From the NCBI GenBank assembly GCA_910592205.1, contig CAJVPJ010000046.1, positions 1-57,363 of the forward strand: a stretch of 57,363 bases of DNA, written 5' to 3'. Shown here one piece after another: positions 1-57,363 of the stretch; the stretch's first letter is position 1; each line of letters starts with the position of its first letter. A program made the translations under genes and the position numbers. The notes under the pieces are model-generated. The model did no database searches, was not told the DNA's origin, and saw only the letters and a program-made list of their open reading frames with translations. The stretch is from Paraglomus occultum (lineage: Eukaryota > Glomeromycota > Glomeromycetes > Paraglomerales > Paraglomeraceae).

Positions 1-3000
1 TATTTACATTACTTAATATTAACATTAATTAACTATATAAATACCAGGCACTAGGCCAAGTTTCTTTGTTGATTCAGCTTAGTCACATTAATGTACTAGC
101 TGTCTAAAAGCAGCTTTAACGGTTTTCCGTAGCTGTCAATAAAGATCCTATAAAAACGAAATCTCGGAGGAATACTAATACGTCTTAGGCAATAAAGTTC
201 TAAATTATAAAAAAAAATACGTCATCCCTATCGCATATCCACGACACGGCTCAAACATAATTTATAGACTCTTAGATTTGTTATGGAAAATATGACTGAA
301 ATTTAACTTACTTTAATTGAAATTGGCATAGTTATTTACTAACAATTATAACAGGCCTATCTCTATATAAAAAATCTTAATATGAAACTAATTTACATTA
401 AATCCACTATTACTATGAAAATCAAAGAATTCTAAAAAAAGAGGAGAAAAAATTGCACCTTACGATTTTAAAACCAATAATACCAAAACTCTTCAAGACT
501 ATCTAGATAAAGAAAAAATTACTTATGAAATTTATCAAGAAAGGAAAATCATAACTAACAAACAAAATCTTAACAATTTGTGATGAACCAAGAAAGTTAG
601 AAACGACGTAAGGAAATAAAAAGCTTCTCACCAATACCTCTACTGATCGAGCGACCTGTCAACGAAAGATCGATAAGACTGCTCGATTATATTTCATTAC
701 TTTGACACAATTGCAATCAAGAAGTCAAACATGTAAACATAATTTAATTTTTCGTAAGCATAACTTTTTTTATTTCGATTATTGAATATGAATGCGTGCT
801 TTTGAAAATATAAATAATAAGTAAATGCACCAGAATGGTTATGAGTATGTGAGACAGTTGTATTTGGTATATCTCCAACTCATAAAAGTCCGCCAGCATT
901 AACTCAAAGTCAACCCCTTTATAGCATATACAGATTATCTCTCACAATCTTTAACAGCTTGCATGGCAAAACTTTCTACCAAGTCATGTTATGTCAGCTC
1001 CTGAAATTTGTAGTATAACTACATCACCCAACTAAATGACTGAACTACTCTTCCACCTCTTCCTTTCTAACATTTTTTGTCTGGTGCATTCTACATTGCG
1101 ATCGATATTTTCTTGCATTCATACGATATGCTTCATAATCTATTACGCAGTATATAAAATTGTTAATTCTTCAATCATACGCTTCGTAATCCGGATGATG
1201 CGATATATAAAATTATAAATTCTTCAACACTTCTGTCAATCATATGATGCTTCATAACAGTATATCAAAATTGTTAATTTCAACAGAGGCATTTATCATA
1301 CGGTAGATGACTTGCAACGGATGATGTAGCATGTTCCAACTCGGTTTGAGATTTAACCCACTTCAGAATCGGGTTGACTCATAACAGCTTTGATATGGCA
1401 ATTACGCCTCATGAGAGATAAAGTTATCATACGATCGATGTGATCTATATTCACAAGTGTAAAGTTTATAGAATAAATCGATTCAGCAACTTATCATTAT
1501 AAAGTAATATATATACATATCAATTGCTATTAAAATTCTCTGACTACGATGCCAGCTAACACACAGTTCAGTTAGTCATAGCTTATAATACCCGCACCAC
1601 CGGTCAACCTACAAAACGTTGAACAAGCATTTCATCACAAGCCCTTCGTTACGATTTTTTAACCACTGACTTCAGTAGTTTCTCCCATAAGAAATGTGCA
1701 GTAGGATATGCAATGAGGTATACTCTCTTGTATATAAACAAACGTGCATAAATTTTGTGACTATCGAAATCTTTATCTGGTGAAAATCTATTTTCTCGAA
1801 AAACTTATATTGGCTGTATCTACTAAATGAACAACAGAAATTTTTATGAAACCAATTGACTGCAGTCACATCAACTACTTCAGTACTTTGTACCAGATAA
1901 GCCGCGTGATAGTAATTCGTAATATTAAGTTAGAGATTTGCTCATTAATATTCTATTTGCGATAAGAACGTATAAATAAATCACGTAGCAACAGGATAAA
2001 ATAAAAGGATGTATTCAATTATAGTATGTTATCCCCAAAAGAATAGTAAAAGTTTCACTGTTTAAGCTTTTTCTTTAAATACAGAAAAGTTCGGTCGTAT
2101 GGTGGGGGACACAACTACGCATCAAACAAAAATCGATGCATTTCAAACAATAACATTACTGTATTAATAATTCAAATTTTAAGAACGCCATTTTGTTCTT
2201 CTTGATAAACGTTAACAAATTACGTTTAGAAAATTGACAAATGTTACATGTGGTTTGAGATATAACTGTTCAAAGTTTTAGTTAATTTATATAGTGAGCG
2301 AAAATTTGAAACAGCCTTTTCTGGTAAAATTTATCTTAAATCTGGCCTATTTATTAAGGCCTTAACAAAAATGGAAACATTGTGTTACATGCCCATTGGA
2401 TAAAGATAATCTCCTGGCGAAAAATTTTTCGCCCTTTAATAATAATAATAATAATGGGTAGACCCACAAAACGCACTCAACACTGTCGTAAGCTTGCGAG
2501 AAAAGGAGAAACCAGCAGAATCCCTGTATATATATAATATCGTAACTGACAATGCTTTATTAATAATGATAATTGTTATTTTACAGATAATGTGTTTGAG
2601 GATGAGAGTAGTGAATTTGAAGTGTAGGAATGGAATGACAATAGATTAGATGATGAAGCAGAAGACCTCTATAAAGTATTAACCCAAAACACGTCAAATC
2701 TCCCTACATCGAGCCGCACACAAATATACACAAAAAAAATCAAGAACGACACAATATCGACACCGTATTAATGCAGAAAAGTCGGCACAAGAAAATGGAC
2801 ACAGACACTGCTTGATTTTTTTGACTATGTTTCCCCTACCAGCATTAACATGATTAAGAGAAAGTCATAGAACGGTTCCTGAAACGATTTTGAATAAAAT
2901 TAATAAAATTACTATAGTAGATTCGTTGACATTTTTAGTAATGATTTCCCCATGAAAATTGAAACAATTTGATGCGTACTCACCATACACCTCACAGTCA

Positions 3001-3961
3001 TCTCGTAATCACCTGAGGTATTCATAAATAAAATCGTTGCAAGTAATAGACGGAAACGTTCTTCCTATACTGAAGACTATATCTTAATCGCGAAGAGATT
3101 GTTAAACGCCTATCAAACATCCATCCTTGTGATTATTAGACGGAGAAACATTCCATATACGAATATAATAACAAACCCGTTTTCTCCAAGGCCATATTAG
3201 GAGGGATCTCAATAATTTTCGTCCCGTCCGTGATAAGGACTATAAGCAGACTGGAGTTTTGCGTTCCTTATACCATAAGCAGATTGGACAGTACGGACGT
3301 AACGTATTTTTACTATAAATTGGTCGGTTCCGTAAAGAAGTGTGACTAAATACTCGTTTCTATTGTTGACTAAAACAATTGTCTATGTCTTTGCATTCAT
3401 CAACTATAAACAAATGTAAGAATCAAGAGCATTAACACATTTAAGCAACTCTTTAGATTGTCTTGCTATTGCAAAAAGGAACAAACTGATTCTAAACTCT
3501 TGATAGTAGCTGTCATCAATTTCACTTGGCTTTTTATACTGTACATGTCGACAAATGTGTTATCATCAATCAAATAAAACAAAGTGTAAACGCAATATGT
3601 AAGTATTACAAATCACGCATACTCGTGCACACTCATGCAGGCACACCACAAAATAAAGAATATACAGAAACGTTCCATGATCTTTAAGTGAGGCGTCATC
3701 CCCGAGTACGAGTACCGAAAATTCCACTAATACCCGCAATGCTCAAAGAAATGAAAGAAAAAGTAGTGGTGGATAATTCATTAAATTTGACACGATTATT
3801 AATACAACCACTGTTTCGCCCAGCATGTGCTTATACACGGCAATAAACGTTTTTCGCTTGCAAATACGACCGAAAAAGTGCTGTAATATTGTATCATAAA
3901 AAAGGCAGCAAATGCAAAATTCAACGTTGAACCCAACAGCATTGAGATTAGATGGGTCCGT

Positions 3962-4150
3962 ATCATTTCACCGAAAATCATTTCACCGACGTAATATTTC
4001 ACCGACAACCATTTAGCCGAAAATCATTTCATCGACAATCATTTCGCCGACATATTCACCAGCATTATTTCGAAATTATCCTTTTTTGGTAGTCGTTGTC
4101 GGTGAAATGATCGTCGGCGAAATATTACGTCGGTGAAATAATTTTCGGCG
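3962..4150. repeat. Inverted repeat built from TTTCACCGAC units
   Basis: The left arm (about 3,962-4,050) carries serial units of the type ATTTCACCGACAATC. The right arm (about 4,093-4,150) carries the reverse complement, with the block CACCGACGTAATATTTC present in both orientations. A related 41-base palindrome lies at 19,496-19,536. This looks like a miniature inverted-repeat element or a self-complementary satellite. No coding capacity is visible. Confidence 0.7.
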
Positions 4151-4988
4151 TTATGATTGCCTCCCAGATTAGATACAAGGGCGAAGGCGATGACAAGGCA
4201 AAGACGATGGCAATATTAAAAAATCTTCATATGAAATCATAGTTAGATGAATTATAGTGTCGTGGAATGCTATAGATAATAAGAAAATCTTTTAAATGTT
4301 GCGGTATATCGAAGAAGAGTGATGGAAGTAATATTTATTTATAATAGGGTTGCAGATAGCACCAGGAACGAGAAATGAGTATAGATAATGAGACAGATGT
4401 AGTTGATAATTCGAATGTTGATGTTGAAATATGACTATTACTATGCAAAGAGAACAGATTCTCTAATAATTGGTGATGAGCAATGGGATGCATTTAGAAA
4501 TCAGATATCAATAATGAAATAAAACTGAATTATTTATTCTCTAGCGATAATAATTCAACAATTTATTTATACAAGCAAACTCATTTTTATGTGAAAAAAT
4601 AAATCAATGAACCTTTTAAGACGTAAGTTTAGCTGTAATAATAACCTTTGTTGAGCCATACCCTATTGTGCGACATTTGTATCTGGATACTTTACCAGAA
4701 CGGACTGGTATAAGACCCGATACTAAACAAGGGAAGGGGGGGTACAGTCGACGCCTTTAATTCACAAGGTCGAATCATCGTGTGACAAAAAATATAATTA
4801 TGAAAATATCAACGTGGATATTTACCGAAAAACTTTTTTAAGAATAACTGTTTATACTAATACTATAATTTATAATAATATAAACTCGACTAACTAGTCG
4901 GATAGATTATCTGCATAAATATTAATGTTACTGTTATCCTGTTGTCAAGAAACGATAAAGTACTCCCTTAATCTTCTTTTAACTAATT

Positions 4989-5330
4989 TTATTCTTCTAT
5001 ATCGGAATCATCTTCTGTATCCGAATTATATTCTGTTTCGAGTTTGTTATTACAATTTAGAAAATCTTGAATAATATCGTCGTTATTTAACGTTGCTACA
5101 GAATTCTCCATACTGTCGACAGCGATAAATTTCATATTTGATATAATGTTAGCATAATAATAAGTATAACAACAAAATAACCTCAATTGTCTCTTTGACG
5201 TTTACATTTTCCTGCTTTTTTGCGACAGTTAGATGTGTGTAGGGCTTGAGGCATTTTTTACCAGTATTGTTTTTGTAACGCTCCATCAAACTCTTTCGTG
5301 ATTAGGAGTCCGAATTAACGAGAAATTGTT
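4989..5330 (-). mobile_element. Possible pogo/Tigger-like transposon remnant
   Basis: A 65-codon minus-strand frame (5,186-4,989) ends in a strongly acidic Asp/Glu-rich tail. Near 5,303-5,323 is a sequence (TAGGAGTCCGAATTAACGAG) resembling the terminal repeats of pogo/Tigger elements, which often read as TTAATTCGGA-type palindromic halves. No DDE motif survives. The assignment rests on terminal-repeat resemblance alone. Confidence 0.25.
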
Positions 5331-6511
5331 ACATGTATGGGAATTATCTGTAAGGGACGAATTAATGTTGGCTTTTACAATACTTAATTTATACAGTTGA
5401 TCACTTCGTTTGAATTAAAGCTCCCGTATTACTAGGCCAATCGTTACGAAGTAGCCACAAGCCAAAAGCGAAGCCAATAAATATTTTAACAAAGAATTTG
5501 CTTGTAAATGTATACATTTTTCATACTGTTGTTGGAGAAAACTGACAGATTTGTTTATTTCTTTAAACAATGTATTGTATCAGCAATATTTATTGCGCTG
5601 TAGTTAATTTTTGAAGCAAGTTAATCAGTGTTGTTTTTATAATAAATATTCGTTCGTTTATCATACAACATTAGACAAACGCGATTTTTGCGCGTTGATT
5701 ATCAATTGGTCACATTCTGCATACAGGAGCTATACCGGCTTGTTCATGCCGGTCTCGCGGGCTAACCAAAAAATTGCATATTAATCTCACCCTTTAGAAT
5801 AGCTGAATCTTAATAACTCTGTTTATAACGGCTCCGGTACAAGTTACATAAAATTCTATAGAACAGTTTTACTTTATACCGGTGAAGTCAAGTGATTGTT
5901 TCATATATTAATAAAATGTAACCATAATTTAATTAATTTTCTTCACTATCATATTGAGACGCGAAAATTTCTGCCAAATAAGATAATTTATTGTTGACGC
6001 GGCGATTTTTAGAAAGAAAAGATAAATCGTATGAAACAAGGTCAACTAGATTGGTTCCTAGCAGCATCAACTTCGAAAATACAGTCCACCCTCCATATGT
6101 GCACTTGTTCTAGTACTCCCCAGTCAACTGTCTTAATTCATCCCTCCTTTATTTGGATTTTCGATAATACAAACGCTTGACACCGGACTCGTTTTTTTCG
6201 GATTCCTTCCTTTTATTCGATATTTATGAAGTTACAACCATAACAAAACCGCCAGCGGCGAACAAAATTTACCCGCCAAAAATTGAAAAGTTGTGGAACG
6301 ACCTAAACGATTATACGACAAAAAAAGTAAAGTGATTCCAAAATCTTCATTTAACAAAATGGCGTTTCAAATTCATAAGTTGCTCGAAACCAAAAGGCCA
6401 TTGCTGCATCTACAATAAGAAAATTTTATCTTCAAAGAACAAATTACGGAAAAAGACTATTGAGACATTCAATGTTAGATTGAAGAAGAAAATTGTAAAC
6501 CACAAAGATGG

Positions 6512-6512
6512 C

Positions 6513-6574
<62 letters not shown>

Positions 6575-6583
6575 ATAATAATA
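6512..6583. repeat. AAATAAAAAT low-complexity tract
   Basis: A tandem run of A-rich units (AAAAT and AAATAAAAAT) with no coding potential. It may be the A-rich tail of a retroposed sequence or a simple slippage tract. Confidence 0.8.
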
Positions 6584-9571
6584 GTGACAAATATAATATA
6601 ATTTAGATGACCAAAGAAATAGGTTATCCTTTTCAATGGCTTTTGGGACCGAGTATTTTCTTTCCTCTGATGCTTTTACTAATATTTATATTTTTAAGAG
6701 CGATCGCATTCTATAATAAAATTATTCTGCCACAAAATCAAATTATTGTTACAGTGTTACAATTGTACGAATTAGCGAAATGCAAATTAAGACTTAACGA
6801 ATGCGCTCAAACAGGTTCTGTATCAACAAGCCAAAAACTATATAACGTTAAACTGCCTTTTCTTACCTGTCTTCAAGTTTTTGTTTCCTTTTTGGTTCAT
6901 CATTAGCTGGTGTTTATTGGTTTTTTAATTTTCGTTCTTCTTGATAAATTTTATAAGCAATTTTTTTTATCTGGATATTCCTGGAGAGTTTGGGAATTAT
7001 AAATTTAAAATCATATTAGTAATTAAACCACAATGTTTTTCTGGTCTCTCCAGGTAAACGTGAGGCATAGCACTTGCTTATCTGTCTGAAGGTGCAGTTA
7101 AGACTAATTTGAAAGCGGTTGCAAAAATATACTAATAACGCTTGTTCGTACCCTTAACAACGAATATCTTCACCAATTCCTTGGACAGGGCCATTGGGAA
7201 CGAATGGACGAATGAGAAAAACTTGGTAACGAAAAATGGTCCCAATACACGATATGAGATGTTTCGATTCGATATTGTATAAAAGAATGCCAGCAGCAAC
7301 TTATATAACTTTATTTTACAGGAACAAAAAATTTATCAGGATAGCAAAGAGATCATTAGGCAAAATAAACATGCAGATATTATTAAAAAAATTTGACAAA
7401 TACTACGGGCTAGAAAGGAGGATATGTTTCTCGACGCGTAGAACCGTAAATAATTGTTTTTATTTCGCGTAATCAGCAATAGTAAGCTTTCACAATGGAG
7501 AAAGAGCAGTCATGTCCTAGGCCTACCTCACAAGTCCCTATTCTTTGTGCTCCTTGTTTTCTGCTGCTGATGTCATCACTTTTTAGCTGTGAAACAGAGT
7601 TGTGCTTTTTGTTTTTATCATTATTAATATCAAATACCAATAACTTTACTGCAGAACTAAATCTAGTCCCATAGCTTCGTGCGTGAACCATAGTTGTGAC
7701 ACGAAAGTAAAGCTTTCCCAAAACATCATCTTGATTTTTTAGCCATTTAAGTCATGTTCACTTTGTTACAAATTAGAATTTGAGCGTTTATTCAGTGAAG
7801 CCATTACATATTAATCTTACACAGGAACCAATCATTAAATTCTGGCAAATGGCCAACCGAGGACTTTTGACTAACTAGACAAATGCAAAAAGCCAACTCT
7901 CATTGAAGACATAAAAGGCTTAACTAACTGCTGTAAACTCAGGGATGCCAATATAAATAATGTCAAATAGTTGAGACTGGGCATTCGTCATCATAAACCA
8001 GCTTACTCGGATATATTGAAGGAAAACAAAAAACCTAAAATTCATTCAATGGATTCGATGCTTAAAATTTTGACTGGTCACGGTAACTACTTGTATCGAA
8101 CCAACCAGTGATTTGTTCCCATCCCCTCTTAGGTAATGTCAGGAGACCTTTCCACGTGAGACGCTGTAAAACAGGGATTGCACATACCGCATACTATATG
8201 AAGATTCATTATGATAACCCATTGTATGCGACAGATAAGTAAGCAACGTGTCTATGCGTCGTTATGTATGGGGGAATAAATAAATTTGGAGAATTACGGA
8301 GACAGGCCGAACACATGAAACAGCATTATCATTAATAAGTGAATGTCTGAGTAGTCACTTATCTTGTGCTGCATAACATTGTGTACTTATCGTTTGGGGG
8401 GTTTTGTGCATTAGAGTGCTCCGGTTCTTCATTGAAAGTATTGCGAAAGGTATTCTTGACATTAGTTCAATGCGCATAGCATTCATATATTTCATAGAAG
8501 TAACGGTTTGATAGAGATGATTTCGCGCCGTCGAACTATTGCCGTTCGACTTGTTCCATCATTATTTGTCAACCCGAGATGTTTCAGAGTAGTACAATAA
8601 AAGCATTGTGTGTGTTAGCTATGAGCAAAGATTGTATTTTATCATTAACGGTAATTTGATAGTCGATGTTATCTATAGATACTTGACGCTCACGTGAGAG
8701 TTTTTTTGTAGCACGATCGTAAGATGTGGTCGTGTGATGCTTATTGCGATGTATTTGGGCATTGTGCTATGATTACTCTGAGTTTACCATTGTTTGCTGA
8801 TGTACGCCCAGTTACTTATTGTGTTGTGCATCAATAAGAACGTCATTGAGCAGGATATTAGATAAAGAGACAAAACGCATAGACGTGACGATTGTTATCT
8901 TTCGGTTTATTATCATTACCGTTTTTAGTGATGGGCTAATACTAAGGAACAATAATATGGTCAGAGAGAGGCATAAGTTTACAATATGCCGCAGCCCATA
9001 AAAAGTTTGAAATAAAGATGTAAAAAAGCGAGTAAAGGATTGACAATAATTACAAAATAAGGAAATGAAGTGACAGCCAGGATCCAATAAGAAACATGTA
9101 ATGGGGACACAGAATGAAACTCCGCGCCATAACAATGAAATCCATTGTCAATACCTGATGTATTAATAAACACCAAATGATATATGATCTGTTGTCTGTA
9201 TACAGTGTATGGGGTAAGAGCGATCGCCAGCAAGCATTGGCTTTTGAAAGTAGACATGTAGGCGTATAAGAAAAAGACTGGCGTATACTTGCCAAAAACA
9301 CAATGAAGAGAATAAAATGCTATTATAATTATGATGTATAAATGCGCTATTGAATAACCATACGTTATTTTAGATTACTGGCATAAGTCTGTCAGTTGTG
9401 CGTCGCATAACCAGATTGAAAGCTATCCATTCATTGTTTATTCAACGACAAGTACGGCGTCATGGTAATAATCCCAACCACAAAATATAAACATAAACAC
9501 ATATAATCCTCAGGATGTAGGGTTGTTATGGCATGGGCTATACATGTATATGATATAATACTATATTGCGT

Positions 9572-9650
9572 GTTATTGTTGTTGTTGTTGTTGTTGTTGC
9601 TGCTGCTGCTGCTGCTGCCGCTGCCGCTGCGCTACTGCTGCGTGCTGCCT
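9572..9650. repeat. TTG/CTG trinucleotide microsatellite
   Basis: Tandem TTG repeats change into CTG and then CCG-containing triplets. They create a Leu-run reading frame (9,528-9,797) that has no other protein character. Confidence 0.85.
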
Positions 9651-11716
9651 CTTTTGTTGCTGTTGGTATCATCATGTTGTATATACATTAACGATATGTT
9701 ATTATCATATGTTATGTATCATTGTACATACGATAATATGTTGATGCATCATCGTATTACGACAGATAAATTACTGATGATCTCTGATTATTGTTGATGG
9801 GAAATTTCTGTTGGTGGAGCTCTGGCATGGGGGGTTATACGGATTCCATGTGTCAAATGTTTTGACATTTATGTCGTGTTTCACTGTTCGATTTACTTTC
9901 TGCAACCAGCCAGCGCTCAGCCATCACACATCACAATAAGTCTCCTGATTGTGTACGAATAGCTCGATAGACAGTTACAGCTACGATACATCACTGGAGA
10001 CGTTGGATTCGAAAGAAAAACGTCTCATAGTCAATAACTGCAATCGGCAATAATAAGTCCATTATCATCAGAATGCATTATGCAAATACCCCATATACAC
10101 AATAGCAATAATTGGTTACTCCACATTAAGACAATTATGCAGATATAAACAATACACAAATTCAGTATAACCCCCATTCACTATACATACATCAATTGTC
10201 AATGGCAAGTAATCAATTCCACATTTGCATGCTGGCACACACATACAAACATGGATTATCTAGAAGACATTGATATTGTTGTAATACATGTACACATAAA
10301 TAAATACATTTTTATGTAAAACATAACATGTGGTGGATTGTCATTTAAGTCTTGGTGAAGTGTAAGCTTTGGGCTTTATATGGGTATAATGAGTGATTTG
10401 TGGAAGAAGCAAGCATGAATCTATATCTATTGATGTCATAGATACGCGTATAATCGGTACAGCATGTTATTCCCTATTGCTAATCTTGGTCGTATATTGT
10501 TGGATCCATATTGGTTCATAATGCATCTACTTTGATGGTAAGCATATGCTATGGTAAGACTGTATGTTATAGAACGTAGACATGACAATTAGCATACGCA
10601 TTTACTAACATAAAATCATTATAATTGTATGTCCCTTTATCGACTGTATGCTGTTGCGTACTTCGGAAGCTTGGTGACTAACACAATAAACCGATCATAA
10701 TCAATAAACAACTTGCTCCGAACTATTTCTTGTCTGCTGTGATGTGCAATAAAATAATCCGAACAATAGCAGCCGTCATCAGGGCTAATGTAAAGTAAGT
10801 AATAAAATAATATTGCACCTGCGTACAGACAGTCAATGCCAGATTGTTGTTATTGTTGTCGTTAGCCTGTTCACTCTACTTAGTCAACTGCAGGTATCCA
10901 ATGATATTAGTCCGAATGCATATGTTTATTAATAGAAATATAATGAACACACTAACACTTATACATCTGCCTGTATAAATTACATTATCAGTAATTGTAT
11001 ACCCGTACAACACATTTGTATTCATTTTGAACTAGTATCCGTATTGCTCTAATCTTTGTTTATTTGCTCCTATAATTTACTTTCCAAATGCACGATTAAA
11101 AAAGCTATTGTATTTTGACTCAACGCCAACCACACTTTATAACTTATTTCCTCCAATTTGGTCATAAAATTTTTGTACTTATTTGTATTAGAAATCATTC
11201 TGTATATATATCAACTCCACATTCACATCCAAACTAGTTCCCTTTGATTACGAACCGTGTTACGATTTCTACACTATTGACAAAAGTCGGGTCTTCCCTT
11301 CTTACTGTAAAAGCTCTATGACATATATCACACGTTCTCTTTAACTTTCTTAATCAGACATATATATATATCAAGAATATTAAAATTATAAATAAAAATA
11401 AAAAAAAACAAACAACCTAACGAAGACCATTTACGCATATTCGAAACGGCTCTAATCACCTTCGCACCGAAACAATTAGTTTCACTTAACCATAATACTC
11501 CCACGATCCGATTATTCCATCCGATTTAGTTCGCATTCAACCTATTAAGAATCAAATCCTGACTATCCTACTGCCTTACGATTTAGGGTATCGTCTTAAA
11601 TTATACATAACACTATCACTTTCGATTACATTCGCAACTCCCTTACGCAGACTTTAGCCTGCAGAATCCGTCCACCGCTTACTGCGTTCTCGATCTCAAG
11701 GTCTCGGAAGTTCAAT

Positions 11717-14476
11717 ATGCCTCACGCTACAGAGATACCTGCTAACGATCCGACACATATGGAGAGCTCTATCTCCTCGCCAATACCAATCCCAAGCATG
11801 CCGTCAACGAGAACACATGCTTGGAACGAACAACAACCCATGACTTATACTGCGACCGCGCCAACTCCCTCATCGGCCGCCCCAATCGAAACCACGGCTT
11901 CTCTAGAGTAAGTTTCTCTATACGACTTCACAACCAATATTTCTTTCCATATTTCACTGGCTTGTTGTGATATATCCCGCTCCATCTTGCGAGAATTCAC
12001 ATGATTCGAGCCTAAGGATATTTATTCTACTACGCTTGTTTCTCAACAGTGTTTGCTTTCCAACTTGTCTTTATAAATACTTAATAACTTGAGAGCGAAC
12101 TAGAAAAATTCAATACGTAATATATTATCAACCGTATTGTAAAATCTATACCAAAGATAACTCATTATTCCCTGTTATTTGGTAATTCTAGGTACAATCC
12201 ATTTCTGACATCACTCTTGAGTTCTGAAGAGTTGATTGATGTCTACGGTGGCAGTTACGAAATTGATGATCAATTATACCAAGCATCTTCTTTGATCTCC
12301 GACTCGAAAAAGTTTGAAAATCCATCTTTTAAATGTTGCGGCCTCGTGTTGGACTGGCAAGCCCTTCACAGACACAATCAAACACGACATTATCCTTCTG
12401 ACAGCCTGCGTAAGTATCAACGAGTATGAATATGACAGTTTGTTTGAACAAGGGGATATCCTACTTACTTCAATCTTCTTTGAATCAGCTGTAGGAGACT
12501 GGATCGGTTCTGTGACACCCACTACCGAGGTCTTTTCAACGTCCCCATATCTCAATCTTTCACCACGATCCTCACCTAAAACTCCACGTGACGGTCAAAG
12601 CCCTCAGATAAGTGACGTCATGGAAACATCGCCGAGTTCGACCGTTACCGCTCTTGCTTCATCTTCGCCGACCACCAAAAAGTCTCAGTCTAACGCCACA
12701 GCTCAAAATATTGCACAAGGATTACTTCATAACTATCAACGAGCTCAATCGCTGTGGGCTCTAGAAAACTGCGATCCGCACAATATATCGTGCCAACGTC
12801 AATTATCGCAGAGCCTGCCACAATTCGACTCTGACAACACCATGGAACTTATTCCTGCATTGGCAGGAAATCAACAGTATGTTATCCCTGGACTTTTACA
12901 CCAAAGCAATATCGGGGGCATATCTGTGACGTCACCAGTACATAATGTTAATGCTTCGGTTGGCATACGATTCTCGGATTCGCCTCTGATTGGGACAGCT
13001 TTAGTTGACTATAATGATCCGCAAAGGCGTCGTTCAGCTCCTTCTATTCTACCTTCGACCACCCAATATACGAGTTCAATCGATTTGATGTCTGTTCCGT
13101 ACGCCCCTAACTACGCCTCGTCCAACACAATGAGACAAATCGCAGTTTCTCCAACAACGGGATATCCAACTTCTGAGGATGTTACTCCAGTGTCTCTGTC
13201 TCATGCGAGCACTCTCACAACACGGTGTGAACTGAATAACCTGACCTCGCCAAGTATGTAATGTAACGAATTAATAGTGTAATTCCTATTTGGGGTTCTT
13301 AACTTATCCACATCTATTTGGTGTCTTTTGCAGCTTCTGCACCATCATCGTTGTCGATAAATACTACTCGTTTCACAAACATAGACGTTCTCGTTGCATC
13401 CCCAACTGAGATTTGTCGCATGCCTGATCATGGTAAGACAAATCAATTGATTTTTAAAAAGCAAACAAATTTGACGTAGTAATCTCAAACTTTTTTATTT
13501 AATTCTTCAGACATTACTTCGACTTTTGCATTTAATTCCTCAACAAACTCTGCATTCGCAACAACTGGTCATACAGTTTCTTTGGCGGAGGTTTATTCTG
13601 GGCCACCAGGAACATCTAAACCAAGCAAGAAAAAATCTAGAAATACTGCAGGTGGACAGTTAATAAACAACGCTCAAACATGGTATATTTATGTCTACTA
13701 CATTTATATTATTCTTACTCTTCTGGGCTTTCTCTAGAAGGCTTTTGCTGTGTTTAATTAGTGTTTTCTAATTCAATCACAAAACTATTGCAGCATATCT
13801 TCTAATACATGTTGGATCAGGAATAATGATATGAACACATCAAGAAACGAACAGGGCCAGGAAGCACCTGTTCATGCTCCTCGTGGATTGAAACGAACGC
13901 AGTCATGTCCCACAGACTCTACCGCAGCAGCAAACAAACGACGTACAATGCAGGTACGGTATTCATATAATGCCTTCTACGAACTGTTGCTGGTTCTGAA
14001 TCATCTGCTTGCTTTAATACGTCAATTATTCCATATAGCCTAGTCAATCGGTTGTTGCTACGACTCCTCTTGTTTCCGTAATTCAGTCTTCTCCTGATGC
14101 ATCCGCCATAGTCAAAACTTCAACCGTTGCGGAAGCTGAAGCAAGTAAACCCTTTCGATGTACTGTCGTCGGGTGTCCGAAGACATATAAGAATGCGAAC
14201 GGTCTTAAATATCATAAAGCGCACGGTCATAGCACTCAGTCAGGGAATGGGGATCGTTGCGCTGAAAAACCCTACAAGTGCGACATCGATAGTTGTACGA
14301 AAGCTTATAAGAACCCAAATGGTTTGAAATACCATTTAGATCATCATCATCCAGGGTATGTTAAACCCACCAACGGATTGAAATATCATCTGGATCACCA
14401 TAATTCAGGACGCGGCCTCCAAGTCATTAATACCGCGGTCGTAGGGGCAGGCCAACAAATACCTATTTCCCAATAG
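11717..14476 (+). CDS. Sfp1-like split C2H2 zinc-finger transcription factor
   Basis: Seven exons give an uninterrupted 680-residue frame: 11717-11907, 12192-12409, 12489-13253, 13334-13432, 13511-13682, 13794-13953, 14039-14476. All introns are GT-AG and every junction keeps phase. Residues about 110-136 hold a first finger with the CCG...H...H arrangement typical of Sfp1. A long Ser/Thr/Pro-rich low-complexity middle follows. The C-terminus has two C-x4-C-x12-H fingers with the diagnostic YKNxNGLKYH helix. This split layout is that of yeast Sfp1, a nuclear activator of ribosomal-protein and ribosome-biogenesis genes under TOR control; that role is inferred from the family. An extra NGLKYHLDHH block follows the last finger without cysteines, as if the helix half had been duplicated. 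The acceptor of exon 3 could also be 12,494, which keeps frame. Confidence 0.85.
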
Positions 14477-15876
14477 ACGTCTCGCTGATTAACTCAGCTG
14501 AACCGAAAACTGCAGTGGTACGTTTGGCATGATTTTTTAGCACAACTCATGCTGAATTCATCACCAACTAAATTGTCTGTCTTCACCCATTACAGTGTCC
14601 TGCAGGATTAATTACGTGAACTAAATCTATGCATTATAAACAACATAAGGGAGGTCCGGATCAGGCATTCTTTCACTATGGACTATATGCATCTCAAGCC
14701 TTTTCATATGACAAGCGGGAAAACCCGCCTTTAATTCATTTGTAATTTTGTTTCGTTTTATTGTTAAATTGTTAATTTTAACCAATATTGATCTGCAACT
14801 GCGATCAATGAAACCACAAAGTTGACGAATTATAGACATGACATTACGCATAATACAAGCGTGTCTTGACGACATGCGCTAATCATACTATAGATACATA
14901 AAAACGCATTTTTTTTTCCGGTTATCAACTTTATACGGGGCGCCAATCGTTCTTCTCGATAATAATTTTTATACATTAGCCTCTGTACTTTACGTTATCT
15001 TTTCTTATATACAACTTCTCATCCAAAAGTATCTTATTAGAATAATCATTAGTATTTTCGTTTCCGTTTAATCTGTCGATTCTTCAAGAAAATCTATTCT
15101 CTATTAAGCTATTAATCGGCCTAGAATGAAGTTTGAATTAAAGTGATCTGATGATCAGCTACACTAAATGCTAATGAACAGCTCGTCTCCTGAAATTGTG
15201 ACGCTTGAGCGGGAAGAGCGAGTTGGTCATAATACTTGTGCGTTAGACACATAGTCAAAGCTAGCTCATATTAACGGACCATTAGTCCCGAAGATTGGGC
15301 ACAAAGTTAATTGCATCCTGAACGTTAACAGGTGAAACGGTTGTATGGAGTTTAATAATGTTGTGTGCGGCAATTCCATTTCGATACTAATACTAAATAT
15401 AAAATGAGCAATTCCTTAAAATGAACAGTAACTAAAATCAGCTTGTACCGTACCCCCGGAAATAATGGCGCGTTAAAACCACATTTAACATGCAAGTAAT
15501 AAATCTGCCTTCCCGCTACAATTCTGCATACAGGTAATACAATTAGATAAAATCATCAACGTGACAGAGGATAGCAACTTTGCTATCCGTATGTAAATGC
15601 CACAAAAAAACAAAGAAAAAAAAACAACGGATGTCACCATTTCAACAAATACAAAGCAAATGCTTTTATTTCGTTTTTTCGGGCTGGTTAATAAGTTTAT
15701 ATCACGTGAGCGATGGTTTTGGAGAAGACGATTATGGTGACAAAACAATAAATAATATTATTAACAATGATAATAATAGTTAGCAGTGGTAATAGCGGTC
15801 AGCAGGTAGTCGTAGTAGTAGTCGTAGTAGTAGTAGTAGCAGTAGTAATAGTAGTAGCAGCAGTAGTAGTAATAGT

Positions 15877-15907
<31 letters not shown>

Positions 15908-15987
15908 ATAGTAGTAGTAAATAGTAATAATAACAATAATAAAATACTCAACGTGCAGAATTACCTAACATGGAATGTATCTTAATA
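14477..15987. other. Convergent intergenic region
   Basis: This lies between the 3' ends of the zinc-finger gene and the isomerase gene. It has no supported gene. It contains the trinucleotide tract at 15,798-15,930 and otherwise ordinary AT-rich sequence, presumably with both transcript ends. Confidence 0.6.
15798..15930. repeat. GTA/GCA trinucleotide microsatellite
   Basis: A long run of GTA triplets with interspersed CGTA and GCA units. It makes an artificial poly-Val/Ala frame. It lies close to the 3' end of the isomerase gene. Confidence 0.85.
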
Positions 15988-17085
15988 TTATATAAGTTCT
16001 TCTAATTGCTTAAAAGTCAGTAATCCTTTCACCTTATTATTCTTATCCACTACTGGCAGTGTAGAAATAGAATAGTCACTTTCTTCCATCAGACGCTTAG
16101 CCTCATTCGCCAAGTCATCCACGAAACAAGTCACTGGATTTCGCGACATTACATCATTTGCATTCAACTCAAAGAACTGACCCCTAAGCGCAATTGCCCT
16201 CCGGATATCGCCACTCGTTATGACTCCCACTACGCTATGACCAGAATCATCGATGACTAGTGCCACTGAATTACACTTATAATCCATCATCTCAGCAACC
16301 ACTCTATCCATTTTTGTTGACATGAAAACTGTTAACACATCGGAAATATGGTACATAATATCTTTTACTTTCAGCAATAACCGACGGCCTAACGAGCCTC
16401 CAGGATGGTTCAATGCAAAACTTTGCGGAGTAAACCCGCGCAATTCCATCAAAGTTATAGCCACGGCATCACCAAGCGCCAATGCAAGGGTAGTGGAAGT
16501 GGTCGGAGCGGGGATATATTGGCAAGCTTCGCTCTTTACATGGCCGTCTAACCAGATGTCAGACTCTTTGACCAACCGAGAGTTCTTATTGCCACATAAT
16601 GCAATTACGGACACATTACGTTTTCTTAACGATGGCATCAACCTCAGTACTTCCTCTGTATTCCCGGAGTAGCTAATTGCAATAACAGTATCATTCGCTT
16701 GAATAACACCCAGATCACCGTGAAGACCTTCAACTGGATGTAAAAATACAGCACAGCTGCCCGTACTCTGCAAAGTCGCAACTATCTTTTCTCCAATCTT
16801 TCCTGATTTACCAACACCGGTTACTACTATCTTCCCTCCCCTATCAAGAGTCTGAAACAGCCGATAAATTGCTTGATGAAATTGGTCTTTATTCTCATGA
16901 CGTAATCTTTCTGCACAATCTGCTAACGCATTACTTTCTTGCAACAGAATACGGGATGCCTCTTGGATGATTTCATCTGATGTCATGGTAGGAGTAGGAG
17001 TGCTGGGCATAATGGAGGTATCTTTTTGTGACAGCGTTATGTGTGTGGTAGGAAAATACACTGTAGCAGGAGATTGAGCTAACAT
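15988..17085 (-). CDS. KpsF/GutQ/KdsD-type SIS-CBS sugar-phosphate isomerase
   Basis: A single 365-codon exon. Residues about 70-200 form a SIS domain with the family signatures GVGKSGKIG, HGDLG and ISYSGNTEEV, then the PTTSTTLALALGDA stretch and HPGGSLGRR. Two CBS domains follow to the C-terminus. Bacterial members (KdsD, GutQ, KpsF) convert ribulose-5-phosphate to arabinose-5-phosphate; the fungal substrate is not shown here. The N-terminal 35 residues are extra, Thr/Pro-rich and poorly conserved, so the start could be one of the internal Met codons near residues 26-34. The gene has no introns, while the neighbouring fungal genes have 7-21 exons. That fits ancient acquisition from bacteria but does not prove it. 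It uses no UGA codons, so it is read by the host code. Confidence 0.93.
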   Translation of the reverse strand: MLAQSPATVYFPTTHITLSQKDTSIMPSTPTPTMTSDEIIQEASRILLQESNALADCAERLRHENKDQFHQAIYRLFQTLDRGGKIVVTGVGKSGKIGEKIVATLQSTGSCAVFLHPVEGLHGDLGVIQANDTVIAISYSGNTEEVLRLMPSLRKRNVSVIALCGNKNSRLVKESDIWLDGHVKSEACQYIPAPTTSTTLALALGDAVAITLMELRGFTPQSFALNHPGGSLGRRLLLKVKDIMYHISDVLTVFMSTKMDRVVAEMMDYKCNSVALVIDDSGHSVVGVITSGDIRRAIALRGQFFELNANDVMSRNPVTCFVDDLANEAKRLMEESDYSISTLPVVDKNNKVKGLLTFKQLEELI

Positions 17086-19269
17086 TTGTTGTTCTGAATA
17101 TTGATACGTCCAAAATTTTTGGTTTCAGACTGTTGTTGGTCTCGGTCTTGTAGATATTGTTTGACTCAAAAAAAAAAGTTTCGGATATGTCCTTGCGGAT
17201 CGTGTAATCGATATCAGATGTGTACGACAATGTATTATTCATGCGCGTATACAGTAACGTGTCGAAATAAGTTCAGGAACTGGATAATACGGTTCGGAAA
17301 AACATTAAACATGAATGTCGCACGATTACATTTTCAGCTGCGCCACAGGATAAATTTGAGATTAGTCATCTTTTCTTGAGCCATTTACCCATCACAAGAA
17401 ACTTATAATTTAAAATGATACTTACCGTGATGGCAAGGTTCTATCGAACCGTCGAATGTTACACATTTCTTAATACATTTACCTCTCAACGAACGACTAG
17501 TGCTGGTTTTTGTCGGAACAGGTTACCATTACGATGATAATAAAAAAGTAAACGGAATTGAAAAATGTGTAATCGCTCAGATGGTGCAATCGTACCACAG
17601 ACTTCTTCTGACATTTGCAAAATTTACTTGAGATTACTAATCAGTCAGTAAACTTTCAAACGCTTCAGTGTTATCCGTAACGTAGTGCTTATATTAACAA
17701 AGAAAGCGGAGACGAATAATTATCTTTGATCTTTCCCGCGATCCAATTTGGAAATATATTTTCTACTGAACTACTTGCATATCATAATTTAGGTCTTTTC
17801 GATACTATTAATCATCACGATACGAACGAGCATAACTGGGCATCAAATATTTTGAATCTGCTTAGCGGCAAATTGTCTTATGTCAACATTGTTTGTGATA
17901 ATAGCGAATAAAGTGCGTCTATTTCGAACTGGGCTCGGAGTCCAGAACAACAATATTGCTGTGTCATCCATTATAAATCATTTTGTGATTGTTCAAGTTC
18001 ATTTTCATTCGATGGTAATTATTACCGGCAGCCTGTAAATTCCACAAACCCGATTTCACCCGACATACCTTTAGGCGTCCTGATATAGTTAATACCAATA
18101 TTGTGACGATCAGCTACTCATACTCTAGTTCGGTTGATGTTGTAGTCAAAATCTTAATCTTTGCCGATTAAGTATCTCAATTCCTAAGCAGACATAAACG
18201 ATGGTTAAAATTTCATTCGGTTATTTGCGTTGTCACAAAATGATCCTTATAAACCTCTAATTATCTCCGATCTCAACTTTGTGTTATATTCAAGACTGTT
18301 AACAGAATCAAGATTACGCGAAGCAATAAAATTCGCTAGCAAAAACCTATCTATGTAGGATACGAAACGGTGGAAAAACAATTTGTTATATGGCATATCA
18401 GCGATTATGACAGATACAAAGTTACCGACTTTTGTTCATAAGGATTAAAGCAATTCTTCCGAAATTTCACAAATAAACTAATTTTATTAGAATTTTGAAT
18501 GGAGAGTTTATTTGGGGGCAGTTTATGTCTAATAACATATATTCTAACTATAATTCCGAAGTACAGAGTCAATACGCAATGATTACACTGTCAGGAAACT
18601 GTGCAACCACATAATTTGCGTAGTAGGTAAAATGAGCGACAAAACAAAAGGCAGAGTGTACTTCTCTGTAAGGAAACGCTCTTCAGAAGCTCCACTTCCC
18701 TATAGTAATGGACAGTAATAGTAATGGAGTCCATCCGCTGATTTATTAAACCATAATATTCTTTAACTTCATATGACACTATATGTAGGAGATCTATATC
18801 TATTAAGTTCAGCAATTTTTGCATTAATAAAAGAAGGATTGCTTAATTTAATTTCTTTCCTCTGTAATCCTGTTAATGAAGTTTTAATGCATTTAGCGTC
18901 CCTATGTCTGCATTAGAATTGTTGGGCAGAAATTCTCTTGCGTCGTATTAAGAGAATTGGTTGAGCCATTGTTACGTTTATTAATATACTGTACAAACAA
19001 TAACTTGATTTTGTTGGTATAAAGTAAAACACAAGTAAAAACTAATCATATGGCTTGATTAAAATCCAGCCATTATAAGGTGGCATTTTTTGGTACAGAA
19101 AAATTCCGATATAACACAAAACCGGTAGAGCCAGAGTCATTATTTATGTTCCGCTTCTCTCTTATATATTACATTTGGTATTCGGATTGTCCGCTTTGTT
19201 AAGCCTTCAACTACCAAGTAAACGCCTATCCGAATCAGGTAGTATGACATGATATGAACTTACCACTAT

Positions 19270-19298
19270 TAAATTTGTTATAACGAGGTTTGGCTGTA
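19270..19298. repeat. Tigger-like terminal repeat remnant
   Basis: Read on the minus strand, this begins TACAGCCAAACCTCGTTATA, close to the pogo/Tigger terminal-repeat style including the TA target. No matching second end was located by eye. Confidence 0.35.
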
Positions 19299-19495
19299 TT
19301 TTTAAAGAAATGGTAGTATGTTGTTACTGCCGAAAATTTTGGTCTTTTTTTTTAACACCAAATTTTAAATAAAATTGAACGACACTTGGTCTCTTGCGAC
19401 GTAATTGTTCTGCTATTCATCAGAAATAACATCCAGAGTTTTATTTCCGAGAATACGTCATATTGTTATGCAGTATATCTAAAAACGGGAGGCAT

Positions 19496-19536
19496 TTATT
19501 TCGCCGACAAAGTTTCGAAATTTGTCGGTGAAATAA
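19496..19536. repeat. 41-base near-perfect palindrome of the TTTCGCCGAC family
   Basis: The two arms TTATTTCGCCGACAAA and TTTGTCGGTGAAATAA face each other around TTTCGAAA-like centre bases. The unit matches the repeat at 3,962-4,150, so both belong to one repeat family. Confidence 0.75.
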
Positions 19537-22118
19537 ACCAGACCCATATAAACTAGTTATTATTGCGAGCACAGCGACTCAATCTTGATGTTTTTAATTA
19601 ACAAATTATTTGTCAGCGGTATAATGTTATAATTAAAGATTGAATATCGTATGATGGTACGCTGAGTACGTAAGGTGTCGGAAAAGTTTTGACAATGTAG
19701 ATTTATTTCAATGATCTGTGCACCTACTCAAATAAAATGAAGTTCAAGGTTCAGTTGATCTTGCGTCTGACACGATTTGGTTTGACTATTATTGAGAAAT
19801 TTGTTCAAAAACCCTTCCAAAACTATTGGCGAATTCTACGCAAGAACGTCAACATTATTACCTTTTTTTTGGCTAGAAATTAGTTAAAATATATTACAAA
19901 TTTACCAAGAGTTGAGCGTTATTGAAAACCAATACGCTGCTGGGCATGCGCTATTTACTTGTGGATTAAAGCATTTGAAGATGGAAACAAGAGCATTGAA
20001 GATAATTCCGTGCTCGTTTGACAAAAAATTGAGAAACTAATTTCCCATAATTGTAAGAATTGTAGGAACTATAAATTGAAATTTCTGAAAAAGAATCAAG
20101 TATATCTTACACAGTCAACATAAAGTGTGTTCAGGATGAATTTTATACATCACAACCTCATAGTAATAGAGCAGAAGCTGTTAATAGTTTTTAGGAAGAA
20201 AAGAGTCTATTAGGACCACATTCTTATTACAATCCAGATATAGATTTCCCGTCTTTTTTGAATAAAAAAAACAGAGCAAAAAAAATTTAGAAAGATTAAA
20301 GTCTTCTACAAGTTTTTAGGCAAGGTCACAAAGCATACAAATAAGAAGTACTACAGAGTCTTTCAAAGAGCTGAAACGTTGCATAAAATGCGTGGCTGGT
20401 TCAAAAAGTTCTTGCCGCATACTTCTCATTTTACGGGTTGATAACCTACAACAATAAAAGTTCAAACAAATTTGGTTCATTTAAATAGATAGTTGTTGAG
20501 ATATCTTTCGTTCATTGAAACAACTAGCTTGAATTTTACGTGAACAATACTGATTTCACATACTTGTTAGAATGACAAAATGTGACAAATGTTAGTAAAA
20601 TTAATGCAAAATTAACAAAATTTTGTAGAGATATAAAGCACTAACATTACTTTAACAGCTGGTTAAAACTTGGAAGGCAAGCCCTTTATTCAGAAAATCC
20701 TCGCGGAGCAAGTTTGGAAAAATATCTACAGTTTGCTTAATAAAGACCCTTATAAAAAATATATATAAACAAAGTTGTCTTTAAGCCAAGTGGCAAAAAC
20801 TACCCGCGTAAGCTGAGAGTATTGTAAACGAATATTTCAAAACTATTATGTACATTCTCAAGAAATAAATATATTGCCACAGCTTTTCAGACTGTTTACG
20901 TATTGTTCATGCGTTAATTATGATTGTAACCCTACTGATAAGGCTTGCAGCCTTAACTGCACAAGTAACGATTGCATTAATTGTTATGGGTGTGCATTTA
21001 ACAAGTATATCTTGTGGTATACCTTACTCTTAAAAATAAATAACGGATGTTCATTTCTTGATCTTTCGCGTTAAGACAAATCATGTTATTAAAAATCGTT
21101 GTTGTATCCGGTGTGTAATTATCATAGATATCACATCGCAAACTTCACGTCCCAGAATGAGGCACAACATTTGTTCGATGAAAAAGTAATTTATAAATCG
21201 AATTTAAATTTATATTGTACATTTACTTTTTTGTTGTTGTTTAATATATTCAAGCATAATAAACGACAATATGATTACTAGTCAACGAAATGAACCGGAC
21301 ACCTTATTTACGGCTTGTTATATAAGTGGTTGTTAAATGCGTTCTAGACCGGTGATAAGTAGGATGCAAAGTATCCCACCACCTCTAATTCGAGACAGGA
21401 ATAATCAAACAGTTTGTAAATTTCCCTGCATATAGTGTATAACAGATCCTGATAATGTGTGAAATTCAGATGCTTACAGCAAATCTTATCTGCATCGTTA
21501 AAAACATACGAAAAACATGTAAAACCATATGCCGCTTGTTAGAGACATAAACTTTAAAATCTATATTAATATCTCCATATGTTTCTAATCAATTTGCATA
21601 AAATTTTTTTGTGTAGGTTGCTAAATTTTACATTCTCTAGTTTTTTGGAATATCAGTCAAAATTAGGAGAAAACCGCTAGTAAATACTGTATCATCATGT
21701 CACATAATTATTTGCAATTTTAGTAGCCATTACGCAGTAATTTGTTCAACAATCATTTAAATACATGCTGACAGTCTAGGAAAACAAATAAAAAAAGATG
21801 CAAAATTTGGTTGGAAAAGGGTCGAGATATAATTTTGATATTTTTGAAACAGGATTTGTTATACAACATATGCAGAAATTTTTTCAAATCGTTTGATTAT
21901 TCTTGCCCTGAATTAGAAGTGGTGGGATACGTTTGCATTCTAACGTATAACAATGTAGGCTGGGCTGTATCGTTCTTTTTGCAGTTCCATGAAGTCGCTC
22001 ACGCTGTGCTTTAAAATTTCACTGTCTTCATCTTCTGACCCAACTCATCCAAAACTAACGTATCGACTAGGACGGGTGAAGGAGATAAATACTATTATTA
22101 TTTACATTGCTGATTGAA

Positions 22119-22212
22119 ATTCGTCAGTCATATGGTTTGTGAGTCAGTCGCACTACCAAATCCGGTTACCATACAATAATAGAAATAAGACGGCTGAAAT
22201 GTGCGGACCCGT
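22119..22212 (+). repeat. Direct repeat, copy 1
   Basis: This shares about 90 diverged bases with 22,629-22,739, from ATTCGTCAGTCATAT to GAAATGTGCGGACCCGT. The copies are about 415 bases apart in the same orientation. No coding sequence is recognised between them. Confidence 0.75.
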
Positions 22213-22628
22213 GCTGTGTTATTGTTATCATGTAAGTTATAATCTTATTTCAAAAAACTAACGTGTTTTCCCTTTTTTTATTTTTTATCTTTAAATGAAA
22301 TACTGCACTATCATGAAGACTTCCCAATGTACCCGCATAGTTACATACAGAACAATTGATACCCATTTTTGAGACTGTAGACTTTTATAATAGCTACATG
22401 TTTATGGGTTGTCTCATCAAAAAGCCTAATATTATACATCGTTTCCACTAGTGTGAACAACACTTTTCGAACGAGATTCTTCAAACAGGAGCGGCGGCTT
22501 GTAAAACAGACGTTGATGGTAACTTTCTAACAAATTATTGTTACTATTAGATGATATGAGTTCGAAAAGTGTCATACGCTCAGAAGCTTGACCAGAAGTC
22601 TGTTTGTTTTGTAACAGGGGAATTTACA

Positions 22629-22739
22629 ATTCGTCAGTCATATAGTTTGTGAGTTAGTTGTACTACTAAATCCGGTTATTCATGCGGTAATAGTAATAGA
22701 AATAAGACCGTATTTAACGGCTGAAATGTGCGGACCCGT
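22629..22739 (+). repeat. Direct repeat, copy 2
   Basis: The second copy of the element at 22,119-22,212, with a small internal expansion (extra TAGTAA and CCGTATTTAA segments). The pair could be a local duplication or short terminal repeats of a decayed element. Confidence 0.75.
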
Positions 22740-23902
22740 AGACATACTGCTGATGCATCCGTTGGATGGACACCTTTTCAATCTCTCGTATAATGCACCG
22801 CTGAATTATTTGTAATCAAAAGCAAGCTATCATTTACAAACGTTAAATCGGAGTCGACAAATCAAATACCGTGGGTGGTATTGAATAAAAATACACGCAA
22901 GGAAAATCCGCAGTAATAGCGACAGTGCATAAGCCAATACAAAGTCGTCAGTTAAGTGAAACCGAATACGGAGGCCTTTGATCGAAAATAAGGAGGCGCT
23001 ACGGAAGACGATAAAAGTCGCCGATATCGTGGTAAAAAGAAAAGGAAAAAGTAGCAGTTGACGAAGAAACAATAGTATGGTCATAAATAACGATGGGGAA
23101 AGCGACTGAAAAGGGGTAGATCAAGGAGAAGGTTTGAAAAAAGGGTTGCTCGATCCATTACTAACAAACTAACGGCTCCTTTGTTCGTTTTTTATTGCCA
23201 TAAACGTCAGTTTGCTTATTAAACTCTGATTTTAAATTGCGAAATGTGTTCTAACTTAAATTTATCTAATGATAAAAATCTAAAGGCCGACCGATGAGAA
23301 ATCGGGCGGCACACTACACCCGTCTAGTAAACATGACTTAATTTTATTGATACACTATTCCTCTCGATAAGGCAAGCTCATCAGTTGGGTCAAAACAATC
23401 ACGAGTTTTTTATACAAGAGGTTTTCTTATAACGAATAATATGCTTAACTTGAATGAAACAAAATGTTAATTGCTGGACTTTTTTTTTTCATGCTAGCGT
23501 TGTTATGTACAGCATGGTTTTTCTGATTCTCAGGGCTAAAGCGCAAAGCTGATTGGTCGTTAAAAGTTCCAGAATAGGATGTCAGTCGATTATGATAGAA
23601 CATTATCGCATATCTCTTTCATTGTCGCAACAATGATTTAATTAATATCATGTTATTAGTATGCTTCTACTACTACAAGTACAATAACGACATCATTTAT
23701 TGTGTATTATGTTGCGCCACATCTTAAGAATACAAGACACAAGCGAATAATAATAAGTGATAAACAACGGAGGTTTAATCTGAAGGACAAGACCAGCACT
23801 TAAAAAAAAAGCCTCTCATCACCAACTCTTCGGCAATATTGAGCGAACAAAATAGCCTACAAATTAAATCTCAAAGGTTGTCCATTGTATATTTTCCTCT
23901 CA

Positions 23903-23950
23903 TAGTCAACTTCATTAATCCGAACCTCGTCAATCCGAAGAAAATTTCTG
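23903..23950. repeat. Pogo/Tigger-like terminal repeat remnant
   Basis: The sequence contains AGTCAACTTCATTAATCCGA followed by ACCTCGTCAATCCGAAG, the typical two-half structure of pogo/Tigger ends. A possible partner end (AGAGTTCGG) lies near 24,238. No transposase lies between them. Confidence 0.35.
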
Positions 23951-24451
23951 GTCCCAATTAATTAACATTAATAGTGAAGTTACCTCGATAATGAAATTAC
24001 TGTAATTCGTATTTTTTGTTAACAAAAGCAAAAACCCTATTGTGCGTACAGAGAATCGTAATAAAATGAAAAGACAAAAAGAGAACTAAGTATTTGAACT
24101 GTGTAATATCAAGAACATTAAGAACCAAACGCTAGCAGCTTAATTTAAAATTGGTAATTAATAAACGTCTTGTTTATTGTTAACTAGTTTGCTTTAGTAT
24201 TGGGCACAAAAGCATTTATTCCTATTCTTTTTTAATTAGAGTTCGGTTCTTAATATTAATATTAATGTAATAATGTGTGAACAATTATTTGTTCAATGGG
24301 TAAATTCGGATTATGAAGAAAACTTCAAGCTTTGGTCCAATGGACTTTGGATTAACGTGGTTGAGAATTTTTATCCACATTCTCACGCCATTATCTCACG
24401 TGAAACACGTGTATTAGTGGTAAATTTTGATCTACAATTTTCGTCGGCAGC

Positions 24452-27400
24452 ATGTTGCGATCCAAAACTTACCTCAAACGAACGAAAAAAGGAATCGTGA
24501 AAGCTGTGCAGGAACATTACCTACGTGATGATATATGGTGTTCTGTCGAGTTCTGCTCAATATGTGCTCATACTCAACCAATTTTAAGCGCGAACCCAGC
24601 GACGACAGTCCTCGTTCCTACACCTCATTATCTTGTTCCCGATACGAATGTATTCTTTAATCAGGTTGGTAAAAAATCTTTACTGATCTTTGCCGTTTTG
24701 TGGTAACTTGTTCCAAAAGTTTCTCTGTAAGTCGGGTAAGCACTTGGCCCTCTTTTCCAAAAAGATTTTACGCAAGATATGTATGCTTGCTTTTGTCTCA
24801 AATGGAATTGTATTTCCGTCAAAGCATGTTCTGACCGACTAATGCTTTTTTTTTTGTGAATAAATGATTGCTGTTATTTATGAATGAGTGAATTACGACT
24901 AACAAGTATAAACGATGTTATATTTACTCACGCAGATTGACCTGATTGAGCATCCTGCTTTGAAAGACGTTATCGTGATGCAGACAGTGTATGAGGAGTT
25001 AAGACATTTGAATCTGACAATTTATAATAGACTGAAAAAAGTCATTGAAGATCCGCAACGCCGGTTTTATGTATTTTCCAATGAACATCATCGGTTAGTC
25101 AGTTGCTTGTGAATTTTATCAATTTTTATCCGCTTCTAATTTGTCTCCAATAATACACCATCGGGTATATAGCAAAACTTATGTAGAGCGTTTGAAACAA
25201 GAATCTCCTAATGACAGAAATGATAGAGGTTGGCATAGTGTTATTCATTGCTGATATTTGTTTATATGGAGAAAACTTAATAATATTGTATAGCTATACG
25301 AGAGGCTATTAAATGGTATACAAGTCATCTTCAAGACTCATCCACGAATGATCATAAAGTCGTACTTCTATCTGACGATGCTGCTAACCTAAAGAAGGCG
25401 AAATCGGAAGGCTTACTTGCATACTCTGGTATTTAGGAATTGTGATTTTATTATGTCATTGCTTTGCTGAAAAGTTCACGTTTTAATATAAATATACGTT
25501 CACAAATAGTTGAAAAGTACGTTGAATCGATTACAGAAACGCCTGAACTAGTTAATATGCTCAGAAACATGTCCGTCTCTGATGATTCTGAAAAGAAGGT
25601 TACATATGATGAGGTAATGTTTGGCTTCAGCAGGGAGCATAATTGATTAATATGTTTCTGTAGTATTTACTTTGAAATAGTATCTTAGTTCTGCGCAGAT
25701 TGCAAATGGACTAAAGAATGGTACCTTATACCAAGGAACTCTCAGTATCAGTATGCACAATTATCTGGAGGTAATGGAGGTATCGCAGCATTTATATGTC
25801 ACCTGCCTTAATCGTATAGTAATTATTCGTATTTGTTAGGGCTCTATTGCACCAGTCATTGATGGACAGGAAAATCAGATTATGATAATAAATCGCGATA
25901 GGATGAATCGTGCCATCCAAGGGGACGTGGTTGCTGTGCAGCTTCTTCCCAGATCAGAATGGCGCAGAACGCCATCAGCTGTCATTGTGGAAGAAGGTAG
26001 CGAGATGCGCTATCGGTATCTTGCATGATTTTACCTTTTAACGGATAAGCCTGCTTCTTACTATACGACTTATGTAGACGAGGAAAACGCTATTCTTCAG
26101 GATTTAAATGAAGCTGAGATCTCTCTCGACCAGACTAGTAATACAGATTTCGGAGAGCTCCAACCAACTGGTAAAGTAGTTGGTATAATTAGGCGAAATT
26201 GGAGATCGTATCTTTAACACTGAATTGCAAATTTTGTTGCTTGCTGCTACTCTTGTTTTTTGAGATTGTTCTTGACTGAAAGCTGCCGAACAGATATTGT
26301 GGTTTCATTAGCAAGAAAACAATCGATAGCTCAGGCCAAGCTAGATCAGAACATGTGACCGTTATTCCAATGGATCGACGAATTCCGAAGATTAGAATTG
26401 TAACTCGACAAGCTCGAAATTTCCTTGGACAACGTATCTTAGTAGCCATTGATTCGTGGCCGAAACATTGCATGTAAGAGGCATGTAATTAGTTAAAACG
26501 TATAAGAGTAAGGTATTGATTAAATTTCGTGTAAAGGTTTCCACAAGGTCATTTTGTACGAACTTTAGGTGCTGCTGGGGACAAAACAACCGAGACCGAG
26601 GTGTTACTTCTCGAGCACGATGTTCCTTTTCAAGATTTTTCGACACAAGTGTTGTCTTGTCTGCCTTCTGAGGGGGAATCATGGAAAGTAACAAATGAAT
26701 ATCAGCATAGGATGGACTTCAGAAATTTGAATGTTTCAAGCATCGACCCGCCTGGTAAATGTGTTGCATATTATTTGTTTTGAACATAAGCCCTTTATAC
26801 TCAGATTTATCGTGTTTGTAAAGGTTGCGAGGACATCGATGATGCCTTGCACGTGCGTATTCTACCAAATGGGAATTATGAAGTTGGTGTTCGTAAGTGT
26901 AACCGTTTCTTCATTACATCATTGCGAACTGGAGAATGTTATTCTGATAGTTGCTATATAGATATTGCAGACGTTACGCATTTTGTGAAGCCTGGTACCT
27001 CATTGGATGAAGAGGCAGCGGTTCGGGGAACGACTGTTTATCTAGTCAATAAACGTGTGGATATGCTGCCAGCCTTGCTTGGAAGTAGTAAGTTTCGTGC
27101 AAAGTTGCTTATAAAACACGAACCGTAATGAAGCAATGGAATTTGTTTAGATTTGTGTTCCCTTCGAGCGGGTGTTGAGAGATTAGCGTTTTCGTGTATG
27201 TGGGTAAGTTTATCCATGTCTTTAAACCTTCCAACGCTCAGTTTGATTAGACTATATTTATATTATGAAGGAGTTAAATGATGATGCAGACGTTGTTAAG
27301 ACCCAATTCGCAAAAAGCGTAATAATTTCAAAAGCTGCATTGACATACGAGGAGGCTCAACGGCGAATAGATGATTTGTAAGATGCAATTAATTTATTCA

Positions 27401-29066
27401 TTTACGCGAATTAGGCATAATGACTATATAATTCAATTTTGTGATTTTAGGCACATGCAAGACGATTTGACCAAAGGCTTGCGCATACTAAATCAACTTG
27501 CCAAAAAACTTCGGGGAAAACGTATCGAACGAGGAGCTTTGACTCTTGCCAGTCCAGAGGTTCGATTCAAGTTAGAGAATGATTCTCAAGATCCCCTTGA
27601 CGTTGGTATCCTTTATTGTGAAAGTATGTTACTTTGCAGTCTTAGAAGTATCCTTAGCAGCCGAAGAAATGAAAGAATTACGCGAAACCAATGCGCTAGT
27701 GGAAGAGTTTATGTTACTAGCCAATATATCTGTTGCCGAGGAGATTTTTAGGAAGTTTCCAGCTTCATCTTTACTGAGGTAAACTAAATTGAAATTTCGC
27801 TTGACGTGTTTCTTACGTACAGGTTAATTTACTGCAAACGTTATAACTGTAAAATCAGGAAACATCCTCCTCCGACTTCATCGAAATTAGAAAAATTGTC
27901 GAAAGCCATAGATGAATTCGGATTAACGCTTCAGTATGATTCCTCAAAAGCTCTTGCAGAATCCTTGGATAAAGCTGTTGTAAGTTTTCCCGGGCAACTG
28001 ACAATAAATATTTGAGATTGTACATTCATAACTAGCATACTTTTGACTACAGATTCCGCAAGAACCTTATTTCAACACGCTTTTAAGGATTCTCACTACT
28101 CGATGTATGATGCAAGCAACATATTTTTGTTCCGGCAGTATACCTCAGAAGGAGTTTATGCACTATGGTCTCGCTACTCAAATATATACCCATTTTACAT
28201 CTCCTATTAGAAGATACTCGGGTAGGTATGATTAAGCTGTTTGCTTTTCTCTCGGACGGACTTACTTATTATCACATTTCGTGCACAGATATAGTGGTTC
28301 ATAGACTGTTAGAGGCATGTATTGATGAGAACTTATCATACGGAAGTGAATTAACGGACATTAAAAAGATAACTCAATTATGTGAAGGTAAAGTAACTAA
28401 TATATTACGTGCTATCTTATGATAAAACAAAAATGAAAAAACAACACAACATGAGTGATAAGGAATAAGAAACGTGGATATACCGGTTTGAAGGTTTTTA
28501 CTCAGCTCGTTTATTTTTGCGCTATTGGAATAGTTTTGAATTATCGTCACAGGATGGCTCAACAGGCCGCTCGAAGTTCAGTAGAGTTGCATACACACCT
28601 GTTTTTTAAAAACAGGAAAGAAAAGAATGAGGGCTTTGTCACACGCACATTGAAGAATGGATTTATTGCTTTAATTCCACGGTTAGTACTGATGATATTC
28701 CATCAAGATTTAAGCGACTCTACTGAAAATATTCTTAAATTTATTAGTTATGGAATAGAGGGTATTGTTTTAGCTGCTCAAAAGCCAGGCCTGATATCTC
28801 CAGTTGTGTACAATACACGCACAAATAGTCTTGACTCAACGTCTAGCTCAACGAAAATCAAGTTATTTGACAAAGTTTTGGTTCAAATAAGTGTAGATGA
28901 AGATCTTGTCGGGGAAGGAGCAGGAGGCATGAGACAGAAACTGAGAATAGAACTAGTTGAGCCTTTTATATTTGGTTTTAGTGTATCGGTAAGCGAGGAG
29001 AATAATAGTGTAAGACGATCCGATGAAGAGATTGGTATTCAAGTAAAGCGAATGAAGATGGACTAG
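24452..29066 (+). CDS. dis3: DIS3/Rrp44 exosome catalytic ribonuclease
   Basis: The catalytic subunit of the RNA exosome, with 3'-5' exonuclease and PIN endonuclease activity in nucleus and cytoplasm. The 21 exons sum to 2,907 nt (968 residues), close to human DIS3: 24452-24664, 24936-25093, 25173-25228, 25294-25428, 25510-25613, 25699-25770, 25840-25996, 26078-26207, 26294-26473, 26537-26754, 26824-26892, 26962-27087, 27151-27203, 27271-27377, 27451-27605, 27661-27778, 27859-27979, 28053-28221, 28289-28387, 28534-28681, 28748-29066. The order is N-terminal CR3-like region, PIN domain ([10 protein letters not shown]), two cold-shock domains, RNB domain with the [13 protein letters not shown] active-site cluster, and a C-terminal S1 domain with a basic tail (VKRMKMD). 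The aspartates needed for RNB catalysis are present. The start at 24,452 matches the conserved N-terminus [11 protein letters not shown]. The acceptor before exon 16 is the least certain junction. Confidence 0.95.
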
Positions 29067-32000
29067 ATCCTGATCAGCTCACTCCGATAATATATTTTGA
29101 CGTGTTATAATGTAAATCGAATCTAGCAGCAGACGAAACCATGCGAGTAGAATATATGGCTATAACACATTTCAGGATCTGTTGAGGCATCAGGTGATTT
29201 GAATGTGTTAAAATAAATTCTGAACCATCGAACGAGGGAATGCATTGTGAATAATATCTACAGAAATTCGCCACCTTTATTCTGTTAGGGATTATTTTGA
29301 TTCGTGATTGGATCATCGTCTGATGAAAGTATTTAAACTATTCCATCGTATGTGGATTAGATCATCATATATTACGCCGACATAGAGATGTAAATCGAAC
29401 TGTTTAGGAAAAAAGTTGAGGGCATAGTAAACACCATATTTATGTACGCGCTATCGTGTTTAAAATTAATTAAGATAAGAATTGCCCATATCACCTTTTA
29501 TTAATTAATCATTATTATCGCATTGTATGCTCGCGTTCTATTTCCATGCAATCAAATTGAAATTTAAGATCAGATGTAATACTACAGTACATTGGGCACC
29601 AAAAAGTTTGTAATAAAACTTTTAGTGTTGTACTGAGGGTACGATAACAATGCTTGTTACATTGATTTGAGCAACTTGATTATACTTTTTGAAAAAAAAA
29701 AGATAGACAAAATACGCCAACGTTATTATATCACAGCAGTTTAATGAAGTGGGCAGTAGGTAAATGCATATATGGTCATACATTTTTTCCTCTTGTAATT
29801 TGTAAAGTGTTACTTTGTCAAATGTAGCTTTATAACAGTAATAAATTTTTTGGTTTCATACCTTTTATTATTGATTCACAAAAAGACTTTTTGTTGCTTC
29901 TGAATGAGCTCGTGAGTATATAAAATGCACAAGCTTTATTAATAAAAGCGACAGGAACCTACAATTATTATTACCGCCGACTTCTTCGTTATAATGTAAG
30001 CAGATAAATATCGGTAATAAAATTTATAGTAATTCGTTCTTATACTAGACGGGTATAGTCAAAGCTCACTATAATAAGATACGTTACAACGGAAACGCGA
30101 TATGAAAAAACTTTATTGTCACAATTTGTAATAGATCATACATGCTATTATGAAAAATCCTGTGCTTTTACAGATTGTGCCCAATTTTCTGTTAGACAGT
30201 AAAGCCCGTTTTAACGAAAAGTTTCGTTTCGCCAAATAACTCGTTAAAGAGTTAATGCGGGACTCCTTCGTCAAGAGGAAATTTATTTTCCAATATTAAT
30301 ATCATCTTCCCGTTCCTTCTTGTTTAATTGTTTTCAATCCTCTGTTTTTACTGGTACAATATGTTTAAAGCATTTGTTTACGCAGTTACTCTGAGAACAA
30401 ACTTTGACGCTTGGATTTTGCTGCTGACAAAATAAGGCAAGGTTATCGAGAGCTGTTACAGCTATAATAATAACGAATTGTTATGATAAACCGAGCTTTG
30501 TTATAATAAATCAAACGTCATCATGCCAATACGCCAATTTACATCGTTATATACGTCTTAATTATAAACCTTTCTTCAATTGAGAGCTAAAACACATATA
30601 ATGAGTTGGTTTCATAAGAACTCGTTCTTTGTCGTTGTTAAACCGGACTTTACTGTGTATAATGCGCGTTTCCAGAAAAAGCAATCGACATTTACCAATT
30701 ATTATGGAACTATTTGCAGCCAATAGAAGTTTGAAGACATAAATCGCATGCACCCGCTATTATTATTATGTATTAATAATAGTTGCACAAAATGTTGCAC
30801 ATGTTACTAGAACCAATTTGTAGATGTAGAACTAAATTGCGGGTTGGATTTTGTTCATTATGTTCACAACGTTGTGTGGCAGAATTCTTATACTAATAGA
30901 CTTGACTTTCATAAATTTCTAGGTTCGTGAACGAATTATTCCTCTAGCAAGCAGTAATCAATTTACAGCAATACTCTTGCCGAGGCACTAAGCAGTTAAT
31001 TTTGAATTTACTGGCGCATTACAAAATCTATCAGAATATTTATTGTGTTACTATGCGTGTATTAGATACGATCGACAAAAACGATTTTCGCGCCTCTTTC
31101 AAATGCTTAAAATTTCGTCTTCACCAATATGTCGCGTAAAAGCGTATCTATTCCCAAATTTATTTAAATAATCCAAATCTGTGTGCATATTTTCTTCATT
31201 ATATTAAACAGGATGTCAAATGTTATGCATAGGATCCGCAAACGCCAATTCTTCCACGCAGTCGTTCTGCAGTATAATCACCATCCATATTATGTTAATA
31301 AGTTAGCACTCTAATAAACATAGCAAGTTAATCTGGTAACCAATGGCGATGAAATCTCTTACTGTTTTGATTTATTAAATATAGCAACGGAAATGCTTTG
31401 AAAGAAACCCAATTTTGTCTAATTTAGACTTGTTAGTCGCTGACATATGACAAATGTTTGTTACCGTCGTCCGTCTTTTCTATTATTAACGCAGGATGGC
31501 GTTTTTCGTCTGCTCTGGTAGATGCCAAGTTTTTCTATGCGCAATGTCTTTCAAGTATATTGTTTGTCCTGGATAAATGCAAACTGTTTAGTATGTATCA
31601 CTCTGTTTGAATGTTATACTGGCTTGCTCGCTGGCCCGCTCGGTTAGTTGTATCACCCTTGTAGACAGAGCGGCATGAACTGATTGGGCATTTCTCCTTG
31701 AACAAACACATGTACGACATGTCCTCACCCAAAAAACAGTTAGAATTTGTATTTGAAGTACGGAAGGTATTCAATGATTCCAAGTTTCTCTTACTAACAA
31801 CAATCAGCGTCATAGAGTAGTTACATTAGAATTTGACTCGCTTACTCTTTATTAACTATAATTAATTCCTTCGGTTTACCATTTGTTCTTCAGTCTCGTT
31901 CTCATCCACACATTTTGAGAAATAAGGAACGACCAATACAAGCACAGCACACTTAGGCACCCGAAGTTAACAGTAACCACCGCTTTCTACAACCCAATAG

Positions 32001-32073
32001 TACCATTATATAAGAAACACCTTGTATCTACTCCTAATATCCACGTTGATAAAACATACCGGAGTTTAAATAT
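29067..32073. other. Fungal intergenic region
   Basis: No supported gene. Short terminal-repeat-like pieces occur at about 29,590 (GGGCACCAAAAAGTTTG, the same family as the element at 36,941-37,136), at about 30,065-30,095 and 30,480-30,515, and at about 30,200-30,265. The last few hundred bases should contain the promoter and 5' UTR of the kinase gene. Confidence 0.5.
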
Positions 32074-35000
32074 ATGACTTCAGAAATAGCAATCCCCTCG
32101 CCTACGCCCGCTCGCCTTAATGCTCAACAACATAGAGCACGAAAGCCCTCGTTTAGTGTCAGCAAGACTGATCTATTACTAGAAACGTTGAGAGAAGAAC
32201 AAGTGTCTAGTAGTCAACGAGCTGCCAGAGAATTTATTGAACAGACATTAGACATAAAACTACTTGGCAGTAATCTACACGAGTCTTTGAAAGATGGTGT
32301 TGTCTTATGCAGGTAATTATGACAAAAAATTGCGTTTGCTTAATTATATGAGATGGTAGAGCGCGTTAATTAGAAAGAATACCATGACCGGAAGATTAGG
32401 CGTAGGATTGCGTGTTCGGCTACACGATTCATAGCTAGTGAATAATTTGCAATATATGATGTCATCTGTATTTATAAGTTACATAAACTCGTTTGCTGTG
32501 GACATCTTGTGTTGCTGCGTCTCGTTATTTATTGCAATATTTGGCTATTGCTAACCATGTTAGATTATATTCTCTTTATTTAGTTTAATGAATCGGTTAA
32601 AGCCTAACTCAATACCACAAATCAGTCGAAAAAACTTACCTTTTGTCAAGGTACAAGAGGACCTTATACTTTGTAATTACCGCATTTGCATTGATTAACC
32701 AATTTTTGTTATAACCAAATAGATGGAGAACATACATAACTTCTTGAATGCAGCTCGACAGGTAAGATTCTAGTATGCTCCTCATGAACGTTACTTATGG
32801 ACACGATGTGATCTAACAGATCTACCAATGCTAATATTACAGTTTGGTCTACATAACTCTGACTTATTTGAAACAGTTGATTTGTTTGAGGGAAAAGATA
32901 TGGAGAGGGTGTGTATTAGTAGACTATGACACGGGTGATATCAGACTTGTATAACCATTGCTATTACTGTCGACACCATGTTGTTATTGTCAAGTTGGTA
33001 ATTACGGCATTTTTATTAACACGCATCATTATTTAGGTCGTGGCAACCATCTTAGCATTAGCACGGATTGCTGCTGGTAAATATACTTGCCGACGGTCAG
33101 ACGTATCAATAGAAAAGCATAATACGAAAGAACAAGGAAGATTTAAAGAAAACACAGAACAACCCAATAAAATAGAGAATCAATTACCGAGTTCTCACGG
33201 AGCAATACCTAATAGTGAAATAAGTCGGCGAGCACGTGGTGATTCACGGAGATTAACTCAGCCCCCAACAGACGGGGACCAGGTGATCATAGATGCAGTA
33301 AAGAAGTCACGAAGGCACTCTTTAGCTGATACTAAATTTCGTATGGAAAGAACACTTAATGAACGGTCTATAGCGGAACGGACAATTGCTGAGACTGAAT
33401 GGACATTGCCTCCTACACACCGACAGAACTCTGTCACAAATGGTCAGCTAGAGAGAAATTCTAGTGCACCAGAATTATTTTCAATGGACGAGAATGTTGC
33501 AAGCGAAGAAACAAATCTTCAGAAGAAGAGGCCTAGTTTACGTAAAGTAGTAACTATGGGGCAATTATTTACCAAAGTAAATGAAAATGATCAAGACGAA
33601 TCCGAATTTATTGATAATCAGATACCACCATTGCCATCTTCAGCAAGCATTGAGAAATCTGAGAACGATATTGGATTAAAAATTTCGCGAAGATCTAGTC
33701 ACATTAAGACTCACGTACGATATAAGAGTGATAGGACCGCAGAGATATCGTTTAACAAAAATGATCGAATAATGGCATTTCCAGAAGTTCGACCTCGTAG
33801 AGAGAGTTTAGTGGGAACAAGTTTGCTTACTACAGATATAAGAGATCGTGAAAAGCTTGTACTTATGGAGGATGGTCAAATAGTGGCTCAATACCAATTA
33901 GGTAACTGTATTGGGAAAGGACAATTTGGGGCTGTATATAGAGCCCTCCATCTCGGCACTGGACAAATGGTGGCTGTTAAACGCATAAAATTAGACGGGA
34001 GGAAAGATGAGGAAATTCAACAACTCATGCAGGAAGTCGAGTTACTCAAGTCTTTATCTCATCCTAGTGTTGTAAAATATGAAGCATATATAATGACGGA
34101 AGATTATATCAACATTATTCTCGAATACGCAGAGAATGGTTCTCTTTTAAATACTCTGAAGTCGTTTGGTAATTTCCCCGAAAAACTCGTTGCCTCTTAT
34201 GTGGTCAAAATTCTAGAGGGTTTAAGTTATCTTCACAACAAACACGTTGTTCATTGTGATTTGAAAGCAGCTAATATTCTTACAACTAAGAATGGCAATG
34301 TAAAATTATCTGACTTTGGAGTCTCGTTGAACTTAAAAATGATGGAGAAAGTTAATACAGATGTTGCTGGAACGCCCAATTGGATGGCTCCTGAAGTAAT
34401 AGAACTCAAAGGTGCATCTACAGCGTCTGATATATGGTCGCTTGGATGTACTATAATCGAATTGCTTACTGGTAAGCCACCATACGCCGATTTAATGGCA
34501 ATGACAACATTATTTCGTATAGTTGAAGATGAGTGTCCACCTATACCTTCGACAATATCTGAAGAGTTGGACGATTTTCTTCGCCTATGCTTCCGCAAAA
34601 ATTCAGCTGCTCGGCCGACTGCTAACGAATTATTCAAACATCCATGGATATTGAATAACTGGTCTATGCGGGAATTACGCCCTCAGGATTCTCTACCTTT
34701 TATTCGTCGAATTACATCAGAGAACAATATCCCTGACATGTCTTCTTTGACCAATTCTGCAACCACTACTCCGAACAACCCACTGGATGAAAATGGAATT
34801 GACACGGATCCAAGAATTTCATATTATAATCCAGTGCTTTTTGCTGCCTCTCCACCAATATCGCCTGTAGGAAGTCCTATTACGACACCTCATTTGGCCT
34901 TCGCTCCTCCACAACCGCAAACCAAAATGTATGTTGCCACGCCTCTTATTCCACATCGTTTTGTGAAAAATTCATTCAGCAAACGTAAGTATTGATAATT

Positions 35001-35918
35001 AGGCGAAGAACACGTCTGTTATATTAAATATGTATGCATGCGAACGCCTAGCGTCGTAATGCACATCGAAATCTATTGAATATGACTAATTCGATCATAT
35101 AATATTAGCCGTCGAGTGTAGGATATGTCACCACACTGTGAAGAGTAAAGTAGTCATGTGTGAAGGTAAGAATTTTATTCGCCGAGGAAGTGATATAAGA
35201 ACTTCAACTTAACACAATCCACTTGTCCTGTAACAGAATGCAATATGGTCTGTCATTCAAAGTGTCAAGGCGAGGCACCATTTCCATGCTCATTACCAAA
35301 TAGAAAGATTATGTATACTTCTCTTGGCGTGGTAAGTCGTATTGTAATTTACGATATTGCGAACAGACATAAATTATTATATTGCACCACGTAAACTAAC
35401 TCCTCTGCTGTCCTTTTGCTTACCTCCCGTCGTTGATGACACTCTTGAAGATTGATGATTCTCTTCCATCTCGCGTAAATAGTATAAACAGCAGTTCTTC
35501 TGATCCCGATGTTCAACACACGTCGAATGTTTCACCAATCCCGATTACTGCCACTCTCCATCGACCACCGTCTGCCCCCCCTACTCCAACAAAACGCCAT
35601 CCTTCCCGTTTCAAGCGTCCCAATAAGAAAGATGATTCTGTTAATTCAACTTCTTCCATCACTGACAGTATTGACTCATCCGCTTCTGGCTCAAGTTCGC
35701 GTCCAGGGGAGGCGAACTCGAGCTGGAATGGACGACCATTGTCAACCATAAGTATCGAGGAGAATCGAATAGTTATTAGAGATTTTGTTAAGACTGATGG
35801 AAATGTGAGTAGCGTCAATGCGAGTGGAAGTGGAGGAAAGAGTGCAAAGAGTATAGGGTTGAGATTGAAAAAGAGGATGAGCAGTGGGAAGAATGACCAA
35901 GAGTGTCTACTAATGTGA
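32074..35918 (+). CDS. Cdc15/Cdc7/SepH-like kinase with CH, C1 and CaaX elements
   Basis: Eight exons (32074-32312, 32584-32650, 32723-32761, 32843-32908, 33037-34984, 35109-35165, 35237-35331, 35451-35918) give a 992-residue frame. Residues about 48-150 are a calponin-homology domain split over exons 1-5. A Ser/Arg-rich linker follows. The kinase domain (about residues 420-680) has GKGQFGAVYRA, the VAVKR lysine, HCDLKAANIL with Cys in place of the usual Arg as in fungal SIN/MEN kinases, DFG and MAPE. Exons 5-7 encode an atypical C1 zinc-binding domain (H-x12-C-x2-C then C-x2-C-x4-H-x2-C-x7-C). The last residues are a basic stretch and ECLLM, a CaaX box. The family starts septation or mitotic exit from the spindle pole body. 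The CH domain may add actin binding and the CaaX box membrane attachment; both are inferences. Confidence 0.9.
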
Positions 35919-36513
35919 AGGAATCTGATGTGTATTATTCTGAAATGTATTATTTAAATTAATTTTGGGACTTACTGAACCCTTCTGTGATATACACATT
36001 TTTTTTGTAACATAATTTTTTTTATTTCGCCTTCTCGTAGTTGTCTCTATTTGTTTCACCAAAATAGTAATTATAATTAGAAAGCTAGTTTGCAGGACGG
36101 ACAGACGTCAGACACCTGCTGAAAATTTCTTATATACTTTTCTGACGAACTCTGTGCTCTACTGCCTTTCTAACACTCAATACAGAATTCATATTTTTTT
36201 GGTAAGATATTCCATCCATCTATATAACCTGACAAAAACGAAAATGTGCTATAAAAAGACAGGATCTGGCCAGTTAACTGATGAACGGTTTGACTTTTTG
36301 TGCGGATGATTTCTAAACCCCCGTAGTAACATTTTGCATCAATAACAAAGTTATTCTAAGTAAACGCGTAATTTTCGCCAAATCTCTGAAAAACCTTCCG
36401 AGGTAGTATTAAGCTTCGTATTGTTTGTCTCTTATAAATAACAGTATTTTTTGCATGAAGTAATGTATCTATGGTCCGGTGCAAAAAGATAGATACCTCT
36501 CAATTTTAGACCA

Positions 36514-36786
36514 TCCCCTAGCATAAATTACCGGATGTCTTGTCAAACACATAGTAAAACATGAAATTCTTATTTTTTCAAAGAGCTTTACTGCACGTAT
36601 TTTACTATGTAAGTCACGACGATTTTTTTATGACACTGTTTACATTACACATAATGTAACATAGATGCTGTCACTTTGTTGAACTACAAGTTTCAAAAAT
36701 GCCGTGCAATAAAGCTCTTTGAAAAATAAAAATTTCACATGTTTTACTATGTGTTTGACAAGACATACGGTAATTTATGCTAGGGA
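36514..36786. mobile_element. Inner long-terminal-inverted-repeat MITE
   Basis: Arms of about 85 bases face each other: 36,514-36,599 and 36,702-36,786. They share CTAGCATAAATTACCG and TCTTGTCAAACACATAG. The centre is about 100 bases and non-coding. The two arms could fold into one long hairpin. Confidence 0.75.
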
Positions 36787-36940
36787 AGTGTATAGTACAT
36801 CACTTAACTTGTTTGAAAATGTCTCTATTCTCGCGCTGCTCCTCTAACTGAAAACAAAAAAAATAACGATTTTTATCAAAAGTTCACACTACGCAAGCGT
36901 TCTGGGGGGGGGGGGGGTTTCAGAAAACGATGAGCATGTA

Positions 36941-37136
36941 CAGTGGGTACCAAAAAGTTTGTAAATTTTGTAAATACAATAACTTTTTATTTTTTGTATT
37001 TACAATATAAGTACTCATGCTTTTTAATTAAGTTGAAGCAAAGTAGTTGTATTTATTGGACAACATACGCTATTGTTACAACACTGCAGTCTAATAAAAG
37101 TGCTCTTGATTTACACAAACTTTTTGGTACCCCCTG
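36941..37136. mobile_element. 196-base MITE with TA target duplication
   Basis: The terminal repeats CAGTGGGTACCAAAAAGTTT and CAGGGGGTACCAAAAAGTTT (the latter on the minus strand) are bounded by TA at 36,939-36,940 and 37,137-37,138. A related end occurs near 29,590, so the family has more than one member in the window. Confidence 0.8.
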
Positions 37137-38691
37137 TATGTTTATCTAATTTTTTAAGATAATATGGAATCCAGTGAGTAAATTTTAATAAAAAGTTTAT
37201 TTGCAATAATCTGAGGTATCTCTTTTTGCACCGGACCATATTTGAATAATGAGAAATCTTCGATCTCAGTGTATTTGATAACGTCTTCAGAGAATTACCT
37301 CGACATAAAATACTAATAATAATATTAGTTGTTAACTCATTGAGTCTATTGTTATAAAAATTAAGTAAATAATTGGTTACCTCTGCTGAGTTTATCAACA
37401 TAAATAAATAACACAAAAAAGGAAACAACTTTGCTGCGAGATATACGCATTCCTTAACGAAAACCTTCATAATTTGAGCTAAACAAATTGATATCTCGTA
37501 GTACCTTTCTCTTAACTATTTTTGTAGTGTTGGTTTTCTTTGGCATTCTGGCGTGCATTAATTAAAATTGGACTTAAAGTGATTACTAGATTTGGAACCT
37601 TCCTCAGTACATGTATTACGTAGTATCCATCAACTACCAGGTTTTAACATAAATCCTTCGGGCTGTAAGCGTTTTTTGTACAATTAGCGTTTTTTGTACG
37701 TGATTGACACTACAGTGAAGCAGAAATTGGAATCAGCTGACGAATAAGCTTATCGAAGTTATAATTTTTAGGAGTGTTGATAAGTTTTCAAACAGGTGTG
37801 CTTGACTAACTATTATTACGCAATAAATTCTGAGTGCTCTTCTTCTCCTATCAGATTTAGCAGTCACTGTAGGGAAAACGCGCTCATTAGTTATTCATTA
37901 TTTGTATTACCAAATATGATAAGTCGTTATTGTTAGCTAGATACACTCGCCAATCACACAAAGTTTATTTTCGTAGATAAACTAGGGAGCAAACCTAAGT
38001 TACTTTTATGTGGTGATTATAGAACGCGCTCTGCTACAACAGTAAAAGTCCGCTTTAACGAAACATTTTATGAAACCAATTTACTGTACGTCACCGGGCA
38101 AAATAAATGTAGAACAATGTATTACTATGTAAGTCACAACGATTTTGTACCGTTTTGAAGCTGTAGTTCGATAAAGCGGTAGTAGCTACCATGAAAAAAA
38201 TTTTCTTTCTGACTTTGCAGGATATCGTCGTAGCTTTGAAATAAAGTCGTATAAATGTCGTATATTATCAGCCTTTCTATTATTCGAAACATCGAAATAA
38301 AAAGGAGCTAGCAAGATACTCAAAGTTGAATAGACGCTCCCATTATAGCTAATAGCGCGCAGGCTAGCTATGAGATCCATTATAACGTTTTTGGCAATAC
38401 CGTAGATATACTACTATTTTATTAAAATAATGAAAAGTTTTGTAAATCGATGATTTACGGGATGTGTACTCCTTAAAATGATGATTGGTAACCAAGGCCC
38501 ATTTCCATTTTCAGGCAGGTCAATTTCCCCTTATTTTGTAACTAAATGCGTACATGATCTGCGACTGACTAACCGATCACATTTTTGGCGGAAATTCTAA
38601 TATACACTCAATTGAGTACAACTTTATTGCCAAGCTACCCAGGAGGGCTAAAGCTAGTTTTAACATGATACAGGATTAGAATTCTAATATA

Positions 38692-39144
38692 CACTCACCT
38701 ACCAAAAGTATTGGCGATTTATGTCGATCGAATAGTAAAACATATTTAAATTTTGAACCCCCATATTTTACATATTTACTATGTAAGTTGTAATAATTTT
38801 TATACGGTTTTTAAGATAATTGATTTTATTTTTCAGGGAAACAAGGATAAATCCAGTTCGTTATCATTTTGCAGCTATACAGTCTGTTAAAATGGCGGTA
38901 TCTATGTTAAACATATGAAATGTTATGAAAGTCTATATGTCCCATTGATACTGTTACTTCAACGGACTGTATAGCAACAAAATGATAAGGGACTGGGTTT
39001 TCCTGAAATTATCTTCAAAACCGTATAAAAATTATTGTAACTTACATAGTAAATATGTAAAATATGGGTGTTCGGAAAAAGTAAAATTTAATATGTTTTA
39101 CTATTTGATCGACATAAATCGCCAATACTTTTGGTAGGTGAGTG
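38692..39144. mobile_element. 453-base palindromic MITE next to the RUS gene
   Basis: Both ends read CACTCACCTACCAAAAGTAT inward and are flanked by TA (38,690-38,691 and 39,145-39,146). The arms continue with high similarity for about 200 bases, including CAAAATGATAA-type segments near the middle. The element is non-coding and lies about 200 bases upstream of the RUS start, so it may overlap the promoter. Confidence 0.8.
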
Positions 39145-39343
39145 TAGTTATGTCCATGAATAGCTGTTATTTCAACAAGCACTGCTACAAACCTTTTTAG
39201 CAATAGTGTTATTAGTAGGTGGAGTATGTTTCTCCACTTTGTTCCCACTTTTCATTACCTAAACTAAAGATAAACCTAAATTTGGAAGGTGAACAAAATC
39301 GGAATAGAGTCCAAAACTCTGTGGTAATTTTTCGTAGGAAATT

Positions 39344-41229
39344 GTGCTTTCAACGATGTCATTACTTTGGTCTCAATGTCGTTTCCCAAGCTATAAATAT
39401 GTGGGCTTGCTACCTCGATCCTGTTCAGGAAAGTGTCCAATATTGACACAAAATATTCTCACGTATAAAACTAACACGAAAGGTGCTCGACCTGTCTTAC
39501 GCGTTTGCCAGCAGTTACGCAAACCGTTGCAGTCGAAACTGATAGCGGTTACCTTTCAAACGCAGAGGATCTCTTGTAGCAAACTGTCAAATGAGGAGAT
39601 AAAATTGAACGTAAAGCAAGTTTCGCTTCGACGAAATTCTCGAGAAAGTTCCCTGACGCAGGCATGGTCAGAAATGAGAAAACACGTTATTGCAGCGTTC
39701 ATGCCAAAAGGATATCCCGACTCTGTTACGGAAAACTATTGGGGTTTTACTAAATGGCAGTTTATACACGTTGTCGCTGGTTCGATAACCGGAGGTGTGT
39801 TGCTATTGTAGCCACTTGATTCTTTTCGACAAAAGAATCCTTTAACACAATGAATTCTTATCGGAAATAGTGTTGTCTACACAATCACTTCTTTATGCTT
39901 TGGGGCTGGGAGCCAATTCGATTCCTGTAAGTTTGAATAAGTTTCTTATCAGTTATCCATTCGAAGTTCTGACAACTGTTTCACTTTTGTGCGAAGCTTG
40001 CGGCAGCCTTGAATTGGGTGATTAAAGACGGATTGGGTCATCTTGGGGGTGTGTTTTATGCAGCGTTCATCAGTGATCGCTTTGATTCCGAGCCGAAACG
40101 CCATCGTCTTCGTTCCGTTCTTGCGATGCAAGCGGCATCTTTACTAGAACTGGTAACTCCCTTGTGGCCGCATATGTTCTTGTTGATTGCATCCCTTTCA
40201 AATGTTGGTAAGAAGAATCAGGACCGTTAATCTTGCAGAATCATTGGATTATTGACTTTCGCTTTGAAATTTAGGCAAGAATGTAGCATGGTTGGCGGGT
40301 TCCGCAACTAGGTAGAAACTTCGAACTAATTTGGAAGACTGGAAAAAGCATCCACGTCATCCACACCAGTTATACAAGCAAGTGAATATTAATAAGTATA
40401 TTGGCCTGTGTATATTCTTATTCTTTGTAGGGCACAAATGACTAAGACGTTTGCGTTGAGGGACAAGTAAGTTGTTGTTATAATTCATGTAACATAAATC
40501 AGTATTATCAATGCTGCTTTACTAATGGATGTCATATAGTATGGGCGATATTACTGCAAAATCTGGGTCTCAAGGAACCGTGGCTGGTCTTATAGGTAAT
40601 TATTGTTGTACATATTTCAATCACGCCTGATGAAACTGATAAAACACTTATTAGGAACTGGTCTGGGCGTAGCAATCAGCGCTGCAATCACTTCGGCGTA
40701 TGCCAATTATTCGTTGCTCTCACCAGCAGAGCAGCTTGTGCCGATGCTCATTGCTTTTGCGCCTTTCTCGTTTTTTAATATTTATGCAAGTTATTGCTCC
40801 AACCTTTACGTTACGACTCCGACTCTAAACATCCCCCGAGCAGAATTGATCATTCATACCGTTCTTCGCAATCTCACTGCGTCTAAAGAACTGCCAAACG
40901 TAAAAGGAGTTTCCTTGGATAACCAAATCCCCACACCTAAGAAAATATCTCTAAAGGAAAGCTTTGTTGGAAAATATATCTCGCCATTTGATATTCCCCT
41001 TTTGGTCGAACCATCAATTCATCATTACACTTCCCCGATGTATGCTGGTGAGTTACGCGACGCTTTGGATCAGACACAGTTCGTCCGCAAGGAAGAATAT
41101 TTCATTCTGCCACATATTGGAATACAACACAGCAAATTTCGCAAAGCAAACGTTGTTTTGTGGTTCACAGATAATGCAAGCACACGCGATTTTATTAAAG
41201 GGTTCTATCATGCGTGTGTATTAAGATAT
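39344..41229 (+). CDS. RUS/DUF647 family membrane protein, 3' end lost
   Basis: Exons 39344-39794, 39871-39926, 39997-40207, 40275-40311, 40431-40466, 40540-40595 and 40655 onward keep phase and give about 474 residues. The conserved RUS landmarks are PKGYPDSV, GVLSTQSLL, LKDGLGHLGG-like IKDGLGHLGG, DRFDSEPKRHR, LTPLWPH, SNVGKNVAWLAGSATRA and SQGTVAGLIGTGLG. The family (plant RUS1-6, human RUSF1) is membrane-associated with poorly defined biochemistry. Several hydrophobic segments are present. The expected last part of the family domain is missing. The frame runs on to a stop at 41,280, but that piece is the antisense of a bacterial gene, so the true 3' end is not in this window. The start at 39,344 is the first Met in frame; the N-terminal 90 residues are not conserved. 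Confidence 0.88.
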
Positions 41230-41236
41230 TTTGTTA
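41220..41236. other. Fungal-Mollicute sequence junction
   Basis: Left of this point the plus strand encodes a spliced RUS-family gene in the standard code. Right of it the minus strand encodes the C-terminal part of a bacterial pseudouridine synthase that needs UGA as Trp. The two reading frames lose family resemblance at the same bases, with no run of unknown bases between them. The exact base cannot be fixed because the short stretch TTAAGATATTTTG could belong to either side. Confidence 0.85.
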
Positions 41237-42024
41237 CCATACTTTTTATCGCCTACAATTGGACAACCAAAAAAAGATAGAATGCTGCGTATTTGGTGTT
41301 TTCGTCCAGTTCACAGGGTAATTTCTAGTAATTGATAATTATCTATTTCTTTAATTTTTTTTGTTTCGAGGGCACAAAATTTAGAATTAGGGTTATTTTC
41401 TTTTCAACTAAACTTCATCCTTTTTTCTTTTTCATCTTTTCAAAGATAACCTTCAATGTAATTAGGGATTTTTCTTGGAGAACTCTCAACCAAGGCTAAA
41501 TATTTCTTAGTTATCATTTCTTTATCACTGATTGCTTTGTATAAAATCCTTTTGGCTGAATTGTTTTTAGGGTAAATAACCAATCCTTTAGTTAACTTAT
41601 CTAGACGGTGGATAGCAGTCAGAGTAAAAAATTCTCGCAGTTTTTTTTGATATTCGTCCGGTTCCTCTTTCGACAGATAATACCTTACCATATTGTCTAA
41701 ACTCGGCATAGTTGTTCCGTGTTCTTTTAGGGCAATAAGTATATTTTGGTCTTGGTAAATAATTGTGAAATTCATTTCGACTTTTTTTGGAGTTGGCAAA
41801 ATATTAAAATCAGAAATCTTTAAGGAATTGTCAAAGATTTTAATTTCGTTGCCAGTTTTTAAGCGATAATGATAGTAACGAACATCTTTATCATTAACTT
41901 TTATCTTTTTAGTGCGAAATAGTTTATAAATTAGAGAGAGAGGTGTAGTTTGCAATCTTTTTTTGAGGAAACTGATTAAAGTCTGGTTAGCGGTCTCTTC
42001 TTGGATAATAGGTAGGACTAACAT
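41221..42024 (-). CDS. RluC/RluD-family 23S rRNA pseudouridine synthase, C-terminus cut
   Basis: Read with UGA as Trp, this is a 267-residue frame. The N-terminal about 70 residues resemble an S4 RNA-binding domain. The catalytic motif IHRLDKLTKGLVIY carries the nucleophilic Asp of the RluA family. The C-terminal motif LWTGRKHQIR...PIVGDKKYG is also present and includes UGA codons. Members usually continue several dozen residues past this motif, whereas here a TAA follows four residues later, at the fungal junction. The last residues may therefore be foreign. The family isomerises uridines in 23S rRNA. It is the last gene of a leftward cluster and overlaps the preceding frame by 38 nt. No clear ribosome binding site is seen. 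Confidence 0.88.
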
Positions 42025-43090
42025 TTTTTATTCTTTTTTGGTTTTTATTCGATTTTTTTCAAAAAATGCTGGAAAATAATAGCACAATTGCTCCAATTGT
42101 AACCACAACCAAAGGATTTTTTAAGTAGGGTTTTGGCAAGGTGGCGGGTGAAAAGGATTTGGTAGACTTATTGTCGCCTTTCTCATTTTGGTTATCATTA
42201 CTTTCTAGAACTTGAATAGCGTTTTCGATTTCGTTTTTCATGCTTTCTATGCCTTCTTTTGTTCATCTGTCTAAAAACTTTCTTCTTTCTTGATAAGGTA
42301 GTTTTTCTCAACCACTAATTTTTCTCTTAAAAAATCTTTCATCAATAAACTCTTTTACTAATTCTCTAATTTCTAACTCCTCTGGGTCAGTATCAACTAC
42401 ATATAAAAATTTACTATTTTTTACGGAAAGCCAACTTTTAGTGCTTAAAGCAGCATTTTTGATAACAACCGGCTTTTTATTTTCCTTTCACTCGGTCAAT
42501 TTTTTTTTAATTAGTTCAAAATAATCTTGAGGAAAATCAAGCGACAAAAAAATCTTGTCATAGACAAAGTTGTGGTCATTGAGTGAAACAATCAAAGGAG
42601 AATTCAAATCGAAAGATAGTCCATATTCAAGTAAGTTGATATTTTTTCAGTCAAACTTTAAATCTCTAAAATCTCAATCTTGCCTAATTTTTTCATTTTC
42701 CTCTTTATTCCGTCCGGCTGATAGGAAATTACTGTTAACTACCAAAACGTTAGAGCAATTTTCAGAAAAACCTATATAATTTCCAGTGTATTCTTCAATT
42801 CGTTGTAGTTCAAAATCGTTATTTTCTTTTAGAGCATTGTCAAGAAAAAAAACAAGCAAGGTATCATTTCCAACAAAAAATTCAATTACTTTCACTTTTC
42901 TTTCTTCGCCATTTAAGGAAAGTTCAAAGGGTTCAATTTCTACACGAAAAATTCAACAGTATTTATGATTAACCGAGGGGTTAGCCAATCATTTATCAAT
43001 TTCCTTTAACCCGGTTTGTCTTTCTGCCGCATTTAATTTTTGGACAGCATCAGTTTCTCCGCTTTTTGTGAAACTTATTGTTTGTGTCAT
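41987..43090 (-). CDS. Tail-anchored protein of unknown function
   Basis: A 367-residue code-4 frame that would break into several short pieces in the standard code because of at least seven UGA codons. Residues 1-270 look like a mixed alpha/beta cytoplasmic region rich in aromatic residues. A Lys/Asp/Asn/Ser-rich linker follows, then one membrane span (NPLVVVTIGAIVLLFSSIF) near residue 330 and a basic tail. This predicts a C-terminal membrane anchor with the bulk in the cytoplasm. No family is recognised. It starts 22 nt after the ung stop and overlaps the pseudouridine-synthase start, so translational coupling is likely. Confidence 0.75.
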
Positions 43091-43112
43091 GTGAATTTTT
43101 TCTGGCTCTTGA

Positions 43113-43865
43113 CTACTTTGGTGTTGTGAAAGATGAGTTTAAAATAGTCAGTCAGTTAATTTCCTCTTGCTGAGTATTCTTTAATAATTGGTTAGTTTTA
43201 GAAAAAGGTCGCGAGCCGATAAAATAACCTTTCTGGTCTTTTCCTTTGCTTTCAGCACTATAAGAAGAAGGGTGAGTGCTAGTTAGCACGTAATTATTGA
43301 GATTATTAATTCCGCATTGTTCGCCAATTTTGCGAGCCTTTTGCCCTCAAAATACTCAAACAATTTTCTTATTATGTTCGTTTAGATAAACCAAAAGAGA
43401 ATAAATAAATTCTTCCCACAATTTCATATGAGAAAGTGCCTGACCGTCCCGCACCGTGAGAGCCGTGTTTAACAGAAAAACACCTTCTTTAACTCAAGGA
43501 AGCAAATCACCTCTAACCGGCGGAGAACAGTTAAAATCACGACTAAACTCTAAAAAAATATTTTTCAGACTAGCCGGAATATAATTGGATTTTTGAGTGC
43601 TAAAAGCAATTCCGTCGGCCACTCCGGGCAAATGATAAGGATCTTGACCTAATATTACCACTTTTATTTTATTCAAAGATATCTCCCGAAAAAGACGAAA
43701 AATATTTTCTTTGCTCGGTCAACATTTATATTGGTTATATTCTTCTTCCACTTGTGCGAGTAAGGAAAAAAAATAGTTCTTTTTTTCTTCCTGTTGAAAA
43801 AAATCTTGCCACGAATTGTCAACTTGGTCCAAGTGAAATTTTTTTAGTAAATAACTATTGCTCAT
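43113..43865 (-). CDS. ung: Uracil-DNA glycosylase (family 1)
   Basis: A 250-residue code-4 frame. It removes uracil from DNA in base-excision repair. The water-activating motif GQDPYHLPGVADGIAFS is intact. SLKNIF and the LLNTALTVRDGQALSH segment follow. The second active-site loop reads THPSSYS where HPSPLS is usual, so the catalytic His is kept while the loop is altered. Five UGA codons are read as Trp, among them those in the VWVFWGQ segment. A strong ribosome binding site GGAGGG (43,871-43,876) lies five bases before the ATG, one of the few clear ones in this part. It sits between the L1 gene and the tail-anchored gene in one leftward cluster. Confidence 0.95.
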
Positions 43866-44079
43866 TTTTTCCCTCCAAAGCTCGACTTTGTTTATTATTT
43901 GTTTTTACTTAGTAAATTGATTGTGAACTTGCTATTTACTATAAATTTTTCCAGTTTTTGGTTATTGAGAATCAGAACCATTTCATTTATTAATCCTCTA
44001 GTTTTTCAAATTATATTCTTTTTCTTCCTTCGTAGGTAACCTTTATGATAGCCATTATCTGAATACTTGGAGTTTCGTA

Positions 44080-44502
44080 TTATAATTTAAATGAAACCCT
44101 GAGGCTAGGTCCCATGGTAGTTGACAACGCAATAAGGTTAAGAAATTGCCCTTTTCAACCGTTTGGACGCAAGTTTGCTACTTTATTGTAAATGTTTTGG
44201 TAATTAGTGATTAATTGTTCTAAACTAACATCACTTTGTCCCACTAAGGCATGAATATTACCGCTCTTATCTACTTTTAGCGGTTTTTTCTCTTTTTTGA
44301 ATTTAGCAATTTCCGAACTAACGATTTTGGTGAGATTGCTGTTTTTTTTGTTCGTTCAGTCTAACGCAAAACTAACTTTAATATTTTTCGATTTTTCTCG
44401 ATTATTAGAACAAAGAAAGTCCAACCCCTCCTGGGCGGAAAAATGCTTATTGAGGGGGATTTGATTTTTAACTTCTTGGTAGCGTCGGGAATGTTTTTTC
44501 AT
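44080..44502 (-). CDS. rplA: Ribosomal protein L1 lacking domain II
   Basis: A 140-residue code-4 frame. The N-terminal half (KKHSRRYQEV, FSAQEGLDFL, KVSFALDW) matches the start of L1. The C-terminal half (KVDKSGNIHALVG, then KGQFLNLIALSTTMGPSLRV) matches its end. Bacterial L1 is about 230 residues. Here the about 90 residues of domain II, which is inserted into domain I in the normal protein, are absent, and the two halves of domain I are joined by a short basic linker. Domain I carries the main contact to helices of the 23S rRNA L1 stalk, so binding could persist. L1 also autoregulates its mRNA in other bacteria. It lies 25 nt downstream of the J-domain gene. L11, its usual partner, is not adjacent. 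Confidence 0.75.
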
Positions 44503-44527
44503 TTTTATAAAAGTATTTAGTTAAGTT

Positions 44528-45288
44528 TTAGTAGAAAATTAGCGGCGAGATTTGGATTTGCCTTTTACCAAAGACCAATTGTCTAACTTTTTTCGCAAGG
44601 CAAAGAAGAGGAGAAAAACACTCAAAAAAAAAAAAAACAATTGCTGTTCCTCTAATTCCTCAATTTCCTCCTCTTTCTGACTGATAAGTTTGGTATGGAC
44701 TTAGGACTTGTTCAATTTCTTTTCATTCTTCCTCACTGAAACCGCTTTTTCAATGCATTTTACCGTAATTGTAGATTAAGTGATTAGCATACTCATCATA
44801 AGTAGGGATAAATGAATCATGAACTAAAAAAGTGTGTGTAACTACCGAGTGTCGGCGAAGATTTAAATTTCGTATAGATCAATATTGACAATTTTCTTTA
44901 ATGTTATCAATAATCTCTCTTCGGATTTGATTGTAACCAACATCACCGGGGCCGAGTTCAATTCCACTCGAATTACGAATTGAGCTATCACTCGTTCCTA
45001 AAATAATCCAATCTCCATATTCTCTTGTGAACATTGTTTGGTTATCTTCTTCTCTTCCTTTACCTTTCGAGAGTGCTTGGTAAGCCGCACTGATTTCTTT
45101 AAATCGGCTTTCAGCATCCGAAGAATTATTTTTATCGGGATGTCAGCGAAGAGCCAAGCGAAAATAGGCTTTTTTAATTTCACTTTCGGAAGCGTTTTGG
45201 TTTACTTCTAAAATTTCATAGTTGCTTTTCTTTGGTGCTGGAATATTTTCTAAAAGTTCGCTAAGCGGAGTTTTGAATTTTTTTTCAA
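44528..45288 (-). CDS. J-domain membrane-associated protein, start and end disturbed by homopolymers
   Basis: A code-4 frame of about 250 residues. The J domain spans roughly residues 20-85 (YEILEVNQNASESEIKKAY, then RWHPDKN with the HPD triad intact), so it should stimulate an Hsp70/DnaK. The following about 150 residues are unrecognised and lack the Cys-rich and C-terminal domains of DnaJ. A good AGGAGG (45,299-45,304) precedes a TTG at 45,288, but that TTG is out of frame with the J domain by one base across a run of eight A on the coding strand. Near the 3' end a run of 14 T shifts the frame away from what would otherwise be a membrane span with a basic tail. Both may be sequencing errors, slippage sites or decay. 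Confidence 0.7.
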
Positions 45289-45635
45289 AAACTCACCCCC
45301 TCCTTTTTTAGTTGCAATTTCGCGATTTTTTCGCACAAAGTATCAATATTTAAAAGAATATCAATCCTAAGTTCAGAATTTTCTATTTTTTCTAGTTCGG
45401 TTGAGATTTTTCTTTGAATTGCTCAAACTTCGTAATTATCATTAATTGCTTTTCTCTTTCATTCTTTCCACTGCTCTCTATAAGCCAAACGTAAATTTTC
45501 AATTTCGTCTCTATTTATATCCACACCTCAATCTTGGTTTAAACGGTTAATTAATTCTTCTAATTCTTCTTCTTTTTTGGTTAATTTATCTACTTGTTCA
45601 TTTTCTTCTAATTCTTCTAAATCATTTTTTAGCAT
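45261..45635 (-). CDS. Coiled-coil protein upstream of the J-domain frame
   Basis: A 124-residue code-4 frame rich in Glu, Lys and Leu, with heptad-like spacing over most of its length and four UGA codons read as Trp. No family is recognised. Its 3' end overlaps the start of the J-domain frame across the A8 tract (45,278-45,285). Loss of one base there would fuse the two frames into a single coiled-coil/J-domain protein. It is the first gene of the leftward cluster and diverges from mnmE. Confidence 0.6.
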
Positions 45636-45745
45636 TTTAATTTTATTTTTTAGTTTTTTTATTACAATAATAAATTATTTTTATATGTTTTTCCGGGCTA
45701 GTTCTGGGTAAATAATAGAATTAATAGAATTGTTGATTATAAAAA
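45636..45745. promoter_or_regulatory. Divergent promoter region between the leftward cluster and mnmE
   Basis: The 110-base spacer is more than 75% A+T and must start transcription of both directions. A TATAAA-like element lies at 45,737-45,742, almost touching the mnmE ATG, which would give a leaderless or very short leader. No purine-rich ribosome binding site precedes mnmE. Confidence 0.4.
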
Positions 45746-47116
45746 ATGATTTTCCCCCAAACTATCGTTTCCCTCGTTACTGCCCCAATTACTCAAAATG
45801 TGGCTTTAATTAGAATATCCGGCCCCCAAACTTACCCAATTATTCGGAAAATTTTTTTTGGTTCCTTACCTACTTATCCCCAAAAAGAAAAAAAGTTAGT
45901 TTTTGGCAAGATTATTAATCTCCAAAAAGAAATTGTTGATGAGGTTTTGCTCCTTTGTTTTTATAAACCTAATTCTTTTACTGGCGAGGACGTGGTGGAA
46001 ATTAGTTGTCATGGTAATTTGTTTATTGTTAATCAAATACTCCAATTAATTTTAGAAAATGGGGCAGAATTAGCCAAAGAAGGTGAATTTACCAAACAAG
46101 CCTTTTTTAACGGTAAACTCAATTTAGTTCAAGCCAACGCAGTAAATGATTTAATTCGGGCTCCCAGTTTAGCGGCGGCCAAATTAGCCCTACATAATTT
46201 AAGTTCAGAAACTCAACAAGAATTAGAACGGGTTGAAAATAAATTACTAGAAATTATTGCTAACATTAAAGTTAACATTGATTATCCCGAATATGACGGA
46301 GTGGAGTATTTAACCGGTAAACAAGTTTTACCACCACTAAGTAAGCTAACGGAAAAATTGAAGATAATTAAGGAAGACGGCGGCAAGGCTCGTGTTTACC
46401 AAGAAGGCTTAAAAGTTGCCATCGTGGGAAAACCCAACGTTGGCAAATCCACTCTTTTAAATTCTTTGGTAGGGGAAGAAAAAGCCATAGTGTCGCCTAT
46501 TGCTGGCACTACTCGCGATGTAGTAGAAGCCCGTTATAGTCTGAACGGCATACCCTTAACCTTACTGGATACGGCTGGCATTCACCCAACCCAAGATATC
46601 GTAGAAAAAATTGGTGTAGAAAGAAGTTACCAAGTTTTGGCAACAGCCGACATTATCTTTTTCCTAGTAGATAATTCAGATTTTTGAGAGGCAAGCGAAG
46701 AAAATATTTACCAAAAAATTCGGCAAAAGAATTATTTACTTATTATTAATAAAACCGATAAACCAAAAAAACTCCAAGTCCCTGATTATATTCCTTCTCC
46801 AAAAATCTGTCGTATTAGTGCAAAAAACAAGCAGCTGGGAGAATTAGAAACTAAAAGTCAAGAATCATTTGCTACTAACTTATTCACCAATTCCCCCGCT
46901 TACCCTTATTTGAGCCAAAGTTGGCAGCAAACTAAACTAACCAAACTTATTCAGCAGTTAGAAAGAGTAATTAGTGAATTAAAAAAAGAAACTTATTTAG
47001 ATGCTTTAGTTAGTAGTTTAGAAAATAGTTATAAAGTGACCAAAGAATTAAGTGGTAAAGAATATAAAGAAGATTTATTAGACATTATTTTTAGCAAATT
47101 TTGTTTGGGGAAATAA
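45746..47116 (+). CDS. mnmE: tRNA uridine-5-carboxymethylaminomethyl GTPase MnmE
   Basis: A 456-residue frame with one UGA (46,685-46,687) read as Trp; the standard code would cut it at residue 313. With MnmG, MnmE modifies the wobble uridine of several tRNAs. The N-terminal tetrahydrofolate-binding domain starts IVSLVTAP and carries VEISCHGN. The GTPase domain has the P-loop [19 protein letters not shown] and NKTD. The C-terminus FSKFCLGK preserves the catalytic cysteine motif FCIGK. Length and all motifs are normal for the family. The ATG is fixed by homology, since no ribosome binding site is evident. Confidence 0.97.
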
Positions 47117-47150
47117 AATTGATTAAAAAGATAAATGTTATACATTTGTC

Positions 47151-47273
47151 ATGTGCCAACCCCAAAAAAAATGTTTAACTTGCCAGCAAGCCCAAGAGTG
47201 AAGTCACAAAGAAGGAGGAATTTTTTCTTGTTCTGATTGTCAAGCTAGATTTAAAAAGGGGAGAAAATTATAA
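47151..47273 (+). CDS. Small zinc-ribbon-like protein
   Basis: A 40-codon code-4 frame with two CxxC pairs (CLTC and CSDC) about 20 residues apart and one UGA read as Trp, followed by a basic tail. The arrangement fits a single zinc ribbon. It begins 34 nt after mnmE and may be cotranscribed. Function unknown. The about 180 bases after it are extremely AT-rich and empty. Confidence 0.45.
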
Positions 47274-47455
47274 TGATTATCACAAAAAAATTTAATTAGA
47301 AAGTTTTATAATAATATATAAAAAACAAGATATTCGCATTAAACATAGTTAATTAAACATTTCTTATTATATAAAATTATATAAAACTTTTAAACTTAAA
47401 ACAAAAAAAAAATTTTCGTTAAAAAAAATTTACTGAGAAAACACAACTATATCAA

Positions 47456-47842
47456 TTACTTTAACTTTCTTTCTCTTTTCCATTCTTCAAAGGGCGTGTC
47501 ATCATGGTCGCTTTTTTCCAATTTAATCCCCGATTTTAAAAGTAATTCGTAATATTTTTTATTCACGTTCTCAAATTTCTCTACTCTCTTTTTCCAATTT
47601 TTTAAACCTTTTTCTGAGTCGTCATGTAAAGTATCCAACACTTTTTTTTCGCTTTCGGCTTTTGCTCTCTTTTCTACTTCTTCAATTAATTTCGGGATTA
47701 TTCCCTTTATCTCTTCTCCAGTATTCTCTTTTATTTCATTTTTATGAAAATGTGAAACAATAATATCAACAACAACTGTAACAACTGCACCGATGATTGC
47801 AGGAATGGATGCTATTATTAAATTTTTTACGAAATCATTCAT
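47456..47842 (-). CDS. Small membrane-anchored coiled-coil protein
   Basis: 128 residues, readable in either code. An N-terminal hydrophobic segment (residues about 8-30, IIASIPAIIGAVVTVVVDII) is followed by a charged helical region rich in Lys and Glu, probably a coiled coil in the cytoplasm. No family is recognised. It lies downstream of the leftward accessory genes but is separated from them by about 140 bases. Confidence 0.6.
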   Translation of the reverse strand: MNDFVKNLIIASIPAIIGAVVTVVVDIIVSHFHKNEIKENTGEEIKGIIPKLIEEVEKRAKAESEKKVLDTLHDDSEKGLKNWKKRVEKFENVNKKYYELLLKSGIKLEKSDHDDTPFEEWKRERKLK

Positions 47843-47983
47843 ATCTTTTATTTATTTATTAGGTTTAATTATTGTTTATCGTTTTTAAATATCAAAATTA
47901 AAACAATTTCAGCAAGCCAGTAAGCAATTTTTAAACTAACTATAATTTTTTCGTTCAGACACAAAAAAATTGTTCAGACTTGT

Positions 47984-48685
47984 TTAGTGACATTTCCGAC
48001 ATAGTCCACTATCAGTATCTACTTTTTTGTATTCGCCACAGTTAATGCACTTGCTTTCGGTTTCAACTTCTTTTTCTTCGGTTAAAACCTTATTATTCTG
48101 TTCTGGCTTAATTTCGTTTTGTAATTTTTGTCTTTCCAAGCAAGAATAACAAGGGCATTTAACCTTACCTCTTTCTTCGTGAAATTTGGCTGATTCAATA
48201 TCTTTTAAGTGTTCTTGGCTTTGCTTTTCTAATTGTTCAGTAGTAGTAAGGAAATTGTTTTCTATTCTCGCCTTTTCGTAACTCCAATATCTAATTAGCT
48301 TCTCCTGTTGCTCCGGAGTTAAACTCAACCAATGTTTTCCGATGGCTAGTTCTTTCTTGTCTGTCTCTCGATAATCTCTGATTAAAATTTCACCTAGTTC
48401 ACATAATCGCATAATTTCACTAGTGTTGTGGACTCCGTTTTCGGCTAAATCTTTCAGAGTGCGGGAGAAAGTAAATCATTTCTTTTGCTTATCTTTATTG
48501 AGTAAGGTGTATTCTTTGAAAGTCATTAAGATTTTGTAATTCTCAACTTGCGAGTACTTTTTGATTTGTTGGTTTTCTTGCTCTTTTTTATGTTTTTTAG
48601 TTAGTTGGTATCTATTTTTGCGACGAAGTTTTATGGTAGTTTGGTTAGCTTGGTAATAGTTTTGGTTGGTTATTTGTTTATTCAT
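47984..48685 (-). CDS. Unknown protein with two cysteine-pair motifs
   Basis: A 233-residue code-4 frame; a single UGA at 48,476-48,478 would split it in the standard code. The N-terminus is very basic (Lys/Gln/Asn-rich). A helical middle follows. The C-terminal third has CPCYSC and a CINCGEYKK...GLCRKCH zinc ribbon. This layout suggests nucleic-acid binding. Its start overlaps the end of the methyltransferase-like gene by 8 nt, so the two are probably translationally coupled. Confidence 0.65.
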
Positions 48686-49310
48686 GTTTCTTTTTGTGGT
48701 AAAAATAATGTGGTTCTAGCCCTTTTAGGTTAAAAATCAAGATTTCGCTGTGAAATAGCACATTAGGAAAAATATTCTTAGGTAAAGTAATTCGGCTACT
48801 AATTGGTGGATAAGTGCCATTCTCGAATTTGGCGTGTCTTTTACTTTCGAAGGTGAGATTTAAGCAAAAACCAGCCGGGACAAATAAAACGATGGGTATT
48901 TCTTTACCAAATAACTCGATTATTTTGGCTAATCAGACTTCACTGCCCAACTGGTGACCATAACCATTAAAAGGTGGGTTACAGAGAATAAGAGATGGTT
49001 TTTTTCACTTCCGCTCTCACTTTTCAATTTTTAAGAAATCAAATTTAATATCGGCTGAACTAGTTTCGTCCCTATCTATCCCCCAAGTTTCATAACCAGT
49101 TTTTTTTCAAGGCTCTAACAAAGAACCTTGACCGGAACAAGGATCTAAAATAAGTGAACTTTTTTGAAAAGCTTTCGGGTGATCATAGTCATATTCTTGG
49201 TAAAAATGAGTTTTAAGTAACTCATAAATAAATTCACTCACTTCTTTCGGAGTGTAAATGGTGCTATTCTTAGGTTTAGTATGATAATTATTACGGTTCA
49301 TTTGATACAT
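48678..49310 (-). CDS. Adenine-specific DNA methyltransferase-like protein
   Basis: A 210-residue code-4 frame. The N-terminal YTPKEVSEFIYELL resembles motif X of amino-methyltransferases. ILDPCSGQGSLLEP is motif I, which binds S-adenosylmethionine. WGIDRDE fits motif II and LILCNPPF is motif IV, the catalytic NPPF of N6-adenine methyltransferases. It is much shorter than restriction-linked enzymes and has no room for a large target-recognition domain, as in phage and plasmid orphan enzymes. The start may be the internal ATG at 49,301, which carries the repeated ATGAACCGTAA sequence. No restriction endonuclease is visible nearby. Target base and activity are inferred from motifs only. Confidence 0.75.
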
Positions 49311-49316
49311 GGTTTT

Positions 49317-57363: not shown

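Follow-up and report, generated by a model that had tools for sequence, protein, structure and literature searches.

Nuwts and numts are endosymbiont or organelle DNA lodged in nuclear chromosomes. Chimeras of phi29 MDA are reportedly the subject of a 2007 study by Lasken and Stockwell. Their formation has been attributed to displaced 3' ends that anneal elsewhere, and 495 of them were counted in 10.9 Mb of mapped bases, with complementarity of at least 2 bp in 76.8% of cases; most were intramolecular, between nearby segments, and some were intermolecular (PMC1855051). Mollicutes-related endobacteria (MRE) and 'chimeric MRE-Mucoromycota genome assemblies' are also in print (Longley et al., 2024, PMC11423566); the host families in that paper include the Paraglomeraceae, the word Paraglomus being absent from its main text. 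The bacterial genes of Rhizophagus irregularis are said, in the passages of the source drawn on here, not to derive from known MRE (PMC5982333).

The window analysed here is the whole of contig C46 (57,363 bp) of the Paraglomus occultum assembly. We regard it as probably a chimera of P. occultum nuclear DNA and a co-isolated MRE chromosome of the Candidatus Moeniiplasma kind, made in phi29 amplification. Its features are as follows:

1-41,229, no strand: P. occultum nuclear DNA (composition, RUS identity, intron-bearing gene, domains)
39,356-39,794, plus: RUS (PF04884) exon 1 (splice model and Pfam)
39,871-39,926, plus: RUS exon 2 (splice model)
39,997-40,207, plus: RUS exon 3 (splice model)
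40,275-40,311, plus: RUS exon 4 (splice model)
40,431-40,466, plus: RUS exon 5 (splice model)
40,540-40,595, plus: RUS exon 6 (splice model)
40,655-41,229, plus: RUS exon 7, cut off (homologue alignment, Pfam)
41,227-41,229, no strand: join, where TAT fits both genes as Tyr of RUS and Ile of Rlu (protein alignments)
41,230-57,363, no strand: MRE chromosome segment, to the contig end (composition, UGA-recoded ORFs, similarity to C309 and C1136)
41,221-42,024, minus: RluA-family pseudouridine synthase (Rlu), code 4, C-terminus short by about 48 residues (profile, homologue alignment)
41,987-43,090, minus: MRE hypothetical protein, with homologous DNA on C1136 at 68% identity (ORF and DNA search)
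43,113-43,865, minus: uracil-DNA glycosylase (ung), above the curated cut-off (profile)
44,080-44,502, minus: ribosomal protein L1, short (140 aa), profile positions 137-224 only (profile)
45,746-47,116, plus: mnmE (trmE), full length, above the curated cut-off, with a 76% identical copy on C309 (profile and DNA search)
52,597-53,258, plus: HTH protein and small partner gene, with similar pairs on C1136, C16, C89, C662 and C877 (ORFs, DNA search)

Composition of the contig and the two cut genes

A 6-mer log-odds model, trained on contigs other than C46 and with C309 in the training set, assigned 40 of the 41 one-kb bins before 41,001 to the fungus, the exception being bin 6,001 (+8.7), and all 17 bins from 41,001 on to MRE. 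The best single change point fell at 41,318, but points from 41,260 on scored almost as well, so that the model resolves the switch to about 100 bp only. Thus, the 57 kb hold a single fungal-to-MRE switch, and the sequence stays MRE-like through the last bin. Gene fragments in two frames near 55-57 kb had raised the possibility that the sequence turns fungal again there, which is rejected because the region scores MRE-like. When the model was checked on held-out contigs, the proportion of MRE-like windows was 98% for C1136, 93% for C662 and 0% for both C1219 and C719; in a rough check on AT-richness, 6 of 42 fungal 200-bp windows with less than 30% GC scored MRE-like. The comparison of GC on the two sides, which the sequence-only reading had proposed, separates them hardly at all (0.359 left, 0.335 right), whereas 6-mer composition does differ. 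No N occurs anywhere in the contig.

The left part carries protein kinase, SIS-CBS and Rrp44-S1 domains by profile match, and a repeat (38,690-39,146) with relatives on at least 33 other contigs of the genome, counted among the best 40 of 103 candidates. In the right part UGA is read as Trp: ORFs of at least 150 aa cover 0.66 of it with code 4 versus 0.19 with code 11. Of the six other MRE stretches with which it was compared, five have a higher code 4 coverage (0.67-0.88) and one, C662, a lower one (0.38). Some genes of the right part look broken; ung and mnmE are full length. Since pseudogenes are common in MRE, making up 7.3-35.2% of MRE genomes outside MRE-L (PMC10507103), broken genes do not demonstrate nuclear residence. 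Several further hypothetical genes lie in this part. A J-domain gene (44,528-45,157) is not taken as truncated, since its J domain lies in frame further upstream, though no ATG was seen there.

The plus-strand RUS/DUF647 gene that the sequence-only reading had described up to about 41,229 is present, in seven exons separated by six GT..AG introns of 59-119 bp. All 486 residues of its spliced product are identical to those of P0121, a P. occultum protein deposited as 11092_t:CDS:2 on a 57,363-bp contig, and it passes PF04884 (UVB_sens_prot, RUS/DUF647) with 232 bits against a cut-off of 28.3. The last residues that it has in common with its homologues are HACVLRY, the Tyr codon occupying 41,227-41,229. 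All nine aligned homologues run beyond this motif, with 55-66 residues more, counted from the invariant Arg. The P. brasilianum ortholog (P0122), whose record is partial at its start and keeps its C-terminal end, has 62 residues beyond the break with no counterpart in the P. occultum protein, the two being 86% identical over the alignment and 88% in the search table. Pfam UVB_sens_C (PF24160) is found in P0122 at residues 389-464 and has no match in P0121; the P0122 tail from residue 419 makes up more than half of that match. Judged by these alignments, the lack of UVB_sens_C in P0121 is that of a cut gene and not of a different family.

The minus-strand gene, for its part, had been read as a UGA-recoded pseudouridine synthase whose conserved C-terminal motif ends at about 41,230, and the profiles agree with that family. 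It has three in-frame UGA codons that are read through, and it passes PF00849 (79.1 bits, cut-off 26.8). It falls below the curated cut-off of TIGR00005 (119.4 versus 192.7); because its longer relative P0001 misses it too (125.6), this cut-off probably excludes the Rlu group of these MRE. Homology stops at GDKKYGNKI, the Ile codon lying at 41,229-41,227, and one codon and a stop follow, both within fungal sequence. Eleven of the 12 aligned homologues extend 37-99 residues past the break, with 48 in the closest, P0001; the remaining one, P0002, is a fragment of 194 residues and ends before it. Among the best 120 of 2,065 matches, the nearest relative is P0001 (92% identity), a metagenome protein on a 47-kb contig, and identity to MAGs named Candidatus Moeniiplasma is 60-65%. 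A scan for MRE synteny among genome-collection contigs returned 79 loci, none of them MRE, the best being Spiroplasma (42-43%). Each gene thus lacks the remainder expected of it, as had been claimed, and the observation that RUS is cut at 41,229 and Rlu at 41,227 is confirmed.

At the join, codon reading on both strands indicates that AGA, left of TAT, suits RUS only, and that TTT, right of TAT, suits Rlu, its first T being possibly common to both. The microhomology thus amounts to 3-4 bp, as deduced from the protein alignments on the two sides. The 31-mers spanning the join are unique within the contig, and the only other match near it, among the scored candidates, is a 46-bp piece of C1219 that starts right of the join.

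Searches of the genome covered 1,408 contigs (32.3 Mb), apparently all those of at least 10,000 bp, given that contigs are numbered by decreasing length and C1408 measures exactly 10,000 bp, and scored the best candidates only (for instance 40 of 103), counts being lower bounds. Contigs were classed as MRE or fungal by the stretches read, C46, C309, C1136, C1219 and C719 being taken whole. It had been proposed to look for intact RUS and rlu genes on other contigs, and neither turned up in those of at least 10,000 bp. Nor was a second RUS copy or a RUS tail found in the 32.3 Mb, where RUS similarity was reported at one other place only, a distant paralog on C1182 that is 28% identical in its C-terminal part; a protein search of the same contigs found no other Rlu copy or Rlu tail, and no small P. 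occultum protein carrying the RUS tail turned up when one was looked for. The single-nucleus P. occultum assembly has a reported size of 49 Mb (PMC9453076). About one third of the reported assembly thus lies outside the searched contigs, which makes the absence of the gene tails weak counter-evidence.

Short MRE-derived pieces in fungal-looking contigs

Five MRE DNA queries, about 46 kb in total, were run against the genome: positions 41,200-50,000 and 50,000-57,363 of C46, and 10 kb each of C1136, C309 and C561. Besides MRE contigs, seven fungal-looking contigs matched, all of them found through these matches; as a control, the same 120,768 bases were searched with reversed sequence, and nothing matched. 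The pieces are:

C719: 127 bp, 78%, mnmE; between 15.0 and 17.0 kb, 9 of 10 windows MRE-like in composition and both sides fungal-like, a possible 2-kb island
C1378: 212 bp, 73%, with similarity at the protein level, its frames broken, extending over about 350 bp; the exon beside it is presumably ribonucleotide-reductase-like
C1219: 46 bp, 87%, Rlu, and 97 bp, 78%, elsewhere on the contig; an ORF of 2,203 residues follows, which we take to be helicase-like
C189: 106 bp, 85%, gapped
C780: 73 bp, 95%; the gene beside it is assumed to encode an S10-like ribosomal protein
C253: 40 bp, 95%
C815: 32 bp, 100%

In all seven contigs, fungal-like composition flanks the pieces on both sides, the left flank of C1219 being only about 400 bp long and some 400 bp having been read on each side in C189 and C253; for C815, C189 and C253, flank composition is the sole evidence for a fungal contig. 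Two further matches stand outside the seven, namely C30 (57 bp, 83%, gapped), which is doubtful, and C1202 (contig-end, poly-A).

The pieces of C719, C1378, C1219 and C189 are unlikely to be amplification chimeras, barring an MRE lineage as yet unseen as their source, because they have diverged from the co-assembled MRE and because those of C719, C1378 and C189 have gaps or broken frames. By contrast, the pieces of C780, C253 and C815 retain 95-100% identity and may be either recent insertions or artefacts. Smaller pieces of MRE DNA may thus really have entered the fungal genome. The Rlu piece of C1219 ends beside the break codon of C46, where the MRE query from C46 itself ends. When 47 tails were used to look for an Rlu tail beyond this piece, the best score was 28 against a shuffle mean of 30.0, and 64 of 100 shuffles reached it. 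The piece therefore seems to stop near the same codon as the break in C46, possibly by chance. In the open-access literature searched, no report of MRE-derived nuclear pieces was found.

Origin of the join

Sorted nuclei, phi29 MDA, Illumina HiSeq-X sequencing and SPAdes assembly of pooled reads have been described as the method behind such assemblies (PMC10512289), and the deposited protein P0121 suggests that the present one was made in this way. MRE DNA is plentiful in it. MRE-only stretches occur, where read, on at least 11 other contigs, C16 (79 kb), C89, C262, C309, C561, C652, C662, C853, C864, C877 and C1136, the reading having taken in part of the ORF lists of C1136 and C309 and left C967 aside. 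mnmE is 76% identical between C46 and C309, and a gene common to C561 and C309, which we take to be Der-like, is 66% identical between these two. Because of these two divergences, at least two MRE lineages would seem to be present in the assembly.

Under the chimera reading, the nuclear chromosome (1-41,229) and the MRE chromosome (41,230-57,363) would have been together in one amplification well, where phi29 MDA would have let the displaced 3' end of one molecule anneal to the other at 3-4 matching bases. Extension of the annealed end, that is, template switching, would have yielded a chimeric product that was then short-read sequenced and carried through SPAdes as one contig, and the broken RUS and Rlu would be artefacts of the join. 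Unlike the two origins, the break and the missing remainders, this origin of the join in amplification is something that we infer. It is helped by the assembly graph, whose k was presumably 77 because C864 and C1136 have an exact 77-bp end in common. An overlap of 3-4 bp is too short for a join at k = 77, which makes it probable that assembly started from reads of an already chimeric molecule. Amplification, rather than assembly, is thus the probable stage at which it arose. In this respect the sequence-only reading stands in part: co-sequenced endobacterial DNA is indeed the likelier source, whereas 'joined in assembly', taken strictly, is unlikely with so short an overlap.

Further observations fall on both sides. 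No fungal DNA follows the MRE segment before the contig ends, Rlu is open up to the break, and the RUS of P. brasilianum keeps its tail, all of which speak for a chimera. Against it, the true continuations of RUS and Rlu are predicted by this reading and none was found in contigs of at least 10,000 bp; the ORF coverage of the right part (0.66) is lower than that of five of the six MRE stretches; and the nuclei of the study that describes the method were PCR-screened and bacteria-negative (PMC10512289). Among MDA chimeras, joins between segments more than 10 kb apart had complementarity in only 27.6-34.8% (PMC1855051), and in a larger study most overlaps measured 5-8 nt (PMC4595205), more than the 3-4 seen here; both facts also count against a chimera.

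The sequence-only reading had named a real insertion as the alternative, and it is kept here at a lower weight, as an unlikely event. At least 16 kb of MRE chromosome would very recently have entered the last RUS exon in the nucleus, through end-joining repair with 3-4 bp of microhomology, leaving the far junction beyond the contig end and a truncated RUS with a 16-residue foreign tail. In favour of this, the contig is free of N, the join is exact, and neither an intact RUS nor its tail was seen in the searched 32.3 Mb, which are a partial genome. The short MRE-derived pieces in seven other fungal-looking contigs suggest that transfer may happen in the P. occultum genome, and on a 2.9-Mb contig of Rhizophagus irregularis an MRE-like Rlu is fused to a kinase domain (P0084). 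The ORF coverage of the right part, lower than in most MRE stretches, points the same way. Beyond the missing RUS copy, however, nothing found favours insertion of the 16-kb segment in particular, which has full-length ung and mnmE and reaches the contig end, whereas the interior MRE pieces elsewhere range in size from 32 bp to about 350 bp, one of them perhaps within a 2-kb island, and four of the seven are clearly diverged. Moreover, the assembly is rich in MRE DNA, the RUS of P. brasilianum retains its C-terminal end, and broken genes do not in themselves point to the nucleus, given how common pseudogenes are in MRE (PMC10507103). In its widest form, this alternative holds that MRE DNA enters P. 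occultum chromosomes in the way that mitochondrial DNA enters those of other eukaryotes, with many short decaying pieces and, in C46, one very fresh insert, at least 16 kb long, by which RUS has been broken. As a whole we think this improbable, the short pieces being its better-supported half and the C46 insertion its bold one.

A pure software misjoin, in which SPAdes linked fungal and MRE edges without any molecule that carried both, is less credible still and very improbable. C1202, which has a mostly fungal score, illustrates that fungal-like and MRE edges may touch in the assembly graph, for its end is a poly-A 77-mer that it has in common with the MRE contig C864, and 128 bp of it match (95%) the start of the MRE contig C1136. 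At 41,229, in contrast, there is no repeat, the 31-mers are unique in C46, no N is present, and the 46-bp piece of C1219, right of the join, is the sole nearby match among the scored candidates. Finally, fungal DNA carried in an MRE chromosome, so that the whole contig would be bacterial, can be dismissed as next to impossible, since, although gene transfer from host to MRE has been reported (PMC10507103), the 41 kb have fungal composition with introns and a P. occultum gene, and their repeat at 38,690-39,146 has its relatives on at least 33 other contigs of the genome.

Comparison with known systems

The join of C46 is most likely an artefact of amplification kept by the assembly. If the contig is a chimera, foreign sequence is present both in the P. 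occultum contig as deposited and in its annotated protein P0121, the genes in the right 16 kb risk being mistaken for fungal genes or for horizontal transfer, and the assembly should be screened for MRE in a way that can split single contigs. Were the insertion true, the nucleus of an arbuscular mycorrhizal fungus would freshly have captured at least 16 kb of DNA from an endobacterium. The short MRE pieces, if real, would be a fossil record of the residence time of MRE in Paraglomus and would bear on the question of late invasion versus vertical inheritance. Whatever the join in C46 proves to be, these numt-like fragments are a by-product that deserves its own study.

Nuwts and numts resemble the short MRE pieces in fungal-looking contigs, whereas the MRE segment of C46 differs from them in being long, terminal and one-sided, with full-length genes. 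The contig is like the described phi29 MDA chimeras in that unrelated segments meet at a few matching bases in MDA material (PMC1855051; Tu et al., 2015, PMC4595205). It is unlike them in that most of those join segments within 10 kb, whereas C46 would be intermolecular and would have survived in a 57-kb contig. Similarly, as in the work of Longley et al. (2024, PMC11423566), MRE contigs occur here in a public fungal assembly, Paraglomeraceae are among the hosts and one host has several MRE; the parts of that paper drawn on here describe no single breakpoint between fungus and MRE, in contrast to the break in C46, which is located to the base. The right part of C46 is like Candidatus Moeniiplasma glomeromycotorum and other MRE in its use of UGA for Trp, its GC content of 33.5% and its Rlu (60-65% identity), and its lineage is distinct from the MRE of C309, with 76% identity in mnmE.

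Short MRE-derived pieces in fungal-looking contigs

Short, partly decayed pieces of DNA derived from the Mollicutes-related endobacterium (MRE) were found on seven other contigs of the P. occultum assembly, where each piece is flanked on both sides by fungal-like sequence. These pieces are possibly nuclear fossils of the endobacterium, comparable to numts.

MRE-derived pieces by contig (positions count within the L-numbered stretch; for C719, along the contig)
C1378, stretch L127 (C1378:1835-5010): 1469-1820
C719, stretches L012/L026: 15.0-17.0 kb
C1219, stretch L014: two pieces, 427-472 and 1410-1505
C780, stretch L137: 1501-1573
C189, stretch L138: 383-483
C253, stretch L139: 358-397
C815, stretch L133: 1501-1532

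A second place where fungal and MRE sequence touch in the assembly graph may lie at C1202, a contig that scores mostly as fungal. The end of C1202 (L124) and that of the MRE contig C864 (L126) carry an identical poly-A 77-mer, and 128 bp of C1202 recur (95%) at the start of C1136 (L020), likewise an MRE contig.

Features on the two sides of the join

15991-17124 (-), fungal part: 378-codon open frame with a SIS and two CBS domains
38690-39146, fungal part: palindromic repeat
44080-44502 (-), MRE part: short ribosomal protein L1
55346-56737 (+), MRE part: broken-looking genes

The domain combination of the SIS-CBS frame is that of arabinose-5-phosphate isomerase-like proteins, known from bacteria. 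The repeat, about 2 kb to the left of the join, is MITE-like, with arms of 64 and 67 nt that are 94-95% complementary, and it has relatives on at least 33 other contigs (best 40 of 103 candidates scored). The L1 protein is only 140 residues long; its start looks like L1, the family match lies at its end (profile positions 137-224), and the middle is absent. The broken-looking genes comprise a small reading frame with one interrupting stop and a secreted-protein-like gene whose parts apparently lie in two different frames; PMC10507103 describes pseudogenes as frequent in MRE.

A fusion protein in Rhizophagus irregularis

In P0084, a protein encoded on a 2.9-Mb contig of R. irregularis, 180 residues of MRE-like Rlu (RluA-family pseudouridine synthase) are joined to a partial protein kinase domain. 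This fusion would come either from an insertion of MRE DNA into the nuclear genome, here in an assembly with large contigs, or from a further chimera.
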